IMG/VR virus record: IMGVR_UViG_3300036715_002570
Coordinates: 86,678 to 150,677 of that record
Length of the DNA: 64,000 nt
Direction: 5' to 3' (one strand)
From: a virus
The translations under genes were made by a program, and so were the position numbers. Below the pieces are notes generated by a model. The model was given only the letters and a program-made list of their open reading frames with translations. It did no database searches and was not told the DNA's origin. Of this stretch, positions 1-64,000 are shown in pieces. Each line of letters starts with the position of its first letter. Positions within the stretch are counted from its first letter, which is position 1.

Positions 1-14
1 ATAGTTGATCAACA

Positions 15-638
15 ATGAGTTGGTCAATGGCGACAGAACAACAACTAAAAACGCTTGACAAATACGTAGACACGATCCACGAACTACTGATTGATCAGAT
101 CGAAGGCTTCCGCGTAAACCCTGCTCGACAACTGACGACCAATCGTCAGATATTTGTCCGAATGCTCGGCCAATTGCTGTATGAAGCACCACGCTTACAT
201 ACTGGCAAGGTCAGCATCCGTATGGTTGAAGAGAAGTTAAAAGACTTCACAGCCAAGGCATGCTTTGAACACCACCAAAGTCGTCAAAAAGGTGGCAAAG
301 CCTTCCTGCATTTAGTTGACGCAGCAGTACGTACGGGTGTCAACCCAACCGTAGAACAGGTGCGCGCAATCGCTCTGGTCTACTGTCAAGTCCATTATAC
401 GACCGCACAGGAGAATGCGCAGCTTCGAAAGCACCAGCGCAGATGCTCTAGTGAGGCCGCTTACCGCCGTGCCAACATTCCCCTAATTGAGGCACGCGAC
501 CTGTTCACGAAGCTGGGACGACACTCTGAACAGTGGAAGCGTACAATGATCGCAAAATACCAACCGATCATTGATGCATACAACACACCTGCGGTTAGCA
601 TACAGCCATTACCCGAAATGCCGATTGTCATCAACTGA
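15..638 (+). CDS. Hypothetical protein, 207 aa
   Basis: Function not recognised. An in-frame TGA at 6-8 precedes the first ATG at 15, so the gene starts inside the window; a second ATG at 27 is equally possible because neither has a clear Shine-Dalgarno. The product is soluble, basic in the middle (KHQRRCSS, then AAYRRANIP) and has no signal peptide or membrane segment. It reads in the same direction as the queE cluster but is separated from it by about 300 bp. Confidence 0.75.
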   Translation: MSWSMATEQQLKTLDKYVDTIHELLIDQIEGFRVNPARQLTTNRQIFVRMLGQLLYEAPRLHTGKVSIRMVEEKLKDFTAKACFEHHQSRQKGGKAFLHLVDAAVRTGVNPTVEQVRAIALVYCQVHYTTAQENAQLRKHQRRCSSEAAYRRANIPLIEARDLFTKLGRHSEQWKRTMIAKYQPIIDAYNTPAVSIQPLPEMPIVIN

Positions 639-708
639 TTGGGTTATTGTGGTGGCCACTTCCACCTGCTCCGGTGAAGTAACACTTGCTCCATTTTAAT
701 GGCCTGAT

Positions 709-897
709 CTAAGGAGACGACGGTAGATATAATTTCTTCGCGGTTGTAAGCCTTGTACCGTGCATCTTGCACTTGATCTCAACAGTAGTGCTGGCGTTGA
801 TATATATAACCTTATCGCAATCGTACCGATTGCTGTGCACCCGTTGTGACAGTTCTACAAATTGCTTCTGGGTTAACGCTGATGGTAGTATAATCAC
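709..897 (-). pseudogene. Probable remnant of a DUF723-type (nuclease-associated) protein
   Basis: A 62-codon leftward frame starting at GTG 897. Residues about 12-46 (FVELSQRVHS, then NRYDCDKVIYIN and VEIKCKMHG) follow the pattern of the N-terminal repeat found in phage and bacterial DUF723/endonuclease-associated proteins (F..A...H...YDY..V.Y.N....V.I.C..HG). It stops right after the HG motif, so the rest of a normal protein is missing. It lies alone on the minus strand between two plus-strand genes, as expected of a decayed homing-type insertion. Family by eye only. Confidence 0.4.
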
Positions 898-934
898 CTA
901 TAATCAAATCTGTCCCTATCTATCGAATCGGAGG
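889..934 (+). promoter_or_regulatory. Promoter -10 and ribosome binding site for queE
   Basis: A perfect TATAAT at 889-894 with a weak -35 (TTCTGG, 866-871, 17-bp spacer). A GGAGG at 930-934 sits six bases before the GTG at 941 and decides that start. The -10 lies inside the first codons of the leftward remnant 709-897. Confidence 0.5.
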
Positions 935-940
935 CACTAA

Positions 941-1837
941 GTGGCAAAATACGAATGGTCTGAAGTTTTCTACTCTATTGAAGGGGAGGCCAAATATGCT
1001 GGGCGGCCTACTGTCTACGCGCGGTTCGCTCTGTGCAATTTCCAGTGCAAAGGATTCGGCAATCCTGAGAAATTGGATACCACAAAGATTGATGTTCTCG
1101 GATTCAACCCCGCGGACTACAAAGACATCTACTCAATCCCTCTAATTACGAGGGGGTGCGACTCCATCTATTCATGGGATCCAAAGTTCAAGCATATGTG
1201 GCGGAAGACGGATGAGCATGAGCTGGCACAAGAATTGCTGAACGTTCTTCCGAACAAATCCTTTATTCAACCATCAGGCCAGCGCGTGATCTTGTCCTTG
1301 ACGGGAGGAGAGCCAACTCTCCGTGCCAAATTCCTTCCAGCACTATTCAACGCTGCGGAGTTGTCGGACGTGAAGCATATCCTGGTAGAGACAAACTGCG
1401 CCGTTCCTCTGAAGCGTGATTTCATGATGGAAATCAACGCATGGCTTGCAGCAGACGCGGAACGAAAGTGGACGTGGAGTAATTCACCCAAACTGTCTGT
1501 CTCAGGAGAGGAGTGGGATGAAGCGATTCGCCCTGAAATCGCCGTGATGCAACGGTTGGCTACCAGCCGTGAGTTTCAGCCACAGCAGGTTGATCAGTAT
1601 TTCAAGTTCGTTTGTGACCCAACCGACGAAAGCTTCAATGAAGTAGCGAAGGCTATGGAAGAGTACTACACGGCTGGAATCCCCCGAAACACAGAGGTAT
1701 ACATCATGCCCGTGGCGTGCCAAGACACAGACCAGTCGGCGATTTCTTCAGCGGTGGCACAGCAATGCATGACTCGTGGATATATCTACTGTCACCGTGT
1801 TCACCTTGATGTGTTTGGTAACGCACCAGGAACCTGA
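941..1837 (+). CDS. queE: 7-carboxy-7-deazaguanine synthase (radical SAM, QueE)
   Basis: Radical SAM enzyme converting 6-carboxy-tetrahydropterin to 7-carboxy-7-deazaguanine (CDG), the ring-contraction step toward preQ0 and, in phages, 7-deazaguanine-modified DNA. Start GTG with strong GGAGG. N-terminal EVFYSIEGE and GRPTVYARF match QueE; cysteines C32 and C36 (CNFQC) and C73 in RGCDS.Y.W supply the 4Fe-4S cluster, so about 36 residues are inserted between the second and third cysteine, unlike the usual CX3CX2C. LTGGEPTL (about 120-127) is the SAM-binding motif. QueD is encoded at 6410. QueC and FolE are not in the window. 298 aa, longer than the typical 210-245. Confidence 0.9.
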   Translation: MAKYEWSEVFYSIEGEAKYAGRPTVYARFALCNFQCKGFGNPEKLDTTKIDVLGFNPADYKDIYSIPLITRGCDSIYSWDPKFKHMWRKTDEHELAQELLNVLPNKSFIQPSGQRVILSLTGGEPTLRAKFLPALFNAAELSDVKHILVETNCAVPLKRDFMMEINAWLAADAERKWTWSNSPKLSVSGEEWDEAIRPEIAVMQRLATSREFQPQQVDQYFKFVCDPTDESFNEVAKAMEEYYTAGIPRNTEVYIMPVACQDTDQSAISSAVAQQCMTRGYIYCHRVHLDVFGNAPGT

Positions 1838-1846
1838 GGGAACAAA

Positions 1847-2131
1847 ATGATCAACAGCCTAATCACGATCAATGACAAGTCGTACCAAGTACCGGCTACA
1901 TCACGCCTGGATGCGACAGATCTCGCCGTCCTAGACGACCGCGCATGTGGGAAAAGTGCTATCAGTGTTCATGATCTCCAAGAGGCTGTGCAGGGTCGCC
2001 GATTTACTGAAGATGCCAGCTATAGTCATAACTTCAGTGCTACAAGAGCAGAGCGAGCTCGCTCCACAGAGAAACAATGTCGTGAAGCTATCACGATGAT
2101 CCGTCAGACCTTCACACAACAAGCGAGGTAA
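1847..2131 (+). CDS. Hypothetical protein, 94 aa
   Basis: Not recognised. Starts nine bases after queE with TGAGGGA as ribosome binding site and ends two bases before the next gene, so it belongs to the queE operon. The product is small, polar and charged in its C-terminal half (ATRAERARSTEKQCREA). Confidence 0.75.
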   Translation: MINSLITINDKSYQVPATSRLDATDLAVLDDRACGKSAISVHDLQEAVQGRRFTEDASYSHNFSATRAERARSTEKQCREAITMIRQTFTQQAR

Positions 2132-2132
2132 C

Positions 2133-2642
2133 ATGATTCCCGCCGGTTCAATTCACCAAAGCCACTTTGACCAAGAAGAAGGACCCTGGTGCAAACAGGT
2201 CCTTCTGTACTCTCCCGACAACGGTGGAGACAATCCAGACAACCGCATTGATTTGTATGCTGGGGAGCCTCAACGCTTGTCAGACGAGCGAATCATCGAG
2301 CTAGCGAAGAAAATCCTACGGCGAGACATCTTTGCGGGCTCTGCTCTAGCAGTATTTGCTCGAGCTGTTGAACAAGAAGCCACACAGCTACCAAAGGTGG
2401 AGAAGCTGCAAATGGTCAGGATCACAATCAACGGAAAGCCTCACTTGGTATACAACAGGCCAATGACGTACTATGACGTTGTTCGCTTGGCATGGGGTGA
2501 AGGAGATCACCCACTGTTGACGGTGACGTATGCGAGCGAACATTGCAGTGGACTGCTTGCGCCTGGTACGAACCGGCGAGAAGCGTCTGTTGTTCCGTGT
2601 GACAATATGCACTTCTGTGCTGTTCATACAGGGAACGCTTAA
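2133..2642 (+). CDS. Hypothetical protein with possible ubiquitin-like (Multi_ubiq-type) C-terminal domain
   Basis: 169 aa. Residues about 93-169 read as one beta-grasp-like unit: VRITINGKPHLVYNRPMTYY, DVVRLAW, LLTVTYA, GLLAPG and PCDNMHFCAVHTGNA. This order is that of the bacterial multi-ubiquitin domain (I.VNG..K.V....LS..EVV.LA, TVTY, G.L..G, V.V.DGM.F.V..T). The N-terminal 90 residues (ending AVFARAVEQEA) are not recognised. No E1, E2 or JAB-protease gene is nearby, so a conjugation role is not supported; it may be a decoy or an unrelated beta-grasp fold. Confidence 0.6.
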   Translation: MIPAGSIHQSHFDQEEGPWCKQVLLYSPDNGGDNPDNRIDLYAGEPQRLSDERIIELAKKILRRDIFAGSALAVFARAVEQEATQLPKVEKLQMVRITINGKPHLVYNRPMTYYDVVRLAWGEGDHPLLTVTYASEHCSGLLAPGTNRREASVVPCDNMHFCAVHTGNA

Positions 2643-2644
2643 TT

Positions 2645-2941
2645 ATGGTAGCAAAACTCAAGTTGGATGAAGAGGTCGCTGTGTCCTACGCGGTGAACAT
2701 TCGTGGTGAGAAGGCTGACCCAAATACGATCCAGTTTTTTAACGGTCACGAGTCATTGTTCACTGCGGTGCAAGTGATGCGGTTGGCTGACAAATTGGGT
2801 GTTAAATTGGTGCAGGATGATAAATCTAATTGGACCGCTTTTCAGTACCAAGGAAAGCACCTGTCTAACGTCAACTTTTATCATCCTAGTCACGCCTATG
2901 CTTTCCTGTTGGGTGTGGCTGCCATCAAGGGAATTACATGA
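2645..2941 (+). CDS. Hypothetical protein, 98 aa
   Basis: Not recognised. Starts two bases after the previous stop and its stop overlaps the next start, so it is translationally linked in the queE-region operon. Soluble; C-terminal YHPSHAYAFLLGVAAIKG is the most hydrophobic stretch. Confidence 0.75.
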   Translation: MVAKLKLDEEVAVSYAVNIRGEKADPNTIQFFNGHESLFTAVQVMRLADKLGVKLVQDDKSNWTAFQYQGKHLSNVNFYHPSHAYAFLLGVAAIKGIT

Positions 2942-3375
2942 GCCACAAATTTACCGTGCACGTAGAGGGTGCTGACACGGCAGCAAAGAAGGCACTAACA
3001 CACCTGCTAGCCTCATTTCTGGAAGACAGCGTCAAGCACGTAATCGTTCCAGGCGAACGTATGTCAATGCAGAAGATTTTCGGGCAGATGGATCGAATTC
3101 AAGACCATGCTGTGGTTGAATTCGTCACAGATGCTCCCGTGGTGCACACCGTTCAAGCGGTAGTTGCACCTACAACGGTTGCTGGCACTGCTCCTACCTA
3201 CACGGCCGCCACTGTATCTGCACCTGCCACTGTATCCGTTTCCGCAAGTGCTGTTGATGAAGACGGTGACGCGTTGACTCTGCCAAACGTAGCAGAGTTT
3301 CTTCCTCCAACCCCTGCGAAGGCATTACCGCAGCATCCTGCTACTGTGATGGCACGACCAAAGCATCGTTGGTAA
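2938..3375 (+). CDS. Hypothetical protein with Ala/Thr/Val/Pro-rich tail, 145 aa
   Basis: ATGA overlap with the preceding gene. The first 65 residues are a compact mixed domain; residues about 66-105 are low complexity (repeated A, T, V, P), likely a disordered linker, followed by a Pro-rich tail ending in KHRW. Function unknown. Confidence 0.75.
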   Translation: MSHKFTVHVEGADTAAKKALTHLLASFLEDSVKHVIVPGERMSMQKIFGQMDRIQDHAVVEFVTDAPVVHTVQAVVAPTTVAGTAPTYTAATVSAPATVSVSASAVDEDGDALTLPNVAEFLPPTPAKALPQHPATVMARPKHRW

Positions 3376-3393
3376 AGTGAAGCCCATGCCTCG

Positions 3394-3399
3394 TAAATA
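3394..3399 (+). promoter_or_regulatory. Late-promoter core TAAATA
   Basis: TAAATA 22 bases before the start of a tiny gene with an excellent GGAGGGGG ribosome binding site (3410-3417). Matches the T4 late consensus TATAAATA in six of eight positions and recurs before other genes here. Confidence 0.4.
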
Positions 3400-3420
3400 G
3401 CACGACTATGGAGGGGGCAC

Positions 3421-3546
3421 ATGGAGAGCAATTGGCACAACTGGTTTGCGTGGCGGCCAGTTCGAATGATGGGTGGTAGGATTGTATGGTTCTGCTACGT
3501 ATGGCGCCGTCGAATTCGACAGCAATGGCAATATCACGTTTTCTGA
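3421..3546 (+). CDS. Tiny Trp/Arg-rich protein, 41 aa
   Basis: A 41-codon frame starting at ATG 3421 just after GGAGGGGG. The product is rich in tryptophan and arginine (NWHNWFAWRPVRMMGGR then VWFCYVWRRR), a style seen in several micro-proteins of this phage (40904, 59416). It ends shortly before the next gene, whose GAAAGG ribosome site overlaps its stop. Function unknown; a membrane-associated or basic peptide. Confidence 0.6.
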   Translation: MESNWHNWFAWRPVRMMGGRIVWFCYVWRRRIRQQWQYHVF

Positions 3547-3556
3547 AAGGCCAACG

Positions 3557-3814
3557 ATGGACATGAAGACCACTGGCTACGCAGCAATTGATCTCCAAGA
3601 GTTCCTTGAGATCGTATTGATGTGGCATTGCAGTGGTGATATTCCCATGGACCGCAAGTCAACTGCGGAGTTCATTGAGACGGACACCTTCAGTGAATTT
3701 CTGATGTCCGTTAAGCACTGGGCGCGCAGATTTGGTGTAAAGGTACCAACGACAGCTGAGATCGTCAAGACGCTGTACGCGCTATACAACGATCCTGCGC
3801 GTTGCAGTACATGA
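3557..3814 (+). CDS. Hypothetical protein, 85 aa
   Basis: The frame is open further upstream (GTG 3473), but the upstream codons overlap the micro-protein and lack a ribosome site, whereas GAAAGG at 3545-3550 is well placed for ATG 3557. Predicted helical and soluble. Not recognised. Confidence 0.65.
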   Translation: MDMKTTGYAAIDLQEFLEIVLMWHCSGDIPMDRKSTAEFIETDTFSEFLMSVKHWARRFGVKVPTTAEIVKTLYALYNDPARCST

Positions 3815-3851
3815 CGGTTGCGATATATACTCCGATCTAACAGGAGTTTCT

Positions 3852-4280
3852 ATGTCGTACGATAAAAAGTTGGTCTACCGGGCAAGTCTAATCCCATATG
3901 TCGTGGAGAACGGCCAGGTACTGATGATGTTCATGAAGCCGTCCAACCCTGAGTATGGCGGCAATACCTACCAACTGGCCAAGGGCCGCATTGAAGATGG
4001 TGAGGACTCGAAGGCTGCTGCGATCCGTGAAGCGAAAGAAGAGCTCGGCTTGTTCGTTGGCAATGTTGTATTGACCGAAAGCATCGGTCAATTCATGGGT
4101 AGGACGTCGGTATACGTTGCCAAAGTCAAGGATCGCAATATGTTCGGTGAGCCGGATTTTGAAACGGAAAGCGTCACGTGGATGACGGCCGAAGAGTTTG
4201 ATCACGTTGGTCGTGATCTCCACCGCCCCGTAGTCAAGGCTGCTGTGCGGAAAATTTGTCAGTTGGAGAAGCTACAATGA
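3852..4280 (+). CDS. Nudix hydrolase
   Basis: 142 aa, the normal Nudix size. The box GX5EX7REUXEEXGU is complete: G45, E51, R59-E60, E63-E64, G66-L67 (KGRIEDGEDSKAAAIREAKE then ELGL). Members hydrolyse nucleoside diphosphates linked to another group; the substrate (NADH, ADP-ribose, dinucleotide, capped RNA) cannot be read from sequence. Ribosome site AACAGGAG precedes ATG 3852. Stop overlaps the next start by ATGA. A second Nudix gene lies at 56220. Confidence 0.9.
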   Translation: MSYDKKLVYRASLIPYVVENGQVLMMFMKPSNPEYGGNTYQLAKGRIEDGEDSKAAAIREAKEELGLFVGNVVLTESIGQFMGRTSVYVAKVKDRNMFGEPDFETESVTWMTAEEFDHVGRDLHRPVVKAAVRKICQLEKLQ

Positions 4281-4540
4281 AGTTACGAGCACTATTAGAG
4301 CGAGATTACACGTACCCTGTATCGGTTCAGTACGAACAGGAATACACAAATGCGGACGGTGAGGTTGACGTCGAGGAAGATCCATACGCTACAGGTGATT
4401 CTCCGTCGCTGTCTTCTTTTGAGCCGACAGCTGTGTTCGTGACGGACACAAAGGAGCAGCTGGATCTTGCAGCGTTCCTCAAGTCGTTGACACCAGCACT
4501 GTACGAGTGGATTACCAGCGAAGCGCTGGAATTGGCCTAA
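4277..4540 (+). CDS. Hypothetical acidic protein, 87 aa
   Basis: The ATG at 4277 overlaps the Nudix stop (ATGA) and is preferred to an upstream ATG at 4256 that lies inside the Nudix gene. The product is acidic in the middle (DGEVDVEEDPYATGDSPSLS). Unknown function; co-translation with the Nudix enzyme is likely. Confidence 0.7.
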   Translation: MKLRALLERDYTYPVSVQYEQEYTNADGEVDVEEDPYATGDSPSLSSFEPTAVFVTDTKEQLDLAAFLKSLTPALYEWITSEALELA

Positions 4541-4555
4541 TACTAGACGTGCCCT

Positions 4556-4582
4556 CATAAATACTCCTACAACTCTGTAGGA
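4556..4582 (+). promoter_or_regulatory. Late-promoter core plus hairpin over the ribosome binding site
   Basis: CATAAATA at 4556-4563 resembles the T4 late promoter. Immediately after comes an 8-bp perfect hairpin, CTCCTACA (4563-4570), loop actc, TGTAGGAG (4575-4582), whose 3' arm carries the GGAG ribosome site of the gene at 4591. Late transcription and structure-controlled initiation are therefore both plausible. Confidence 0.45.
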
Positions 4583-4590
4583 GAACCAAT

Positions 4591-5355
4591 ATGAGTACAC
4601 AATGGAATATGGCTTCAGTACGCCGCCTCGCCGGCCTGCCACTGACAGAAGGTTGGATGCGTGATGACGACGACGATGATGAAGATCCAGACGTCAAGAT
4701 TGTCAATGCTGACAAGGGCCAAACGGCTTTCGAACGCAAGAACAAGAGCCACCTCGATGACAACGCTGAAGCACTGAAGAAACGCACAGCTGAAGTCAAG
4801 GCAAAGGCAGCTGAGAAAAAGGCCGAGAAGAAGGCTGAACCAAAGTCTGAGACCCCTGCAAAGGACAAGACAGAAGAGAAGTCTCCACCTGCTGAAAAGG
4901 CTCCTGCTAAGGCTGAGCCAGCCAAGGAAGAAAAGAAGGTTGAAGCTGCGGCTGAGAAGAAGCGTCGTGGTAAGGCTCCTGATGAGAACAGCAAGTCGGG
5001 CCAGATGCGTACGTGGTACAACGCAAACAAGCCAACACAGCGCAAGCACTTCCTTGCTCATGCAGCAAAGATTGGCATGAGCGCTGCTCAGGCATCAACC
5101 TTGCATGCCAAGCTGAATCCAAAGTCTGGCCGCGAGGTCAAGACCGACGAGTGCTACGTGATTACACACCCGTTCATGCCATCGTTCATGCTTGCAGAAA
5201 ACCGCGAAATGAACGGTCAAATGCAGTGGATCGATCCAGCAAGCCCTCTCGATCCATTGGTGTTTGAAACCGCTGAGGAAGCTCAGAAGGTTGTCAAGTA
5301 CATGGCTGAGTGGAAGGGTCAAACATCCAAGGTAACGAAGGTTGTGTTTGACTGA
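4591..5355 (+). CDS. Acidic and Lys/Ala/Glu-rich protein with GA-TYY-type module, 254 aa
   Basis: N-terminus MSTQWNMASVRRLAGLPL, then an Asp run (24-30), a long charged Lys/Ala/Glu/Pro stretch (about 65-128) that is probably disordered or a single helix, then residues about 133-177 (SGQMRTWYNANKPTQRKHF, IGMSAAQASTLHAKL) that align with the C-terminal module shared by proteins at 30257, 32628, 35558, 36581 and 39674. The C-terminal 75 residues form a separate domain. The late-type promoter suggests a virion or assembly role, but none is recognised. Confidence 0.8.
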   Translation: MSTQWNMASVRRLAGLPLTEGWMRDDDDDDEDPDVKIVNADKGQTAFERKNKSHLDDNAEALKKRTAEVKAKAAEKKAEKKAEPKSETPAKDKTEEKSPPAEKAPAKAEPAKEEKKVEAAAEKKRRGKAPDENSKSGQMRTWYNANKPTQRKHFLAHAAKIGMSAAQASTLHAKLNPKSGREVKTDECYVITHPFMPSFMLAENREMNGQMQWIDPASPLDPLVFETAEEAQKVVKYMAEWKGQTSKVTKVVFD

Positions 5356-5486
5356 TCATGAACTCGCTGTTCTACACTGTCTGGCTCGGCGTTCAGGTAA
5401 TCCATCCAGACACCCATGTGGCTAATTGCAAAGCTCCGCGGTAAGACGTATGAGTGGTGGGGCGGCGTACAGTAAGACGCAAACTT

Positions 5487-5497
5487 ACTAGTAAACA
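5487..5497 (+). repeat. ACTAGTAAACA motif, copy 1
   Basis: Exact 11-mer also found at 10278, 27551 (minus strand), 27828, 37081, 41053 and 41087. Here it abuts the terminator that follows the 4591 gene. Confidence 0.5.
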
Positions 5498-5525
5498 AAG
5501 GGAAGCGTTGCTTCCCTTTCTTTTT
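5497..5525 (+). terminator. Rho-independent terminator
   Basis: Ten-base stem AAAGGGAAGC / GCTTCCCTTT with a 3-base loop, followed by CTTTTT. The 141 bp before it (5356-5496) hold only tiny frames (28 codons at 5358, 19 codons at 5417) without ribosome sites. Confidence 0.85.
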
Positions 5526-5565
5526 GCCTATACGATATAGGCTTCTATCTACGTATGAAGCTCCT

Positions 5566-6045
5566 GTGAACAAACTTCTTGCCGCCCTGATGCTCGTCGC
5601 GTTTAACGCTTATGCGGTCGACGCCCCTGATCCGACGCTGACTCCTGGCGCCGCCCGAACGACGGACCCCGCTGACATCTGCTCGACCGCTGGTCACAAG
5701 ATCAGCACAAAGGATGTCCGCAATGTGCCAGAGTCCGTCAAGAGGCAAGTGTTCGCTGAGTATCACGTTGACGGTGGCAACCACACTGGTTACTGTGCTG
5801 TGACGAGCGGATGTGAAGTTGACCATCTGATCAGCCTGGAACTCGGCGGCAGCAACGACATCAAGAACCTGTGGCCGCAGCCGTACACCGGTGTGTGGAA
5901 TGCACACATGAAGGATGCGTTGGAGGATAAACTGCACCACATGGTCTGCACTGGTCAGATTTCGCTCCCCGATGCCCAACATGCGATCGCTTCCAACTGG
6001 AAGGGGGCATGGGTGAAGTACGTTAACAAGGGACAACCAAAATGA
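5566..6045 (+). CDS. Secreted HNH-type nuclease
   Basis: 159 aa from GTG 5566. Residues 1-18 (MNKLLAALMLVAFNAYA) form a clear signal peptide, so the enzyme should leave the cytoplasm. The rest matches the small secreted HNH family: EVDHLISLELGGSNDIKNLW carries the HNH core (VDH...ELGG...N), and TDPADICSTAG plus TGYCAVTSGCE supply paired cysteines. An upstream frame extension to 5524 lies in the terminator and is unlikely. A periplasmic nuclease could degrade incoming DNA; this is inference. Confidence 0.8.
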   Translation: MNKLLAALMLVAFNAYAVDAPDPTLTPGAARTTDPADICSTAGHKISTKDVRNVPESVKRQVFAEYHVDGGNHTGYCAVTSGCEVDHLISLELGGSNDIKNLWPQPYTGVWNAHMKDALEDKLHHMVCTGQISLPDAQHAIASNWKGAWVKYVNKGQPK

Positions 6046-6314
6046 TTGCGTTGGGTACATACGTTCAGTTCAAGCCAGAAATGTTCCTCCCGCCGAATAC
6101 TCCATGGTATGATGGCTATGAAGGCCACGTATTCGAGGTGATCGGTTACATGCCGAACCAGGGGATTGAATTCGACCTGTCATCCCCTGAGCTCAAGGGA
6201 ACACCATTCGATCACGGTGACGTTGTGTACGACCACATCAGTCTGAAGTGCGTCACTGGCGATGTGGTCGTACGTGGATACGTCCATGATTGGGATGTGA
6301 TTCAGGTACCTTGA
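6042..6314 (+). CDS. Hypothetical protein, 90 aa
   Basis: ATGA overlap with the nuclease gene. Predicted beta-rich (YVQFKPEMF, HVFEVIGYM, DVVVRGYVHDWDVIQV), similar in flavour to the SH3-like or barrel domain at 60903. Function unknown. Confidence 0.75.
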   Translation: MIALGTYVQFKPEMFLPPNTPWYDGYEGHVFEVIGYMPNQGIEFDLSSPELKGTPFDHGDVVYDHISLKCVTGDVVVRGYVHDWDVIQVP

Positions 6315-6340
6315 CCTGTTCGCTGAACAGAATATATAGT
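6311..6340 (+). promoter_or_regulatory. sigma70-type promoter for queD, with inverted repeats
   Basis: TTGACC (6311-6316), 18-bp spacer, TATAGT (6335-6340). The spacer holds CTGTTC gct GAACAG, and ACCTGT / ACAGGT arms flank the whole element, an arrangement repeated at many promoters further right. Confidence 0.6.
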
Positions 6341-6409
6341 AGATGACAGGTCTTCGGCTCATCCCTGCTAACTCTGCGCCAAAACAATAACTACAACAAG
6401 GAATAGAGC

Positions 6410-6937
6410 ATGAGCACACAGTACCCCGCAATTGAATATAAGTGGACCTCTTCCAAGGAATATGTTGATGCATTTCCTGTTGCATACCGGCAATGGAGAG
6501 ATGATGATAAGAATGGAGATATTCCTGGATGCAATAAAATTCACGGATATGCTTTCAGCATGAAATTTGAGTTTGGATCTAATGAACTTGATCGCCGAAA
6601 TTGGGTTCAAGATTATGGATCTCTCAAGCCACTGAAAGAGTTCTTACAATCCCAGTTTGACCATACCTTGTTGGTCGCATCCGACGATCCTGAGTTGAGT
6701 TGGTATAAAGAGGCTGATAAGCGAGGGATCGCAAAGGTAATTGAACTACCCAATCTGGGGTGCGAATGTCTGGCTGATATGTTGTACAAGTACGTCAATG
6801 GTGTGTTTATTCCCACCGCATTCGGTTCGGGAGAATCAGATCGCATTTGGTGCTACAGGGTTTCAGTGCGAGAAACACAATCGAATGTCGCGTCTCGCAC
6901 TGGTCATCGTGGGTGGGGAGAGGACCTCTTTGCCTGA
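6410..6937 (+). CDS. queD: 6-carboxy-5,6,7,8-tetrahydropterin synthase-like protein (QueD)
   Basis: QueD turns 7,8-dihydroneopterin triphosphate into 6-carboxy-tetrahydropterin, the substrate of QueE. Visible signatures: CNKIHGYAFSMKFEF (C41, H45), LDRRNWVQDYGSLKPLKEFL, and FDHTLLVA.DDPEL (D84-H85), then LPNLGCECLADMLYKYV and a C-terminal WCYRVSVRETQSNVAS. 175 aa, somewhat longer than the bacterial enzyme (about 120), as in other phage QueD. The ribosome site CAAGGAATAG precedes ATG 6410. With queE 4.6 kb away this makes a split 7-deazaguanine pathway. Confidence 0.85.
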   Translation: MSTQYPAIEYKWTSSKEYVDAFPVAYRQWRDDDKNGDIPGCNKIHGYAFSMKFEFGSNELDRRNWVQDYGSLKPLKEFLQSQFDHTLLVASDDPELSWYKEADKRGIAKVIELPNLGCECLADMLYKYVNGVFIPTAFGSGESDRIWCYRVSVRETQSNVASRTGHRGWGEDLFA

Positions 6938-7012
6938 AGTAGTAGTTCGCCACGGTGGTAGACAGCGCCGTGACCATAAACTTCTAAAAGTTTGGTATAG
7001 GCATTCGTCAGC

Positions 7013-7201
7013 ATGAGCACATCCACAGCCCAACCCGTCGCCGATACATTCAATGAATGTATCGCTCAAGAGTTGATTCTGCAAGTCAATCCAAATGCAA
7101 CAGAGGCAGAGATTACCGAGACTTGGCACAAGTGTCGCGATAATCCTTGGGATGCTGGCATCCTGTATGCTCTGTTGCAACTCGCAAGGGAGCGCGCATG
7201 A
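7013..7201 (+). CDS. Hypothetical protein, 62 aa
   Basis: Small helical protein. Its start overlaps (ATGA) the end of a 43-codon frame (6885-7016) that itself overlaps the queD 3' end, and its stop overlaps the next start. Not recognised. Confidence 0.65.
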   Translation: MSTSTAQPVADTFNECIAQELILQVNPNATEAEITETWHKCRDNPWDAGILYALLQLARERA

Positions 7202-7405
7202 TCGATACAACCGTCACCGTGTCGGGGATGGGTGGGTGCATCCAGAATGAGATTTTCTTGATCTCTGGTGCACCCCGCGCAGCGGGGGTTCATTGTCAAG
7301 GTGGATGACTCATACTCCCCCACAGAGAAGTACGACGACCCCCTCAACACTCCAACAGGTTCGCCAGCATTGTCAGAAATTCAATGCTGGCATACTATCC
7401 CCTAA
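7198..7405 (+). pseudogene. Small gene broken by one extra G in a G5 run
   Basis: Starts with an ATGA overlap at 7198. The reading is coherent up to ISGAPRAAG, then the frame ends at 7308. Removing one G of the five at 7284-7288 gives continuous coding: AAGFIVKVDDSYSPTEKYDD onward to a TAA at 7403-7405 (68 aa in all). So either the base count of the homopolymer is wrong or the gene is truly inactive. Function unknown. Confidence 0.55.
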
Positions 7406-7493
7406 CAGACCGCAAGCACGAACCAAATACTGTACGTATTATTGCTCGCCATATTCCCCGGGGGCGGTTAAACACAACATTGAAAGTGAATGC

Positions 7494-7501
7494 CATAAAT
7501 A
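7494..7501 (+). promoter_or_regulatory. Late-promoter core CATAAATA
   Basis: Same eight bases as before the 4591 gene, 28 bases before the next start and followed by CCATAGGAG as ribosome site. Confidence 0.5.
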
Positions 7502-7528
7502 CAGCACCTGCCCCATAGGAGCGTATGT

Positions 7529-8803
7529 ATGACATTCAAAATGATCCGGGAAGCACAAGCGCTTGCCCGCCTCGGCCGTAATGCTGAATTCACCCAAACC
7601 GTTAAGAACGTGTTGGGTGTTGACTCTGTAATCGGCTTGCCTGTGCTGCACGAAGGTGCAAGCCCTGAGCCAAGTGACTTCTCAACTTGGCTAACGACTC
7701 TCGTCGATCACGCCGCTGATGCTGGCATCAACATTTCAAAGCGTCAGGACTTTATGGACCTGGCCCACGAAATGTTTGACAACGACCCAAAGATGGGTAT
7801 GTTTGGTGGTGGCCACAAGATGCGTGAGCGTTGTGCCAATATGCTGTGGGCTCAGTACAAGATGAACCAAGCCCACCAGCAAGTGCAAGATCACGTTGCC
7901 AACGTTGTTGCCCCAGGCAACGAAAACGAAGAGTCTGGCTTCAGCCAAGCGCTGACGATGGCCAAGGGTAGCGAAAATGAAGAGCGTGCTCGCACAAAAG
8001 CGCCTGTTCTTGCTCGTGCTCTGAAGGTTAACACGAAGACCAAGAAGAACCCATACCCAGCTGGATCTCTCCGTGCAGCGCTGTGGGATGACCTGCATTC
8101 AGGCTCTGAGGATGAGGAAGAAGATCCAGAACTGCAAGACGATGTCAACGATGAGATTCCATCCGACATGGACGAGCCAGATTCATCCGATATGTCTCCA
8201 GATCAACTCGCCATGCGCATTACCGGTGTAGCACACACTAGCGAGGATGACGAGGGCGACATCGAAGCACGTCTCGATGACCTAGAACAGCGCGTATCTG
8301 ACATCGAAGGTACAGATAAGGACGTCGGCAACGATGAACTGCTGGACCAGGAGCGCGAAGACAATCCAGAAATGGATCATCCAAAGGCTGATGACGACAC
8401 CGACGACGCTGGCATCGACCAGATGGGCGATGACGAGTACGCTGACGATGATGGTGAGGAAGATCCGATTGCCGCTGTCCGCAATAAGCCAGAAGGTGAA
8501 AAGCCTCGTGCTTTCCAACCAGGTGCACGCTTCCAAGAGGACGAAGAGTTTTCACCGGAAGTAACCAAGACGATTTTCCAACACGCCATCACACAACCTA
8601 AGCAGCATATGGCTCAGGCTCTGAAGGATGAGGAAGATGCTGGTGCGACAGCTTGGCTGAAGACACAACTGCCTAAGAATCCCCACCCAAAGGATTCACC
8701 AGCACACCGTGCTTGGATGAAGGGTCTGCGCAACACTGCTGCGCAAGCTCTGGGTATTAACCTGAAGCCTCGCGACCCCGTGAAGACCAAGAAGAAGCGC
8801 TAA
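7529..8803 (+). CDS. Acidic late-type protein, 424 aa
   Basis: N-terminal 130 residues look globular and helical (MIREAQALARLGRNAEFTQT; DFMDLAHEMFDNDP). The middle (about 190-330) is extremely acidic with long Asp/Glu runs (SGSEDEEEDPELQDD), and the C-terminus is basic (KPRDPVKTKKKR). Together with a T4-like late promoter and a downstream terminator this suggests a virion, scaffold or head-core protein, but no family was recognised. Its N-terminus vaguely parallels that of the 4591 protein. Confidence 0.8.
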   Translation: MTFKMIREAQALARLGRNAEFTQTVKNVLGVDSVIGLPVLHEGASPEPSDFSTWLTTLVDHAADAGINISKRQDFMDLAHEMFDNDPKMGMFGGGHKMRERCANMLWAQYKMNQAHQQVQDHVANVVAPGNENEESGFSQALTMAKGSENEERARTKAPVLARALKVNTKTKKNPYPAGSLRAALWDDLHSGSEDEEEDPELQDDVNDEIPSDMDEPDSSDMSPDQLAMRITGVAHTSEDDEGDIEARLDDLEQRVSDIEGTDKDVGNDELLDQEREDNPEMDHPKADDDTDDAGIDQMGDDEYADDDGEEDPIAAVRNKPEGEKPRAFQPGARFQEDEEFSPEVTKTIFQHAITQPKQHMAQALKDEEDAGATAWLKTQLPKNPHPKDSPAHRAWMKGLRNTAAQALGINLKPRDPVKTKKKR

Positions 8804-8813
8804 TGCACCGCGC

Positions 8814-8856
8814 GTAGAGAGAACTAGAGCACCCAACAGTGTTCAGTTCTCTCTAC
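8814..8856 (+). terminator. Strong hairpin after the acidic protein
   Basis: Twelve-base perfect stem GTAGAGAGAACT (8814-8825) / AGTTCTCTCTAC (8845-8856), 19-base loop, weak T-rich tail. Probably terminates or insulates. Confidence 0.6.
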
Positions 8857-8869
8857 TCACTTTCGGTCG

Positions 8870-8875
8870 TATAAT
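8870..8875 (+). promoter_or_regulatory. -10 box TATAAT
   Basis: Perfect TATAAT 14 bp after the hairpin; likely promoter of the gene at 8912. The -35 (TCTCTC or nearby) is poor. Confidence 0.45.
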
Positions 8876-8911
8876 CATAACAGACGTGTATGTAACACGC
8901 AAGAGAAAACA

Positions 8912-9283
8912 ATGCAAGAAGCGAAGCCTTTCCTGACGGTTCAAGAGCTGATCGATCACGTTGACACCGTTCTCCTATCGTATCAATCCGTGCTCCAGCA
9001 TGCGCGCGCCGGCACGATTGACACTCTATACCATAGCACCATCAAGTGCGTCGTTGACGAAATGATGATGATGCCTTCTCGTCGTGTAGACTTGAAGATG
9101 GAGGTGGTTGAGGAGCAGCAAAAGGTAACTGAGGGGATGGCTACAATCACTAACATCCTCGCTGCAATGTGTGATCGTACCCTAACTGAAGTTACTGAAG
9201 ATGTGGCTAAGGTAATAGGCGAATTTCCCCAGCAGGATGTCATTACAGCCACACAGCTTCGCCGAACGAATATGCTCAACTGA
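8912..9283 (+). CDS. Hypothetical protein, 123 aa
   Basis: Mostly helical, soluble (AATITNILAAMCDRTLTEVT style), unknown. Its last codons and stop lie in a 21-bp near-palindrome, ATGCTCAACT g AGTTGAGCAT (9272-9292), probably a terminator or mRNA end structure. Confidence 0.75.
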   Translation: MQEAKPFLTVQELIDHVDTVLLSYQSVLQHARAGTIDTLYHSTIKCVVDEMMMMPSRRVDLKMEVVEEQQKVTEGMATITNILAAMCDRTLTEVTEDVAKVIGEFPQQDVITATQLRRTNMLN

Positions 9284-9351
9284 GTTGAGCATTAAACCCC
9301 TATCAGATAGGATATCGGTCATTCCAGCCGCTATCCTGCTGAGGAGGCCCT

Positions 9352-10317
9352 TTGGCTAAGAAACAAGCACCGTATTTCACACTGGCTCCTACACAAAAAC
9401 CGAAAGTTGAGCCACCACCTGCCCAACTCCAGCTGTTCAGCAAGATGCACTTTGCGGCAATCGATCCGAAGATCGAACAGCTCGCTGATGAAGTCGCCCC
9501 GCGACTGAACAGAACAACGTCGATGACGTATTACGCAGTGCTCCATCCGGAGACTGTGTTTGAGCGGCTCGACGACATCCAGCCCGACACTGCTCAATAC
9601 GAAAAGTGGTCGTTGTGTGGCGTTACTGCTCAAGTAACCCCGAAGCGGATCCGCTCGTTCAGGGGCAACCTGAAATGTGTCTGCTGCGGCCGTGAAGGTA
9701 ATATGTTCCTTGTCGAGCGCCACAAAAACGACATAGGAGGATGCCAGTATCTGAACCTGTATCATGCGAGCCAATCTGGGCTCGCTCTGATGACGGTTGA
9801 TCACATCCTGCCCGATAGTCTTGGTGGCAAGTACAGTCAAGACAACTTCCAGACGATGTGCCGCAGCTGCAACAGCGCCAAGGGCAACCTGATGTCGATC
9901 CCTGAGATTGAGAAGGTTCGCGCAAACATCGCTTTGTACGCAAAATCCTGGGTCGTACATGAATTCCTTGACCTGCTGTTGAGCTTGCAGCTGCATATCA
10001 ATAAGGCAGAGGAAAACACGAAGGAACAGTCAGACTTGCGCAAAATCTTCGATCAGTACCGCCGCCGCATTAAGTACAACACCAAGCCGGGTGCTGCTAA
10101 CGCCGCTGTGCTCGAATTGCGTCAAGCTATCGACCGCCACTTCAGCCCGCGGCCCGTGATCGCCGCCCATGTCGTGAAGCCGCATTCGTGGCTTCACGAG
10201 ATTAAGTTGGCGTATCGTCGCTGGCGCAAGCAATCCAAGAAACTGGTTGCACAGTCGATTCGCCGGATGGGCGTATCACTAGTAAACATGTCGAACGCAA
10301 TGCTGTCGGATAAGTAA
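9352..10317 (+). CDS. HNH endonuclease, 321 aa
   Basis: TTG start chosen from GAGGAGG at 9341-9347. Centre of the protein: NLKCVCCGREGNMFLVERH, then TVDHILPDSLGGKYSQDNF and QTMCRSCNSAKGN, i.e. the McrA-like HNH fold with two CxxC zinc ligands and the DH..P.SLGG...N catalytic core (about 150-180). The C-terminal 120 residues are basic and helical, suited to DNA binding. Could be a free-standing homing endonuclease or a host-DNA nuclease; not inserted in an obvious gene. Confidence 0.85.
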   Translation: MAKKQAPYFTLAPTQKPKVEPPPAQLQLFSKMHFAAIDPKIEQLADEVAPRLNRTTSMTYYAVLHPETVFERLDDIQPDTAQYEKWSLCGVTAQVTPKRIRSFRGNLKCVCCGREGNMFLVERHKNDIGGCQYLNLYHASQSGLALMTVDHILPDSLGGKYSQDNFQTMCRSCNSAKGNLMSIPEIEKVRANIALYAKSWVVHEFLDLLLSLQLHINKAEENTKEQSDLRKIFDQYRRRIKYNTKPGAANAAVLELRQAIDRHFSPRPVIAAHVVKPHSWLHEIKLAYRRWRKQSKKLVAQSIRRMGVSLVNMSNAMLSDK

Positions 10318-10376
10318 CCCTGTTGTTTAATGGGTTTTGATCGATTAGGATCGAAACATCAACAGCAGGAAATTAC

Positions 10377-10511
10377 ATGAGCAGCTTCGCCAGAAAATTC
10401 AATGGTACTCATGTACTGTCTGCCATTGTGAATGCCACGGTGACCATCATCGTGTGTACGCTTACCGCCATCGGTGCGTTTGCGATCGGTCACATTGCGG
10501 GTTGGTGGTGA
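10377..10511 (+). CDS. Small membrane protein, 44 aa
   Basis: ATG after CAGCAGGAAATTAC. One hydrophobic helix (SAIVNATVTIIVCTLTAIGA). First of a run of tiny genes 10377-10903. A TTGATC/TAGGAT-containing inverted repeat lies upstream. Confidence 0.6.
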   Translation: MSSFARKFNGTHVLSAIVNATVTIIVCTLTAIGAFAIGHIAGWW

Positions 10512-10512
10512 T

Positions 10513-10650
10513 ATGAACTTCAACGGCATTGAGAAAATGATTCTGGGCCTCATCTTCTGGGATGTGGTTGCTGTGCTAGCTGTTGGGGCTCTGTGCTCCG
10601 GCATTGTGTACGGCGTGTACAAGGCTGGCCAAGCCATTGGTGCTTGGTAA
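10513..10650 (+). CDS. Small membrane protein, 45 aa
   Basis: Starts one base after the previous stop. Hydrophobic core GLIFWDVVAVLAVGALCSG and small amphipathic ends. Function unknown. Confidence 0.6.
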   Translation: MNFNGIEKMILGLIFWDVVAVLAVGALCSGIVYGVYKAGQAIGAW

Positions 10651-10662
10651 CGGGAGAATACC

Positions 10663-10821
10663 ATGGACGACGAAAAGGTTTGCACGAACTACCTCGGCTA
10701 CAAGCAGTTTGTAGACGAAAAGGGTCGCTACAAGTGCATCTGCTGCAAACTGCCGTACACCAACGAGGGTGATGGTCTGTTGTGCAAGATGTGTGCCGAC
10801 AAAGAGGTTGGTGATGACTGA
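10663..10821 (+). CDS. Small zinc-ribbon-like protein, 52 aa
   Basis: GGGAG precedes the ATG at 10663. Two cysteine pairs, KCICCK and LLCKMCADK, 19 residues apart, could bind zinc. No known family assigned. Confidence 0.6.
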   Translation: MDDEKVCTNYLGYKQFVDEKGRYKCICCKLPYTNEGDGLLCKMCADKEVGDD

Positions 10822-10903
10822 CTTTAACGTCGCTATCCGGCGTGCGACGAGCATACACGGAGCAAGCACGATCTGTGTTGCGGTGGGTACTTTCGTGGAT
10901 TGA
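10814..10903 (+). CDS. Possible 29-aa peptide
   Basis: ATG 10814 overlaps the end of the zinc-ribbon gene by 8 bases; the frame ends at 10903. Plausible only from context. Confidence 0.3.
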   Translation: MTDFNVAIRRATSIHGASTICVAVGTFVD

Positions 10904-10941
10904 TTGAGCTTGACTCTTGATTTGGGTCTTGTGATAGTCTG

Positions 10942-11030
10942 TATACTGGTTTTTACAAGACGAAGCCAAGTCGAGACGACAACCCAACATCGTCGGCCTC
11001 GCGAGGCCGACGATGTTGCACCGAAGGTGC
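10942..11030 (+). promoter_or_regulatory. TATACTGGT promoter followed by a 34-bp perfect palindrome and a GCACC-gaa-GGTGC hairpin
   Basis: -10 TATACT (10942-10947) with TTGATT (10917-10922) as the best -35. A perfect 34-bp palindrome spans 10985-11018 (centre CCTCG|CGAGG) and is followed at once by GCACC gaa GGTGC (11018-11030). The same architecture, with different palindrome bases, precedes the gene at 49890. It forms the leader of the gene at 11066. Confidence 0.65.
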
Positions 11031-11065
11031 AGTGATTGCTGTTCTCGAAACAAGAGGAGCACACC

Positions 11066-11332
11066 ATGTACCCGATTCTGCCAGCCAACCCAAATACCAT
11101 CACCCCTCAATCCCGAGGGGGGGTGATGTCCGCTGCCGATGTCGTTCGTAAGTACGCGATAATCGATCGTCATGCGGATATCTATAATGCGGTTCAGGTG
11201 GACCTCGCACACCTGCGATCTTGGGACACGTATCAACGGACTACTGCTGAGGAGCGTGAGCAGGCAAAGATCGCGCTCTACACAGTCTTCCACGAGAGAC
11301 TTCCGGGTGGAAAGCCGCAGAGGCTGCATTGA
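11066..11332 (+). CDS. Hypothetical protein, 88 aa
   Basis: ATG 11066 follows AAGAGGAGC; an upstream in-frame ATG (11036) lies in the leader and lacks a ribosome site. Soluble, helical. Unknown. It is placed just before the helicase gene. Confidence 0.7.
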   Translation: MYPILPANPNTITPQSRGGVMSAADVVRKYAIIDRHADIYNAVQVDLAHLRSWDTYQRTTAEEREQAKIALYTVFHERLPGGKPQRLH

Positions 11333-11341
11333 ATTGCCCTC

Positions 11342-11370
11342 TTGACTTTTACCCTAAATCCTCCGATACT
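11342..11370 (+). promoter_or_regulatory. Promoter of the helicase gene
   Basis: TTGACT (11342-11347), 17-bp spacer containing TTTACCCTAA, GATACT (11365-11370). Confidence 0.65.
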
Positions 11371-11403
11371 GGCTTCATTGTCGATCAACCGAGGATTCCC
11401 CAC

Positions 11404-12579
11404 ATGAGCACTACCGACCCCGACTTCGAACAGAATGAACTCGCCAACTCGATCGAGGACGGGCTCAATCCGGACAGCCTTGTTGAGATGTACGGTGAGC
11501 GCGAAATGCGGTGGTATCAGGTTGCAGCTCGCAACCAAGCCGTCGCCGCTCTCGAATCGGGCAGCAAGCGGGTCCTGATCGTTCTGCCCACGGGCGCAGG
11601 TAAGACCCTGACGATCGCCGCTTCCCTGTCGTTCCCCGCGATGCGACACGCACTCGGCGTTACGGGCGATCGTCCGCTCCGCGTGCTGTTCATCGCACAC
11701 AAGCACCGGTTGCTGTCGCAGGCCGAATCGACGTTCGTCTCCGAGAGCAACGTCGAACTGATCGCTCACAGTGCCTTCAGTGACCTCCCACCCGATCTGA
11801 TCAAGAACGGCTGGGACGTGACAGTGATCGACGAGGCGCATCATGAAGCTGCCTCAACATTCCAGCTGCATTTGGAGCGACTCGGCAATCGCCCGATCAT
11901 CGGCCTGTCTGCCACACCCGATCGTGCGGATGGCTGCCTGATCAAGTTCGATGTGATCATCAATCCGATCTCGCGTGAGCAGGCCGTGGCAGAGGGCTTC
12001 CTGGCGGAGACGTCGATCCACTCGTTCGTTGACGCCTCAATGAAGGACAAGACGGAGATCCTGACCGACATCTTCATGAACTTTGGCCATCAGATGGGCC
12101 AGACGATGGTGTTCCTGAAGACCAAGAAGGAAGTCGCTGCGATCACGCTCGTGCTCCAGTCGCTCGGCTACAAGGCAGTTGCGATCCTCAACCAGACCGA
12201 ACGCGAACTCAACCGTGTGCTCAACGACTTCTCGGACGGCAAGATCCAGTACGTGGTCAACTGCAACAAGATCAACGAGGGCGTTGACGTCAAGGGCTGC
12301 ACCGATGTCGTCCTTGGACGCCAATTTGGCTCGTACCCGCAGCTGAACCAAGTGATCGGTCGGGCAGCTCGGCCCGACTCGGACTGCAATGTGTGGGAGC
12401 TGATCAACCCGCTGTCTGGCCGTAACCTCGATACGACTGTGATCGTCGGCACGCCGAAGGAACACCGCCTGATGTCGAAGCGTGGCACAAAGTGGAACGA
12501 GCGTCAGTTCGACTATGTGACGCACCGCACGAACAAGCAGCTGGGCATTGCGTCTGGCATCCGCATTCGTCATAACTGA
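11404..12579 (+). CDS. SF2 DNA/RNA helicase, UvsW-like
   Basis: 391 aa from ATG 11404 (GAGG upstream). Motif I LPTGAGKT (61-68), motif II DEAH (143-146), motif III LSATPDR (168-174), motif VI QVIGRAARPD (about 315-324): a complete ATP-dependent superfamily 2 helicase. In T4-like phages the equivalent UvsW unwinds R-loops and branched DNA during recombination-dependent replication, which fits a phage with rII genes. It lacks UvsW's N-terminal extension, so the exact orthology is uncertain. Codons here are more GC-rich than in the first 10 kb. Confidence 0.85.
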   Translation: MSTTDPDFEQNELANSIEDGLNPDSLVEMYGEREMRWYQVAARNQAVAALESGSKRVLIVLPTGAGKTLTIAASLSFPAMRHALGVTGDRPLRVLFIAHKHRLLSQAESTFVSESNVELIAHSAFSDLPPDLIKNGWDVTVIDEAHHEAASTFQLHLERLGNRPIIGLSATPDRADGCLIKFDVIINPISREQAVAEGFLAETSIHSFVDASMKDKTEILTDIFMNFGHQMGQTMVFLKTKKEVAAITLVLQSLGYKAVAILNQTERELNRVLNDFSDGKIQYVVNCNKINEGVDVKGCTDVVLGRQFGSYPQLNQVIGRAARPDSDCNVWELINPLSGRNLDTTVIVGTPKEHRLMSKRGTKWNERQFDYVTHRTNKQLGIASGIRIRHN

Positions 12580-12590
12580 CGTGCAGCAAA

Positions 12591-12620
12591 CAAAAACGGC
12601 CCCCACGGGGGCCGTTTTTG
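12591..12620. terminator. Bidirectional terminator between convergent genes
   Basis: Fourteen-base perfect arms (CAAAAACGGCCCCC / GGGGGCCGTTTTTG) with a 2-base loop; A-tract on one side and T-tract on the other serve both the helicase gene and the leftward gene 12634-13092. Confidence 0.9.
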
Positions 12621-12633
12621 TTATCGGTGTGCC

Positions 12634-13092
12634 TTACTTCACTGGTGCACCCATGTACTTCAGCAGCTTGTAGCAGTCTACGCGGTCATCTGAAGTTGCT
12701 GGCAGGCCCGCACGGCGTGCAACCTCTGCACCAAGCCTGAAGCAGTACCACTTGTTGCGGTCCGCTGTATCAAAACCAACAATGAAGCCCAACAGACCAC
12801 GCCAGTCGTAGTCCTTGTATAGTTGTGTTTCCAACCACGTGAGAGCTTCTGCCTCGTTAGGAGCGCTAGCCTCTACGATTTGATGATCGGGGAATCCCTC
12901 CAGGAAGCTGTTAAGAGAGCGTTTCGTTACGCCGCTGCGCCGTGCGAACGCATCGATGATGTGCTTGCCGTCGGCTGTAACGATGGCACAGTGAGCCCAT
13001 GGTGCAAGGCCAAAGTGACCTGCCCGCAGTCCTTGTACTAGGCGTGACAGTGTGCTGAGGAATGCTGTGTCGCGGGTGAAAATAATCTTCAT
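12634..13092 (-). CDS. Permuted papain-fold (YiiX/NlpC-P60-like) hydrolase
   Basis: 152 aa. Pattern of the permuted NlpC/P60 superfamily: APWAHCAIVTADG with His34, a middle IIDAFARRSGV and late KWYCFRLGAEVARRAG with the likely nucleophile Cys117. Such proteins cleave amide bonds in peptidoglycan, lipoproteins or other acylated substrates. No signal peptide. A late-type TAAATA lies on this strand at 13125-13130. Lysis, entry or host-protein processing are all possible. Confidence 0.65.
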   Translation of the reverse strand: MKIIFTRDTAFLSTLSRLVQGLRAGHFGLAPWAHCAIVTADGKHIIDAFARRSGVTKRSLNSFLEGFPDHQIVEASAPNEAEALTWLETQLYKDYDWRGLLGFIVGFDTADRNKWYCFRLGAEVARRAGLPATSDDRVDCYKLLKYMGAPVK

Positions 13093-13124
13093 GGTTGTCC
13101 ATTTGGCGTGTTGTTTGACCCAGT

Positions 13125-13130
13125 TATTTA
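13125..13130 (-). promoter_or_regulatory. Late-promoter core on the minus strand
   Basis: ATAAATAA read leftward, 33 bases before the start of the hydrolase gene. Confidence 0.35.
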
Positions 13131-13163
13131 TCCAACGCTGTTAGTTATTTGGGAGATTCAACC

Positions 13164-13333
13164 ATGCAAATATTCAAGATCAGGAACTCAGTAGGACTGT
13201 TCTCAACAGGCGGCGCCTCACCGCGATGGGCAAAGTCTGGCACCGTCGCGGTGATCATCTAGCGCAATCGGACTGCGCAGCGGTGTGCGGAATACGAACG
13301 CCTCAAGTGAGAATTCGGCTGAGGCCCCATTGA
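13164..13333 (+). pseudogene. Frameshifted remnant of a small phage protein
   Basis: ATG 13164 after GGGAG gives MQIFKIRNSVGLFSTGGASP, the start of a widespread small phage family (F.IRN...GLFS.GG..P.WSK.GKVW...G.L..HL). The frame stops at 13260-13262, but GKVWHRRGDHLAQ reads on in the next frame from 13229. The gene thus seems to have lost bases between the two blocks. The rest of 13093-13484 holds only regulatory elements. Confidence 0.45.
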
Positions 13334-13369
13334 CATTCAGCATTGCGTGGCGGGCAGTGCTTGGTTCGT

Positions 13370-13402
13370 CTGATTTTTGTGGGCACACCCTGCAAAAATC
13401 AG
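13370..13402. repeat. Ten-base inverted repeat
   Basis: CTGATTTTTG (13370-13379) and CAAAAATCAG (13393-13402), 13-base loop, between the remnant and the promoter of the next gene. Confidence 0.5.
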
Positions 13403-13413
13403 TAAATGGCCCT

Positions 13414-13442
13414 GTTGATCTTTCACCCTAAAACGATGATGA
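13414..13442 (+). promoter_or_regulatory. Promoter of the 13485 gene
   Basis: TTGATC (13414-13419), 17-bp spacer, GATGAT. TTGATC is mirrored by GATCAA downstream, giving the inverted-repeat arrangement typical of this genome. Confidence 0.5.
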
Positions 13443-13484
13443 TGGTCCCATCGCTGATCAAACCATTCCGAGGAAGCCCATATT

Positions 13485-14735
13485 ATGCTGAAGATCGATC
13501 CCAAGCTGCTGACTGTTGAAATCGTCCAACTGAAGGCTGTCACAACCGCTCTTGGCGGCAGCATCAGCGTGGTCGATCCCGAAGCCAGCGCGCCTGGCAA
13601 AGAAGCATACAAGCGGATCGCTGTTCCGTTGGCTGTGGCCCGTTCGTTCATCCAGAAAACCAAGAAAATCACGCGCTATCTCAAGCCCGTGTACACCGCC
13701 CTCGTTCGATACGACAACAAGCTGGTTGTGGCAATGGAACGCCACCCCCTTGCTGCAATGGGTGCTCTCGAGGAAGTGCTGGAAGATGGTACCGTCCATC
13801 GCTGGCGCGCTGCATGTGAGGTCAACCTGCGGTCGACTGTGATTCCGCTGCTGTCGAGCTTGAACCGCACGTGGTACTTCGACGGCCGCTACGCGTACGC
13901 ACTCGCTACGAACGATCCGTCGGCTGCGATCCGCTCCGGCACGTTTCTGACGCGCAATGGCAGCTTCCGCAAGGTCATCGCCTCGTGCATCGATCTCCAG
14001 GAGCTGTCCGACGTCAACAAGTTGACCGTGTGCGACCGCAGCTGCTTGGCCTTCGTGACCAGCAGCGGCCAGTACGCGATCTCCCCTCCGATCTGGAAGA
14101 ACCTGTCGGACGTTGGTGGCACTGCTCTGCGCAAGGCTGCAGCGGCTGAATCCACTGAAGACGAGGATGACGATGAAGGTACTGCACCCGACGCCGAGCA
14201 CCCGGATGACCAACACGTGTACAACTTCGACGAGATCGACCGTACGCTGGCCGTCAACCTGAATTTCGCTCTCGCCGCAGGCAATGAAATCGGTAAGCTG
14301 TTCGGATTCGAACAGATCGAGCCGCTCCAGCTCGATCGGTTGATGATCGAGCTGCATACGACCAACCTGCCGAACGTGCCAAAGCAAGTGAAGGCGACGT
14401 ACGACACGGGCCTGCAATTCACCCACGCGATGGCGTGGCTGATCGGAATGTTCCGTCACACGAAGACGCTGGACACGCTGATCATGATGCGAGCCCTGAT
14501 GAAGTACCTGACGCAGAAGGGCGTGTTCCGTAGCAGCACGTTTGATGCTGCTCACGTGTTCATGGAAGGCAAGTCGCAAGCTGACGTCCCCGTCCACAAG
14601 CTGGATGACCTGCTGCATGACGACACGACGAAGGTATCGATCGGCGCCCTGCTGAACCAGGCTCGCCGCGGTGCCAAGGCACGCAAGGGCCAGCCCCTGA
14701 TTCACCAAATCGGTGGCATGTTGAACGAAGAGTGA
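13485..14735 (+). CDS. Hypothetical protein, 416 aa
   Basis: Large soluble protein without recognised motifs. An acidic linker (ESTEDEDDDEGTAPDAEHPD, about 224-243) separates two globular halves. CGAGGAAGCCC precedes the start. It is followed by a 39-aa gene and the DUF932-like gene, with which it may act. Confidence 0.8.
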   Translation: MLKIDPKLLTVEIVQLKAVTTALGGSISVVDPEASAPGKEAYKRIAVPLAVARSFIQKTKKITRYLKPVYTALVRYDNKLVVAMERHPLAAMGALEEVLEDGTVHRWRAACEVNLRSTVIPLLSSLNRTWYFDGRYAYALATNDPSAAIRSGTFLTRNGSFRKVIASCIDLQELSDVNKLTVCDRSCLAFVTSSGQYAISPPIWKNLSDVGGTALRKAAAAESTEDEDDDEGTAPDAEHPDDQHVYNFDEIDRTLAVNLNFALAAGNEIGKLFGFEQIEPLQLDRLMIELHTTNLPNVPKQVKATYDTGLQFTHAMAWLIGMFRHTKTLDTLIMMRALMKYLTQKGVFRSSTFDAAHVFMEGKSQADVPVHKLDDLLHDDTTKVSIGALLNQARRGAKARKGQPLIHQIGGMLNEE

Positions 14736-14746
14736 GGAGCGAACAC

Positions 14747-14866
14747 ATGGACAAGATCCCGAACCAATTCACTGCGGAAGACCGCGAACGCGTTGCGGAC
14801 GGCTATCCGCCGCTCGATATGAAGGACGCGGTGATGTACACGCTTACATACCTCCCTGGGATGTGA
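14747..14866 (+). CDS. Small protein, 39 aa
   Basis: GAGGAGC lies seven bases before ATG 14747. Polar with a hydrophobic C-terminus (VMYTLTYLPGM). Unknown. Confidence 0.6.
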   Translation: MDKIPNQFTAEDRERVADGYPPLDMKDAVMYTLTYLPGM

Positions 14867-14891
14867 GCTAAACGGCCCAGTAAATACACCG

Positions 14892-14947
14892 TTGACATCC
14901 TTCAGCGTTTCGCTTAGGATATCTTCACTGAACGACGTACGCGTACG
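14892..14947 (+). promoter_or_regulatory. Promoter and leader of the DUF932-like gene
   Basis: TTGACA (14892-14897), 17-bp spacer, TAGGAT (14915-14920): the best -35 in the window. A TAAATA lies just upstream at 14881. The roughly 110-base leader contains the palindrome CGTACGCGTACG flanked by CACTG / CAGTG. Confidence 0.65.
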
Positions 14948-15036
14948 AAGTCCAGTGTGTAGTTCGAGTCGGAAGCATCTTCGCCTCCCTCTCCCACCAT
15001 CAACTCTAAATGTCTGCGGACAGATAGGATACTGAA

Positions 15037-16131
15037 ATGACGCAATTCCACCTCCTGCGTGGTTCTTCGGTCGAAGCCAAGGCCGTCTCCACTGGTTCTG
15101 GGAAGGACCGCAAGGTACTCGCCGAGATCGAGATCGACGGCAAGTTCCAACACCGCTTCACGCCGCAGTCGCGCGTGTCGAAGCACCTCGAGATCATGAC
15201 GCCCAAGGATCTCAGTGCCCGTCTCTCGGGCGGCTCGTTCTTCTTCATCGACGAAGAGGACGGCGAAGGTCCGAAGATGGTTGACTTCCGCGACGGCCAA
15301 TACCACGGGTTCATCCACACCGATGAGTCTGTCGGCAAGTTCATGGAAGTGCTCGGCTTCACTCACCGCAACACGATCCCGCTCCACCGTCGCAAGCGGA
15401 ACGCCAGTGAAGACGTCACCGACGTCGTGCTCCGTCGCGAGTGGTCGAACGGCGAAATCGAGGTCCCTGGTTACCAGTCCGGCGGCCAGTTCAACTCGCG
15501 CCTGTCGTTCGTCTGGAATCCGTACGTCAAGACGATCAATAGCACGTTCGACCTCGTCCGTCTGATCTGCACCAACGGTGCGGTTGGCCTGACGTCGTTT
15601 CTGAACACGAAGATTCCTCTGCAGAACCGCTGGGAGGAGCACCTGGACATCGCGTCGCGCCAGATCCAGAACAAGGTCAGCTCGATCGTGGTCGAACGCG
15701 TCCAGCGGATGATCGAGGAACGTGCGTCTGTCGGCGAGTGCCTGCTGCTCGAGCAGCACATTTTCGATCGGTTGTACTCGCCGACTCCGAAGTCGGATAA
15801 CGAGCGTGAGCGTCTGCTGGCGCTGCTGTCCGCCGTGTCGCCGCAAGCGCACATGAGCCAGGTGTACCGTGAGGAAGTGTTCCTCAACAAGGCACTCGCT
15901 GCTCAAGTGCAGGGCCACCTGTCGCACTTCGATCTGTGGAACATCGCGACCGAAGTGCGCACGCACACTGGATCGTCCGCTAACAGCTCGGATAACGCGC
16001 TGGACAAGCTGGCCAACAGCCTGATGTTCGACGTGGAAGACAACTACTCGCTGTCGAACGCGCGGATGAGCGCGCCGTCGCTCAGCTCGTTCGCTGACCC
16101 CGAAAGGGCTTTTTATGGGACGTTGAACTGA
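15037..16131 (+). CDS. DUF932-like phage protein
   Basis: 364 aa. The central part (SRLSFVWNPYVKTINSTFDL, then VRLICTNGAVG) follows the DUF932 pattern (domain found in plasmids and phages, with a conserved CTNG). The exact function of DUF932 proteins is unknown; many are phage early proteins related to LadS/YfjQ-type plasmid genes. A terminator follows directly. Confidence 0.65.
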   Translation: MTQFHLLRGSSVEAKAVSTGSGKDRKVLAEIEIDGKFQHRFTPQSRVSKHLEIMTPKDLSARLSGGSFFFIDEEDGEGPKMVDFRDGQYHGFIHTDESVGKFMEVLGFTHRNTIPLHRRKRNASEDVTDVVLRREWSNGEIEVPGYQSGGQFNSRLSFVWNPYVKTINSTFDLVRLICTNGAVGLTSFLNTKIPLQNRWEEHLDIASRQIQNKVSSIVVERVQRMIEERASVGECLLLEQHIFDRLYSPTPKSDNERERLLALLSAVSPQAHMSQVYREEVFLNKALAAQVQGHLSHFDLWNIATEVRTHTGSSANSSDNALDKLANSLMFDVEDNYSLSNARMSAPSLSSFADPERAFYGTLN

Positions 16132-16150
16132 GCACCCACCTGCTGGGCTG

Positions 16151-16172
16151 AAAGCCGCCTCCGGGCGGCTTT
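16151..16172 (+). terminator. Rho-independent terminator
   Basis: AAAGCCGCC / GGCGGCTTT, loop tccg, followed by CCCTTTG. Confidence 0.8.
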
Positions 16173-16247
16173 CCCTTTGCCTGATCCGTCTAGCTGATTC
16201 GGCAAGCTATAACGGGGATTTCCTACGATGAAAGCTGCTGTGTAGAA

Positions 16248-16281
16248 AAACGATCTATGATGGCGCCATCATAGATCGTTT
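16248..16281. repeat. 34-bp perfect palindrome
   Basis: Left half AAACGATCTATGATGGC and its exact reverse complement, no loop. Flanked by TTTACCCTAACG. The surrounding gap 16132-16473 has no gene; besides this element it holds a short inverted repeat (ACCCTAAC...GAAGGGTTGT) and the promoter of the beta-barrel gene. Confidence 0.85.
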
Positions 16282-16413
16282 ACCCTAACGCAACCGTTGA
16301 TAGCGAAGGGTTGTCACCCTTACAGGTCTGTGACGACCTGAACGAGGACTACGAAGATCACCTGGTCGTCCAGTGCACGCGTTCCGACGGAGATGCCCAT
16401 TCGCTCCGTTTAG

Positions 16414-16437
16414 GGTTAACGATAACTATGTTATGAT
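16414..16437 (+). promoter_or_regulatory. Probable promoter of the beta-barrel gene
   Basis: TTAACG followed after about 17 bp by TATGAT overlapping GATACT; ribosome site ATAAGGAA before ATG 16474. Confidence 0.4.
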
Positions 16438-16473
16438 ACTCATCTTTTCAACTCCTCTATAAGGAATATCACC

Positions 16474-17049
16474 ATGAAGATCAAACTGATCGCTGCCATT
16501 CTGGCGCTCGCCTTCTCGTCCGCTCACGCTGCCTCGACCACTGTCGGCGTTGAGTACGACTACAACCACAGCATGAACAACATGCACACGCACTACTTCG
16601 CCGCCGGCGTGACCGAATCGTTCGACAACTTCAGCGTCGACGGGTGGGTGCAATCGCAGCGCTTAACTGACGGTGCCTCACCGGTCGACAACATCAACGG
16701 CTGGGAGGTCGGCGTGTCCCACACGTTCGCACTGCCGAAAGACTTCACGCTGTACGGCCGCACCGCGATCGGCACGTTCCACGGCATTGGCCCGTCGGAC
16801 GGCATCGCCAACTACTCGCTGACGACCGCCGAAGTCGGCCACCGCCTGAATGGCCACACGCTCGGCTACGCCAGCTACAGCTACACGCTCGGTCTGAACG
16901 ATTTCGCTATCCCGGTGATCCGCCGCTGGCAAGTCGGCGTGGACACTGAGCTGACCAAGAACTTGACGGTTCGCACTGGCTACTCGATGCAGCGCGCGAA
17001 CAATCAGGTCTACAATGGCCTGGTCGTCGTGACGTCGTACACGTTCTGA
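16474..17049 (+). CDS. Outer-membrane beta-barrel protein
   Basis: 191 aa. Residues 1-20 (MKIKLIAAILALAFSSAHA) are a Sec signal peptide. The mature part alternates hydrophobic and polar residues in many strands (TVGVEYDYNH, YFAAGVTESF, SLTTAEVGHRL, LGYASYSYTLGL) and ends in VVVTSYTF, with the C-terminal aromatic residue used by the BAM machinery. A phage-made porin-like protein may alter surface receptors (superinfection exclusion) or permeability; inferred from topology only. Confidence 0.75.
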   Translation: MKIKLIAAILALAFSSAHAASTTVGVEYDYNHSMNNMHTHYFAAGVTESFDNFSVDGWVQSQRLTDGASPVDNINGWEVGVSHTFALPKDFTLYGRTAIGTFHGIGPSDGIANYSLTTAEVGHRLNGHTLGYASYSYTLGLNDFAIPVIRRWQVGVDTELTKNLTVRTGYSMQRANNQVYNGLVVVTSYTF

Positions 17050-17054
17050 CCAAC

Positions 17055-17195
17055 GTGTCCCACTCGTTGCCTAACTTCAGCCGCATGTTGACGGCTGAAC
17101 AGATCCAAGATCGCTTGCAACGGTTTTGGGACAGCAATGAACAGGATTGGAGCGTATTCGACGACGTTCCAATCCTGTTCAGCACGTCTGTGTGA
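17055..17195 (+). CDS. Possible small protein, 46 aa
   Basis: GTG 17055 (or ATG 17085). Coding is plausible, but 13-base arms GAACAGGATTGGA (17139-17151) and TCCAATCCTGTTC (17168-17180) form a long hairpin inside it, which may be the real functional element. Low support. Confidence 0.35.
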   Translation: MSHSLPNFSRMLTAEQIQDRLQRFWDSNEQDWSVFDDVPILFSTSV

Positions 17196-17244
17196 TGTAT
17201 CCGCACAGAATCCGTATGATCAACCTTTCCCTTGAGGTGCTCCC

Positions 17245-17856
17245 ATGATCTTTGGCATGTCCTACTTGGAAATCGCAGCGAACATGATGACAGTCGTCTG
17301 CATCCTGCTCGCCGGTCGTAACAATATCCACACGTGGTGGACTGGCATCGTTGCCTGTGTGCTGTTCGGTGTGCTGTTCTACCAGTCACAGCTGTACGCA
17401 GACGTCACGCTGCAGGTGTTCTTCATCGCGACGAGCGTGATCGGTTGGTACGCTTGGGCAACGAAGGGACCGGAAGCTGCTGGTCTCCCAGTCAACAAAG
17501 CAGACGCGGGTCTGCTGCGGATGGCTGTGATTGGCGGTGCCGCTGTCTGGCTCGGATACAGCTTCCTGCTGCACAAGTTCACGAACGCGTACCTCCCGTT
17601 TGTTGACGGCGCGGTGATGGTTCTCAGCATCATCGCACAATTGCTGTTGATGCGCCGGTCCGTTGAGAATTGGCCGACGTGGGTGCTGGTCAACATCATC
17701 AGCGTGCCGTTGTACATGTTGAAGGACCTGAAGCTGACTGCGTTCTTGTACTTCGTGTTCCTGATCAACGCAGGGATCTCGTGGAAGCACTGGCTTAATC
17801 TGTTCGACGACCAGCGCACCACTCCCACTGAAGCGCAAGCTGCGCTCGGCGTGTGA
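17245..17856 (+). CDS. pnuC: Nicotinamide riboside transporter PnuC
   Basis: 203 aa with about seven membrane helices. PnuC signatures: NNIHTWWTGIVACVLFG, LFYQSQLYADVTLQVFF, TSVIGWYAW, and NWPTWVLVNIISVPLY..K.L.LTAFLYFVFL. It moves nicotinamide riboside across the inner membrane by facilitated diffusion, trapped by phosphorylation inside. The nadR gene starts 14 bases downstream, the usual partner. Ribosome site TTGAGG before ATG 17245. Confidence 0.92.
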   Translation: MIFGMSYLEIAANMMTVVCILLAGRNNIHTWWTGIVACVLFGVLFYQSQLYADVTLQVFFIATSVIGWYAWATKGPEAAGLPVNKADAGLLRMAVIGGAAVWLGYSFLLHKFTNAYLPFVDGAVMVLSIIAQLLLMRRSVENWPTWVLVNIISVPLYMLKDLKLTAFLYFVFLINAGISWKHWLNLFDDQRTTPTEAQAALGV

Positions 17857-17870
17857 AATAGGAGATGGCC

Positions 17871-18914
17871 ATGTACAAGACGGGCTTTGTCGTAGGTAAG
17901 TTCTCGCCTCTGCACAATGGCCATCTCCATCTGATCAATCAAGCTGCACGGCAGTGCGAACGACTAATCGTCCTCAGCTACTCGTTTCCGGAATTGCCTG
18001 GCTGTTCCGCTGAAGTGCGCAGGCAATGGCTGGCGCAAGTGCAACTGCCCTCCAACGTCGACGTCACAGTACTCGATCCAGAGCGGGTGGTTCTCCCCAA
18101 GAACGACGCCTCTGATTGGGTTCACCGTGAATTCTGTGCGCACATTCTTCGTGCGCAGCTTGGCACGGAGGTTGATGCTGTGTTCAGCAGTGAGACCTAC
18201 GGCCCAGGCCTTGCAGAACACCTCACCCGATCGTTCAACAAAGATCGAATGTACAAAACCAAGGTCGACCACGTTATGGTCGACCTTGACCGAACGACGA
18301 TTCCGGTCAGTGGTACAGCGTGCCGGAATGACCGATTCACGTTGTACACACATACACGCCCTGTCGTCCATTCAACGTTCGTTCACCGCGTTGTTCTACT
18401 CGGTGGTGAATCGTCAGGCAAGACAACCCTCGCAGTCGAACTGGCACAAGCGTTGGGTACACCGTGGGTTCCAGAGTACGGTCGCAACTACTGCGACCAG
18501 ATCGGCGGTGTAGATCGATTGCAACTGCAAGACTTGACGTTGATTGCACGGCGTCAGGTTGCCAACGAATTGATGATGGCTCAGTTGTTGTGCCGCACGT
18601 TTGAAGCGTTCCAGAAGCCACTAATCTGTGACACCTCTCCGCTGACAACACAGTTCTATTCGGAACAAATGTTCGGGACGGTATGCAATGAGCTGCGGCA
18701 GCTGGCGCGGCGCCAATATGATCTGACGATCGTATGTGAGCCTTCGTTCCCGTTCGTACAAGACGGAACACGTCAAGACGACTCATTCCGCAAGATCGGT
18801 CACGAGTGGTATTTGTCGAGCCTCAAGGGCAACGAGTATACTATCGTTAGTGGGTCGGTTGAACAACGCGTCGAACAGGCCCTTGCTGCGATAAGGCTAC
18901 TCAATGACAAGTGA
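17871..18914 (+). CDS. nadR: NadR-like bifunctional NMN adenylyltransferase / ribosylnicotinamide kinase
   Basis: 347 aa. N-terminal nucleotidyltransferase domain with GKFSPLHNGH (9-18) and VFSSETYG (about 104-111); C-terminal kinase domain with Walker A GGESSGKTT (178-186) and a DTSPLTTQFYSE block. Kinase makes NMN from nicotinamide riboside, the adenylyltransferase makes NAD. The N-terminal DNA-binding domain of enterobacterial NadR is absent. ATG 17871 is chosen over 17865 because GGAG at 17861 needs that spacing. Together with PnuC it is a two-gene NAD salvage route. Confidence 0.9.
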   Translation: MYKTGFVVGKFSPLHNGHLHLINQAARQCERLIVLSYSFPELPGCSAEVRRQWLAQVQLPSNVDVTVLDPERVVLPKNDASDWVHREFCAHILRAQLGTEVDAVFSSETYGPGLAEHLTRSFNKDRMYKTKVDHVMVDLDRTTIPVSGTACRNDRFTLYTHTRPVVHSTFVHRVVLLGGESSGKTTLAVELAQALGTPWVPEYGRNYCDQIGGVDRLQLQDLTLIARRQVANELMMAQLLCRTFEAFQKPLICDTSPLTTQFYSEQMFGTVCNELRQLARRQYDLTIVCEPSFPFVQDGTRQDDSFRKIGHEWYLSSLKGNEYTIVSGSVEQRVEQALAAIRLLNDK

Positions 18915-19063
18915 ATTAACTGACGAACAAGTCTCTCTTCGGTGAAGACGCGATCAAGCAGGCCCACTGGCGAGTGGAGTCCGTCAGTCGTGATGCGCAG
19001 CAACTCCTACGCGAACGTCTGGAACGGGGCCTGATAGGCATCCAGTTTTCTGCAGACGATTGA
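18904..19063 (+). pseudogene. Small gene broken by a single-base frameshift
   Basis: ATG 18904 overlaps the nadR end and gives MTSELTDEQVSLR then stop. The adjacent frame reads GEDAIKQAHWRVESVSRDAQ and on to TGA 19061-19063, clearly coding but without a start. One base too many in TCTCTCTTC (about 18932-18940) explains both. Function unknown. Confidence 0.45.
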
Positions 19064-19110
19064 TCTGAATTTAGGGTTAGTTTATACTGGGGGTTCAAAA
19101 GGATCCCCAG
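19060..19110 (+). promoter_or_regulatory. Promoter and leader hairpin of rIIA
   Basis: TTGATC (19060-19065), 17-bp spacer, TATACT (19083-19088). CTGGGG (19087-19092) and CCCCAG (19105-19110) form a hairpin whose loop holds AAAAGGA, the likely ribosome site, directly before ATG 19112. Confidence 0.6.
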
Positions 19111-19111
19111 C

Positions 19112-21358
19112 ATGAAAGTCCACCAAGTAGAATTAGAGATTGAACGCTCCGGCATTGAGGCCGAGGGCAAGTTCAAGATGAAGGCTACGGCCAAGGCGTT
19201 TGATATTCTGTCGAGCGCCCTGTACTCAGACAAGATCCTCGCTGTCATCCGCGAGCTCTCTTGTAACGCGTACGATAGCCACGTTGCTGCTGGGAAGCAG
19301 AACGTGCCAATCGAGATTCACCTGCCGACGATGTACGAGCCAAAGTTCTATGTTAAGGACTTTGGTACTGGTCTGTCACACGAGGATGTGATGGAGATGT
19401 ACACAACGTACTTTGACTCATCAAAGACGGAGAGTGACGAGTACATCGGCCAGCTTGGCCTGGGCAGCAAGTCTCCGTTCAGCTACTCAACAACATTCCT
19501 TGTTGCTAGCCGGTTCAACGGCACGCTTCGACAGTACACATGCTTCAAGGATGAGAACAACATGCCGTCAATCGCTCTGCTTGGTGAGGAACCAACGGAG
19601 GTGTGCAATGGTCTGCAAGTGACGCTTGCCGTCCGCACATCCGACTGCGAGAAGTTCCTGACGGCGGCGCGGAAGGCGTTGATGTACTTCGACCCAGTGC
19701 CTGACGTTAAGGGTGTGACGGGGTTCAGGCCATATTCGATGACGCATACGGTGCGTAGTGAAGATTGGCGAATTCGTGACACAGAGTACTGGGCTGGTAT
19801 GTCTGGCGCACACGTCGTTCAAGGGTTCGTTACATATCCTGTTGATGCTGAGCAGCTAACAGCTCAGGGAATGTCCGCTGTTGCCAGTGCGATCGCTGCA
19901 ACAGACATTGACATGTATGTGCCGATCGGTAAGGTTGAAACAGCTGCATCACGTGAAGCTCTATCGTATGACAAGCGGACCGTTACAAACCTTATCGGGG
20001 TGTTCGAGAAGGCAGCCGCAGAGATGAGGCAATCATTCCAGAAGGAATTTGACGCCTGTACGACGCAATGGCAAGCCGCTAGCTTGCTCGATCGTCTCGG
20101 GAACAGTGGAGGCGACAAATTCAAGGCGCTGTTCAAGAAGTTCCATAAGGAGCAGCCATTCACTTGGAACGGTGAGGAAGTATCGACCGAGATTGTCCTC
20201 AAGCTAGACGCAATCAAGGAAACGCAGGTAATTCGGCAAGGTGTCACCCGACGTCGCTCGTCCACCAAGACTGTGATCAACAGCACGTGGCACCCTGCAA
20301 CATCCTCAGCACTGCACGTATTTAACCTGCAGGCGAACACGTTTGTTGTGTTTGACGACATGCCAAAGAATGCCGTTGAGACGCTCCGCACATGGATCTC
20401 CAACCGCCCTCAAGAGGGAGGACGAGCGGCATCAGCTATCGTCCTCCGTCCTGTGACGAAGACACAGTACAACCAAGCTGAAATGGATGCGATCGTTGAT
20501 GCTCTTGGGGGGCCTCCTGCGATCAAAGTGTCTGCAATGCCTCAGGTCGTACGACACACCAACCGCTCGTCCTCGTCTGAGCACTCGTCTCGAAGCCGCC
20601 GCAAGAAGACGGAGAAGTTGGTGTGGAACGGATTCAGAACATCGGAGCGCCCAGGCCAGCGGAAGTTCTCGTATCTAACGTGGGAAACAAAGGAGATTGA
20701 CCTCAACGCAGGAGGCTTCTACGTTGAGATTGAGCGTCACAGCGTCTTGTCTCAACACGGCGTAGATGGTGTGTATATGCAGGAGATCGTCAAGCTTGGC
20801 CGAGCGTTGGGATACATTGATGAAGATGTCGACATCGTTGGTCTGACCCGGAAAGACCTGGAGACCATTGATCCCACCATCTGGACAAATGCGTTCGAGT
20901 GGGTCAAAAGCGAGTTTTTGCGCAACAACGCAAACGGTGAACTACTAAGTAGGCAGATTGCTGATAGTGTGTTTTCAGCAATTGGCCACCACGTGCTGAC
21001 GTTCTTTGTTAAGCCGTGGGACAAAGTCGAACCAAAGCTCGTCGATGGCCCGTTCAAGCGAATGATTCAAGAGTTGGTTGAGCTGGAGGCCACAGCGGGG
21101 AAGTTCCGGTCTCATGACGTGGCAACGTTGATGCAGGTGTTCCGCCAGGCGGCGCCACCGACCGTAGCGGAGCGAATCCAGGCGATCCAAAAGAAGTGGG
21201 AGACGGTGGTCAAGAAGTACGAGATGTTGCAGTACATCAACATGCGGTACTACCTGAACAACGACTCCTTCAAGACGATTGTTAACTACATTAACCTTGT
21301 TGACAGTCAACAAAAATCTGCTGATAGTCAGCAATCACAACAAGAAGGAACAGCATGA
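19112..21358 (+). CDS. rIIA: RIIA-like protein (GHKL ATPase fold)
   Basis: 748 aa, the T4 RIIA size. GHKL (Bergerat) ATP-binding motifs: N box VIRELSCNAYDSH (about 45-57), G1 VKDFGTGLS (about 81-89), G2 GQLGLGSKSPF (about 112-122). A charged Ser/Arg/Lys segment near 485-515 separates two halves. In T4, RIIA with RIIB associates with the membrane and protects against exclusion by a lambda prophage (Rex) and other defences. rIIB follows with ATGA overlap. Confidence 0.9.
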   Translation: MKVHQVELEIERSGIEAEGKFKMKATAKAFDILSSALYSDKILAVIRELSCNAYDSHVAAGKQNVPIEIHLPTMYEPKFYVKDFGTGLSHEDVMEMYTTYFDSSKTESDEYIGQLGLGSKSPFSYSTTFLVASRFNGTLRQYTCFKDENNMPSIALLGEEPTEVCNGLQVTLAVRTSDCEKFLTAARKALMYFDPVPDVKGVTGFRPYSMTHTVRSEDWRIRDTEYWAGMSGAHVVQGFVTYPVDAEQLTAQGMSAVASAIAATDIDMYVPIGKVETAASREALSYDKRTVTNLIGVFEKAAAEMRQSFQKEFDACTTQWQAASLLDRLGNSGGDKFKALFKKFHKEQPFTWNGEEVSTEIVLKLDAIKETQVIRQGVTRRRSSTKTVINSTWHPATSSALHVFNLQANTFVVFDDMPKNAVETLRTWISNRPQEGGRAASAIVLRPVTKTQYNQAEMDAIVDALGGPPAIKVSAMPQVVRHTNRSSSSEHSSRSRRKKTEKLVWNGFRTSERPGQRKFSYLTWETKEIDLNAGGFYVEIERHSVLSQHGVDGVYMQEIVKLGRALGYIDEDVDIVGLTRKDLETIDPTIWTNAFEWVKSEFLRNNANGELLSRQIADSVFSAIGHHVLTFFVKPWDKVEPKLVDGPFKRMIQELVELEATAGKFRSHDVATLMQVFRQAAPPTVAERIQAIQKKWETVVKKYEMLQYINMRYYLNNDSFKTIVNYINLVDSQQKSADSQQSQQEGTA

Positions 21359-22332
21359 ACTCTATGATCCGTACTCAATCCGGCTTATCGCTGGTAGTCA
21401 ACAATCAGCCATTCACGATTGACAGCACACACATCAATTACAACGACATTGTTGATGCTATCCGGGAAGGTCGTTGGAATGATGTTCCCGATCTGGTCTC
21501 AATCACCAAGTCGTTGCAAATCCATCTGGCCAAGCCAGAAACCAACGTTCTTGGCCTGCGCGTCGCCAACGACCGTTTGTACTACAACAACGAGGGAGTA
21601 GAAGGCGTGATCGCTGACCGAATCCTCGCAATGCGTGCTGACGGTTTCGATCTACGCTCAATGGACCTGTTCCTCGGCAATCTGTACCAAAATCCGTCGA
21701 ATAAGGCGATCAAGCAGCTATATAGTTGGATGGAGAAGAACGGAATCACGATCTCCGAAGATGGCCATCTGCTAGCGTACAAGCGTGTGTGTGACGATTA
21801 TACGTCATTCCACGATGGTGTTACGAAAAACAATGTTGGTCTGATTGTTGAACTGCCTCGCAACAAGTGCGATGACCGCAGCGAAGTGACATGTTCTACT
21901 GGTCTGCATTTCTGCTCACAAGCGTACCTGCCGCACTACTCTGGTGGTGCTGGCCGCGTCCTGTTGTTGAAGATCAACCCACGCGACGTGGTGTCGATCC
22001 CAACGGACTACAACAACGCCAAGGGTCGCGCTTGCAAGTACCTCGTCCTGACAGAACTGCGAAACGATGCGCGGGCGACAATCGAAGTCAAGCCTGTACT
22101 GACGCAGCCTGTTATCCTCGAGGAACGCACGGAAGAGGTCGCTGAAGTTGGCGATTCGTTCAAGGCTGGTTACGCCGATGGTTATAAGGACGGTCGCGGC
22201 AAGAAGGCGTACGGCACATCTGCAAACGGCAACTTCCTCAACGCTGTCGAGGCTGAGACAAGGAACAAGTACACGGAAGGTTACCAAGCTGGGCGCGTCG
22301 ACGGCCGCAACAAGGCACCAAAGGCATACTGA
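21355..22332 (+). CDS. rIIB: RIIB-like protein
   Basis: 325 aa. RIIB signatures: FLGNLYQNPSNKAIKQLYSW, GHLLAYKRV.DDYTSFHDG, CSTGLHFCSQAYLPHYSGG, and NPRDVVSIPTDYNNAKGRAC. N-terminal 75 residues have the helix-turn-helix-like start seen in RIIB. Partner of RIIA; overlap ATGA implies coupled translation. The C-terminus is Gly/Lys/Arg-rich (DGYKDGRGKKAYG). Confidence 0.9.
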   Translation: MNSMIRTQSGLSLVVNNQPFTIDSTHINYNDIVDAIREGRWNDVPDLVSITKSLQIHLAKPETNVLGLRVANDRLYYNNEGVEGVIADRILAMRADGFDLRSMDLFLGNLYQNPSNKAIKQLYSWMEKNGITISEDGHLLAYKRVCDDYTSFHDGVTKNNVGLIVELPRNKCDDRSEVTCSTGLHFCSQAYLPHYSGGAGRVLLLKINPRDVVSIPTDYNNAKGRACKYLVLTELRNDARATIEVKPVLTQPVILEERTEEVAEVGDSFKAGYADGYKDGRGKKAYGTSANGNFLNAVEAETRNKYTEGYQAGRVDGRNKAPKAY

Positions 22333-22341
22333 CCGAACTTG

Positions 22342-22347
22342 TAAATA
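22342..22347 (+). promoter_or_regulatory. Late-promoter core TAAATA
   Basis: Located 21-26 bases before the SET-domain remnant. Confidence 0.35.
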
Positions 22348-22367
22348 GCCCATAAAATGATGCTAAT

Positions 22368-22600
22368 ATGAATTGTGAAGTCCGAAGCTCACCAATCCAC
22401 GGTGTTGGTGTATTTGCGACGCAGCGTTTGAAACGTAATGACTTCCTGATGATGTACACAGGAGAACGAATCAATAGTGAAGAGGCAACGCGACGCCACA
22501 ACATATCCCCGGATGGGTTTATTGACGGGGCGCCGTTGGAGGTAACTACGGCAGCAGTCTGAACCACCTATGCAGTCCAAACTGCGCAACCGGGTACTAG
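22368..22600 (+). pseudogene. Remnant of a SET-domain protein (lysine methyltransferase fold)
   Basis: First frame: VRSSPIHGVGVFATQRLKRN then FLMMYTGERINSEEATRRH, the N-terminal half of a SET domain (S.IHG.GVFA...I......YTGE.I...EA..R). It ends at 22562, but the next frame continues GAVGGNYGSSLNHLCSPNCA, the N.H.C.PN core, and stops at 22600. A one-base loss in the GGGG at 22530-22533 restores DGGAVGGN. The C-terminal SET/post-SET part is missing, cut off by the convergent gene at 22612. Confidence 0.6.
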
Positions 22601-22611
22601 CTGTGAGGTTG

Positions 22612-23253
22612 TCACACACCTGGGTGCTGGACACCCTGATAGTACATGTCGACTGCGAGTCGGATAGCGGCTATTCTTAGCTGGTCCTTCTCGTAGATCG
22701 ACATTTCCTTTTTGCTGTACAGCACGATGTAGCCGGTGACGCGCCCATAGTATGGTGGAATAGGAACACGACATGTGGTGTGAATGATGTTCCGCAGACC
22801 GTACTGTCTCGTGAAGATGCTTTCGCCAGAGTTACACGTGAACTGATTGCTGAGCAGAGAGGAAATCTCAGAATTGCTCTCTATGTCAGACGTAAACAAC
22901 GGCTGCGGCTTTTCGGGGGGGTGTGCAATCTGTTCCTGCACTTTCGCTTCGAGCGCCTTATCATTGAACATCCGAAGCATGTTCGTTCGCGTGTTGTGAA
23001 CCATATCAAAGTTGACAACACCAACAACGTCAATATCTGGATGCGTCTTCAGAAATTGCTGAACGATCAGTACGCTGTTGGGAGTCAATTCCAAACGATC
23101 ACCTACTGACATGATAAACGGAGGCGGATTGGATTCCGTCACACTTTGAAAGTACGCTATCTTAGCGCCGTATAAGATGAAGATCGTTGCCAGCATTACG
23201 GCAAAAACGACTGAAGTGACCAACTGCGTCAGCGTGATGTTACGAAACTTCAT
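22612..23253 (-). CDS. Membrane-anchored protein with extracytoplasmic domain, 213 aa
   Basis: Start at 23253 overlaps the previous leftward gene by 14 bases. One N-terminal helix (LVTSVVFAVMLATIFILYG), then a periplasmic domain that contains CNSGES and TTCRVPIPPYYGRVTGY (two cysteines that could pair), ending in a helical tail. Size and topology recall sensor or PAS/Cache-like modules, but no family was recognised. Confidence 0.75.
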   Translation of the reverse strand: MKFRNITLTQLVTSVVFAVMLATIFILYGAKIAYFQSVTESNPPPFIMSVGDRLELTPNSVLIVQQFLKTHPDIDVVGVVNFDMVHNTRTNMLRMFNDKALEAKVQEQIAHPPEKPQPLFTSDIESNSEISSLLSNQFTCNSGESIFTRQYGLRNIIHTTCRVPIPPYYGRVTGYIVLYSKKEMSIYEKDQLRIAAIRLAVDMYYQGVQHPGV

Positions 23254-23728
23254 GCGAGGGCCCTGCTGTTGGTTGGACCATAAGTACAATCACGGCTGTT
23301 GCTGTCGCCGCAATCGCTGACATGATTCCTGCAATGAACCCAGCGACGTGCCACCATCCACCGTACATAATTATACCAATTGATGATGCACTGACAGCCG
23401 CTGTTGCAATCAGCTGTGCACCTATCGAGCAAAACACAAACTTCAATGCACGCGATTGCAGTACGGCGCAGTGGCGGATTGCAGCGATGCCAACGATTAG
23501 GTTCATTATCCCTGTGATAATGTGGCCAGCTGTTCGGCCAGAGATGATCCAACCAGTGTCTGATAAGCTGTAAATGAAATTGATTGGTGGCAACTGGCCA
23601 ATTGCACCCATTGATACAGGCGTAACAGACAGCAAGCTCGATACAAGAATGCCAAGAATGATCACCTGGACCACTAAGATGACAAAGACGGTAGTAGACC
23701 AATTGAATGGTGGTGGTGGTCGGTCCAT
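23240..23728 (-). CDS. Four-helix membrane protein, 162 aa
   Basis: Starts at ATG 23728 with TAGGAAG upstream. Pro-rich N-terminus MDRPPPPF, then four hydrophobic segments (VFVILVVQVIILGILVSSLL; HIITGIMNLIVGIAAI; LIATAAVSASSIGIIM; VAGFIAGIMSAIAATATAVI). Probably forms an inner-membrane pair with the downstream gene. Late-type TAAATA at 23754-23761 on this strand. Confidence 0.75.
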   Translation of the reverse strand: MDRPPPPFNWSTTVFVILVVQVIILGILVSSLLSVTPVSMGAIGQLPPINFIYSLSDTGWIISGRTAGHIITGIMNLIVGIAAIRHCAVLQSRALKFVFCSIGAQLIATAAVSASSIGIIMYGGWWHVAGFIAGIMSAIAATATAVIVLMVQPTAGPSHEVS

Positions 23729-23753
23729 TAAACACTTCCTAAATTCGTTCTGA

Positions 23754-23761
23754 TTATTTAG
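23754..23761 (-). promoter_or_regulatory. Late-promoter core on the minus strand
   Basis: CTAAATAA read leftward, 26 bases before ATG 23728. Confidence 0.4.
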
Positions 23762-23844
23762 TAGGGTGGGCACTGTTGACCTATCGAAAAAGGTCATATA
23801 TTGTTGAGCACAAATGCTCATAAATTACAATGAGGAGCGCAGAG

Positions 23845-24681
23845 ATGCCACTACCAACACAATTCCAAAAAGTACAGCGGTACCCCGTCAACACACAAGG
23901 CAAAGACTACGTTGTTGGTGATATCCACGGGATGTATGAGACACTGCTGACGGTGCTGACAGAGCTGAAGTTTGACGGTCGAGTTGATCGTCTGTTTTCC
24001 GTTGGCGACTTGGTTGATCGTGGTCCTGATAGCCAGAAGTGCGCTGAACTGATCTACGAAAGCTGGTTCTATGCTGTTCGCGGCAACCACGAACAGATGA
24101 TGATCGATGCTCTGGTCAAGGATGACCAGAATTCTGCGGCATTATGGGCGTGGAACGGAGGTCAGTGGGGGATCTACGGAACTCCTGATGAGCAAAACGG
24201 GCGAAGACTGCTCGCCGCCGACCTTGATCTGCTGCCACTCGTGATCGTTGTTGGTGAAGGAGATCACCGGTTCAACGTTGTTCACGCAGAGATGATCCAC
24301 CGCGAGTATGGTGAGAATGATGGGTACTACGGCGTTATTCCGCTGACGGATGCGATGATCGACAACTGGGTGTTCAACTCCAGTGAGGAGAACGGTCTGA
24401 TCTGGGGTCGTCAAATGATCTCTGGCGATCCTGTCTCCAACCGTGCTCACAACATGGTCAATATGTCGCTGACGTTCGTTGGGCATACCCCTGTCCGTGA
24501 GCCGATTCGTGTACAGAGGCAGATCTATCTTGACGGCGGCGCTGTGTTTGCGCAACGTAGTCCAAGCCACGAGAACTCAATGATCATTGCCTGCCCGCAC
24601 GATAACGAACTACACGTGTTCCGAGTTGTTCCGCGCACGCTGGAGACGATCAAGTTTACGGACATCACTGTTGGGACGTAA
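23845..24681 (+). CDS. Calcineurin-type metallophosphatase (lambda PP-like)
   Basis: 278 aa from ATG 23845 (GAGGAG at 23831). Motifs of the PPP family: VVGDIHG (24-29), SVGDLVDRGPDS, VRGNHEQM, and late VGHTPV with a C-terminal LDGGAVF. These residues bind two metals. Lambda phosphatase and bacterial PrpA/PrpE remove phosphate from proteins or dinucleoside tetraphosphates; either substrate is possible. Confidence 0.88.
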   Translation: MPLPTQFQKVQRYPVNTQGKDYVVGDIHGMYETLLTVLTELKFDGRVDRLFSVGDLVDRGPDSQKCAELIYESWFYAVRGNHEQMMIDALVKDDQNSAALWAWNGGQWGIYGTPDEQNGRRLLAADLDLLPLVIVVGEGDHRFNVVHAEMIHREYGENDGYYGVIPLTDAMIDNWVFNSSEENGLIWGRQMISGDPVSNRAHNMVNMSLTFVGHTPVREPIRVQRQIYLDGGAVFAQRSPSHENSMIIACPHDNELHVFRVVPRTLETIKFTDITVGT

Positions 24682-24682
24682 G

Positions 24683-24688
24683 TAAATA
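24683..24688 (+). promoter_or_regulatory. Late-promoter-like TAAATA
   Basis: Only 6 bases upstream of ATG 24695, so any transcript would be nearly leaderless; weak. Confidence 0.25.
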
Positions 24689-24694
24689 GGTCGT

Positions 24695-24904
24695 ATGAAC
24701 CAAATTGCAACACCTGTCATACATCCAATAGCAATAGGAGTGCCTGTGAAGGCACTCCGTCCGTCTTGTGCATGCAAAGGTGCCAAGATGCAACATGTCA
24801 ACGGCAAAGTAATGAAGGTAATCCACAACAATAGTGGATACTGGTACTACTTGACGTCCGGCGTCACAGTCCGAGGTGACTGGATCCAGTCAGTTGGTGA
24901 TTAA
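24695..24904 (+). CDS. Hypothetical protein, 69 aa
   Basis: Contains CAC (RPSCACKGAKM) and a beta-rich C-terminus ending VRGDWIQSVGD. Converges with and overlaps the stop of the leftward operon. Unknown. Confidence 0.65.
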   Translation: MNQIATPVIHPIAIGVPVKALRPSCACKGAKMQHVNGKVMKVIHNNSGYWYYLTSGVTVRGDWIQSVGD

Positions 24905-25170
24905 CTGCTGCTGAGCTTGACAGCGATCCGCTGCACAGATCGGCGCGGAATATGTGTGACAACGCTCGTCTTCGCGTCCCATAGCTGGAATGTCTCCAGC
25001 TCCCCGTCCATAAAACTGGCGATCTCAGCCGCAACGGTGTTGTACACGGTGGCTGGGATTGGTGAGCTGACCAACGGGAGCTGCTCTCCCACGAGGTATA
25101 CATGCACAGCAAACGACTTGCTGTCGTTTGATGCATTTAGGTAGCTATCGAAGTTCTGGAAGTAACTCAT
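24901..25170 (-). CDS. Hypothetical protein, 89 aa
   Basis: Last gene of the leftward micro-operon; ATGA overlap with the gene before. Soluble, beta-rich. Unknown. Confidence 0.7.
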   Translation of the reverse strand: MSYFQNFDSYLNASNDSKSFAVHVYLVGEQLPLVSSPIPATVYNTVAAEIASFMDGELETFQLWDAKTSVVTHIPRRSVQRIAVKLSSS

Positions 25171-25412
25171 GTCGTCGTTTTCCTTTTGACGAGGATCACC
25201 TTTGCCAGGTAAATCCAAATGAACACGTTGACGACTGGCACAAGCAACAAGATCGCAACGGCAATAACCAACGGATGCAACATCGTCTTGCCGTGATCGC
25301 CGTCTACGAAGTCAATGTACGTAAAGTACAGCAAGAACGCGCTCATAATAACGGCTGACAACAGGACGTATCCTGCCGTCATCAATGCCAAACCGTTCCA
25401 TAGTAGATTCAT
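25167..25412 (-). CDS. Small membrane protein, 81 aa
   Basis: Two long hydrophobic helices (MTAGYVLLSAVIMSAFLLYF and PLVIAVAILLLVPVVNVFIW) and a basic C-terminus KRKTTT. Overlaps its neighbours by ATGA on both sides. Confidence 0.75.
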   Translation of the reverse strand: MNLLWNGLALMTAGYVLLSAVIMSAFLLYFTYIDFVDGDHGKTMLHPLVIAVAILLLVPVVNVFIWIYLAKVILVKRKTTT

Positions 25413-26074
25413 GACGGCAGGACCAGTTGATCAACGGATACCCAACGACGATCACCTGATTGGTCAAGTGCTTCAATCAGCACTTGCGCACAACCAAACA
25501 TTCCGTTGTCGATCACTTGCACAATCACATATTGCTTGCCATCGAGGACGACTTGCTCACCGGCAACACCAAGAGCCGGTTTGCCAGCAACAGCGGGTCG
25601 CTCAACGGGGCTGGTTACAACAATCTGGTCATACTGAGCCTGCCCGAAGCAGAACACGTACCAGATGTTGCCATCAGTGCCAAGAATGTGATCAATGAAG
25701 ATCCGCGTCTGCACGTCGTATTCAACAACCTCTTCTGTGTCACTTTGCAGTGCAAACACATACATCGGCCCGTCACCAAATGGCTTCGCTGCCGCTGGCA
25801 GCGTTGGGTTTACGTAGAAGCTCATCTCAATCCGCGGACCAATCTCAGACTGGGGGTCGTCGTGGACCCACACCTTTGACGGTAGGTATCCACGGACGCG
25901 TGGATCGTCAACGGTGAACAACTGCACCTGCACGTTCCGCTCCGGCTCGTATTTGTCGCTAACGATGTCGAAGTGAGTGGACACCTTCGTCCGCTTGAAT
26001 AGCGTGACATCGAGGCGGACAATCTGCATCGTGTGCAGAGCGTGCTGTTGTTCAAACGTCGGTAACTGTGTCAT
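25409..26074 (-). CDS. Hypothetical protein, 221 aa
   Basis: Start ATG 26074 with TTAAGGAAC upstream. Soluble, beta-rich; no motif recognised. Largest product of the leftward cluster. The 100 bp upstream contain a leftward promoter candidate TTGACC...TATAGG (26143-26190 on the reverse strand) and the hairpin CCGCT/AGCGG. Confidence 0.75.
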   Translation of the reverse strand: MTQLPTFEQQHALHTMQIVRLDVTLFKRTKVSTHFDIVSDKYEPERNVQVQLFTVDDPRVRGYLPSKVWVHDDPQSEIGPRIEMSFYVNPTLPAAAKPFGDGPMYVFALQSDTEEVVEYDVQTRIFIDHILGTDGNIWYVFCFGQAQYDQIVVTSPVERPAVAGKPALGVAGEQVVLDGKQYVIVQVIDNGMFGCAQVLIEALDQSGDRRWVSVDQLVLPS

Positions 26075-26182
26075 TTGCTGTTCCTTAACTGGCAGTGCGT
26101 AACATAGCACCGCCCTTTATACGATCCGCCGTACTTATTGCCGCTAGTGCAGCGGTTGTCCTATAGCATCGGTGCAATTCGG

Positions 26183-26284
26183 TCAACAACGTGTTCGCCA
26201 CGTATCGTCGTAATACGACATCTTTCGATCGAACTTGCCGGTTGCAATCCGCAGTAACGCGTCAAAGTAGTCCTTGTTGATCAT
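26183..26284 (-). CDS. Micro-protein, 33 aa
   Basis: ATGA overlap with the preceding gene; MINKDYFDALLRIATGKFDR, then a tail ending in WRTRC. Unknown. Confidence 0.55.
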   Translation of the reverse strand: MINKDYFDALLRIATGKFDRKMSYYDDTWRTRC

Positions 26285-26475
26285 TGCTTGTCCCTGATTA
26301 CGTTTTTGTCGTCGAGCCACGCATGGCACGCATACCATTTGCCGCCAACCCATACCCGTTTGTGCAGATCGCACTTCGGCGTCGGCCGGCCAGTTGTGTT
26401 ATGACCATCTTCTAGGTGGTTGAATTCGATCGGCTCACCCTTTCGCTGGCGGGCCCAAAGTGTCACTGGCTTCAT
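26281..26475 (-). CDS. Small protein with Cys/His cluster, 64 aa
   Basis: PKCDLHKRVWVGGKWYACHAWLD places C, H, C, H in a spacing that could bind zinc. Starts a few bases after the upstream stop. Unknown family. Confidence 0.6.
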   Translation of the reverse strand: MKPVTLWARQRKGEPIEFNHLEDGHNTTGRPTPKCDLHKRVWVGGKWYACHAWLDDKNVIRDKQ

Positions 26476-26476
26476 T

Positions 26477-26626
26477 TCACCACCCACGGCGAACGCCTGC
26501 TCGCTCCTTCATCTTCGCCACCCGGATCCCAACCCACGTCAGGAACACCCAGCTAATCCCGATTGTGACGCCACCACCGCCACCAAGCAGCATTAGGAAG
26601 ATAACGATTTCAATACCTGGACTCAT
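26477..26626 (-). CDS. Small membrane protein, 49 aa
   Basis: Gly-rich hydrophobic segment (IVIFLMLLGGGGGVTIG) and basic tail KMKERAGVRRGW. ATGA overlap upstream. Confidence 0.6.
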   Translation of the reverse strand: MSPGIEIVIFLMLLGGGGGVTIGISWVFLTWVGIRVAKMKERAGVRRGW

Positions 26627-26742
26627 GGTACAATGTTCTCCAAAACGTAGTGAATACCGAGTGGAACTGCAACAACCAACAGTCCCCAAATCACCGGATC
26701 GAACAAGGGGACCGCATGAACGACGGCGCTACCGACCAACAT
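26623..26742 (-). CDS. Small membrane protein, 39 aa
   Basis: One hydrophobic helix (VIWGLLVVAVPLGIHYVL). Starts within the end of the upstream gene (14-base overlap) and ends in an ATGA overlap. Confidence 0.5.
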   Translation of the reverse strand: MLVGSAVVHAVPLFDPVIWGLLVVAVPLGIHYVLENIVP

Positions 26743-26878
26743 TGCGGAAAAACGAAAACGCGCGGCTACCAGTTGCTCCGCCGTAGTTCATGTCAACAAC
26801 AGCCTGGCTGATCACCATCGCAAAAAGCGAATACATCAGCCAGCACATCGCCGGCCCGAACACTGTGTTATCATTCAT
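26729..26878 (-). CDS. Small membrane protein, 49 aa
   Basis: MCWLMYSLFAMVISQAVVDM is a probable membrane helix. Overlaps both neighbours. Confidence 0.5.
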   Translation of the reverse strand: MNDNTVFGPAMCWLMYSLFAMVISQAVVDMNYGGATGSRAFSFFRNVGR

Positions 26879-26973
26879 AGTTGTTCTCCCACACTGTAAC
26901 ATGCCTGCGCCGCAGGTGCAAACGGAGGAAAGTCACTGGGCGGCGGGTAGTCACCAATTGGTTGTGGCGTCAT
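26875..26973 (-). CDS. Pro-rich micro-protein, 32 aa
   Basis: MTPQPIGDYPPPSDFPPFAP followed by a short tail; coding supported by ATGA overlaps at both ends. Confidence 0.5.
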   Translation of the reverse strand: MTPQPIGDYPPPSDFPPFAPAAQACYSVGEQL

Positions 26974-27137
26974 TGCTCTATCTCCTGGTAAATTGTGTCA
27001 ACAATCGCTGCAACAACTTCCAGCTGAAGCATGATCACCGTTTCCCACGCAGCACTGGTTGTCCTCCGGTCCCGTACAATGTTAAGCAGCTGCTCGATCT
27101 CCCGATCAGCCGCATCTAAAGTTTTCTCTGTAATCAT
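26970..27137 (-). CDS. Small helical protein, 55 aa
   Basis: ATG 27137 overlaps the stop of the upstream (frameshifted) gene; an in-frame upstream ATG is less likely. Helical, probably coiled coil (KTLDAADREIEQLLNIVRD). Confidence 0.55.
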   Translation of the reverse strand: MITEKTLDAADREIEQLLNIVRDRRTTSAAWETVIMLQLEVVAAIVDTIYQEIEQ

Positions 27138-27297
27138 GGCATCCAAATCCATTCCAGTAGGCACCCAGCTACACCAGCCAGATTAACCAAGCCAAACCAC
27201 CCAGCCCAGAACGACACGTTCTTGCTGACCCCCCCCCCCCCGGATACGCCCACGTAACCAATCCGATCATCGCTAGCAACGTAAACGTCAGCATCAT
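27134..27297 (-). pseudogene. Small membrane-protein gene disrupted at a C13/G13 tract
   Basis: Reads MMLTFTLLAMIGLVTWAYP, then a run of 13 G (plus-strand C at 27229-27241), then, only if the run had 14 (or 11) bases, VSKNVSFWAGWFGLVNLAGV and a stop that forms the usual ATGA overlap with the next gene. At 13 the frame instead ends early. Length 164 bp is exactly one short of a multiple of three. Phase variation or a homopolymer miscount. Confidence 0.6.
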
Positions 27298-27322
27298 TCG
27301 TATGATCAATTCGCTCGCCAAG

Positions 27323-27547
27323 TCAGTCCCCTGGGTGAGCCGGAACCCCGTCGTGCGGAGCCGGAACCGTAACTACTGTATAACCCGCAATATGATATGT
27401 CAACGAATAGTATAGGGGAGCGTAATCAGTGACGCCCGTAACACCGTACATTCCGCCGGGGAAGTTGTACGCAATTGGTCGTTGCCGGACTGCAACGTGA
27501 CAGCCCGGATTACCCACATAATCTGCGGGGAAGCAGTCGTTCTGCAC
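27323..27547 (-). CDS. Hypothetical protein, 74 aa
   Basis: GTG start, no clear ribosome site. Composition is protein-like (Tyr- and Val-rich, AGYTVVTVPAPHDGVPAHPGD). Likely first gene of the leftward cluster. Confidence 0.4.
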   Translation of the reverse strand: MQNDCFPADYVGNPGCHVAVRQRPIAYNFPGGMYGVTGVTDYAPLYYSLTYHIAGYTVVTVPAPHDGVPAHPGD

Positions 27548-27550
27548 GGG

Positions 27551-27561
27551 TGTTTACTAGT
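27551..27561 (-). repeat. ACTAGTAAACA motif (minus strand)
   Basis: Exact reverse-complement copy of the 11-mer, just upstream of the leftward operon. Confidence 0.5.
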
Positions 27562-27680
27562 AGACATTTGAGCAAAAGTGATCACTCAACTCCGCCACAT
27601 TGTTGCTGATTTTCGCATAATGGGAACCACACCCAAGGGGAGGTAGTTCGTCATTATTGCGTTATATCCGCGTAATCTAC

Positions 27681-27866
27681 CCGTGGTCTCTGTTGATTAG
27701 TGCTGTTTTTAGCCATAATCAACATGATCTACCGGCGGATTATGTGCATAATCAACATGATCTGCACCGTGGTCTCTGTTGATTAGTGCTGTTTTTAGCC
27801 ATAATCAACATGGTCTGCACCGTGGTTACTAGTAAACATTGCTGTTTTAGCAACAATCAACACGGT
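27681..27866. repeat. Three tandem hairpin repeats
   Basis: Units at 27681-27730, 27767-27816 and 27820-27866 begin CCGTGGT and hold a hairpin: TGTTGATTA ... TAATCAACA with an inner GCT/AGC stem around a T4-5 loop. The first two are nearly identical; the third is diverged and contains ACTAGTAAACA (27828-27838). An extra ATAATCAACATGATCT lies between units 1 and 2. The region 27562-28002 has no gene. Confidence 0.7.
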
Positions 27867-27898
27867 TAACCCTATTGTCTCTCGACAATCTATAGGGT
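27866..27898 (+). promoter_or_regulatory. Hairpin promoter-like element
   Basis: AACCCTATTGTC (27868-27879) pairs with GACAAT..ATAGGGTT (27884-27898). TTAACC and TATAGG could serve as -35 and -10 (19-bp spacer). A similar TAACCCTATTGTC...AAGGGTTA occurs at 50695-50726. Confidence 0.45.
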
Positions 27899-28002
27899 TA
27901 TGACCAGTTTACAATCAGTTCTGTGAAAAACAGCATGGCCGATTTTACCGCAGATTCATGCGATTTCGGTGTGTTTTGAACCCGGGGCGAACAGACGTTT
28001 TG

Positions 28003-28191
28003 TCAACGCTTCGTGATCATGAACGTATGGCCGTCGGCAATGAACATCTCACAGACGTTCCTTCCGTCTCGATCATAGAAGTCAACGGTCCAAATGTCAT
28101 CGAACCGCTTGTTTGTGCTGTAAGATTCACCTTAAATGTCGTGTGTAACAAGCGCTCCCGCGCTGAGAACACTGATTTGGTATTTTTGCAT
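28003..28191 (-). pseudogene. Small gene with an in-frame TAA
   Basis: One continuous frame: MQKYQISVLSAGALVTHDI, TAA, then GESYSTNKRFDDIWTVDFYD and on to RDGRNVCEMFIADGHTFMIT. Both halves have coding character and share the frame, so a point mutation (for example TAC to TAA) has interrupted the gene. Family unknown. Confidence 0.5.
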
Positions 28192-28307
28192 TGTTTGTCC
28201 AGTCGTATTAGCGTCCGTTTAAGCAATAATCAACGCATATCTATTGTACATTATTAACCAATTTGACGTCAACGGCTGGTCGGTCACAAGTGACAGTGCG
28301 GGTTTAC

Positions 28308-28364
28308 ACCCACAATATGGGGCTTTCTACCCACAATATGGGTGTTTCCACCCACAATATGGGT
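28308..28364. repeat. Three iterons ACCCACAATATGGGK, 21-bp period
   Basis: Copies at 28308-28322, 28329-28343 and 28350-28364; each has ACCCA/TGGGT arms around CAATA. Two helical turns apart, so one DNA face is presented. Typical for a replication-initiator or repressor binding array. The rest of 28192-28849 has no convincing gene; it includes a leftward promoter candidate (TTGACG at 28610-28615, TATAAT about 28585) and repeat element 1. Confidence 0.75.
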
Positions 28365-28705
28365 GGTTAGCCCCCTGGGGAAAGCACCCACGATTGCCCC
28401 GTTGACCGGCAATAACCGTCGTCTTTGGGCGCTTGCCCCGTTGACCATCGTGTTCTGCCCGCTCATTACGCTCATTCTCACTTATACAGGGCGACCTCTC
28501 AAACTGTAACCAAGTCAACATGTACAAAGAGAACCCGACTTTTCCAAATGTCAACAGGGCAACCAAAAAGTTACACGCATCTGACATTATACATCAAGCG
28601 GTGTACAATCGTCAACTGAGGGTAAAATCCCATGCCAACCACTGCGTTTTGGGTGATACTCTCGGTTGGGATGGTGCGAGTTGCCGGGGGAGAAAAACAG
28701 ATAGG

Positions 28706-28761
28706 TGCTTTCGCCGTCCATCCCCCGTAGCTGCGGTTCGAATCAGTATGTGTATCATAGC
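28706..28761 (+). repeat. T-arm-like repeat element, copy 1
   Basis: 56 bp identical to 29197-29252; related to 37710-37760. Contains GCCGTCCATCC, a small hairpin, GGTTCGAATC (the tRNA T-arm consensus) and ends GTGTATCATAGC. CGGGGGA (28685-28691) and TCCCCCG (28721-28727) pair around it. No tRNA acceptor or anticodon arm is present. Confidence 0.6.
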
Positions 28762-28849
28762 AGGTTCGTGCGGTGGTGGTGATCGGTGGAAACCCTCACG
28801 CTGCAGTGTAGCTGATGCTGTATCATAGAGGCTCCACAACAAGGAGCTA

Positions 28850-29140
28850 ATGATGAAGATGAAGATGAAGATGAAGATGAAGATCAAACCGGAACACTAC
28901 GAGCACCTGCGTGCCGCAGCGGCGGCATACGTTGAGCAGGCTGGCCGCGCCCGCATTGCTGCTTATAAACAGCAGCTCAGCAGCGATCAGCGGGTCAAGG
29001 ATGTCGACATGCGGCTCGGGTGGGATATGCTGCGCGCAACGGTGCCGTATGCATGGGTCTGCGACAACCTGTATCCGTATATCAACGACACTCACATCGA
29101 CATCGCGCTGCGCGCGATCGTCGCTGAGCTGAAGCTGTAA
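28850..29140 (+). CDS. Conserved small phage protein with (ATGAAG)5 start region, 96 aa
   Basis: The first codons are a microsatellite, five ATGAAG units at 28853-28882, giving (MK)n and several alternative starts. The body KIKPEHYEHLRAAAAAYVEQ, GWDMLRATVPYAWVCDNLY and YINDTHIDIALRAIV is a family seen widely in phages and proteobacteria without known function (M.IKPEH...L...., LCD.LY.Y.NDTHI..ALR). AAGGAGC lies before ATG 28850. Confidence 0.8.
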   Translation: MMKMKMKMKMKIKPEHYEHLRAAAAAYVEQAGRARIAAYKQQLSSDQRVKDVDMRLGWDMLRATVPYAWVCDNLYPYINDTHIDIALRAIVAELKL

Positions 29141-29151
29141 CGGCAACCCCA

Positions 29152-29173
29152 GGGGGCGCTCGCGAGCGCCCCC
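29152..29173 (+). terminator. 22-bp GC-rich palindrome after the gene
   Basis: GGGGGCGCTCG and its exact reverse complement; no T-tract. Likely a terminator-like hairpin. It is followed by repeat element 2. The rest of the gap up to 29565 holds a coding-like fragment without a start (VSSYAGAEYYDGVLADRIAF, ending about 29500), probably the end of a lost gene. Confidence 0.5.
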
Positions 29174-29196
29174 GTTGCGATACTGTGACAGACGTC

Positions 29197-29252
29197 TGCT
29201 TTCGCCGTCCATCCCCCGTAGCTGCGGTTCGAATCAGTATGTGTATCATAGC
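29197..29252 (+). repeat. T-arm-like repeat element, copy 2
   Basis: Exact 56-bp copy of 28706-28761; upstream GATACT (29169-29174) could be a -10 box. Confidence 0.6.
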
Positions 29253-29565
29253 TGTGAACGGTGTTGGGGTCAAGCGGAAACAGTAAAAACACCTCACGGT
29301 TTCGCCGGGGTGGTCGGAGTTTCTGCTTGCGCCTTGCTGCAGAAGGAGGCGGCCCTGTAGTGCTGGGACTTCAAAGTGAGGTGCGGTGTTGATCTTAGGC
29401 GGTCCGTTCAGTTTCGTCGTATGCCGGAGCTGAGTACTATGACGGGGTGCTTGCGGATCGAATCGCATTCTCTAGCTTTATATATGACGAGTCGCTGTAA
29501 GACTGCCTATTTACCTCTGTCTGTGGTTGTTAGATACTACGGTACCGACTAAGGAGAGCTGAGAA

Positions 29566-29784
29566 ATGCAAGTCTTGAAAATTACGACCGCACCTGCGAA
29601 CTGCCATACCGAGCAGATCGAGATGGCTGAATTCACCGCTCAAGCGTGCCTGTTGGATGCGTACGGGAACGAGGCAGACGCAGAGCGCAACTGGGACAAC
29701 ATCGTCCATCAGGTGTTCCCCAGCTTCGTCACGTTCAGCACGATCGTCAACGACGAACGCATCACGTACATCGACAAGTTCTGA
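29566..29784 (+). CDS. Hypothetical protein, 72 aa
   Basis: AAGGAGAGC before ATG 29566. Soluble, unknown. Followed at once by the next gene. Confidence 0.7.
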   Translation: MQVLKITTAPANCHTEQIEMAEFTAQACLLDAYGNEADAERNWDNIVHQVFPSFVTFSTIVNDERITYIDKF

Positions 29785-29786
29785 TC

Positions 29787-30192
29787 ATGGCTCTGATTCT
29801 GCACTCTTTTCCCGGCGATGTCAAGCTGGATGACGCCCTGGCCGCGCTGATGATCAAGAAGGCGGAGGAGTACCACTGCTGCCAGAAGCCGGTGACGCTC
29901 GTGCTCGACTACATCCACCAGAAGGAAGACGGCACTCCGCTGTTTCCTGGTGACCGTAAGAAGTGGCACCTGCGGCGACCCGCAGATCGAGCGCGGTGGC
30001 GACGTCAACCGACTGATGGTCGAGAGCTGCCGCTCGATGATGGAGGGCTTGTACGAGGGCTGGATCATCGGCTGGCTGCCGAACCGTGATGCAGCAAAAG
30101 CAAAAGCGAAGGCAGACAAGCTTGCGGAGCGGCGCCGTCAGCGGGGTCACGCTGCAATGATCACCGGCTGGTCGCTCAATCAATTCGATTGA
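29787..30192 (+). pseudogene. Gene split by a frameshift, about 135 codons
   Basis: First frame reads to DGTPLFPGDRK; the neighbouring frame then reads CGDPQIERGGDVNRLMVESC, GWIIGWLPNRDAAKAKAKA and ends at 30190-30192. The two fit end to end with a one-base change near 29955-29985. Total length is one more than a multiple of three. Unknown function. Confidence 0.5.
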
Positions 30193-30197
30193 GCTCG

Positions 30198-30226
30198 TTG
30201 TCTTTTACCCCAATATCAACGATAGT
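30198..30226 (+). promoter_or_regulatory. Promoter of the 30257 gene
   Basis: TTGTCT, 17-bp spacer, GATAGT; ACCCC in the spacer pairs with the GGGGGG just downstream. Confidence 0.6.
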
Positions 30227-30256
30227 AGGGGGGCATCCGTTCAAGGAGAAACCGTC

Positions 30257-30763
30257 ATGCAAGGATTCCAACGAGTCACTGACTTTAGCAAGCCGCACTA
30301 CCTGACGACAAAGGACCGCGTTGTTCGCGAGTACGAAGGCAAGCCGACGGCGTTCCGCGTGCTGTTCATCCGCAAGGGGCGGGACGGCAAGGGCGAAGCG
30401 CTGCTTGGCAGGACCGTTCCCGGTCAGGCGACGAAGATCATCAAGGTGACGGTGCCGGACGTGATCGATGCGGAAGTCGCCAAGCACGTTGAGGTCTGGC
30501 GTCCGACCGGTGAATATGTGCCGCGTGTCGGTGCGACCGAATATGCGGGCGACGTCGAGCCCGCACGCAAGCGGACGAAGCCAGCGGCGGGCGAGAGCAA
30601 GATCGCCAAGTGCAAGGCGTTCTACGCCTTGAACAAGACGCTGTCGCGTGATGCGATGCAGACCGCGTTCGTCGAGCAGTTCGGCTGCACCAAGCAGGGC
30701 GCCGTGACGTACTTCCTCACCTGCCAGCGGGAGCTTGGCGAGCTGGAGAAAGCCCCCAGTTGA
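30257..30763 (+). CDS. Hypothetical protein with C-terminal GA-TYY module, 168 aa
   Basis: CAAGGAG precedes the start. The N-terminal 105 residues are basic and beta-rich. Residues about 115-164 (KCKAFYALNKTLSRDAMQ, FGCTKQGAVTYFLTCQRELG) form the shared module. Function unknown; DNA or RNA binding suits the charge. Confidence 0.75.
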   Translation: MQGFQRVTDFSKPHYLTTKDRVVREYEGKPTAFRVLFIRKGRDGKGEALLGRTVPGQATKIIKVTVPDVIDAEVAKHVEVWRPTGEYVPRVGATEYAGDVEPARKRTKPAAGESKIAKCKAFYALNKTLSRDAMQTAFVEQFGCTKQGAVTYFLTCQRELGELEKAPS

Positions 30764-30816
30764 GGATCGCGGTGATCCAGCGGGATAGTTGGACACCAAC
30801 CACGAGGAGCGTTCAC

Positions 30817-31131
30817 ATGAACATCAACAAGAGCTACACCCGCAGCGTGATGATCGGCCTGCTGCCGAAAGACGCGAACGTTGACGATCTCGACGCGGAA
30901 GACGGGCTGCATCTGCAAGCGGATGCGCATCAGCGACTGCTGACGGGGCTGAACCACATGGGGTTCGCACCGCTGTCGCCGTTGCACTTCACTGGTGAGA
31001 TGAAGCCCGAAGTCGAAGCCGGTCGTTACGGCGACATCGTGCTGCATGCAGCGGGCGTGTTCGGCCTGCGGTTCAGCGTCGATCCGGACGACGAGCACAC
31101 GTACGTGTGGATCTTCTACGACGAGCGTTGA
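30817..31131 (+). CDS. Hypothetical protein, 104 aa
   Basis: ACGAGGAGC before ATG 30817. Contains an acidic stretch (NVDDLDAEDGLHLQADAHQR) and a Trp-rich C-terminus (TYVWIFYDER). Unknown. Confidence 0.7.
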   Translation: MNINKSYTRSVMIGLLPKDANVDDLDAEDGLHLQADAHQRLLTGLNHMGFAPLSPLHFTGEMKPEVEAGRYGDIVLHAAGVFGLRFSVDPDDEHTYVWIFYDER

Positions 31132-31156
31132 CCCTAACTACGTTCGCGTGGATACT
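31128..31156 (+). promoter_or_regulatory. Promoter of the 31189 gene
   Basis: TTGACC, 17-bp spacer, GATACT; the -35 overlaps the previous stop codon. Confidence 0.65.
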
Positions 31157-31188
31157 GGACTCACCATCAACCAACGAGGAGCCTCATA

Positions 31189-31843
31189 GTGGCCAAGACC
31201 AACCTGTACACCGTCGACGTTTCGAAGTACAAAATCGATATCACCAAAATCGAGAAAATCGAAGATGCAGGTGATGACTTCGTCACGCGCGAAGAGCTGA
31301 TGGAGCTGCTCGGCGGAGACTCGGAGCGCTTCTATTATGGCTACCCCAAGCGGGCGTGGCGGTATTCGGTGATCTCCAGTGAGGTCGCTGCATGGAAGAG
31401 CAAGATCAAGGACGGCAGCAAGTCGATCATCATCACTGATGATGATGATCGACGCGCTGCAACAAAGCTACTATTCGGTGTCGGACTACGTCCCCGGAAC
31501 TCAACGCCGTGGCAACAGGCTGTTCATCCATGCTGATCCTGCAGTTCGCACCGTCGCGACCAAGAAGGACTACGGCCACCTGATCAACCGAATCCAGATG
31601 CAACTTAACAAACCGCTGAAGGGTTCGGCCTGTGTGATCGACATCAAGCACGTTTACGACGATTATGCGGGTGTTTTGCAGCTTCTGCAACGACTGATCA
31701 AGTGGGAGGAGATCGAGTGGACGTTCAACCACTACGGAACGACCATCACGACTGCTCCTGAAGAAGTCGACAGGATGAAGCAGATCTGGGACAACCCCAC
31801 GATGTTCGACAAGCAGCCGACCAACAAAGGCAGCCAATCGTGA
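31189..31843 (+). pseudogene. Gene split by a frameshift at a GATGATGATGAT run, about 218 codons
   Basis: GTG 31189 after ACGAGGAG. Frame one is coherent to GSKSIIIT at 31435; frame two reads MIDALQQSYYSVSDYVPGTQ and on to 31843. No ribosome site precedes the second part, so it is one gene interrupted at the repeat (31437-31450). The N-terminal part contains YYGYPKRAWRYSV. Unknown function. Confidence 0.5.
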
Positions 31844-31854
31844 GCCTGCCCCTG

Positions 31855-31882
31855 TTGTCTGTTCACCTTTTCGTTAGATACT
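31855..31882 (+). promoter_or_regulatory. Promoter of the 31934 gene
   Basis: TTGTCT, 16-bp spacer, GATACT, followed by the hairpin ACTGGC ttt GCCAGT in the leader. Confidence 0.55.
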
Positions 31883-31933
31883 GGCTTTGCCAGTTAGGCA
31901 CCCATCCACAACCTTCACACGAGGACACATCAA

Positions 31934-32527
31934 ATGAACACGAACCAAAACGGCATGGCCGTCGCCCTGAAGTCGATCGAATCGAACGTCAACGTCGGCA
32001 TGGACGAAGTCGTCTCGGTGTTCGTCTCGAAGTACGAGACCAACCTGTTCGACACGAAGGACCAACTGCAGTCGCAGATCAAGGCGGACAAGCGCGAAGC
32101 CGACGACCTCGAGAAGGGCCTGATCGCTTCGGTCAAGCGCAGCGACTACGAAGCGACGGTGCCCCATCTCGGCCTGACGTTCACCGTCGACGGTGTGACG
32201 GTCAACTGGAGCGATGACAGCTACCGCACGAGGGGTAAGTCGATCGTCATCGCCATCAAGATGGCCGATCGTGGCGACCGCGACAACCACTCCGCCTACA
32301 CGAAGTCGATGTTCGTGCCGATCAACCAGATCGATCTCGACGAGAAGGCGCGTCTGACCGCGCTGATCGCCGATCTCGAGGGCAAGCTGCTCGAGGTGAT
32401 GGGCAACATCAAGCAAGTCGGTCGCAAGGAACGGCAGATTCGCGGCAAGATCGCCGAGATGAAGCTGGGTCAGTGCGGCATGGCTGCCCTGCTGCAGAAC
32501 GAAGAGCTGCTCAAGCTCGTCGGCTGA
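31934..32527 (+). CDS. Hypothetical protein, 197 aa
   Basis: Helical with likely coiled coils (residues about 45-65 and 140-175), around a beta-rich centre (LGLTFTVDGVTVNWSDDSY). ACGAGGAC upstream. No family recognised. Confidence 0.75.
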   Translation: MNTNQNGMAVALKSIESNVNVGMDEVVSVFVSKYETNLFDTKDQLQSQIKADKREADDLEKGLIASVKRSDYEATVPHLGLTFTVDGVTVNWSDDSYRTRGKSIVIAIKMADRGDRDNHSAYTKSMFVPINQIDLDEKARLTALIADLEGKLLEVMGNIKQVGRKERQIRGKIAEMKLGQCGMAALLQNEELLKLVG

Positions 32528-32538
32528 TCAACGGCGAC

Positions 32539-32601
32539 GGTGTGGGGATAACTCCCCACACCAGCAGTGTTGTCAGTAACCGTGGTCTAAAGGATACTGA
32601 C
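32539..32601 (+). promoter_or_regulatory. Hairpin and inverted-repeat promoter
   Basis: GGTGTGGGG / CCCCACACC (32539-32562) is a terminator-like hairpin. Next, TTGTCA (32570-32575), 17-bp spacer, GATACT (32593-32598); GTCAGTAACC and GGATACTGAC pair across the promoter with one mismatch. Confidence 0.6.
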
Positions 32602-32627
32602 TTCACTGTAACGAACTGGAGAGCGAA

Positions 32628-33254
32628 GTGCTCAACGTCAACGTAGCCCTGCGGCACCTGGACATCAACCCGAACAGCGTGATGCGTGCCGTGCAAGAGG
32701 TGCGGCTCCACATCGAAGAGCGTGGGACCGAGCCGTCTGAAGCGATCAGCTTCATGCAGCGGGTGTTCGGCACGGCGCCGTCGTACGCGGAAGTTCACGA
32801 GCAGAAGATGTGCTCGCCGTTCGTCTACGCGGTCACGGTCGCGCAAGCGATGACGGAAGCTGCGATCAAGCAGCATGGGCAGATCGATAACGATACACTG
32901 CCGCTGCTGCTCGCGAACGCGAAAAAGCGGGCGGAAGGCGTGATCATGAAGCCGGAGAACCGCTGCATGTACGCTGAAGCGGAATCGGTCACGGGTGGAA
33001 ACACTACGTCGGCCGCTGTTGCCAAGAGCGTCGACACCGTCGTCGAGGTCAAGGCGTCGGGCGAAATCAAGAAGGGCGGAAAGCAGATTCTGGCTGAGGC
33101 CCTGTACCGCAAGCACGTTCTCGACACACCGTCGCCGTTGACAAACCAAGAATTCATCAAAGTGCTGATCGCAGAAGCACAAATGACGAAGGGTGGAGCA
33201 ACGACGTATGCGTTCAATCTGAAGAAGAAGCTGGGCGCTCCGAAGACGGAGTGA
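32628..33254 (+). CDS. Hypothetical protein with C-terminal GA-TYY module, 208 aa
   Basis: GTG start after CTGGAGAGC. Residues about 160-205 (LAEALYRKHVL, AEAQMTKGGATTYAFNLKKK) are the shared module; the rest is helical. Unknown function. Confidence 0.75.
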   Translation: MLNVNVALRHLDINPNSVMRAVQEVRLHIEERGTEPSEAISFMQRVFGTAPSYAEVHEQKMCSPFVYAVTVAQAMTEAAIKQHGQIDNDTLPLLLANAKKRAEGVIMKPENRCMYAEAESVTGGNTTSAAVAKSVDTVVEVKASGEIKKGGKQILAEALYRKHVLDTPSPLTNQEFIKVLIAEAQMTKGGATTYAFNLKKKLGAPKTE

Positions 33255-33312
33255 CTTGTTGAACTTGGTCGGAAGGTGTTGTATCATCTTCCCACCGCAA
33301 CCAAGGACCAGT

Positions 33313-33570
33313 ATGCTGCCGATTCCGCGAATCCAAGCGATGATCACAATCGTTGAGACGAACCAGATCATGAAGGTGGTGTTCACCAACGTGGGCAACA
33401 TGATGGACGAGCTGCTGATTGCGATCGAGCTCGCATCGATCGCTCTCGGACGCTGGATCGACCCGACCCCGTTCAATGTGCTGCGTGGTGAAGACATCTT
33501 CATCTGGTTCCTGTACGAGGGCACCAACGAGAAGTACATGACGGTCCTGGGGCATAAGCTCAGCGACTGA
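33313..33570 (+). CDS. Hypothetical protein, 85 aa
   Basis: CCAAGGACC before ATG 33313. Hydrophobic helix-rich centre (MMDELLIAIELASIALG). Unknown. Confidence 0.7.
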   Translation: MLPIPRIQAMITIVETNQIMKVVFTNVGNMMDELLIAIELASIALGRWIDPTPFNVLRGEDIFIWFLYEGTNEKYMTVLGHKLSD

Positions 33571-33574
33571 CTAG

Positions 33575-33608
33575 TTGACCCCAACAGGAGATCGTGGTAT
33601 GATCTCCT
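33575..33608 (+). promoter_or_regulatory. Inverted-repeat promoter
   Basis: TTGACC (33575-33580), 17-bp spacer, TATGAT (33598-33603). AGGAGATC (33586-33593) and GATCTCCT (33601-33608) pair across the -10 box. Confidence 0.65.
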
Positions 33609-33638
33609 CTCCACAACCACTCCCCAAGGAGGAGCACC

Positions 33639-34208
33639 ATGAAGTACACTATCCAGATCGGCGACACCCGCCTGGTCCAAGACGACAACGGCGACGTGTT
33701 TGAGTTCACCGCGACGCGCCAACTGTCGAGGGAAGAAGCCCAGGCGAAGATCGCCGAACGCGAGCAGGAGTTCCGTGACGAGATCGCTAGCCTGCTCAGC
33801 GGGCTCAGCGAGGTCGGCGGGCAGAGCATGGTTGTGCTCGACACTGCTGCATCCGCCATGGACGGCAGCAACGGCCACCCGCAATGCGCTGTCTGCGGCA
33901 CACACCACGAGGGCGCTTTCGCCAGCCTGGACGCCGAGATCGTCACAACGTACCCGGTGACCGAGAGCGTCTGGTTCAACTACCCGAACACCGACGCGCT
34001 TGAGGACGACGTCACGCCGAAGCTGTACTTGACGGAGCGCACCACCGGCCGCGCGATCATCGAAGAAGAGCCTGAGCTGCTGGACTGCTCCGCTGAGCAC
34101 GAGCACGGCGCGCTGATCCGCAAGTTTGTGTTCGAGGACGCCACGCCGGCTGAGAAGCCGGTGATGACGATCACGATCCAACCGGTGCCGTACCCGACCG
34201 TCCACTGA
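33639..34208 (+). CDS. Hypothetical protein, 189 aa
   Basis: Beta-rich start, then a helical segment and a CAVCGTHHEG cysteine/histidine motif (about 88-97) that could bind metal. The C-terminus is beta-rich. A terminator follows. Unknown. Confidence 0.75.
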   Translation: MKYTIQIGDTRLVQDDNGDVFEFTATRQLSREEAQAKIAEREQEFRDEIASLLSGLSEVGGQSMVVLDTAASAMDGSNGHPQCAVCGTHHEGAFASLDAEIVTTYPVTESVWFNYPNTDALEDDVTPKLYLTERTTGRAIIEEEPELLDCSAEHEHGALIRKFVFEDATPAEKPVMTITIQPVPYPTVH

Positions 34209-34226
34209 CCACCGTCTCCTCGTTCA

Positions 34227-34266
34227 GAAGGGCTCTGCTAGCAACGGTAGGGCCCTTCCGCTTTTT
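34227..34266 (+). terminator. Rho-independent terminator
   Basis: GAAGGGC (34227-34233) / GCCCTTC (34252-34258), then CGCTTTTT. Confidence 0.75.
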
Positions 34267-34292
34267 GGTCACGAACGGGTAGTTTCACCCTG

Positions 34293-34345
34293 TTGATCAT
34301 TACCCTCGACGGTATTAGGATAGACCCTGTCGATTGATCAACAAC
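34293..34345 (+). promoter_or_regulatory. Inverted-repeat promoter
   Basis: TTGATC (34293-34298), 17-bp spacer, TAGGAT (34316-34321). TGTTGATCA is mirrored downstream by TGATCAACA; CTCGAC/GTCGA form an inner pair. Confidence 0.6.
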
Positions 34346-34366
34346 GTCACCTACAGGAGATCAGAC

Positions 34367-34504
34367 GTGAACAAGTCGCACCGTGCCAAGCATGCCCCGC
34401 AGCGCAAGAACGACGGCGGTGATTCGCGGATGAACCGCCTGGCGAAGGCGGCCCGCAAGGGAACGCTGGCCCGCGTCCGTGAGCGCGAGGCGCAGGAGGG
34501 CTGA
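34367..34504 (+). CDS. Basic micro-protein, 45 aa
   Basis: GTG start after ACAGGAG. Rich in Arg, Lys and Ala (RLAKAARKGTLARVREREAQ); likely nucleic-acid binding. Confidence 0.6.
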   Translation: MNKSHRAKHAPQRKNDGGDSRMNRLAKAARKGTLARVREREAQEG

Positions 34505-34516
34505 TCACGTCACCCT

Positions 34517-34550
34517 GTTGATCCTAGCTCGCAATTGGGTTAGGATCAAC
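34517..34550 (+). promoter_or_regulatory. Promoter inside a perfect 10-bp inverted repeat
   Basis: GTTGATCCTA (34517-34526) and TAGGATCAAC (34541-34550). The left arm contains the -35 TTGATC and the right arm begins with the -10 TAGGAT, 17 bp apart. CTGGAG then ATG 34570 follow, but that frame stops after five codons; 34570-34778 has no gene but holds a 22-bp GC palindrome (about 34711-34732). Confidence 0.7.
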
Positions 34551-34778
34551 TCAACACCTGGAGATCTGAATGGGATTACCGCTATAGGGCTTTGATGTGA
34601 CATGCGCCCGCCCCGAAGTCACCCTCGGCTAGAGTTATCTGTGCTGCGGCAGCGCTCAGCAAGTGTGCTGAGACCGCCCGCGATCAGAGAATACGCATGT
34701 TAGAGGATTCCGGCGCCGGCCCGGGCCGGCGCCCCCAGCGCATTCATATCAACAATCCCACCTGGAGGATCCCAGAGC

Positions 34779-34970
34779 ATGAGCAAGAACAGCAAGAACG
34801 CCAAGCGCCACATCACTGAGAAGCAGGCGTCGACCCAGCGCCTCGCTGGCAACAAGGGCCCGTCGAAGACGGCGCCAAAGCACGGCAAGAAGAACGCGTG
34901 GTGGCAGAAGTACCTGTCGTACGCCAGCTACATCAAGGGCGGCAAGAAGGCGGCCAATCAAGACCAGTAG
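34779..34970 (+). CDS. Lys-rich basic protein, 63 aa
   Basis: CTGGAGGATCC upstream. Very basic N-terminus (MSKNSKNAKRHITEKQA) and aromatic WWQKYLSYASYIKGGKK. Possible nucleic-acid binding protein. Confidence 0.7.
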   Translation: MSKNSKNAKRHITEKQASTQRLAGNKGPSKTAPKHGKKNAWWQKYLSYASYIKGGKKAANQDQ

Positions 34971-35059
34971 GCCGCCGCGGCTGAAGCACGAAAAGGACCC
35001 ATGTGGTTCTTTCGTTGTTTTTGGGGTACAATTGTTACATCTTTCAACGAGGAGCAACC

Positions 35060-35410
35060 ATGCCCACGAACAAGCTGTTTACGAACATTGACCGGAAGGT
35101 GTCCCGCGGCCGCCAGGACGTGACGCTGTTGCAGTTCGCAACGGTCGGTGCCCACAAGGTCAGAATCGAGGTCAAGTCGGACTCTTACAAATTCCAATGC
35201 TATGCCCACTTATCGGTTCTCGATAAGGAAAAGATGGCATGGAACCCCGTGGTGCATATCCCCCATGGTCAGATGCACACCCCTGAGGGCGTGTGCTATC
35301 AACCGGATGCCCGTGAGGTCACTGCCCACAATCAATCTACGCTTGCAGCCAAGTATTTTGGCGCCGACGTCAACGAGCTGATCCGTATCTATAAAGCGTT
35401 GATCGACTGA
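35060..35410 (+). CDS. Hypothetical protein, 116 aa
   Basis: ACGAGGAGC before ATG 35060. Beta-rich. A terminator-like hairpin (AAAGGACC/GGTTCTTT, 34990-35012) and a TACAAT -10 (35026-35031) lie upstream. Unknown. Confidence 0.7.
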   Translation: MPTNKLFTNIDRKVSRGRQDVTLLQFATVGAHKVRIEVKSDSYKFQCYAHLSVLDKEKMAWNPVVHIPHGQMHTPEGVCYQPDAREVTAHNQSTLAAKYFGADVNELIRIYKALID

Positions 35411-35417
35411 GTGGGTG

Positions 35418-35437
35418 TTTTCACCTCGTGGTGAAAA
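35418..35437 (+). terminator. Hairpin TTTTCACC / GGTGAAAA
   Basis: Eight-base stem, 4-base loop, right after the stop of the 35060 gene. Confidence 0.55.
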
Positions 35438-35453
35438 AAGCATCATCGCCCAG

Positions 35454-35482
35454 TTGATTCGACCTGCGGTTTCCCTTATAGT
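35454..35482 (+). promoter_or_regulatory. Promoter of the 35558 gene
   Basis: TTGATT, 17-bp spacer, TATAGT. Confidence 0.65.
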
Positions 35483-35557
35483 TACTTCACTGGATCGAAC
35501 AACGCAAGCAAGCGACTACGACCAGCCCTCATCCACCCTCTCCACAGGAGCTGCACC

Positions 35558-36193
35558 ATGTCCAAGAACCTCGCCCCCGCGCAACACGCCGTCGCCCTCG
35601 CCATCCTCGCCGCCGTCGGCCGCGAAGTCCTCGCCACCGAGGAAGGCAACACCCACACGCTCAAGATCACCGGCATCTCGCCCGACCAAGTCGGCTCGAT
35701 GAAGGACAAGAGCAAGGCTCCGTACGCCGTGCTGACCCGCGACGGCGAGGACGGCGGCGAGGCGATCGTCGTCGCCCTGCACCCGAAGAACGCCTCGGCC
35801 CTGCTCGAGAAGGGCGAGGACGGTATCTACAAGCTGGTCGCCGCTGAGGGCACGACCGAGGCCGTCTCGACCTCGGCCGCCGCCGAGCCGACGACCACGG
35901 AAGCGTCCGCCGAAGGCACGGCCGAGGGCAACGCCGAAGCGACCGTCGAGGCCAAGGACAACGTGCCGACCAAGAAGGAAATGGCGATCGACGCCTACAT
36001 CACGTTGGCCAACGACGGCAAGACCCGCGCCGAGATCATCAAGCACTTCGTTGACGTGATCGGCCTGTCCAAGGCGGGCGCCGCCACGTACTACCAGAAC
36101 TGCCACTCGAACAAGGCGGGCTGGACCGAAGCGCTCGAGACCTCCAGCGACGCCGCGGGCACTGAGAACGATGCCGAAGCGGACGCGTCCTGA
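35558..36193 (+). CDS. Ala/Glu-rich protein with GA-TYY module, 211 aa
   Basis: Strong CACAGGAG. N-terminal globular part (1-90), an acidic Thr/Ala/Glu linker (about 95-130), then the shared module at about 131-185 (KEMAIDAYITLANDGKTR, IGLSKAGAATYYQNC). Highly GC-rich codons. Function unknown. Confidence 0.8.
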   Translation: MSKNLAPAQHAVALAILAAVGREVLATEEGNTHTLKITGISPDQVGSMKDKSKAPYAVLTRDGEDGGEAIVVALHPKNASALLEKGEDGIYKLVAAEGTTEAVSTSAAAEPTTTEASAEGTAEGNAEATVEAKDNVPTKKEMAIDAYITLANDGKTRAEIIKHFVDVIGLSKAGAATYYQNCHSNKAGWTEALETSSDAAGTENDAEADAS

Positions 36194-36234
36194 TCGGGCA
36201 ATGGGGAGCTACGAGCTCCCCCACTCCACCCAGA

Positions 36235-36275
36235 GGGTGGGTAGTCGTGAGGCTACCCACCCTTTCTCCTTTTCA
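36235..36275 (+). terminator. Rho-independent terminator
   Basis: GGGTGGGTAG / CTACCCACCC (36235-36262), loop of eight, then TTTCTCCTTTTC. A second hairpin GGGGAGCT/AGCTCCCC lies just before it. The gap 36263-36580 has no gene; it carries two promoter-like runs (TTACCCTACTGTATAGT; TTTACCCTGATAGT). Confidence 0.8.
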
Positions 36276-36580
36276 TGTGGGCAGATGGCGGAAAGAGCTT
36301 ATCTGCAACGACGTTATTACTGAGGATTTCCCATGGACGACCCAGCTGGTCAATGTCTCCTAGACCTCTAGCAGATAAGCGACCATTGAATCAGGAGACT
36401 ATCGACAGATTACCCTACTGTATAGTCCGTTGACATTAGCTGCTTATTCTGGTTGACCGGTTGATCTCAACCCAGTTTACCCTGATAGTAGACCCCAATG
36501 CGAACGGAATTCCAGCCGGCGCAGAAACTTCAACCACAGGGCAGTTTCGCCCAGCTTTCCTTTTACAGGAGCCTTTCATC

Positions 36581-37036
36581 ATGTCGACCACCCAAGCCGT
36601 CAACCTGTCCCCCAACGCGATCAAGATCCTCGGCTACGTCAGCAAGGGCCTGAACACCCGCGAAGCGATCGCCAAGCGCATGAAGACCAGCGTGCCCGTC
36701 GTCAACGGCAGCCTGACCGTCCTGAAGCGCCAGGAGATGGTCACCGTCGACGAAGAAGGCGTGATCACCGCCGTCGAGGGCGCCGCCGTCGTCGCCGAGT
36801 CCGCCCACACGCCGCGCTCGCAGAGCAAGATGGCGCAGGCCCGCAAGCTGTACGCGAAGTACCAGCACAAGGGCCGTCAGGTCGTGCTCGACAAGCTGAT
36901 CGGCATCGGCCTGACCCCGAAGGGCGCGTCGACGTACTACCAGACGCTGAAGACGCGCGCCGACGCCGAGGCTGCCGCGCCCGCCGCTCCGGTCGCCCGC
37001 AGCCGCAAGTCGCAGGCCGCTGCCACCCACGCCTGA
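36581..37036 (+). CDS. Winged-helix protein with GA-TYY module, 151 aa
   Basis: ATG 36581 after ACAGGAGCC. Residues 8-65 (LSPNAIKILGYVSKGLNTRE, then AIAKRMKTSVPVVNGSLTVL, MVTVDEEGVI) look like a MarR/winged-helix DNA-binding domain. Residues about 83-125 (MAQARKLYAKYQHKGRQV, IGLTPKGASTYYQTLK) are the shared module; the tail is Ala/Pro/Arg-rich. Probably a transcription regulator. Confidence 0.75.
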   Translation: MSTTQAVNLSPNAIKILGYVSKGLNTREAIAKRMKTSVPVVNGSLTVLKRQEMVTVDEEGVITAVEGAAVVAESAHTPRSQSKMAQARKLYAKYQHKGRQVVLDKLIGIGLTPKGASTYYQTLKTRADAEAAAPAAPVARSRKSQAAATHA

Positions 37037-37080
37037 TCGGGGCGATCTGGGTGCCGCTCTGAGGGCGGCCTCCACTGTTC

Positions 37081-37091
37081 ACTAGTAAACA
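37081..37091 (+). repeat. ACTAGTAAACA motif
   Basis: Exact copy of the 11-mer in an intergenic site. Confidence 0.5.
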
Positions 37092-37131
37092 TCTGGTGTA
37101 ATAGTGGTGGCCGCCCTCTCCGTTTGCACTG

Positions 37132-37160
37132 TTGACTAATTAGGGTGAAGGCAGTATCCT
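37132..37160 (+). promoter_or_regulatory. Promoter of the 37187 gene
   Basis: TTGACT, 17-bp spacer, TATCCT; GGTGA and TCACC flank the -10. Confidence 0.55.
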
Positions 37161-37186
37161 GCATCACCACTTCGAGGAGTCAACTG

Positions 37187-37504
37187 ATGCCCAAGAAATT
37201 GACCGATGCGGACCGCGTCCGTGCTGCGATGAAGGCGGCGGGGTTCAAGACGAAAACCCGCGTCGGCGACGTTGCTCTGAAGCGCAACGTCAATGTGTCC
37301 GACCGCTCGTGCAACCCGTACATCCAGCTGACGCTGCCGCTCGCCGCCGACATCAACAAGGCGCCGCTGGAGCAGCAACATAAGCTCCATGACGAGCTGG
37401 TCAAGCAGTTCGGTGATCGGTACGCGTTCGGGATGTTCCGCCGTCCGCACCCGCGTCTGTCGACGTACCTGCAGTTCTACGTCACGCGGGAGAAGAAGCA
37501 ATGA
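37187..37504 (+). CDS. Hypothetical basic protein, 105 aa
   Basis: CGAGGAG upstream of ATG 37187. Basic N-terminus, beta-rich centre; ends ATGA with the next gene. Unknown. Confidence 0.7.
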   Translation: MPKKLTDADRVRAAMKAAGFKTKTRVGDVALKRNVNVSDRSCNPYIQLTLPLAADINKAPLEQQHKLHDELVKQFGDRYAFGMFRRPHPRLSTYLQFYVTREKKQ

Positions 37505-37638
37505 TGTACCAGCACCTGCCCGAGCGTGTGACGGAGACGGTTCAGCGCCACCCGCAACGTCCGCAGACTCCGACGCAATGGCCTCTCGGCCTGCCCGTCT
37601 CTCCTCCTTCGAACAGCAAGGACAAGCCTCGTTGGTGA
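37501..37638 (+). CDS. Pro-rich micro-protein, 45 aa
   Basis: ATGA overlap; polar and Pro/Gln-rich (RHPQRPQTPTQWPLGLPVSP). Confidence 0.5.
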   Translation: MMYQHLPERVTETVQRHPQRPQTPTQWPLGLPVSPPSNSKDKPRW

Positions 37639-37660
37639 GCGCGCTGCCCACTTGAGGTAC

Positions 37661-37692
37661 GAAGGCTGGTGTGCAAATGTCACCCAGCCTTC
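37661..37692 (+). terminator. Hairpin after the Pro-rich gene
   Basis: GAAGGCTGG (37661-37669) / CCAGCCTTC (37684-37692), then TTAAAAAA. Confidence 0.6.
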
Positions 37693-37709
37693 TTAAAAAA
37701 GTCAACGGC

Positions 37710-37760
37710 GAAAAACAAACAGGCGCTCTCGCCGTCCACCCACAGGATGCCTGTTCGACC
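37710..37760 (+). repeat. T-arm-like repeat element, diverged copy 3
   Basis: GAAAAACAAACAGGCGCTCT then CGCCGTCCACCC, hairpin ACAGG atg CCTGT, then TTCGACC; matches copy 1 with scattered changes. Some changes keep the GGYG/CGCC and central stems paired. Confidence 0.5.
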
Positions 37761-37812
37761 GCATACCCATTATCACCGCACACTAGAGAAAAGGCAAGCC
37801 CCTCCTTAACGG

Positions 37813-37841
37813 TTGCCAAGTTACCCGTGCGGAAGGATACT
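37813..37841 (+). promoter_or_regulatory. Promoter of the 37868 gene
   Basis: TTGCCA, 17-bp spacer, GATACT. Confidence 0.6.
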
Positions 37842-37867
37842 AAGGCATCGCAATTGAGGAGCCCGCA

Positions 37868-38389
37868 ATGGCCCGCACGCCCAAGCCGCAACCGCTCGTG
37901 ACCAAGGAAACGCTGCAGCAGATGATCCAGCTTGCAGCCAACCGCGCCGAGCAGAAGAAGATCGTTGGCCGCGCGCTCGTCGCGCTGTACCAACGTCAGA
38001 CGCCGTCGGAACAGTCGTCTGAAACGACGAAGGACAGCAACTCGATCGGGTTCTCCAGTGCCGATGCCGACGTCGGCTCCCGCTGCGCGAAGTACTTCCT
38101 GCAGCACCAGACGCTGCTCGACTGGATGTACGGCGTCTGGATGCAAGCCGGTAAGGGCGGCTATCCGCGTATCTGCCGGTACAGCCGCCAGCTGAACGAG
38201 ATCGCTGAAGAGAAGGCGGCTCGCAAGCGTACGCTGATGCAGCGCCGCCTGGAGGAGCTGAAGGTGACCTATGGTGAGTGCGTCGACAGCGACGATCCGT
38301 CGATCCTCCAGCCGATCGTTGACGAAATGCGCTCGCTCGAAGATCGACTGGGTGTTTCGCCCTACATCATCATTGGTGCTGTTGTCTAA
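37868..38389 (+). CDS. Conserved phage/plasmid hypothetical protein, 173 aa
   Basis: LVTKETLQQMIQLAANRAEQ, LVALYQRQT, NSIGFSSADADVGSRCAKYF and RICRYSRQLNEIA match a family common in phages and plasmids of proteobacteria with no known function. Helical. Confidence 0.8.
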   Translation: MARTPKPQPLVTKETLQQMIQLAANRAEQKKIVGRALVALYQRQTPSEQSSETTKDSNSIGFSSADADVGSRCAKYFLQHQTLLDWMYGVWMQAGKGGYPRICRYSRQLNEIAEEKAARKRTLMQRRLEELKVTYGECVDSDDPSILQPIVDEMRSLEDRLGVSPYIIIGAVV

Positions 38390-38532
38390 ACTGAATAGGT
38401 CAGATACGCTCAATCCGTCAACTGAAAAATTCGCTCAATAAGAGTGGATCTGCTAAGCAGGGCACCCAGCCAGTAAGAGGAGGGTTGGGGCGGATCGGAA
38501 GGTTGGCGTATTCCAACCAACCAGGAGCGAGA

Positions 38533-38709
38533 ATGACCTGTGAAGCAGTCGAAGACACCGTCACCCCGACCGAGAACCTGAAGTCGCCCGTGTTCGCGGC
38601 GCTGATGGCCCAGATCATGATGCCGCAGCAATACGACACGATCATGCAACACGCGCTGGTGTCCGTCAACGCGAAGTGCCCCAGCCGCACTGTGACCATC
38701 GACAAGTGA
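38533..38709 (+). CDS. Hypothetical protein, 58 aa
   Basis: CAGGAGCG before ATG 38533. Met-rich middle (AALMAQIMMPQQYDTIMQHA). Unknown. Confidence 0.65.
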   Translation: MTCEAVEDTVTPTENLKSPVFAALMAQIMMPQQYDTIMQHALVSVNAKCPSRTVTIDK

Positions 38710-38716
38710 GGAGATC

Positions 38717-38911
38717 ATGAGCACCAACTTCGACAACATCGTCCTGATGGGCCAGATCCAACGGATCGCGGAGGCCCACGGTGTCCAAGCAGCCGCTCAT
38801 GTCGCCGACGACGCTGGCGTCCCGTTCAAGCAGGCGCACGCGATCCTGCTGCCGTACTGCGCCCGTGGGCGCACGTCGGTCCCGGCCGTTAAGGTGCAGC
38901 TGCTGCACTAG
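38717..38911 (+). CDS. Hypothetical protein, 64 aa
   Basis: GAGGAGATC upstream. Helical, Ala-rich (AHGVQAAAHVADDAGVPFKQ), helix-turn-helix-like spacing possible. Unknown. Confidence 0.65.
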   Translation: MSTNFDNIVLMGQIQRIAEAHGVQAAAHVADDAGVPFKQAHAILLPYCARGRTSVPAVKVQLLH

Positions 38912-39005
38912 GCAGTTGCCAAGCCAGCAGCCTTTGTGGGATAGTTCCTACATCGGCTGCTGATTGAAGCGCAGCCGAGATGTTCTTCAATCAGCGGGAG
39001 CTTGC

Positions 39006-39236
39006 ATGGCAATCATCAAGGAAGACACTCCGACCACGCTCGGCGTTCAGTTCGTCGTCGAGCTGCAGGTGGCGAACCACATCGACGGCAACTACCTCGA
39101 CCACGAGATGATGGCCTCTGCGATCCACGGTGCGATCCGGTGGATGCTGGATCGCCGTGGATACGCCGGCTGCAAGACGACGGTCGACTCAGTGCAGTAC
39201 GAAACCGATTACCCAATTGACAAGGCGGCGGAATGA
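39006..39236 (+). CDS. Hypothetical protein, 76 aa
   Basis: GGGAGC before ATG 39006. Mixed alpha/beta. Ends ATGA with a membrane gene. Confidence 0.7.
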   Translation: MAIIKEDTPTTLGVQFVVELQVANHIDGNYLDHEMMASAIHGAIRWMLDRRGYAGCKTTVDSVQYETDYPIDKAAE

Positions 39237-39328
39237 TGAGAGAATTCTTCTACCGCACCGACTGGATCGGTGTTGCGATCGCGTTCGTGATCCTGTCCCT
39301 CTTCTTCACCACCGGAGCTGCTCAATGA
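39233..39328 (+). CDS. Small membrane protein, 31 aa
   Basis: Single helix (WIGVAIAFVILSLFFTTGA). Confidence 0.55.
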   Translation: MMREFFYRTDWIGVAIAFVILSLFFTTGAAQ

Positions 39329-39447
39329 AGATCAAGAAAGCCCTCACCCCCTTTGCATACGCCGTCCTGTTCGCGCTTGCGCTCGACGGGTTGATCGTGT
39401 GGGCGATCATCGAGGGCTGGGTCACCTACACGCAGGCTCACCCGTGA
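39325..39447 (+). CDS. Small membrane protein, 40 aa
   Basis: ATGA overlap; basic N-terminus MKIKK then a long helix (FAYAVLFALALDGLIVWAII). Confidence 0.6.
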   Translation: MKIKKALTPFAYAVLFALALDGLIVWAIIEGWVTYTQAHP

Positions 39448-39510
39448 AGGGTTGGCTGGTTGAGCGCCCTGCTCCCAGCCGTTTTTATAACGATGCTCAA
39501 GGAGAGCTGA

Positions 39511-39615
39511 ATGAAATGGTTCCTGCGTCTGTGGTTGATCTGGGCGTGCTTGTGTCTGGTCGGCAGCGGTCTGTGCGTCTACGCGGTGGTGCATTTCATC
39601 CAGAAGTTCTGGTGA
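39511..39615 (+). CDS. Small membrane protein, 34 aa
   Basis: AAGGAGAGC before ATG 39511; hydrophobic, Trp- and Cys-rich helix. Confidence 0.6.
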   Translation: MKWFLRLWLIWACLCLVGSGLCVYAVVHFIQKFW

Positions 39616-39619
39616 TCCG

Positions 39620-39669
39620 TTGACCCTCACCAGGAGTTAGGGTACACTACGTCCATCGTAGTGAGGAAT
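39620..39669 (+). promoter_or_regulatory. Promoter of the SprT-like gene
   Basis: TTGACC (39620-39625), 17-bp spacer, TACACT (39643-39648); ACTACG / CGTAGT hairpin in the leader and GTTGA..CCTCAC mirrored by GTGAGG..TCAAC. Confidence 0.6.
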
Positions 39670-39673
39670 CAAC

Positions 39674-40513
39674 ATGCACCTGACCGCTGAACTGAAGGCT
39701 CGTGTCACCGCGAAGATCAAGGACGGCATCGCTCGCGCTGAGAAGCGCTACGGCCGCACGTTTCCGATGCCGACGATCGGGTACGACCTGACCGGCCGCG
39801 TCGCTGGATACGCGAACTACATCAAGTGGCACATCCAGCTGAATGCTGACCTGCTGGTTCGCAACGTCGATGATTTCATCGCCCGCACTGTCCCGCATGA
39901 GCTTGCGCACTTGATCACCGACCGGGTGTATCCGGAGAACCACCGGAACAAGGGGATCACGATCACCCGCACCGGCCGCGTCAAGCGTGAGAAGCGAGAC
40001 ATCCACGGGACTGACTGGCAGAGCGTCTGCCTGGTGCTCGGGATGACCGATGTCACCCGCTGCCACAGCTACGACACGACTGAGACCAAGCGCGTTACGT
40101 CGCGTAGCCGGACGGTCGAATGGCAATGCCCGTGCGGTGCCAAGCTGATGCTGTCGCCGAAGATATCGGCAGAACTTGCAATCAACCCAGACTCGCGCTG
40201 GCACAAGTCGTGCCGGTGCCGTCGCCTGTTCCGTGCAGGTACCCAGCCCGCACCGACCTCGAACACGACGGTGCATGTTCGCCCGCAGCCGGCTCCGATT
40301 CTCCTGCCGAAGCCGACCCCGACGCCTGTGCTGTGCACCGCTGCAGCGGTGCAACAGGGCGCCAGCAAGATCGATGTCTGCTCTGCGCTGTACAAGGCTG
40401 CGCCTGTGGGTACGTCGCGCACCGCGATGATCGCACTGTTCGTCGCCAATGCGAACTGCACCCCCACGGGCGCGGCGACGTACTACCAGACGCTGAAGAA
40501 GAAGTTCAGTTGA
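39674..40513 (+). CDS. SprT-like zinc metallopeptidase fused to a GA-TYY module
   Basis: 279 aa. HELAH at 75-79 (RTVPHELAHLI) with HGTDW downstream is the SprT/Spartan active site; WQCPCGAKLML and HKSCRCRRLFR make a zinc ribbon. The last 55 residues (KIDVCSALYKAAPVGTSR, NCTPTGAATYYQTLKKKFS) are the shared module, joined by a Pro/Thr linker. Spartan-type proteases cut DNA-protein crosslinks; the module may direct it to a nucleic acid or partner. Confidence 0.85.
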   Translation: MHLTAELKARVTAKIKDGIARAEKRYGRTFPMPTIGYDLTGRVAGYANYIKWHIQLNADLLVRNVDDFIARTVPHELAHLITDRVYPENHRNKGITITRTGRVKREKRDIHGTDWQSVCLVLGMTDVTRCHSYDTTETKRVTSRSRTVEWQCPCGAKLMLSPKISAELAINPDSRWHKSCRCRRLFRAGTQPAPTSNTTVHVRPQPAPILLPKPTPTPVLCTAAAVQQGASKIDVCSALYKAAPVGTSRTAMIALFVANANCTPTGAATYYQTLKKKFS

Positions 40514-40658
40514 TCCAGAGAGCGGTTGCTCTTTGCACCGTTCTCTGCTGCTGTGAGCACCTGTAAGTTCGCCTCACAGTGCAGCCCGCACACCAGTGGA
40601 TGGTTGAGTGGGATGGTGTGATCAACTACAATACAAATATTGAGGATGTGAGGCAACG

Positions 40659-40907
40659 ATGTCTGGATACGCTGGGGTTGATGATGATGCCCTACACGCG
40701 TTGATTCTCGCTGAAAACGGAATCAACGCGGCCAAATCAATGGTCGACGGACCTTCCCTGTCTGAATGTTTGGACTGTGGAGAATCGATCACTCCGAAAC
40801 GGATCCAAGCACTTGCAACGATCGGGATGCGGTGCATGTATTGCATTGACTGTCAACCGAAACACGACAAGCCGGGCGGCATCAAGATGCTCGATCGGAT
40901 CCTGTGA
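40659..40907 (+). CDS. DksA/TraR-type zinc-finger protein, 82 aa
   Basis: CLDCGESITPKRIQAL...MRCMYCIDCQ is the C4 zinc finger of the short TraR/YbiI branch. TraR-like phage proteins bind the RNA polymerase secondary channel and mimic ppGpp-DksA. GAGG lies upstream. Confidence 0.8.
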   Translation: MSGYAGVDDDALHALILAENGINAAKSMVDGPSLSECLDCGESITPKRIQALATIGMRCMYCIDCQPKHDKPGGIKMLDRIL

Positions 40908-41047
40908 GGCGCTTGCCTTCCGGGGTGCTCTGGTTGCGGATCAACAGGTGGATCGCGCTTCCCTGGAAGACGACACAGACGCCGACGGCTGCGCTGAAGT
41001 TCAAGCCCGGATTGCCGCTCGTGACCGTGTGCTGTCCAAGTTGGTGA
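40904..41047 (+). CDS. Small basic protein, 47 aa
   Basis: GTG overlaps the TraR-like stop. GC-rich third positions favour this frame: RRLPSGVLWLRINRWIALPW then a Thr/Pro-rich part. Similar in style to the 3421 micro-protein. Confidence 0.5.
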   Translation: MRRLPSGVLWLRINRWIALPWKTTQTPTAALKFKPGLPLVTVCCPSW

Positions 41048-41052
41048 GATCC

Positions 41053-41097
41053 ACTAGTAAACACCCACCCTCGATTACTCCATACCACTAGTAAACA
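41053..41097 (+). repeat. Two ACTAGTAAACA motifs
   Basis: Exact copies at 41053-41063 and 41087-41097, 34 bp apart; the second lies in ACCAC...GTGGT arms just before the promoter-like TATCAT (41111-41116), itself inside GGTAT c ATACC. Confidence 0.55.
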
Positions 41098-41144
41098 TTG
41101 GTGGTCTGGGTATCATACCGTCTTCACAACGCAAGGAGAGTGGG

Positions 41145-41363
41145 ATGAGCAACGTCGAGCTGGAGAACGTCTGATCGTCGACGTTCGCATCCCATGAGAC
41201 CGCATGCTTCCAGGCATCCGTTTACATCGACAACGCCGGGCATGGCGGTCCGAACCGTTACACACCGTGGGAGATCGAGAAGACGCTGACGGCGATCGCG
41301 AAGGCGACGATGCCGGTGCGGAAGTTCTCCGGGTTCGAGCTGGAGCCGAGTGCTGATCGGTGA
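41145..41363 (+). pseudogene. Small gene with an in-frame TGA at codon 10
   Basis: AAGGAGAG then ATG 41145: MSNVELENV, TGA (41172-41174), then SSTFASHETACFQASVYIDN, RYTPWEIEKTLTAIAKATMP to TGA 41361-41363 in the same frame. The second part is coding-like but has no own start. Nonsense mutation or readthrough. Confidence 0.5.
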
Positions 41364-41482
41364 CCTGTTCGATCGCATGTGGTTATTGTCTTCGCTTTTG
41401 GGTGAAAGGACAACGGCGTTGCCTCGTTGTCGGACAGCAGTGATTGGGGGTAGGATTCGTGCATCCGACCAAGGAGCCAGCC

Positions 41483-41779
41483 GTGAGCAAGATCAACTTG
41501 ATGTCGCCAGCCACCCTCGAGGCCGTCACTCACCTGGCGCGTTACGCTGACCAACTGATCAACGGCCCACAGCCGCTCGAGACACTGAAGGCGACGCTTG
41601 CGCAATGCAGGTTTACCAGCACGAAAAAGTTGGTTGGCATCGAAGGTGTTGACCTGATTAGTGGCGCTGCCCAGCTGCGGATCGAGTATACCTATCGCAG
41701 TATGGAAGACGGCTGCGAGAGGCGGGCGGTATTCTGGCTGAGCTACGAGTCGGGCAATTATGCCGGCTACGCGGCCTAA
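41483..41779 (+). CDS. Hypothetical protein, 98 aa
   Basis: GTG 41483 after AAGGAGCC; an upstream frame extension lies outside the ribosome-site position. Unknown. Confidence 0.65.
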   Translation: MSKINLMSPATLEAVTHLARYADQLINGPQPLETLKATLAQCRFTSTKKLVGIEGVDLISGAAQLRIEYTYRSMEDGCERRAVFWLSYESGNYAGYAA

Positions 41780-41788
41780 GGTCAACCG

Positions 41789-41824
41789 TTGTCTGAAGAG
41801 GTGGTCTAGGAGATACTGGACCAC
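41789..41824 (+). promoter_or_regulatory. Inverted-repeat promoter
   Basis: TTGTCT (41789-41794), 17-bp spacer, GATACT (41812-41817); GTGGTC and GACCAC pair across the -10. Confidence 0.6.
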
Positions 41825-41851
41825 ATCAGCAACCAACAGGAGCAAACTGCG

Positions 41852-42157
41852 ATGAGCACTCCCGATACCGTCAGCCAGATCACCCACACCGACGGCGGCA
41901 CGACGATCGTCGGTCCGGATGCGATGCTGTTCTACAAGGCCGCGCAACTGAAGGGCTTCATCGGCCTGTACATCAAGTGCGGCATGATCCCGACTCGCGG
42001 CGTGACGATCAGCAAGATGCTGAAGATGGCGACCGAGATCACCAAGAAGCCGTACAAGAACACCGACGACGGCCGCAGGCAGGCGGAAGCTGACCTGCAA
42101 ACGTGGGTCAACACGATGAAGGCCGCCCTGCCGATCGAGGACAAGCGGACGAAGTGA
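41852..42157 (+). CDS. Conserved hypothetical phage protein, 101 aa
   Basis: CAGGAGC upstream. AMLFYKAAQLKGFIGLYIKC, GVTISKMLKMATEITKKPYK resemble a family found in other phages with unknown role. Confidence 0.75.
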   Translation: MSTPDTVSQITHTDGGTTIVGPDAMLFYKAAQLKGFIGLYIKCGMIPTRGVTISKMLKMATEITKKPYKNTDDGRRQAEADLQTWVNTMKAALPIEDKRTK

Positions 42158-42160
42158 CCC

Positions 42161-42202
42161 GTTGATGTGGCTGCTAGTTGGATGTATAGTAGCCACATCA
42201 AC
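42161..42202 (+). promoter_or_regulatory. Inverted-repeat promoter, 12-bp arms
   Basis: GTTGATGTGGCT (42161-42172) and AGCCACATCAAC (42191-42202). -35 TTGATG in the left arm, -10 TATAGT (42185-42190) just before the right arm, 17-bp spacer. Confidence 0.7.
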
Positions 42203-42220
42203 AACTGAAGGAGCTCTGCA

Positions 42221-42583
42221 ATGAACGCCCAACAACTGCTGCTCGACGCCGCGAAGGACCTCGACAACGGCGCGGCCGTCCGCTCGTACTCGGGGCGCGG
42301 GATGTTCGGACGCAACTGCGTCGGGATCACCGGCACGCTGTCGGACTGCCAAGCGGTGGTCGCTGGCGCCCTGACTGCCGCGATGGAAGACCTGTTCACG
42401 TCGTCGATCGATACCGACGACAGCGACCGTGAAGCGTACAACAAGCGCGATCAAGTGGCAACGCTGATCGACCAGCTGACCAAGTTCTCGTGGGACAACA
42501 TGGGTTACGACGTCGTGCTGTACTTCCCGAACCTCAAGTGGGAAGAGGTTGAAGAGGAAGAGATCGACGACGTCGACGGCTGA
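42221..42583 (+). CDS. Conserved hypothetical phage protein, 120 aa
   Basis: RSYSGRGMFGRNCVGITG and MGYDVVLYFPNLKWE resemble a family frequent in phages (YSGRGMYG motif). Acidic tail. Unknown function. Confidence 0.75.
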   Translation: MNAQQLLLDAAKDLDNGAAVRSYSGRGMFGRNCVGITGTLSDCQAVVAGALTAAMEDLFTSSIDTDDSDREAYNKRDQVATLIDQLTKFSWDNMGYDVVLYFPNLKWEEVEEEEIDDVDG

Positions 42584-42587
42584 CCAG

Positions 42588-42628
42588 TTGATCTGTGGTG
42601 CGTTTGGCTGTACGCTAGGCGCACCACA
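42588..42628 (+). promoter_or_regulatory. Inverted-repeat promoter, 9-bp arms
   Basis: TTGATC (42588-42593), 17-bp spacer, TACGCT (42611-42616); TGTGGTGCG (42594-42602) / CGCACCACA (42620-42628). Confidence 0.65.
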
Positions 42629-42642
42629 ACTTGGAGTCTACT

Positions 42643-42936
42643 ATGCCGCACCGTGAATTGCTAACCCGAATGGCTGAACTGTCCGACGAGTCGTTGTACG
42701 AGCTGTTCGAGGGTGCTGCAGCAGAACTGGTGATCCGTAGCAACGCTGAAAACTTCGTTGACACGCACCTGGCTGTCGACGAGCCTGGCGACTTCTCGAC
42801 GTACGGTACCACGGAAGAAACCGTTCGAGCGGTGTTGGTGGACGGCATCGTGGAACTCGTTGCCAGCCGGCAGAAGACGATGGATCATGCAGCAATCATG
42901 AAGCGTTACGAGGAGCGCAACAAGAATGGCAACTAG
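42643..42936 (+). CDS. Hypothetical protein, 97 aa
   Basis: TTGGAGTC upstream. Helical, acidic. Overlaps the next gene by 11 bases. Confidence 0.7.
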   Translation: MPHRELLTRMAELSDESLYELFEGAAAELVIRSNAENFVDTHLAVDEPGDFSTYGTTEETVRAVLVDGIVELVASRQKTMDHAAIMKRYEERNKNGN

Positions 42937-43171
42937 CGTCAAGAACCCGATGCACCGCGTCGGGCAACCGTGGTTCAAGCGTTGCACACACTGCAACGAG
43001 CTGTTCACGTCGTTGGGGTTGTCGCGGCACTGGGACCACTGCAAGAGCCGCCCGGTCAATATGACGGTGCCACAGCAGCGTGAGCAGGAACGGCGCCGCC
43101 GCGAGATCCTGAAGTCGATGGCGGAGCTGGTGAAGATGCTGCCTTCGCGTGCGAAGGGGCGCCGCGTATGA
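42926..43171 (+). CDS. Small C2HC zinc-finger protein, 81 aa
   Basis: CTHCNELFTSLGLSRHWDHC is a C2HC finger (about 20-39); the rest is Arg-rich and helical (REQERRRREILKS). Likely nucleic-acid binding. Confidence 0.7.
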   Translation: MATSVKNPMHRVGQPWFKRCTHCNELFTSLGLSRHWDHCKSRPVNMTVPQQREQERRRREILKSMAELVKMLPSRAKGRRV

Positions 43172-43413
43172 CGTACGAGCTGCCGAACAACGAGGGGCGG
43201 CGGTATGAGAACACGAGTCGTGAGGACATGGCGCGCTACCTCGAGATCATGCGACAGTGCGCCCGGTATCGTCACTCGTCTCCGTCTGCAAGTCAACGGG
43301 CGAGACACTTCTACCACGAGCACACGTTCCGCCGTGCGTTCGTCACCAGCATCATCGAGTTGAGGCATCGTCTCCGCGGCAAGGTGGCCCTGTTGTCCAA
43401 CAGCGTGGTCTGA
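43168..43413 (+). CDS. Hypothetical basic protein, 81 aa
   Basis: ATGA overlap. Arg- and His-rich. Unknown. Confidence 0.65.
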   Translation: MTYELPNNEGRRYENTSREDMARYLEIMRQCARYRHSSPSASQRARHFYHEHTFRRAFVTSIIELRHRLRGKVALLSNSVV

Positions 43414-43421
43414 GGGATACT
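43393..43421 (+). promoter_or_regulatory. Promoter of the 43458 gene
   Basis: TTGTCC, 17-bp spacer, GATACT, inside the end of the preceding gene. Confidence 0.55.
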
Positions 43422-43457
43422 GGCTTCACTGATTCAACAACGCACGGAGAGATTCAA

Positions 43458-43979
43458 ATGCATGTCGACTTCGCAAACGAAGTGATCGCTGAACTGCTGC
43501 AAGACGTCAAGGGCACCAAGCTCCTGTCGATCGACATCAGCACCGAACCGACGCTGCTCGGCGGCAAGAAGAACCCGATGAAGGGCCACGTTCGCAAGAT
43601 CCAAGTGGGCGCGAACGTGATGGTTGCGGGCATGAAGAAGGGCAGCGTGTACGACAACATGGTGCGCCGCCGCCTTGCCGCTGAAGGCAAGGATCCGGAC
43701 GCGTTCGAACTGCAGGAGCGCAAGTGGGGCAAGCGCGTTGATGGCACGCCGTTCATCGAGAACAAGGGTGAGCTGTACCTCGAAGTGTTCTACGTCAAGC
43801 CTGGCAAGGTGCATTACGAGCACAACGGCAAGCAGATCGATCCTGCGTTCATCGAGGGCCTTCCGCCTGCCCGCGAAGAAGCCGAACAAGGTGGCCTCGA
43901 AGACAAGGTGATCATCCGCACGGTCAAGCTGGAAAACATCCTGGCGATGAACGTCAACGGCGGCCGCCACGAATTCTGA
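43458..43979 (+). CDS. Conserved hypothetical phage protein, 173 aa
   Basis: ACGGAGAG upstream. LLGGKKNPMKGHVRKIQVGA, ERKWGKRVDGTPFIENKGEL and YLEVFYVKPGKVHY are characteristic of a family in many large phages; function unknown. Confidence 0.8.
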   Translation: MHVDFANEVIAELLQDVKGTKLLSIDISTEPTLLGGKKNPMKGHVRKIQVGANVMVAGMKKGSVYDNMVRRRLAAEGKDPDAFELQERKWGKRVDGTPFIENKGELYLEVFYVKPGKVHYEHNGKQIDPAFIEGLPPAREEAEQGGLEDKVIIRTVKLENILAMNVNGGRHEF

Positions 43980-43987
43980 AGTCAACA

Positions 43988-44010
43988 GGGAGGCCGAAAG
44001 GCCTTCCCTT
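43988..44010 (+). terminator. Terminator hairpin
   Basis: AGGCC gaaa GGCCT core inside GGG/CCC, T-rich tail. Confidence 0.65.
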
Positions 44011-44079
44011 CCGTATGGGCACTGTTGTGGTTATACGGAAGGGGCTGGATACTACGTCTACCGCATCAGAAAGCCAAGC

Positions 44080-44436
44080 GTGAAACCGACGAGCCTTTCC
44101 CCCAACGTCGACACGGACGCATGGACCAGCGAACAATGGGATGCAAGCATTGACGAGGGTGGTGACTTCACGATCGACGGCACGTGCTGGTCGGTGACGG
44201 GGATCGGCACGAAGGACGCTGACACGATCGCTCACCGTGGTACGGGTCTGAGGCTGTCGTACACGCTTCAATGGGGCAAACACCAGCTGATCGACCTGCC
44301 CGACAATCCGACGTGGATGGATCTCAACAAAGCGGCCGCTCAAGCAATCAAGCAAAGCGGCGACCGCCACCACATCTTTATCGAAGACTTCAGGCTCGTC
44401 AACGAGCACATGATCGACCTGATCACCGGCAGCTGA
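44080..44436 (+). CDS. Hypothetical protein, 118 aa
   Basis: GTG start, weak ribosome site. Alpha/beta; DFRLVNEHMIDLITGS at the end. Unknown family. Confidence 0.65.
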   Translation: MKPTSLSPNVDTDAWTSEQWDASIDEGGDFTIDGTCWSVTGIGTKDADTIAHRGTGLRLSYTLQWGKHQLIDLPDNPTWMDLNKAAAQAIKQSGDRHHIFIEDFRLVNEHMIDLITGS

Positions 44437-44439
44437 CCT

Positions 44440-44481
44440 GTTGATGTGGCTACTGATTGGTAGTACAGTAGCCACATCAAC
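44440..44481 (+). promoter_or_regulatory. Inverted-repeat promoter, 14-bp perfect arms
   Basis: GTTGATGTGGCTAC (44440-44453) / GTAGCCACATCAAC (44468-44481). TTGATG (44441-44446), 17-bp spacer, TACAGT (44464-44469) overlapping the right arm. Confidence 0.75.
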
Positions 44482-44496
44482 TACTGAGGAGTCCAC

Positions 44497-44736
44497 ATGC
44501 ACACCGATCTGCTGAGCCGCTTTCCGAAGGTCGAGGCGCTGATCACCGACATCCAGGCGGCGAACGTCGGCCAGACGACCGACTCGGTGATCAGCGACAT
44601 CCGTGAGGTGTTCGATCGTGAGGGGCCGTACCAGTACGCCAAGCGATTCGGCCTGCTGGTCAACAACAGCGGCGAAGAGTTCGCGGTCCAGTGGATGAGC
44701 TTCTACAACGAGTATTCCGGCTCGCTGACGTACTGA
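44497..44736 (+). CDS. Hypothetical protein, 79 aa
   Basis: TGAGGAGTCC upstream. Helical. Unknown. Confidence 0.7.
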   Translation: MHTDLLSRFPKVEALITDIQAANVGQTTDSVISDIREVFDREGPYQYAKRFGLLVNNSGEEFAVQWMSFYNEYSGSLTY

Positions 44737-44740
44737 CCCG

Positions 44741-44781
44741 TTGATCGTTGGTGCGTTTGGTCTGATACTAGACGCACCAAC
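44741..44781 (+). promoter_or_regulatory. Inverted-repeat promoter, 10-bp arms
   Basis: TTGATC (44741-44746), 17-bp spacer, GATACT (44764-44769); GTTGGTGCGT (44747-44756) / ACGCACCAAC (44772-44781). Confidence 0.7.
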
Positions 44782-44793
44782 TGGAGACCAAGC

Positions 44794-45021
44794 ATGAACC
44801 AGACCAGCATCCACTATCGCACCGACCAGCCTCGGCTTAGCGTCTCCTCTCCCGTCAACGCTGAAGGGGACAGCCGTGAGATGGAGATCGGCCAAGCGGA
44901 GTCCGCGAGCGAGGCGGCGTTCTGGCACAGCATCGGCTATGCGGTCCACGTCGCACAGTGGAACGGCCGGTACTTCGCCGATCGCCAGACGATCTTCCCT
45001 GACCAACCGCTGGAGGGCTGA
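44794..45021 (+). CDS. Conserved hypothetical protein, 75 aa
   Basis: CTGGAGACC upstream. SASEAAFWHSIGYAVHVAQW and the N-terminal IHYRTD resemble a small phage family. Unknown function. Confidence 0.7.
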   Translation: MNQTSIHYRTDQPRLSVSSPVNAEGDSREMEIGQAESASEAAFWHSIGYAVHVAQWNGRYFADRQTIFPDQPLEG

Positions 45022-45022
45022 G

Positions 45023-45124
45023 GTGGCCTCGACTGCGCAATACACCTGCGGCCGGTGTGGTGGGCTGTTCACCGCTCGGACCGCGGGCGTCGTCAGCTGG
45101 ATCACCTGGCGCAGGATCCCGTGA
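45023..45124 (+). CDS. Small zinc-finger protein, 33 aa
   Basis: GTG start next to the previous stop. YTCGRCGGLFTARTA begins like a CxxC zinc finger family of phages (FxARxADRxRGWxxFC), but the rest diverges, so it may be truncated. Confidence 0.45.
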   Translation: MASTAQYTCGRCGGLFTARTAGVVSWITWRRIP

Positions 45125-45182
45125 TGTGACCACTCTTCGTGATCTGTACCGACGGGGACGGCCGCTCGCGATCGCCAAGTGG

Positions 45183-45275
45183 CTGAGCCGAGCCGAGCTG
45201 CGCTGAGCCGAGCCGAGCTGCGCTGAGCTGATCTGCCATGAGCTGAGCTGAGCTGAGCTGAGCTGAGCTGAGCTG
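45183..45275 (+). repeat. Microsatellite (20-mer twice, then AGCTG x7)
   Basis: CTGAGCCGAGCCGAGCTGCG occurs twice (45183-45222); then seven AGCTG units at 45241-45275, flanked by two GCTGATCTGCCATGA copies. The gap 45125-45422 carries no gene. Confidence 0.8.
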
Positions 45276-45370
45276 ATCTGCCATGATCGGACTGGATCGC
45301 CAATTTGGCTGGCCGGTCGAGCTTGGCAGGGACGGCCGCCCAGCTGTACATGATCTGCAGCCGGATCCTG

Positions 45371-45399
45371 TTGCCCTCAGCGTGAGGCTGTGCTATAGT
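45371..45399 (+). promoter_or_regulatory. Promoter of the 45423 gene
   Basis: TTGCCC, 17-bp spacer, TATAGT, then AACCACATCAAC, half of the repeat used at neighbours. Confidence 0.6.
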
Positions 45400-45422
45400 A
45401 ACCACATCAACTGGAGACCTCA

Positions 45423-45905
45423 ATGACGCGACCGAACTTCTGGACTGGTGCCCACCCGTTGACAACGACGCAGCGCGAGCTGTTCGACAAGCTGGTGCCG
45501 GTGAACGGGGCAGCGGAGACGCTGCAAGGTGAGCTGCTGCACGCCGCGAACAAGATCAGCTACGACTGGTACAACAACGGCTGGGGCTGCAACAACTGGT
45601 CCGGCGCCGTTGTGTTCCTCCGCGACAGCATCAACCTGCTGCCGAACAGGATCTCTGTTGGAGAGTTGATCCGCTTGAACGGGGCACTGCGGTTTGCTAA
45701 CAACTACTCACATGGCGAGCAGACGTTCGGCCTGGCTGACCGGGAAGCGGCCAACACCGTGACCGACATCATGGAGATCGTCGTCCAAGCGATCATCAAC
45801 AATCCGGAGCCGATCGTCAACATCGATGACATGTACAACCACTCGGAGCCGGACTACCAAGGGCATGATGATGAGGACTACGACGAGGACTACGACGAGG
45901 ACTGA
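45423..45905 (+). CDS. Conserved hypothetical phage protein with acidic tail, 160 aa
   Basis: LVPVNGAAETLQGELLHAAN and YDWYNNGWGCNNWS recall a family in phages; C-terminus has a DEDYDEDYDED repeat. Unknown function. Confidence 0.75.
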   Translation: MTRPNFWTGAHPLTTTQRELFDKLVPVNGAAETLQGELLHAANKISYDWYNNGWGCNNWSGAVVFLRDSINLLPNRISVGELIRLNGALRFANNYSHGEQTFGLADREAANTVTDIMEIVVQAIINNPEPIVNIDDMYNHSEPDYQGHDDEDYDEDYDED

Positions 45906-45909
45906 CCCG

Positions 45910-45950
45910 TTGATCCGATGTGGATGCTGATGTATAGTAGCCACATCAAC
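45910..45950 (+). promoter_or_regulatory. Inverted-repeat promoter, interrupted arms
   Basis: TTGATC (45910-45915), 17-bp spacer, TATAGT (45933-45938); GATGTGG / CCACATC, with CAAC pairing to the outer GTTG. Same family as 42161 and 44440. Confidence 0.6.
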
Positions 45951-45961
45951 TGGAGACCAAC

Positions 45962-46276
45962 ATGCAACTGCGACTGACCCCGTTCTCGTCCAAGCTGTTC
46001 TCGTGCAACCGAAAGCGCGGCCTGTTGGTTGCTGAGCTGAGCGACCTTGGGGTCCGCCCCGGCAACTCGCCGCTCAGCCAGCTGTACGACGACGCTGCTG
46101 ATGTCGGCCTGGCGATCCGCAGCGACGAGACTGGTGTCACGACCGTGTGGCACTGGTCGCACGACGTGATCAACGCGGACGATGAGGTTGAGGTGATGAT
46201 CTTCCGCCCGACTCACGAGACGGTGCGGAGCAACCCGCAGCTGGATGGTTACGAGCTGCACCTGATCAACGACTGA
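45962..46276 (+). CDS. Hypothetical protein, 104 aa
   Basis: CTGGAGACC upstream. Beta-rich. Unknown. Confidence 0.7.
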   Translation: MQLRLTPFSSKLFSCNRKRGLLVAELSDLGVRPGNSPLSQLYDDAADVGLAIRSDETGVTTVWHWSHDVINADDEVEVMIFRPTHETVRSNPQLDGYELHLIND

Positions 46277-46280
46277 GGTG

Positions 46281-46388
46281 ATGATGACTACATACCAACG
46301 AACCAATTTCGGCAACCGGATCCGTCCGATCGTGCGGCGTGTCCGTGAGCTGCTGCTCGACGTCGTGATCTTTGTCGCCGGCCACTGA
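46281..46388 (+). CDS. Small Arg-rich membrane-like protein, 35 aa
   Basis: GAGGTG before ATG 46281; RIRPIVRRVRELLLDVVIFV, amphipathic or membrane. Confidence 0.5.
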   Translation: MMTTYQRTNFGNRIRPIVRRVRELLLDVVIFVAGH

Positions 46389-46396
46389 ACACAATT

Positions 46397-46630
46397 ATGG
46401 ACCACGACGACTTCCTCAAGCACACGTTCTCGTGGGTCCTCAGCAAGTGCGTCGAGTTGAACTAGCAAGCCAAGCAGTTCTCCGAGTTCGTCAACCGGAC
46501 GCACACCGTTGTGTATTGGTACCTGCAGGGCCAGCAGACGCTCAACGGCTCGTGCTCCGACATGGTGTGGCACGTTTGCGATCGAGGCGAAGCACGTGTT
46601 CAGCTCCCACCTGCCAGCGCGCTAAAGTAA
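46397..46630 (+). pseudogene. Gene with an in-frame TAG at codon 23
   Basis: MDHDDFLKHTFSWVLSKCVE LN, TAG (46463-46465), then QAKQFSEFVNRTHTVVYWYL and further coding-like sequence to TAA 46628-46630. Several other genes here end in TAG, so this is not a reassigned codon. Likely CAG-to-TAG mutation. Confidence 0.5.
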
Positions 46631-46634
46631 ACGG

Positions 46635-46668
46635 TTGACCCTAACCCGGAGTGCTGGGATAGTACTCC
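46635..46668 (+). promoter_or_regulatory. Promoter of the 46689 gene
   Basis: TTGACC (46635-46640), 17-bp spacer, GATAGT (46658-46663); GGAGT / ACTCC pair across the -10. Confidence 0.6.
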
Positions 46669-46688
46669 CATCGCAACCGGAGACCAAC

Positions 46689-47102
46689 ATGCTGTCGACC
46701 ACCAACCTGCTGAGCGCAATCCGCACTGCCGACGTCACGCCGAGCCGGCGCCTGTTCATCCTGAACAAGGTGCTCGGCGACCGGATCGAGGAGCTGCACA
46801 ACCAGACGCAAGCGCGGATCCGCATGCACCGGCAGATCGCCGAGCTGCAAGAGGAAGGATCGATCGCAGTGATGTGGTCCGGCCGTGACTGCGATGGCGT
46901 CCAGTACAGCGGCAGCATGCGGATGGTCGCAGCGGATCCTGCTTCGGTGATCCGCCACATCGACGAGACGTACGAGTGGGCGGATGGCCCGTGCAGCTGG
47001 ACGCTGATGCGCCCAAGCGAGGCGATCAAGGTGCTGTACCAGTCGCGCGACCTGACGCTGGAGGCGTTCGAGGACGGCCACCCGCACGGGCTGTACGCTT
47101 GA
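46689..47102 (+). CDS. Hypothetical protein, 137 aa
   Basis: ACCGGAGACC before ATG 46689. Helical start (LLSAIRTADVTPSRRLFILN) and beta-rich end. Unknown. Confidence 0.75.
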   Translation: MLSTTNLLSAIRTADVTPSRRLFILNKVLGDRIEELHNQTQARIRMHRQIAELQEEGSIAVMWSGRDCDGVQYSGSMRMVAADPASVIRHIDETYEWADGPCSWTLMRPSEAIKVLYQSRDLTLEAFEDGHPHGLYA

Positions 47103-47127
47103 CGGGTCACAGGGAAGGAGCAACAAG

Positions 47128-47427
47128 ATGCAAGCACTGTCTGCATACCTCGGTGCGATCGCGGACGCCGGCTACACGCTGGAGACGCACCCGTTCGACA
47201 TCGCGATGACTGCGGAATGGAACAACAAGCACCGGTTCAAGGTCACCCGCAACGTCCGCCCGTTCGCAACGAACCAGCACGTGATCAACCAGCTGCACGG
47301 CGCGATCGACAGCCTGAACGAAGCGCTGCGGGAGAACGACTATTCGTGGACTGGTCGGACGGACACGCACATCAAGAACGCCCAGCGGAAGATCACCGAT
47401 GTGATGGTGCAGCTCGCACGGGGATAG
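47128..47427 (+). CDS. Hypothetical protein, 99 aa
   Basis: GAAGGAGC upstream. Alpha/beta, unknown. Next gene starts three bases later. Confidence 0.7.
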   Translation: MQALSAYLGAIADAGYTLETHPFDIAMTAEWNNKHRFKVTRNVRPFATNQHVINQLHGAIDSLNEALRENDYSWTGRTDTHIKNAQRKITDVMVQLARG

Positions 47428-47430
47428 CAG

Positions 47431-47787
47431 ATGCCATACAGGATGACAACCAAGGATGTGCCGGAGTACATCAACGGTGTTGCGTCACCGGACCGGCAGC
47501 TCGCCGCTCTTGTTGATCAGCAGCTTGGTGGGTGGCCTGTTGCTGCACTGACGCTGTGGCGGTTTGATCTGGCTGTGAACGGTCCAACGACGTACCAGTT
47601 CGCCGACGAGCGGGGGACGTCGCTCAATGGCAGCCGGTCGTTCAGTGCAAGCGTCGGGTGGTCGAAGGTGATGACCCGGGACCAGTACTACCTGCTGAGG
47701 CTGAGCCCGGCAGCGCGCCAGCAGATTGAGTGCGACGGGATCAAGCGGGCTCTGAACGACGCGTATGGACGCCTCGGGGGGCGTTAA
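47431..47787 (+). CDS. Hypothetical protein, 118 aa
   Basis: Soluble, unknown. A promoter-like TTGATC...TATACC lies in the intergenic stretch after it. Confidence 0.7.
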   Translation: MPYRMTTKDVPEYINGVASPDRQLAALVDQQLGGWPVAALTLWRFDLAVNGPTTYQFADERGTSLNGSRSFSASVGWSKVMTRDQYYLLRLSPAARQQIECDGIKRALNDAYGRLGGR

Positions 47788-47860
47788 CCTAATAGCGAGT
47801 CGGTTGATCATTAAATGGGTCACATAGACAGTATACCTTATCACTACGTATGAGGTATAG

Positions 47861-48277
47861 ATGGACAACCAGCAAGCATTCACCCGCTCCCTGAAGGGGA
47901 TCCGAGGCCAACAATACCGCCGGGCGGTTGACAAGGATGGCCGGTGTACATACATTGTCCCGGACACTCCTGCGGTCCGTTGCGGTGTTGGCCACCTGCT
48001 GACGACAGACACTGCCCGCAACACGTTCGGTCCAATCTCGCACATCCTTGAGCACCACTGCCCTGCGAATGATGCGGTGCTCAAGGAGCTGGAGGGTGTT
48101 GACACCGAGCTGCTGATCCGTCTGCAGAATGCTCACGACACTGCCCTGAAGCTGACCCGACTGAATGTTAATGGTGAGCACGTCAAGCAGGAGCACGGTG
48201 CTGCTGTGTACGAGCAACAGATGGCTGAGATCGCCGAGCTGTTTGGTCTCCAATACGACGAGCCTGTTCGTCGTTAA
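47861..48277 (+). CDS. Conserved hypothetical phage protein, 138 aa
   Basis: GRCTYIVPDTPAVRCGVGHL, and LLIRLQNAHDTALKL fit a family common in large phages (C.Y....... RCA.G.L, LQ..HD). Function unknown. Confidence 0.75.
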   Translation: MDNQQAFTRSLKGIRGQQYRRAVDKDGRCTYIVPDTPAVRCGVGHLLTTDTARNTFGPISHILEHHCPANDAVLKELEGVDTELLIRLQNAHDTALKLTRLNVNGEHVKQEHGAAVYEQQMAEIAELFGLQYDEPVRR

Positions 48278-48284
48278 GTGGCTG

Positions 48285-48313
48285 TTGCCTTAATGGGGTG
48301 AAGGGGTTACGAT
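48285..48313 (+). promoter_or_regulatory. Promoter of the 48342 gene
   Basis: TTGCCT, 17-bp spacer, TACGAT. Confidence 0.5.
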
Positions 48314-48341
48314 ACTCCAATCCCATCAAGGAGCAACACAG

Positions 48342-48566
48342 ATGTCGATCACCGTATACTACCTCAACGAAGATGGCGACCGGATGCTTGGTTACCGCTC
48401 GGCGGAGTTCATCAAGGCAACGATCCCAGTGTCATCGTACAAGGCAGTTGCGTCGGTCAACACCGACGACATCGAAGTCGCGTTCGAGAAGACGAACACG
48501 ATCGATCGCCACTGGCACAACAACCCGGAGGTGACGGTCCTGTCGCATGCTGTGAGCAACCGTTAG
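48342..48566 (+). CDS. Hypothetical protein, 74 aa
   Basis: AAGGAGC upstream; beta-rich. Unknown. Confidence 0.7.
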   Translation: MSITVYYLNEDGDRMLGYRSAEFIKATIPVSSYKAVASVNTDDIEVAFEKTNTIDRHWHNNPEVTVLSHAVSNR

Positions 48567-48569
48567 TCG

Positions 48570-48938
48570 ATGAGTGTGATCGTGCGCCAGCTGCCTCCTC
48601 CGAACATCCTCGCTCGCCTGAACCAAGCGGCCGAGCGAGGTGACCGCGTCTGCATCGAGGTCGTCCATGACGGCGTCAAGAAGTACCTGACGAGCAATTC
48701 GCTGTTCAGCGGCGGCGAAGATGGTCCGTACACGACCGACCCAGTGCTCGCGCTGAACTGGGCGGTCAAAGATCCGGACTTCACTGAGATGTGGTACTGC
48801 CTGCACACGCTGTACATCAAGGATGTCGGTGGTGGCAGGAGCTCGCCGTGTTCCGATGTCCCAGGCCAGATTGTGACGTTCAAGATCGTTGCGACCGAAT
48901 CGCAACGGCTTGCTGACTACGGGGAGTACAAGCAATGA
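48570..48938 (+). CDS. Hypothetical protein, 122 aa
   Basis: Starts three bases after the previous stop. Soluble. The following 48939-49178 holds only a Pro/Gly-rich frame with a duplicated CCCGAACCTGGCT, without a good start. Confidence 0.7.
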   Translation: MSVIVRQLPPPNILARLNQAAERGDRVCIEVVHDGVKKYLTSNSLFSGGEDGPYTTDPVLALNWAVKDPDFTEMWYCLHTLYIKDVGGGRSSPCSDVPGQIVTFKIVATESQRLADYGEYKQ

Positions 48939-49178
48939 GTGCTGTGCCGCCTCTCGGCTACTACTGTGGCCGGTGAAAAAGCCGAACGGCCCAACCGGGC
49001 CGGCAGGGTGGGCGCTGGGCTCATCGATCTGCCTGTGTAGTGGAACCGGGCCGGTCGTCCCTGTGCCGATCCCTCCCGAACCTGGCTCCCGAACCTGGCT
49101 CCTGCAACCAAATAACCAGCTATCTCGGTCTGCCTCCAGGCTACCGCGGTAGCCTGTTGAATCTGTAAAGGACCGAAC

Positions 49179-49388
49179 ATGAAATGCCGCAAGCCAAATT
49201 TGCTGGTCGTGATCCTGGGGATGCTGATCCTCGTGTTCTGTGGCGGAACAGTGGTGATCCTGGGGATGACTACGTTCTTGGAAACGAACCTGAGGATCGT
49301 CCCGGGGAACTGGTGGGTCCTACTGTCAACTTTCGCTGTGTTCATTCAAGCCACGCTCGGATTGGGCTACTACTACAACCACCGATGA
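49179..49388 (+). CDS. Small membrane protein, 69 aa
   Basis: Two helices (LLVVILGMLILVFCGGTVVI and VLLSTFAVFIQATLGLGYYY). AAAGGACC upstream; ATGA with the next gene. Confidence 0.75.
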   Translation: MKCRKPNLLVVILGMLILVFCGGTVVILGMTTFLETNLRIVPGNWWVLLSTFAVFIQATLGLGYYYNHR

Positions 49389-49753
49389 TGAGCCGCAAGC
49401 AACTACCAACCAAAGATGCACTCGGGAACGAAGTTGTTCTCGGTGCGACGTACGGGTACACCTCAACGGAAGGTAGCCGGGCGTCTGTTGTGATTGGTCG
49501 CACGATCAAGTTCTCTTCTTCCGGCTGGGTGTCCCTGAAGATGATCAGCCGCAAGGTGTTCATTAACGGTGAACAGACGGACGACGGGTGGGCTGATCAT
49601 CGGGCGAACAAGGTCGCGACCCAACCGTACTTGCTGTTCCCTGTTCCCTGTTCCCTGTTCCCTGTTCCCTGTTCCCTGTTCCCTGTTCCCTGTTCCCTGT
49701 TCCCTGTTCCCTGTTCCCTGTTCCCTGTTCCCGACCCGGTGTTGTCCCCCTAA
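49385..49753 (+). CDS. Hypothetical protein with heptanucleotide-repeat tail, 122 aa
   Basis: Residues 1-80 are a compact beta-rich domain (GNEVVLGATYGYTSTEGSRA, SLKMISRKVF). The last 35 residues are (LFPVPCS)n encoded by a CTGTTCC repeat. As 7 is not a multiple of 3, each gained or lost unit would change the frame of the tail. Confidence 0.7.
   Translation: MMSRKQLPTKDALGNEVVLGATYGYTSTEGSRASVVIGRTIKFSSSGWVSLKMISRKVFINGEQTDDGWADHRANKVATQPYLLFPVPCSLFPVPCSLFPVPCSLFPVPCSLFPVPDPVLSP
49634..49731 (+). repeat. Fourteen tandem CTGTTCC units
   Basis: Perfect 7-bp repeat, 14 copies, inside the 3' end of the 49385 gene. Confidence 0.95.
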
Positions 49754-49772
49754 CGCGATCGTACGGACAATC

Positions 49773-49881
49773 AGTATACTGGTCTTAAACGAACTCGACA
49801 AGCGACTCGTCGACCCCCTCCTCTTCCAAAGCAACGAGAGATCGGCGACTACGCGTAGTCGCCGATCTCTCACCGAAGGTG
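49773..49881 (+). promoter_or_regulatory. TATACTGGT promoter, 36-bp perfect palindrome and CACC-gaa-GGTG hairpin
   Basis: TATACTGGTCTTAAA (from 49776) mirrors TATACTGGTTTTTA at 10942. The palindrome spans 49836-49871 (centre ACTACG|CGTAGT) and is followed immediately by CACC gaa GGTG (49871-49881), as at 11018. Confidence 0.65.
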
Positions 49882-49889
49882 TATAGTTG

Positions 49890-50189
49890 ATGGTACTCGA
49901 CCAAGACCAGCTGCAGGAAGTGGTCAAGCAACTGACGCAGGCAGTCAAGCTGCAGGGTGGCGCCTGGGACCGTGTCAAGCGCTCCGCCCATGCATGGGCG
50001 CTGATGAAGTTGCACGGGAAGTACCTGGAGGACAACTCATCCGGGATCCCGTGCATGGTGTCGATCAATCACTCCGACCGGGAAAGAATGGAGAAGTACT
50101 ACCACGACGCCCTGATGCGTGACATCGAGGCCACCTTCCTGGAGGATGCGCTTGCTAGTCGGGCGCTGTCTGACGCATTGACCAACTAA
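49890..50189 (+). CDS. Hypothetical protein, 99 aa
   Basis: GAAGGTG from the leader hairpin serves as ribosome site. Helical. Unknown. Confidence 0.7.
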   Translation: MVLDQDQLQEVVKQLTQAVKLQGGAWDRVKRSAHAWALMKLHGKYLEDNSSGIPCMVSINHSDRERMEKYYHDALMRDIEATFLEDALASRALSDALTN

Positions 50190-50201
50190 CAAGGAGTACA
50201 C

Positions 50202-50474
50202 ATGCTGTACCATGCAAAGCATCCGACTGTTGACGCGGTCCGGTATACCGGTCACGAGACGAACATCCGCGGCCTCGACATCGTCAAGTGCACCGAGCGC
50301 GGCGACACGCTGCGCGAGATCCCGAAGGGCCTGGAGGCGTTCGGGCCGACGTGCCGAGCTGTGAAGTTCGGAGACCATCTGGTCAAGGTGTGCGTCGGCG
50401 AGTGGGTGGTGTTCACCGGTGATGATGTTGGGGTGATGCCGGACGATATGTTCCACCAACAGTACACCCAATGA
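50202..50474 (+). CDS. Hypothetical protein, 90 aa
   Basis: AAGGAG upstream. Beta-rich with GDHLVKVCVGEWVVFTGDD, a pattern common to small phage proteins of unknown role. Confidence 0.75.
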   Translation: MLYHAKHPTVDAVRYTGHETNIRGLDIVKCTERGDTLREIPKGLEAFGPTCRAVKFGDHLVKVCVGEWVVFTGDDVGVMPDDMFHQQYTQ

Positions 50475-50696
50475 TCCCTCAAGAAGACAAAGTACGACCA
50501 GTTGCTGGAACTGGAGTGGGTTGCTGGGTGGGAACGAATCCATGACGACCAATTCGTCGGTTGGATGAAGTCGACAAACTACAACGGGACGAGGGGCCTG
50601 CTGTCTGCTCAACTGAAGGATAACAGCTGCTGGCTGATCGCTGTTGTTGAGCCGAACATCTTGGCTGAAATCAGCCTGCCGGCGAGAACCGTCTAA
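50471..50696 (+). pseudogene. Small gene with an N-terminal frameshift
   Basis: ATG 50471 overlaps the previous stop but its frame ends after 24 codons. The neighbouring frame (KKTKYDQLLELEWVAGWERI, TNYNGTRGLLSAQL) is coding to TAA 50694-50696 and lacks a start with a ribosome site; a TTG at 50502 is possible. Confidence 0.5.
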
Positions 50697-50701
50697 CCCT
50701 A

Positions 50702-50730
50702 TTGTCGTTCGCAGCTGTAAGGGTTACGAT
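50702..50730 (+). promoter_or_regulatory. Promoter of the 50762 gene
   Basis: TTGTCG, 17-bp spacer, TACGAT; AACCCT / AGGGTT arms around it. Confidence 0.55.
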
Positions 50731-50761
50731 CGACTGATCACACGATAGATGGAGATCAGCG

Positions 50762-51142
50762 ATGTTGACGTTCGAGCAGATGCAGCAGATCGTGGGCGAG
50801 ATCACGTACAAGCCGGGTTGGACGATCACACTGTCAACGGATGGCCACCGTCCGTACCTGCAGATCGGGGCGACAACGCTGGATAGCGTTACCCAGGAGA
50901 TAGTTCCGTGGCGAGGTGCGAAAGCATACCTGTCTCCGCATATGTGCCGCCAGGAGGTCGTCAGTGAAGTGTTCCACTTGATCGAGCGGGCAGAGCTGCA
51001 CGAGATGCGGGAATTCTTCCGCTACCGTGGTGCTTCGATATATAACCCGCACCTCGACCCGGATGTGCTCGTTCCGATCGCCAGAAAGATGGCGTCGTTC
51101 AATCTGCGTGACAACGCGATGTCGATGGTTGAAGGAAACTGA
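50762..51142 (+). CDS. Conserved hypothetical phage protein, 126 aa
   Basis: LSPHMCRQEVVSEVFHLIER, AELHEMREFFRYRGASIYNP match a family seen in many large phages. Unknown function. Confidence 0.8.
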   Translation: MLTFEQMQQIVGEITYKPGWTITLSTDGHRPYLQIGATTLDSVTQEIVPWRGAKAYLSPHMCRQEVVSEVFHLIERAELHEMREFFRYRGASIYNPHLDPDVLVPIARKMASFNLRDNAMSMVEGN

Positions 51143-51143
51143 C

Positions 51144-51434
51144 GTGATCAACCTGAACGAGACCCCGGAACAAATCATGATGGTGCGAGCTGGTGTGCAC
51201 GTGCTCGTCGATGGTCGTGAGATGATTGTCGCAACTGCTGGGTTCGACAATGTATATCTGACGAACGTCGACGCTCAGCCCATCCCGAGCGAGTTCTTCC
51301 TGCGGGCCGACAACAACTACAGCGACTACTGCGTCCACGTTCGCAGGATGGATGGCGACAAATACGGAGTTGCTGTAATGCGGCGCAGTGAGATGTGTGA
51401 GCGTCTGATCAACCACACATACGTGATCGGTTGA
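51144..51434 (+). CDS. Hypothetical protein, 96 aa
   Basis: GTG start directly after the previous stop with GAAGGAAAC. Unknown. Confidence 0.7.
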   Translation: MINLNETPEQIMMVRAGVHVLVDGREMIVATAGFDNVYLTNVDAQPIPSEFFLRADNNYSDYCVHVRRMDGDKYGVAVMRRSEMCERLINHTYVIG

Positions 51435-51479
51435 CATAACAATCCGGTTAGTTGAAGGTGGAGTCTTTCAGGAGGCTCC

Positions 51480-51746
51480 ATGACAATTCAATTAGTCGAC
51501 TGGCCGGACGGCGCAACAATCGGCACACTGCAACACCAATTTGGGATCTGTCATCCCGATCTAGACATTCTGGTTGAGATTGATGGCAAGTGCCACAAAC
51601 TGACAGGGATCAAGCAGTGGCGACCACTTGACAACAAGAATGTTGTGCTGTCGTTCACTGTCGAGCCGGAAGGCAAGAAGTTCGAAGAGTGGAAGATGAT
51701 CAGGTCGTCCTCCGCTGTGCCAACTGTACCGGCAGCTGTTGCGTAA
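51480..51746 (+). CDS. Hypothetical protein, 88 aa
   Basis: CAGGAGGCTCC upstream; the leader has GGAGTC/GGCTCC pairing. Beta-rich. Unknown. Confidence 0.7.
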   Translation: MTIQLVDWPDGATIGTLQHQFGICHPDLDILVEIDGKCHKLTGIKQWRPLDNKNVVLSFTVEPEGKKFEEWKMIRSSSAVPTVPAAVA

Positions 51747-51797
51747 TAACAGGGTGACCTATACGATATCAGTACTTTGTGTAACTGGTGACGTAAA

Positions 51798-51980
51798 ATG
51801 ACTCCTCTGAAGATTGCCCTTGTTGCTGTGCTGACCACTCTCGCAGTGGTGTGCCTTCTCCCTGCGTTCGTATTTGGCGTTGGAATTCTCGCCACAATCG
51901 GCGCCCTGATCATTCACCTCGCTCCGTATCTTGCTGTCGGATTTGCGGCAGCATACGTGGTGCAAAAGGTGTGCAAATGA
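51798..51980 (+). CDS. Small membrane protein, 60 aa
   Basis: Two hydrophobic helices. ATGA overlap with the next membrane gene. Confidence 0.7.
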   Translation: MTPLKIALVAVLTTLAVVCLLPAFVFGVGILATIGALIIHLAPYLAVGFAAAYVVQKVCK

Positions 51981-52210
51981 AACAACTACTGATCGTGCTC
52001 GGTCAATTCTTTGGTGCAGTTGCAAAGATCGCACTAGCTTGCGTACTCGTCCCAGCGATGGTCGTGCTGGCTGTGATCCTGATCGGGTTGCTACTGTCTG
52101 CTCTTGCTGTTGCATGGGCGGTTGGGGCTCGCCTGACGATCAAGCAGAACAACGTGGTGATCGGCCATCTCCGCTGGTTTACGTTTACACCCGTTAGTCG
52201 GTTGCGTTAA
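51977..52210 (+). CDS. Small membrane protein, 77 aa
   Basis: Long hydrophobic stretch (ALACVLVPAMVVLAVILIGL then LLSALAVAWAVG) and basic C-terminus. Confidence 0.7.
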   Translation: MKQLLIVLGQFFGAVAKIALACVLVPAMVVLAVILIGLLLSALAVAWAVGARLTIKQNNVVIGHLRWFTFTPVSRLR

Positions 52211-52239
52211 TTAGGGTTTCTCCATAGAATAGATTCATC

Positions 52240-52800
52240 GGTTGAACGAAACGTTGCACGTAAAACTGCGAGGTTGAGTGAAGCAGATCCTCGTGGTTGG
52301 GGTTGCTCTTTGGAAGATAGGTCCTAGCCGATCGGGCCCTTGAAGGTGATCGGTCGCCGACTGACAGATTGTAGTGGCCACTACGTCGTTGGTCTAACCC
52401 CAGAGAAGATGTCGTATCTGGGACTGGTGGAGACTCTGAGAGTATGGGAGCGGGTGCATATCCCGCCTTGCTGTCTTGGTAATATGTCAGGGCATACGGT
52501 CGATTCCGTAGCGTGAGAGGGCCTGGGACTCCACCCACACATATTACTGACACTGCGAGTAGTTTACGCCTTAGGAGAACACATACTCGGACATCCTCTG
52601 ATTGCTAAAGCACGTACGCCCTAGCAATGACGCAGAGATTTATCAACGACGGTACGGTCGTCGGGAAACGCCCAGCACGCCACAAAGGTGCGCCAGATCG
52701 GTGGTAGGGGTTTTGAAAATAGGTGGCGGTGAGCCGAATCCTCACCGTTGCTTCTAAGTTGTTCGCAGATTGCCTAATGGGCAATGTCCGAACAATTTTC
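52240..52800 (+). ncRNA. Candidate large structured RNA, about 560 nt
   Basis: The region 52211-52823 has no gene, unlike the rest of the tightly packed window. It starts with a promoter, TTGCGT (about 52204) 17 bp TAGAAT, and ends with a long hairpin plus TTTT (52759-52799). Inside are several stems: GTAGTGGCCACTAC, GCGGGT/ATCCCGC, TACGG/CCGTA enclosed by GTAATATGT/ACATATTAC, and CGGTGAG/CTCACCG (52727-52747). Size and ornament recall phage ROOL/GOLLD-type RNAs; no sequence match claimed. Confidence 0.5.
52759..52799 (+). terminator. Terminator of the candidate RNA
   Basis: TTGTTCG cag ATTGCC / GGCAAT gtc CGAACAA, then TTTT. Confidence 0.7.
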
Positions 52801-52823
52801 ATCAACAGCGTGGAGCAAAGGCC

Positions 52824-53063
52824 ATGAAGCGCATCTATCAACTGAACACCACCCCGGTCCAATACTTCGAAACCAAGGAGGCGGCGAAGGTCGCTCGCGG
52901 TGCGAAGGTCCCCGCAAAGGACGACAAGCCGGAGCACTACAAGTTCACCGTGTCGAAGGGCCCGGATCATCCGAAGTTCGGCGAACGTGCGAACGAACGC
53001 ACGCACTCGTACAACAGCCGCTCCGGCGGTCACGACAACGGCTTCCCGGCCCGTCGCAAGTAA
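52824..53063 (+). CDS. Conserved hypothetical protein, 79 aa
   Basis: GGAGC 8 bases before ATG 52824. MKRIYQLNTTPVQYFETKEA, basic, Ser/Arg-rich C-terminus. Seen in other phages as an uncharacterised small protein. Confidence 0.7.
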   Translation: MKRIYQLNTTPVQYFETKEAAKVARGAKVPAKDDKPEHYKFTVSKGPDHPKFGERANERTHSYNSRSGGHDNGFPARRK

Positions 53064-53068
53064 GCGAT

Positions 53069-53122
53069 TTGCTGCTGGTCTCATAATCCAGCAGCAATAC
53101 GTGTGGTGCTACGTATTGCTGC
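53069..53122 (+). promoter_or_regulatory. Two mutually exclusive hairpins (attenuator-like leader)
   Basis: TTGCTGCTGG (53069-53078) pairs with CCAGCAGCAA (53088-53097), but GCAGCAATACGT (53091-53102) also pairs perfectly with ACGTATTGCTGC (53111-53122). The shared middle segment can form only one. It lies in the 288-bp gap before a membrane gene and tyrS. No classic T-box specifier was seen. Confidence 0.6.
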
Positions 53123-53351
53123 ACTGTTTGCCTGGAAACGTCAAAAAGGTGGGGCGGCCAGAATCACAGCCCCATCCTCGTCTGTATACGCGAGCAGAGT
53201 TGGATTTGAGCTTCGGTTATCCTGCGTAACGAGCAGGGCGTTAGATAAACGTGGACCTTTCCGGATAAGGGACATGCTGACTGCTGGTGTAAGTGTAACA
53301 CATCGATTCACCAACCTGCTCACGTATACGGATTTTCACAGGAGAAAAACA

Positions 53352-53525
53352 ATGTTGAAATGGATGTGTGCAGGCGCTGCAATCGGCGCCTTTATTGGTG
53401 GTCTGAGCTGCAGCGCGTTCCTGACGGGCGCACTGATTGGCGCAGGAGTGGTGTTCGGCTTCTACATGCTGTTTGGCATAACCGTGATCGTCGGACTCGT
53501 CAAGCTGTTCAGGGACGGCGTGTGA
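53352..53525 (+). CDS. Small Gly-rich membrane protein, 57 aa
   Basis: CAGGAG before ATG 53352. GAAIGAFIGGLSCSAFLTGA and a second helix. Its stop overlaps the tyrS GTG, so both are co-translated. Confidence 0.7.
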   Translation: MLKWMCAGAAIGAFIGGLSCSAFLTGALIGAGVVFGFYMLFGITVIVGLVKLFRDGV

Positions 53526-54721
53526 TCATCCCGGCTGTTGAACAACCGTTCATGACCACTATCGCGGGTAGCGTCTCTCTGACGCCGCGCGACGAGTGGG
53601 AAAAGAAGCTGCTGAAGTCCCAACAGACCGGCGTGCCGCTTCGGATCAAGCTCGGGTTCGACCCAACCGCTCCCGACATTCACTTCGGGCACGTCGTCGT
53701 CCTGCAGAAGCTACGGCAACTGCAGGATCTTGGGCATACGGTAATTCTGCTAATCGGTGACTTCACAGCCGCGATTGGCGATCCGTCTGGCCGCAACTCC
53801 ACCCGACCGGTACTGTCTCACCATCAGATTCAACTGAACGCGGAGACGTACTGCGATCAAGCGTGGAAGGTGCTCGACCAATCGAAGACGGAGGTCCGCT
53901 GGAACAGCGAGTGGTGCAACGCGCTTGGTGCACGTGGGCTGGTCGAACTCGCTGCCAAGCACACTGTCGCTCGAATGCTTGAGCGGGACGATTTCGCCAA
54001 GCGGCTGCAGGCTCAAACTCCAATTAGCATCCACGAGTTCCTGTACCCCCTGCTACAAGGCTACGATTCCGTCGCACTCAATGCGGACTTGGAGATCGGT
54101 GGCACAGATCAGACGTTCAACCTGATGGTTGGTCGTCAGCTGCAAGAAGCCTACGGGCTATCTCCGCAGTGCATTCTGACGATGCCGCTGCTGGTCGGGA
54201 CGGACGGCACGCACAAGATGTCGAAGTCGAAGAACAACTACATCGGTGTTGCTACGCCACCCGAACAGATGTTCTCGCAGGTGATGGCAATCAGCGACAA
54301 GCTGATGTGGGATTGGATTCCGCTGCTCAGCGGTAACGGACAGCTGGTCGCGCAAGCCCTTGTTCGTCGTTCTGATGTCAACTGCCGAGACATCAAGGTC
54401 ACCTTTGCAAAAGAACTGGTTACGCGGTTCCATTCCGCAGAACTGGCAGATCGTGCGCATGACGACTTTGTCAACCGTTCTAACGGTGGAATTCCGGCAG
54501 AAGTGCGCGACTTCTATGCATCAGGCGGCGCTCGTCCTGTCACATCCTTGCTAAAGGAATCTGGCCTGTGCCCCTCGATGTCTGAAGCCGGGCGAAAGAT
54601 CGAACAGCGTGGGATCCGCATCGACGGTGTGGTCGAGCAAGACAAAAGGCGCGTGATCGAACCAGGCACCTACGTGATGCAAGTAGGTAAGCGAAATTTC
54701 GCTCGGATCCATCTGTCATAA
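53522..54721 (+). CDS. tyrS: Tyrosyl-tRNA synthetase
   Basis: 399 aa from GTG 53522 (ATG 53552 is the alternative). Class I synthetase with HFGH (54-57, HIGH motif), FDPTAPDIHFGH, GDFTAAIGDPSGR, the tyrosine pocket QGYDSVALN and LEIGGTDQ.FN, and KMSKS (about 231-235). The C-terminal S4-like RNA-binding domain is complete (PSMSEAGRKIEQRGIRIDG). It is of the bacterial TyrS2/TyrZ type by these motifs. Charges tRNA-Tyr in the infected cell. A terminator follows. Confidence 0.93.
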   Translation: MIIPAVEQPFMTTIAGSVSLTPRDEWEKKLLKSQQTGVPLRIKLGFDPTAPDIHFGHVVVLQKLRQLQDLGHTVILLIGDFTAAIGDPSGRNSTRPVLSHHQIQLNAETYCDQAWKVLDQSKTEVRWNSEWCNALGARGLVELAAKHTVARMLERDDFAKRLQAQTPISIHEFLYPLLQGYDSVALNADLEIGGTDQTFNLMVGRQLQEAYGLSPQCILTMPLLVGTDGTHKMSKSKNNYIGVATPPEQMFSQVMAISDKLMWDWIPLLSGNGQLVAQALVRRSDVNCRDIKVTFAKELVTRFHSAELADRAHDDFVNRSNGGIPAEVRDFYASGGARPVTSLLKESGLCPSMSEAGRKIEQRGIRIDGVVEQDKRRVIEPGTYVMQVGKRNFARIHLS

Positions 54722-54723
54722 TC

Positions 54724-54745
54724 AAAGGCGCTGGGAGACGCCTTT
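54724..54745 (+). terminator. Terminator after tyrS
   Basis: AAAGGCG / CGCCTTT with 8-base loop, then CAGTT. A further GGTTGAC aa GTCAACC palindrome is at 54810-54825. Confidence 0.65.
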
Positions 54746-54923
54746 CAGTTACAACAGCATCGTCAACGTATCTCTTTGGGAGCATGGTGTCACCTACCAA
54801 GTGTACGCCGGTTGACAAGTCAACCTGTTGTGTCATTGGAGCTCTGGGGATTGGGATGTAACACTTATCGGAAGTTGTCCCCCTGTGGAGAGATAGTGAT
54901 GATGGGGAATCAGGATAAATCAA

Positions 54924-55217
54924 ATGATCACGAATTCAACGCCAAAAGTATATCTTAGCCGTCGGAATTTGCTAGCCCTACTGTCTAAGCTCGACCGTGA
55001 GGCTGCTGGTGAGAGCACACACTGTATGGTGATCAAAAACCAAAACCCTTCGCCGACTTACCAACAGACGATGAAGCAGATTGCCGTCATTGCAGTGGAA
55101 GATGATGAGTATTACGGCACCCTTGGCCGTGCTGCCGGTGAAATGCACCCTTCCGACGAACAACACCTACCAAAACCAGCAACTGGAGTTCAGTACGCCG
55201 GCCCAATTTTTGGTTGA
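54924..55217 (+). CDS. Conserved hypothetical protein, 97 aa
   Basis: VYLSRRNLLALLSKLDREAA, CMVIKNQNP and TMKQIAVIAVEDDEYYG match a common phage/bacterial family without known function. AGGATAAATC upstream. Confidence 0.8.
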   Translation: MITNSTPKVYLSRRNLLALLSKLDREAAGESTHCMVIKNQNPSPTYQQTMKQIAVIAVEDDEYYGTLGRAAGEMHPSDEQHLPKPATGVQYAGPIFG

Positions 55218-55272
55218 ATCTATTTTTGGGTTTCGGTACAGTAGACTCATCTAACGAACGAGGGAGCCTGTG

Positions 55273-55383
55273 ATGATTGAATATGATAGCGGCACCGCCG
55301 CGGAAAGCAACACCGGAATGTGGATCGTTCTTAGTGTAATTGCTGTATCCGTGCTCGCCGCTGTAGCCCTGGGGTGGACCTGA
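55273..55383 (+). CDS. Small membrane protein, 36 aa
   Basis: One helix (MWIVLSVIAVSVLAAVALGW). GAGGGAGCC upstream; promoter-like TACAGT nearby. Confidence 0.6.
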   Translation: MIEYDSGTAAESNTGMWIVLSVIAVSVLAAVALGWT

Positions 55384-55805
55384 TGTCGCGCAAGGGAATG
55401 GACAATCAAGTTGTCATCGTTGGTGACAACGAGCTAGCTCACACAGGCGACGGCAACCTTGCTCGCGCCGTTGCTGGAAACTGTGGAACAGCAATCTCAG
55501 GTCGCTACGGCACATCGATCGTCGGCGATCACGGCGCGGCAAAGGCAGGATTGTACGGGGTTGCCCAATCAGGAAACTTTGGGCGATCAGAAGCAGGTGC
55601 CGGTGGTGAAGTTGTAACCGGCGCTGGTGGAACTGCCGTGTTGCATGACTACGGAACAGTATCGGGTGGCGATGGTGCAACATTCGAGCTGTGGTATCCA
55701 ATGGGGTTCAACGAAACGGTAATTGTGTTCACCGTGGGCGTTGACGGAATCAAGCCAAACGTCAAATACGAATACGACTACGGCTCTATCAAGGAAATCA
55801 AATGA
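55383..55805 (+). CDS. Octapeptide-repeat beta-solenoid protein, 140 aa
   Basis: Residues about 25-95 repeat every eight residues: GNCGTAIS, GRYGTSIV, GDHGAAKA, GLYGVAQS, GNFGRSEA, GAGGEVVT, GAGGTAVL. This resembles the octapeptide coils of ice-nucleation-type and related beta-solenoids. C-terminal 45 residues form a cap. Role unknown. Confidence 0.75.
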   Translation: MSRKGMDNQVVIVGDNELAHTGDGNLARAVAGNCGTAISGRYGTSIVGDHGAAKAGLYGVAQSGNFGRSEAGAGGEVVTGAGGTAVLHDYGTVSGGDGATFELWYPMGFNETVIVFTVGVDGIKPNVKYEYDYGSIKEIK

Positions 55806-56008
55806 TCAAGCTATACGCATCCGTTGCTGCGATTCTCGTGCTGTTGGCTGCTGCCTTCTTGGGTTCGTACTTTTACGGCTACCGTCATGAGGTGACGCAA
55901 CAGTACAAGAAGTACTCAGACAGTTGCTACAGCACGACGATGACGAGCCAAGTCACCCGCGGCACAAACGGGACGGCGATGTTCGTCTCTACCTGCAGGA
56001 TGAACTGA
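55802..56008 (+). CDS. Membrane-anchored small protein, 68 aa
   Basis: ATGA overlap; helix AAILVLLAAAFLGSYFYG and an outer part with three cysteines. Confidence 0.65.
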   Translation: MIKLYASVAAILVLLAAAFLGSYFYGYRHEVTQQYKKYSDSCYSTTMTSQVTRGTNGTAMFVSTCRMN

Positions 56009-56205
56009 TGTCGGAAATCATCAAACACGCCCTAGTGTTCGGCCTTGGGTGGTACGTTGGTGCAATGCTAGTCGGGTACGGCGTATTTGCATACCAACGG
56101 TTCAATTCAATCCTCTGCATGTCGCCACCCATGCGCCCATCGTGGACTGTCGCACTCCCCCCGTCGTTGTCGTGCTTGTTTCGGCAACAACGCAACTTCT
56201 CATGA
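56008..56205 (+). CDS. Small membrane protein, 65 aa
   Basis: Starts on the last base of the previous stop. Helix LVFGLGWYVGAMLVGYGVFA. Confidence 0.6.
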   Translation: MSEIIKHALVFGLGWYVGAMLVGYGVFAYQRFNSILCMSPPMRPSWTVALPPSLSCLFRQQRNFS

Positions 56206-56219
56206 AATAAAGGATCACC

Positions 56220-56690
56220 GTGGAACAATACAACAACCCCGTCCCCGTCGCCGTCGGCATCATCGAACTCGTCAACGAAAAGACTGGTGATACCTTTCTG
56301 CTCGGTGTTCGCCGCAACATCGAGCCGCAAATTGGCGGGATCGCCTTCCCCGGAGGCTACCTTAATGCGGGTGAAACCGCAGAGGCCGCAATGGCGCGGG
56401 AACTCGAAGAGGAAACCGGCCTGCACATCCCTGCGGAACATTGGATCGTTGCTGGCACGGAAGTGACGCCGACCAATCGTCTGCTGATCATGCTGGCGGC
56501 CGAATACGCGCTCCCCTTGGAAGCGCTGGAATTGTTCGTCAAGAACGACGAAGTTCAAGAGCTGGTTGCGATCGATGCCAACACCCCGATCTGCTTCCCT
56601 CTGCATGCACAGTGGGCCGAGCACTACTTTGCTGGCCAAGACGCTTGCGGCCACTCGTGTGACTGTGGGGCAGACGATGGAAGTCATTAA
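56220..56690 (+). CDS. Nudix hydrolase
   Basis: 156 aa, GTG start after AAAGGATC. Full Nudix box G46, E52, R60-E61, E64-E65, G67 (GGYLNAGETAEAAMARELEE). C-terminal Cys/His cluster (CGHSCDCGADDGSH) is unusual and may bind metal. Neighbour is MazG-like, so nucleotide housecleaning fits. Confidence 0.88.
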   Translation: MEQYNNPVPVAVGIIELVNEKTGDTFLLGVRRNIEPQIGGIAFPGGYLNAGETAEAAMARELEEETGLHIPAEHWIVAGTEVTPTNRLLIMLAAEYALPLEALELFVKNDEVQELVAIDANTPICFPLHAQWAEHYFAGQDACGHSCDCGADDGSH

Positions 56691-57237
56691 GCACCCATCA
56701 CTGTATCAGACGGTCGACCGAATCGTCGGCATGTCGCGCCGAGACTTCAAGGGCATTGAAGGCGTTGGCTTTAAGCTAATGGAAGAAGTGGGGGAGCTAT
56801 CTGAGGCCGTAAATCACAGCCTCGGCAATCTGCCACACAAGACGCTCAAGGAGCCGGTGATTGGTGAAGTAGCGGACGTGATCCAGAACGCAATCGCCCT
56901 CGCAGCCCTCGTCTATCCCAACAAGACGGGAGCGGAGCTGGCAGAGATGCTGGAAGACTACCTCGACTCAAAGACGACCAAGTGGGAATCGATCCTCGTT
57001 GAAAACACTCCCGCACCGTCAGCGCAGGACATCAAGAACGCGATGTGCATCGAGGGGCACTTGAATCAATGTCTACGAGACATCATCGAGAGTAGCGGCG
57101 AACTTGGCGGGACGGATGCGGTGTTCAACCACATTACTGCTGTTGTTCTTCAAGCGATCGACAAATGCTATGGCATTAAGCAAACGCCGGAACAGCAGCG
57201 TGAGAATCTGTCAAACGCGTTTGACCCGACTATTTGA
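56677..57237 (+). CDS. MazG-like nucleotide pyrophosphohydrolase
   Basis: 186 aa; start overlaps the Nudix gene by 14 bases. KLMEEVGELSEAVN and GEVADVIQNAIALAAL are the EExxE and ExxD helices of the all-alpha NTP pyrophosphatase fold. MazG removes non-canonical NTPs and, in phages, may lower ppGpp. The C-terminal half (about 105-186) is not recognised. Confidence 0.75.
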   Translation: MEVIKHPSLYQTVDRIVGMSRRDFKGIEGVGFKLMEEVGELSEAVNHSLGNLPHKTLKEPVIGEVADVIQNAIALAALVYPNKTGAELAEMLEDYLDSKTTKWESILVENTPAPSAQDIKNAMCIEGHLNQCLRDIIESSGELGGTDAVFNHITAVVLQAIDKCYGIKQTPEQQRENLSNAFDPTI

Positions 57238-57269
57238 TACTCCCAACACCTAATAGCGAGGCCGCTGGG

Positions 57270-57318
57270 TTTACCCTAAATCTACCGATTTGCTACTAAG
57301 CGTGGGAATCGGTAGACT
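57270..57318 (+). promoter_or_regulatory. Inverted-repeat promoter region
   Basis: TTTACC (57270-57275) and AATCTACCGATT (57279-57290) / AATCGGTAGACT (57307-57318), one mismatch. The -10 (TACTAA or TAGACT) is uncertain. Confidence 0.5.
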
Positions 57319-57351
57319 CGCTTCTGTCACATATCCAAGAGGAGATCGCTT

Positions 57352-57561
57352 GTGAAATTCCGCCTTACCATGCTCGCCGTTGCCGTGATGGCAATACCCC
57401 TGATCGGCTGTGGCCCCTCACCGCAACCGCAGGTGATCTACCAGCAGCCGCAGGTCGTGGTCCATGACAACGGCCCCGGTGTCGGCACCGGCCTGTCCAA
57501 GACGTCGACGTCGACCAACAACGCCAAGCCGCTGTTCGCGCCTACCACTCGCAAGCGCTGA
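57352..57561 (+). CDS. Small lipoprotein, 69 aa
   Basis: GTG start, GAGGAG upstream. Signal peptide ending in lipobox LIGC (C20), then Pro/Gln-rich (SPQPQVIYQQPQVVVHD). Possibly an outer-spanin-like lipoprotein, but no Rz partner is seen. Confidence 0.75.
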   Translation: MKFRLTMLAVAVMAIPLIGCGPSPQPQVIYQQPQVVVHDNGPGVGTGLSKTSTSTNNAKPLFAPTTRKR

Positions 57562-57712
57562 TCGATCGCCGCGGAGTCCGTTGGACGGGGGAACGTCCAA
57601 CGGAGCTTCTACTTTCGATGTGGCAATGGGTGTTTACCCTCACGGGTACGATATGAGAGTTGATGCACATTCAGCTTTCATAAGAGCAACTGCAAAGAGG
57701 AAGGCGTGCGTA

Positions 57713-58135
57713 ATGGAACAAGAAAACAATCTGTCGGACGTGGCAGCCAAGGCTGTCGCACGTCTGCAGCTCCGACTGCGTGAGAACGTCGGCAACTACC
57801 TCACGCTCGGCGATTGGCTGTCTGGCCTGTCGCTGTTCGATGTGCACGATCTCAACAAGGTCGCTGCGCAAGTCCAACATCACGTCACTGAAGCTGCTGC
57901 TGAGGATCAAGCGGGCCGCGACATGATCGTCCTGACGATGATGCTGCTCGCCGCCGAGGGTGAGGACGTTGAGGATCTGACCAACGACTACGTGAACGAG
58001 GCGATGGAATACCTGACCGCCATCCTCCTGCCCCTGGAAGAACTCCGGCGCGCAGGCCTGGTGACGATTTCGTACGAGAACCTCTCGTTCGCTCATCGCG
58101 AGGGCGTCAATCTGACGCAACTGGTGTCCGCATGA
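57713..58135 (+). CDS. Conserved hypothetical phage protein, 140 aa
   Basis: ATG 57713 after GAGGAAGG. LRLRENVGNYLTLGDWLSGL, QVQHHVTEAAAEDQAGRDMI resemble a phage family. Helical; unknown. Confidence 0.7.
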   Translation: MEQENNLSDVAAKAVARLQLRLRENVGNYLTLGDWLSGLSLFDVHDLNKVAAQVQHHVTEAAAEDQAGRDMIVLTMMLLAAEGEDVEDLTNDYVNEAMEYLTAILLPLEELRRAGLVTISYENLSFAHREGVNLTQLVSA

Positions 58136-58293
58136 AATTCATAATTTGCTCAACTTTGGTTTCCATTGCCGTGTTTCTGCTCGGCGGCTGGATCTCCGAC
58201 TGGAGCGTCACGGAGTCTGCGTTTTGGCCGTGGGCCCTTGTGTCTACCGCCGGCAGCGTGGGTGGCTGCTTCAGCCTGATCAAGGTCAGGTAA
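58132..58293 (+). CDS. Small membrane protein, 53 aa
   Basis: ATGA overlap; two short helices (IICSTLVSIAVFLLGGW and WPWALVSTAGSVGGCF). Confidence 0.65.
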   Translation: MKFIICSTLVSIAVFLLGGWISDWSVTESAFWPWALVSTAGSVGGCFSLIKVR

Positions 58294-58305
58294 CCTCCCC
58301 AACAT

Positions 58306-58347
58306 GGAACGCCTGTGGCCACGAGCCACAGGCGTTCCCCTTTTATT
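58306..58347 (+). terminator. Strong Rho-independent terminator
   Basis: Fourteen-base perfect stem GGAACGCCTGTGGC / GCCACAGGCGTTCC, 5-base loop, then CCTTTTATT. Confidence 0.92.
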
Positions 58348-58408
58348 GGTTGTTTACTGGATAACCGATTTCTCGGAAGGTTGATTATCACAACTTCCGG
58401 AGACTAGT

Positions 58409-58942
58409 GTGTTTACAGTATACGCAGCGAAAGGGTCGCAAGACCCAGTTTACATTGGATACGTTGAAGGTGGCCTGGACAAGGCCAAAGAATGGCTCGA
58501 ATTCAGCAGCGCTCGAACTACTGCCTCGGAAGTGACACGGTTTGACGTACGGTTCCGCGCTCTGTATAACGGAGACATGTCCTCCGTCAAATACACGAAG
58601 ATTGCAGAGTGTGAGACCCGGGAAGAGGCACGTACTGTCAGAGACGAGAATCGCGCTACAAATCCCAATTCGTTTGGCGATCCATCTCCGCTGCCTCCCG
58701 ATACGTATAAGGCAGCAAGCGACAAGTATCCGGAACGGATACGCAAATACAACGAAATCTTTAAGGCACGACGTGCTGCAACAGCGCGCGATGCAATGGG
58801 CGTGTTGTTCTCGTCCGCGCAGATCAAGAATCATCCCGCCCCCCGGGAAGAAAAAGTTGCTGATTTGGATCGAATGAAACCCGATCCCTTCATGGTCAAG
58901 TACGGCTTTCCGATGCCAACAATCGATTTGACCCAAAATTGA
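58409..58942 (+). CDS. Hypothetical protein, 177 aa
   Basis: GTG start after CCGGAGAC. Beginning MFTVYAAKGSQDPVYIGYVE weakly recalls GIY-YIG but catalytic Arg/Glu cannot be placed. Basic helical centre. Unknown. Confidence 0.7.
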   Translation: MFTVYAAKGSQDPVYIGYVEGGLDKAKEWLEFSSARTTASEVTRFDVRFRALYNGDMSSVKYTKIAECETREEARTVRDENRATNPNSFGDPSPLPPDTYKAASDKYPERIRKYNEIFKARRAATARDAMGVLFSSAQIKNHPAPREEKVADLDRMKPDPFMVKYGFPMPTIDLTQN

Positions 58943-59000
58943 CTACGGAGTCGCCTTCCTCTATAGTCGGTCATCGTTTAACAGCTCTGAAAGTACACAA

Positions 59001-59234
59001 ATGGCACGCTCCAACCCGCCGCTGACCAGTGAGCAGCTAGTTGCCCGTCTGACCATGTATCCAATGTTACTGACGTATGAAGACAAGAAGTCAGGTACTG
59101 TGTACCTTGCAGGTGCAGACATGCGCGCTGCAGCACGTCGAATCCAGGAGCTGGAAGAAGAGCTGCGAGTGTTGCGCGAGCAGTGCATCCAAACAGTATG
59201 GCACACATCCAGCAGCAGCGGAGAGCGAGCATGA
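59001..59234 (+). CDS. Coiled-coil protein, 77 aa
   Basis: ARRIQELEEELRVLREQC is a coiled coil; ATGA with the next gene. GACTA / TAGTC repeat promoter (TATAGT at 58961) upstream. Confidence 0.65.
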   Translation: MARSNPPLTSEQLVARLTMYPMLLTYEDKKSGTVYLAGADMRAAARRIQELEEELRVLREQCIQTVWHTSSSSGERA

Positions 59235-59419
59235 GCGTGTTGACAGAATTCCAATCGTTGGTTAGATCTACCAACGCCACTCCCTTTGATGGACTGCGGC
59301 GCCACCTCGAGGTGCTGCCACGAATCGGTGAAAAGGTTCGCGTGCGTGACCACCTAGTCGTAGTTGTCGATGTGGTCCACTTCGCCGACCTGGCGGTCAC
59401 TGTGTTGCGGGTGAAATGA
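59231..59419 (+). CDS. Hypothetical protein, 62 aa
   Basis: ATGA overlaps on both sides. Val-rich beta end. Unknown. Confidence 0.6.
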   Translation: MSVLTEFQSLVRSTNATPFDGLRRHLEVLPRIGEKVRVRDHLVVVVDVVHFADLAVTVLRVK

Positions 59420-59532
59420 TGAAATTGGTCTGGCGGTCACCGAAGTTCTTCAAGCACGGCGGCATCTGGCTGTACGTGATGAAAAAGTGGTACCGGATCA
59501 TTCCCGTCAAGGAGTTCGAATGCCACAACTGA
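59416..59532 (+). CDS. Basic Trp-rich micro-protein, 38 aa
   Basis: MMKLVWRSPKFFKHGGIWLY then MKKWYRIIP; resembles the 3421 micro-protein. Overlaps the next gene. Confidence 0.55.
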   Translation: MMKLVWRSPKFFKHGGIWLYVMKKWYRIIPVKEFECHN

Positions 59533-59879
59533 TGATTCCCCACCTGCGCACAGAACTAACGCTGTCGCAGCCGTGGACATTCAAACTACACGCTGAGCAC
59601 AGGAACAGCGATTTCCGCCAGCTGCTTGGGTTGGAAATACCGTACTCTGCCGCTGCCACGGAAGAACAGTGGCAAGCGTGGCGGAAATCGCGCGATGAGG
59701 TATACGACGTCACCCTACCTGCTGGCACAGTACTGTCTGTTGATCGGATCTTTATCCGCAACGGGATGGCCGAATACGACAGTGTGACGTTCCGCATTCG
59801 GTCCCACCCCGACCTCAAGAAGTGCAAGTCACGCTTCTGGGTCAAACTAGACGATGCGAACAACATCGTGTATACATGA
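59520..59879 (+). CDS. Hypothetical protein, 119 aa
   Basis: AAGGAG before ATG 59520. Alpha/beta; VTLPAGTVLSVDRIFIRNG. Ends ATGA with the PQ-loop gene. Confidence 0.7.
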   Translation: MPQLMIPHLRTELTLSQPWTFKLHAEHRNSDFRQLLGLEIPYSAAATEEQWQAWRKSRDEVYDVTLPAGTVLSVDRIFIRNGMAEYDSVTFRIRSHPDLKKCKSRFWVKLDDANNIVYT

Positions 59880-60154
59880 ACTGGATTCAACAATTAGTAG
59901 AACCGCTTGGGTGGTTCGGCGCTGCGGTGTTTTCGCTATCAGCGTTGCCTCAAGCATGGGTGTGCTGGAGGCAAAAGCATAGTAACGGCCTCGCATGGCC
60001 GTTCCTTCTTTCCTGGCTGGTTGGTTGTTCAACCATGCTACTGTACGTATCGCTGAAGGGACATATGCTACCTCTGCAGTGTAACTACGGTGTCAATCTC
60101 GCGTTGTTGCTGGTGATTGTTTGGTATAAACTATTCCCCAGAGACCCTTCCTGA
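59876..60154 (+). CDS. PQ-loop (SemiSWEET-type) membrane protein, 92 aa
   Basis: Three helices with SALPQAWVCWRQKHSNGLAW, the PQ motif and following Ser/Gly. SemiSWEETs transport sugars as dimers. Substrate unknown. Confidence 0.75.
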   Translation: MNWIQQLVEPLGWFGAAVFSLSALPQAWVCWRQKHSNGLAWPFLLSWLVGCSTMLLYVSLKGHMLPLQCNYGVNLALLLVIVWYKLFPRDPS

Positions 60155-60212
60155 AATTGTTGAATGCGGTAGGATGAGCAAGTACAGTAGTCCATATTGA
60201 AAAGGTACTACT

Positions 60213-60350
60213 ATGCCATTCCCTCAACCACTCCCAACTCCGCCCCACCGCAATCCGCCACCGCCGCCGTTCTATCCGTTCGATGACGAGGATGACGACG
60301 ACCCTGACGAGTTCGACCCACCTGTCCTTCCGGTCCCAACCAAGCACTAA
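60213..60350 (+). CDS. Pro-rich acidic micro-protein, 45 aa
   Basis: AAAGGT before ATG 60213. Pro-rich first half, Asp-rich second half (FDDEDDDDPDEFDPP). TACAGT -10 upstream. Confidence 0.55.
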   Translation: MPFPQPLPTPPHRNPPPPPFYPFDDEDDDDPDEFDPPVLPVPTKH

Positions 60351-60353
60351 GTC

Positions 60354-60809
60354 ATGAAATCGTTCAACCTATCCTCAAACTCGCTCCACTTCCGATTTGC
60401 AACTCTGTACGGGCCAGCATCACACTTTGCCATTGTGCAGGGGTATTACGATCTGTGTTCGTATATTCGTGCGGTGCTGCTGGGAATGTTTGTCGCGCTG
60501 ATCGGCACGGCAATTGGTGGTCTAGTGATCGGCCTGACGATTGGTGATATCGCTGCGTGGGTATCAGCAATGGCTCACCTGGGTCAGTGGATCGATCCAG
60601 AGCCTGGTTCCGTGATTACGATGATCGCCTCCGGCATCGCCAGTGTGATCGTGGCGATGATCTACACTCACCGGCGATATAAGCAATGGAAGGAAACGCG
60701 GCCGTGCCAGCCTGTGACCGCACCATCGAAGCCAAGCTTTGCTCAAATCGCCTACGAATCGCTACACAACCGGTTTTGCGGCACCATTTCTGTGGATGAC
60801 GCCGAGTGA
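60354..60809 (+). CDS. Membrane protein, 151 aa
   Basis: Two or three helices (AVLLGMFVALIGTAIGGLVI; ITMIASGIASVIVAMIY) and a soluble basic tail. ATGA-type overlap with the next gene. Confidence 0.75.
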   Translation: MKSFNLSSNSLHFRFATLYGPASHFAIVQGYYDLCSYIRAVLLGMFVALIGTAIGGLVIGLTIGDIAAWVSAMAHLGQWIDPEPGSVITMIASGIASVIVAMIYTHRRYKQWKETRPCQPVTAPSKPSFAQIAYESLHNRFCGTISVDDAE

Positions 60810-60913
60810 AAGTCTGGAACAACCTACCACCTGAAGTGCGGTTCATCATTGTCGCGATGCTCACCCTGCTGTGCTATCGCTACATCATTGGAGTACATCA
60901 AAATGCGTTGTAA
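60806..60913 (+). CDS. Small membrane protein, 35 aa
   Basis: GTG overlap start; helix VRFIIVAMLTLLCYRYIIG. Confidence 0.55.
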   Translation: MKVWNNLPPEVRFIIVAMLTLLCYRYIIGVHQNAL

Positions 60914-61235
60914 GAAGGGCGACCTGGCGTTCGTATTGCGGACAGTCACAGGTAACTACGTAGGCCACATCGTCGATGTGGCCGAATATATTGGCTACAT
61001 GAACGAAGGTGACGTGTTTGAAGTCAACGGGATCATGTGCAAGGCAATGATCACGGATAACTACTGGTGGATTGATGCCACGTCTCCGCGGGGCTTCGAA
61101 ACCCCGTACGGTCCAACCTCCCGGGCATACAGTCCAGACACGTGGCTGAAGCCGATCCCTCCCGATCTGCTGTCCAAGGACACAGAGACTGGTGAGGAAA
61201 TCTACAACACCAAGCCGGAGACGGTTGAAGTGTAA
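60903..61235 (+). CDS. Conserved hypothetical protein, 110 aa
   Basis: KKGDLAFVLRTVTGNYVGHI, and WLKPIPPD fit a small beta-barrel family present in many phages (L.....G..V.V..., LRPI). Unknown function. Confidence 0.75.
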   Translation: MRCKKGDLAFVLRTVTGNYVGHIVDVAEYIGYMNEGDVFEVNGIMCKAMITDNYWWIDATSPRGFETPYGPTSRAYSPDTWLKPIPPDLLSKDTETGEEIYNTKPETVEV

Positions 61236-61283
61236 GTTGACAAGCCCATTCTCGTCGAGCTTCCAACGTTACCGGATATTCGT

Positions 61284-61397
61284 ATGAAGCTCGAAGAAAC
61301 GGGCCTAATCAACCGTAAGATCAAAATCAGCAACACTTCACCAGAACATGCTGGTGAAGTGGGTAAGGTCGTCGCTGGTTGGCAGTGCAAGAAGTAA
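61284..61397 (+). CDS. Possible small protein, 37 aa
   Basis: ATG 61284; the frame is open back to 61236 without a start. Coding-like (KLEETGLINRKIKISNTSPE). Confidence 0.4.
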   Translation: MKLEETGLINRKIKISNTSPEHAGEVGKVVAGWQCKK

Positions 61398-61401
61398 TTG
61401 T

Positions 61402-61455
61402 TGAGGGTCAAAGCTGCTAACAGGATGATTGAGTTACTTTAACTAGGACTCAATC
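61402..61455 (+). promoter_or_regulatory. Promoter with hairpin directly before ATG 61456
   Basis: TTGAGG (61402-61407), 17-bp spacer, GATGAT; GATTGAGT (61427-61434) / ACTCAATC (61448-61455) with TAGGA in the loop. Confidence 0.5.
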
Positions 61456-62301
61456 ATGTCCAAGCAACAACAGCAATCTCAACGTCGCATCTCTCTGCAG
61501 CCGACGCCCACGTCAACCTCCAACGAGGTTCATGAGCGCATCGTCGACATCATTGCATCAGGCAACTACGACTCTCATGCGATTGCCTTGGCTCTTGCCA
61601 AAAAGCATCCGGCAATCTTCGTCCAACTGCACGACGCCGGCGTCGTGACGAAGACCGCACCCGCTGACCCAAGGTGGGCTGGCGATGTCGCCAGCCTGCT
61701 CCGCAGTGGTGGGCTCATCTCGGCGATCAAGATGGTCCGTGAGAACACCAAGCTTGGCCTGAAAGAAGCGAAGAACATCGTTGATGCTGCTCGCTCCAAC
61801 AGCAACAGCAATGGCCTCGTGGCGGAGAGCAATCTTCACTACGTGAATGCAATCGTAGCCGCCTGGTGTGACATGTCAGACCTGGCCTTATTTGAGCGAA
61901 ATTGCGTAGACGTCTGTAACCAGGCGTTTACTTCGTTCAAGCAGGAGATCCAGGGATTCCTTGATGGACCATATCCTAACCATTGGGTATATGGAGACGA
62001 CATCATCAGTGTGTATACCCGTAAGGCTCATCATGCGATCTCAGGCGCATTGATCCAATCCTTTGACATTGGTACAATTACAGTCTCTGAGCAATTCAGA
62101 GGCCGAGGTCTTGGCATGCGGGTAATCAACCATATGCATCAGATCAACCCATTCCGGTGCACGTACGTTGAGAGCATCCTGAACGAAGGGCTGTACGATC
62201 GCCTAATCGATGAGGGGTGGCGAGACGTACCCGGCTCCAAACCCAAGTCTGTGTTTAAGATGACGCCGTTGACGAAAAAATTGGGTGAGACTGATAGTTA
62301 A
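61456..62301 (+). CDS. Fusion of L7/L12-like C-terminal domain and GNAT acetyltransferase
   Basis: 281 aa. Residues about 78-110 (LLRSGGLISAIKMVRENT, KLGLKEAKNIVD) match the ribosomal L7/L12 C-terminal domain (IxxIKxVRxxTGLGLKEAKxxVD), the site where translation factors bind. Residues about 195-260 (GTITVSEQFRGRGLGMRVIN) hold the acetyl-CoA loop of GNAT enzymes. A phage enzyme that mimics L12 may target translation factors. Confidence 0.75.
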   Translation: MSKQQQQSQRRISLQPTPTSTSNEVHERIVDIIASGNYDSHAIALALAKKHPAIFVQLHDAGVVTKTAPADPRWAGDVASLLRSGGLISAIKMVRENTKLGLKEAKNIVDAARSNSNSNGLVAESNLHYVNAIVAAWCDMSDLALFERNCVDVCNQAFTSFKQEIQGFLDGPYPNHWVYGDDIISVYTRKAHHAISGALIQSFDIGTITVSEQFRGRGLGMRVINHMHQINPFRCTYVESILNEGLYDRLIDEGWRDVPGSKPKSVFKMTPLTKKLGETDS

Positions 62302-62598
62302 CTCACTGAAATGTGCAAGCAACTCAGTTGGTGGAGCCGCTCGAAACCGTTCGAGCCCCTCTCGAGCTTGAGAGTGTTAACAGGCGCGTCGAGACGAAGC
62401 CTCCGTGCTCGACATCCAAATTTAGACAGGCTAGTATCGTGAGAACTAGCTGCACTTGGTGCTAGTAACCCAGCGCGCGGGCGAATGTAGTGTGTAGAGG
62501 GAACGCCAAAAGAAACCTCAAGGCCCCTCATGTCGGTTTATTGCTGTTGATCTTTGTGCCAATTGCGATGATCATGCCGCAATTGCACAAGGAACAAA
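62302..62598 (+). other. Non-coding stretch with several hairpins
   Basis: No gene. Contains CTCTCgagcttGAGAG, GCTAGT/ACTAGC and GCAC ttg GTGC stems. May be a leader or a small RNA; no tRNA fold. Confidence 0.35.
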
Positions 62599-62928
62599 AT
62601 GTACACAGTATACTGGACTGAAGAGTCCTACACAGACTCACTAGCACCAGCGTTGGTGCGTGAACCTCAGTCGCGTGAGTTCCCCCCGTCTGAACTGGCC
62701 CAAGCGCTGAAGTTCTCTGAGGAATTGCGCACACGTCGTCGTGGAGGTGCCCGTATCTCAATGATCACCATGGCGTCGGAGGACATGAACAACGTCGGTC
62801 AGCTTGGCGTTGCATCGATCATTGACGGTAAGACACCGGACGGTCACGACTACGAATGGTCCAAAGCAGGTCGCGCTGGGAAGATGCGGCCGAAAGACTA
62901 CGTCAAAACGGCCAACGCAGCTGAATAG
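62599..62928 (+). CDS. Conserved hypothetical protein, 109 aa
   Basis: CAAGGAAC upstream. ALKFSEELRTRRRGG, ISMITMASEDMNNVGQLGVA and YEWSKAGRAGKM match a phage family. Unknown. Confidence 0.75.
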   Translation: MYTVYWTEESYTDSLAPALVREPQSREFPPSELAQALKFSEELRTRRRGGARISMITMASEDMNNVGQLGVASIIDGKTPDGHDYEWSKAGRAGKMRPKDYVKTANAAE

Positions 62929-62977
62929 TTGGGTTAACTGTCGTTTCGGTTGAATCTCTAGTTATAGGAGATTTAAC

Positions 62978-63577
62978 ATGGAAGACTATAAGAAACTGTA
63001 CATCTCGCTGCGATATTTCCTGCTTGGCCGGGAATTCTACATGGCCGCTGACGCGTTGCAATTCGCATCCCAGTACCATGTAGGGACACGCAAGGATGGT
63101 GTCACGCCTGAGTTCCAACATCAAATTGAGATTGCGCACTACCTGCGCACGCTACTGCCATCGATGATGTTTCCAGAGGACACGCTGGCCGCCGTCCTCT
63201 TGCATGATGTCCCGGAAGACTACGGTGTCCCACACTCGGAGATTGCGAACCGGTTCGGCCCTCGCGTTGGACAAGCAGTGTTCCTGATGGACAAGAACGG
63301 CAAGCAGCAAGCAAAGATGATGGAAGACATTGGTCTGCATCCAATCGCATCTCTTGCAAAGGGTGGTGATCGCTGTCACAACATGCAAACGATGGTTGGT
63401 GTGTTTACGCTGGAGAAGCGAATCAAGTATATGGAAGAGGCGAGGACTTTGTTTCTTCCGATGTTGAAGACTGCCCGTCGTCTTTTTCCGAAACAAGAAG
63501 CTGCGTACGAGAACATCAAACACGTGATGACGTCACAGCTCGAACTACTTGAAGTGATCAATGGTGCCGAACGCTAA
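62978..63577 (+). CDS. HD-domain hydrolase, SpoT/MESH1-like
   Basis: 199 aa. HVGTRKDGVTPEFQHQIEIA (H34, H48), LLHDVPEDYG (H76-D77, E80-D81) and ASLAKGGDRCHNMQTM follow the (p)ppGpp hydrolase HD domain. No synthetase domain. May remove (p)ppGpp or a related alarmone during infection. Confidence 0.8.
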   Translation: MEDYKKLYISLRYFLLGREFYMAADALQFASQYHVGTRKDGVTPEFQHQIEIAHYLRTLLPSMMFPEDTLAAVLLHDVPEDYGVPHSEIANRFGPRVGQAVFLMDKNGKQQAKMMEDIGLHPIASLAKGGDRCHNMQTMVGVFTLEKRIKYMEEARTLFLPMLKTARRLFPKQEAAYENIKHVMTSQLELLEVINGAER

Positions 63578-64000
63578 TGTACCCATGTTTCCTGCGGAAC
63601 GATTCCGTTATATTGAAGCACTGATCCCCCTGCTGGAACGTACACCCCATTGGGATGAGCTGTATCAGATAGAGTGGTATGTAGACAAGTGCGCTCGTGC
63701 GGGCTTTGCTACAACCGCTGATCAAATTCGTCTGTGCGCAAGTCGGTTCATTGCTGGAAAGCGAAAAGTTACGCCGCCCGGCACCGCTCGGCGCAAGCAG
63801 GCAGAGAAGCGACGGTTGCAGATGCTGGCTAACGTACCTCCGGAGCTGACGGCAGCAATTGAGGCTGTTATAGCTGAGCAACAGAAGGCGGTCGACCAAT
63901 TCAAATCGGGCGTGGAGAAGGCTCTTAATTCGTTGGTAGGCGGCGTAATGAAGCGATACAAGAGCGACCCCGCTACTGTTCGTGAACTACTGATTCAGCG
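63561..64000 (+). CDS. Hypothetical protein, continues past the window
   Basis: ATG 63561 overlaps the HD gene (63585 is the alternative). No stop before 64000. Helical, basic centre; KRKVTPPGTARRKQAEKRRL. Unknown. Confidence 0.65.
   Translation, partial: MVPNANVPMFPAERFRYIEALIPLLERTPHWDELYQIEWYVDKCARAGFATTADQIRLCASRFIAGKRKVTPPGTARRKQAEKRRLQMLANVPPELTAAIEAVIAEQQKAVDQFKSGVEKALNSLVGGVMKRYKSDPATVRELLIQ

Follow-up and report, generated by a model that had tools for sequence, protein, structure and literature searches.

A candidate untranslated RNA of about 0.6 kb behind a predicted early promoter in a T4-like phage

The stretch of DNA analyzed here, referred to as the window, is 64,000 nucleotides (nts) long and spans positions 86678-150677 of the 150,677-base virus record IMGVR_UViG_3300036715_002570. 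The record belongs to a T4-like phage, whose capsid protein shares ~28% identity with its counterparts in Pseudomonas phages of the PA5oct group, and whose gene content includes rIIA/rIIB, a QueE-like gene, and an NMN adenylyltransferase gene. The leftmost 70 kb of the record carry at least 45 tRNA genes; the window contains none. Situated in the early/middle region of this genome is a block of 613 bases (window 52211-52823), delimited by the stop codon, at 52210, of an upstream gene encoding a 77-amino acid (aa) hydrophobic protein (51977..52210, + strand; coding score +11.2) and the start codon, at 52824, of a downstream gene encoding a 79-aa basic protein (52824..53063, + strand; coding score +25.6). 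The 77-aa protein has a weak PHROG match of unknown function, and the 79-aa protein has no Pfam, PHROG, or phage match. Further downstream lie a 57-aa gene at 53352 and the tyrosyl-tRNA synthetase gene tyrS (53522-54721), whose product shares 46.8% identity with a synthetase from contigs labelled Acinetobacter phage MD-2021a; a tRNA-Tyr is among the phage's own tRNA genes. The 288-nt gap that precedes the 57-aa gene and tyrS contains two overlapping, mutually exclusive stems (53068-53124), TGCTGCTGG/CCAGCAGCA and GCAGCAATACGT/ACGTATTGCTGC, in an attenuator-like arrangement. Elsewhere, a 1214-aa AAA-type protein (L004:2057-5701) looks as though it were split by an intein that carries an endonuclease-like insert; in other phages it matches mainly genes for helicases and homing endonucleases.

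That the 0.6-kb block is free of genes, as the initial annotation had it, is borne out by coding scores, Shine-Dalgarno (SD) criteria, and a second gene call. Under a simple codon model trained on the long open reading frames (ORFs) of the same phage and scored per 90 nts, the median best-frame score of the block is about -4.8, compared with +5.9 for genes, -2.9 for gaps, and -4.1 for tRNAs. Best-frame scores fall below zero nearly everywhere in the block, and neither strand has a frame that scores as coding, such that the coding signal across all six frames lies below that of ordinary gaps and at the level of tRNAs. The ORFs listed inside the block score from -1.9 to -28, those on the + strand start with GTG or TTG, and none combines an SD site with a normal start. 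Even when every ORF preceded by an SD is accepted, as in a second, generous gene call, all 613 bases stay empty. The codon model is imperfect, as some plausible small ORFs elsewhere in the phage score near or below zero, and small foreign genes can escape it; the block might on this account hold short genes missed by the tests, for example in the frames 52278-52343 and 52340-52516. These frames, however, start with GTG or TTG without a properly placed SD, match nothing in PHROG (E <= 1), and return only chance matches by tblastn (E >= 4). Hidden genes were hence rejected on codon score, SD placement, and the PHROG and tblastn searches, and their presence is highly improbable. Nothing else in the 150-kb record repeats the block or is antisense to it.

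At the head of the block lies a promoter match. Dyad counting in the intergenic DNA of the phage revealed a promoter family of the form GTTGA-N19/20-(G/T)ATA(C/G)T, and a two-block model of this family converged on 56 sites located 40-90 nts upstream of genes, the usual distance from GTTG to the start codon being ~50-66 nts. Between 29500 and 47900 of the window, nearly every small gene has its own promoter of the GTTGA-N19/20-GATACT type, ~55 nts before its start codon. A predicted early-type promoter on the + strand (52202..52230) extends over the stop codon of the 77-aa gene and consists of TTGCGT (52202-52207), a 17-nt spacer, and TAGAAT (52225-52230). It scores 12.2 under the phage's own model, a value reached by 1.1% of 57-nt windows of coding DNA, and it lies outside the 56-region set on which that model was trained; the promoter attributed to the block in the initial annotation is thus confirmed. 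Transcription from it is predicted to start near 52237. A distinct class of motif, CATAAATA/CATATATA, resembles T4 late promoters and occurs in 24 + strand copies within record positions 1-94,200 (to about window 7500), 23 of them intergenic and often ~35-60 nts before genes; the motif is not present in the remainder of the window.

What follows this promoter sets it apart from its siblings. Behind the other isolated family sites in the window, a small SD-preceded ORF, overlooked by the first gene call, is usually found within ~50-130 nts. Behind the promoter at 52202-52230 there is only a frame of 21 codons that starts with GTG and whose GAGG is poorly spaced, and the next credible gene is 623 nts away. 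The conjunction of a family promoter at 52202 with so distant a gene makes an untranslated RNA likely, and a promoter lacking a subsequent SD-preceded ORF constitutes the best evidence, at the level of prediction, for transcription without translation. The block is therefore likely copied, as far as can be predicted from its promoter, into an untranslated RNA of ~0.57-0.6 kb (52237..52800, + strand), measuring ~0.57 kb to the last hairpin, or ~0.59 kb if it extends as a leader to the next start codon.

What such an RNA would do admits several readings. In the one we tentatively prefer, host RNA polymerase would start near 52237 at the phage-family promoter and copy ~0.57 kb that stays untranslated; the RNA would then act by itself, as a non-coding RNA ending at a 3' double hairpin, while part of the transcription would continue into the 79-aa gene. 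We infer the transcription, the end point, and the function in trans of such a standalone RNA, which is a real possibility short of being probable. Consistent with it, the promoter belongs to a family that precedes at least 56 phage genes, was recognized from outside the training set, and lacks the customary ORF, while the six-frame coding signal is as absent as in tRNAs; its predicted ends and 3' hairpins, described below, also point this way.

The initial annotation had described many stems in the block, a description that fits only its 3' extremity. In 120-nt windows, the block folds the same as its surroundings. Pieces of its body on the + strand yield z scores of ~0 to -0.9 relative to shuffled sequences, that is, folding at the shuffled level, which argues against a standalone structured RNA; other 466-nt stretches of the same region reach z scores as low as -4.8. 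The whole predicted transcript has z = -1.9, with 3 of 100 shuffles equally stable, and in the computed fold its two ends pair with each other, a point in favor of a standalone RNA. A true structured RNA is nonetheless compatible with chance-level folding energy. The one part that beats chance is the 3' double hairpin (segment 52715-52800), which has z = -5.5 and is far more stable than its shuffles, none of 80 being as stable. Its first hairpin (52721..52753, + strand) has a 13-pair stem with several G-U pairs and a 7-nt loop. The second (52756..52799, + strand; z = -5.0) is followed by TTTT, and its sequence occurs just once in the window at up to three mismatches.

Whether this second hairpin ends the transcript is less clear than the initial annotation, which assigned the block a terminator, had implied. 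The strong hairpin itself (52756-52798) is there, but its U-tract amounts to UUUU followed by C, and a terminator scan did not list it. The hairpin also opens with a GTTG at 52758, 66 nts before the start codon at 52824, and as a promoter of that gene it scores only 4.8. In this it resembles the palindromes embedded in the early promoters of the phage: strong palindromes (z < -3) extending from the -35 region to about +10 occur in about 8 of 23 early promoters tested, with examples at 42161, 42587, 44440, and 44740, and such a promoter-embedded palindrome may represent an operator or a hairpin that overlaps the promoter. Given the poor U-tract and the likeness to promoter palindromes, the second hairpin is possibly not a terminator, which weighs against a standalone RNA; it might be a degenerate promoter or a terminator, or act as both at once.

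On another reading, the block would serve as a long 5' leader that controls the 79-aa gene, the 57-aa gene, and tyrS in cis, for instance via hairpins before the ribosome-binding site. Neither the gene at 52824 nor that at 53352 has a family promoter at the usual distance (best scores 4.8 and -0.7), which leaves the one at 52202 as the closest good promoter, and the stable hairpin ends 11-25 nts short of the SD and start codon of the gene at 52824. In its 5' promoter, its hairpin near the next SD, and its co-oriented next gene, the block is like an ordinary intergenic region, or an ordinary long 5' leader, in large T4-like phages. However, typical leaders at the promoters of this phage are ~20 nts long, far shorter than the ~0.59 kb that would be required here, and the lack of a scored promoter is common, being shared by 20 of the 52 genes in the region that follow a gap. 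Nor did Rfam provide a match to any known family of riboswitches or leaders, T-boxes included, and on that ground a tyrS T-box was rejected. A cis-acting leader is accordingly rather unlikely, if still worth entertaining.

Whichever way the RNA acts, it does not belong to a recognizable family. The Rfam covariance search proposed in the initial annotation yielded no credible match: the full collection at curated thresholds gave none in the window, and at permissive thresholds the block returned a single match, to the sequence profile of a human lncRNA (17.6 bits; gathering score 50), attributable to chance. Covariance models of tRNA, tmRNA, the group I intron, the T-box, and other Rfam families have no match in the block. 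A tRNA-like reading by eye of 52415-52545, where an anticodon-like stem GCGGG-loop-CCCGC accompanies a T-loop-like CGGTCGATTCCG, is unsupported by ARAGORN or the tRNA model.

The annotation had also suggested an RNA of the ROOL or GOLLD kind. ROOL is a homo-octameric RNA nanocage, and the covariance model of GOLLD has a conserved 3' region. The size does fit, the ROOL model having 574 positions compared with ~0.57 kb for the block, and as in ROOL, the block is a phage-encoded non-coding element with its own, here predicted, promoter; with GOLLD it shares the character of a large phage-encoded non-coding RNA, again a predicted one. The block matches neither covariance model, however. Across the whole record, the GOLLD model (RF02032) found nothing at E <= 10, and neither did the ROOL model (RF03087), which gave no match in control genomes either. 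The body of the block is, moreover, no more foldable than its shuffles, and the analogy to both classes comes down to size. The genomic setting differs as well: ROOL and GOLLD genes are often near tRNA islands (PMC12286853), whereas the block lies away from them, the nearest tRNA in the record being ~70 kb upstream, or ~20 kb if the record is circular. That the block represents a novel class of large structured RNAs in phages, as its first example, is quite improbable; such an RNA would be ROOL-sized yet unrelated to ROOL, made early from its own promoter, and active in trans.

The statement in the initial annotation that the genome otherwise wastes almost no space is not borne out. Even with the generous gene call, coding density is 73% for the record and 76% for the window. 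The block is only about the seventh longest run free of ORFs and tRNAs in the 150,677-base record, six others being longer, and further empty runs are nearly as large, such as 59880-60485. Among the ORF-poor stretches, 27586-28631 comprises 1 kb without ORFs that carries near-repeats of the type GTGGTCTCTGTTGATTAGTGCTGTTTTTAGCCATAATCAACATGATCTGC, and at about 49600-49770 a GTTCCCT unit is tandemly repeated inside an ORF-poor block of 0.95 kb. The existence of similar-sized ORF-free blocks counts against a standalone RNA, and by the same token, a genome that tolerates other empty blocks may harbor this one as a relic, in which one or two small early genes decayed or were deleted, leaving their promoter in front of functionless DNA. 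The early genes of this phage are indeed small (often 60-140 aa), each with such a promoter, and the chance-level folding of the body is what functionless DNA would exhibit. On the other hand, no coding or homology remnant survives in any frame, and the 3' hairpins are intact. We regard a relic as unlikely.

Conservation, which would speak for a standalone RNA, finds no relative to draw on, as none covering the block was found. The sole related contig in IMG/VR, IMGVR_UViG_3300035661_000018 (109,519 bases), is 100% identical where compared, and ends at record position 113,947 (window 27270), short of the block. A run of 13 C lies within window 27229-27270, ~30 bases before the end of this second contig, and that end is likely an assembly break point. 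Comparing the block with phages and plasmids by blastn produced nothing beyond chance; searching the neighboring proteins against IMG/VR and GTDB genomes found no relative of the block; and three exact 16-17-base words from the block, sought in IMG/VR, gave matches that extend no further than chance.

Together, these observations make the block an orphan RNA candidate of modest interest, and a clean one: its promoter is precisely placed, no gene stands behind it, and it comes from a phage lineage without sequenced relatives. To our knowledge, large phage RNAs are few, and their functions are still unknown. Should the block prove to be both transcribed and structured, these few would gain an orphan, and it would mean that such RNAs can occur in the early region of a phage genome, away from tRNA islands.
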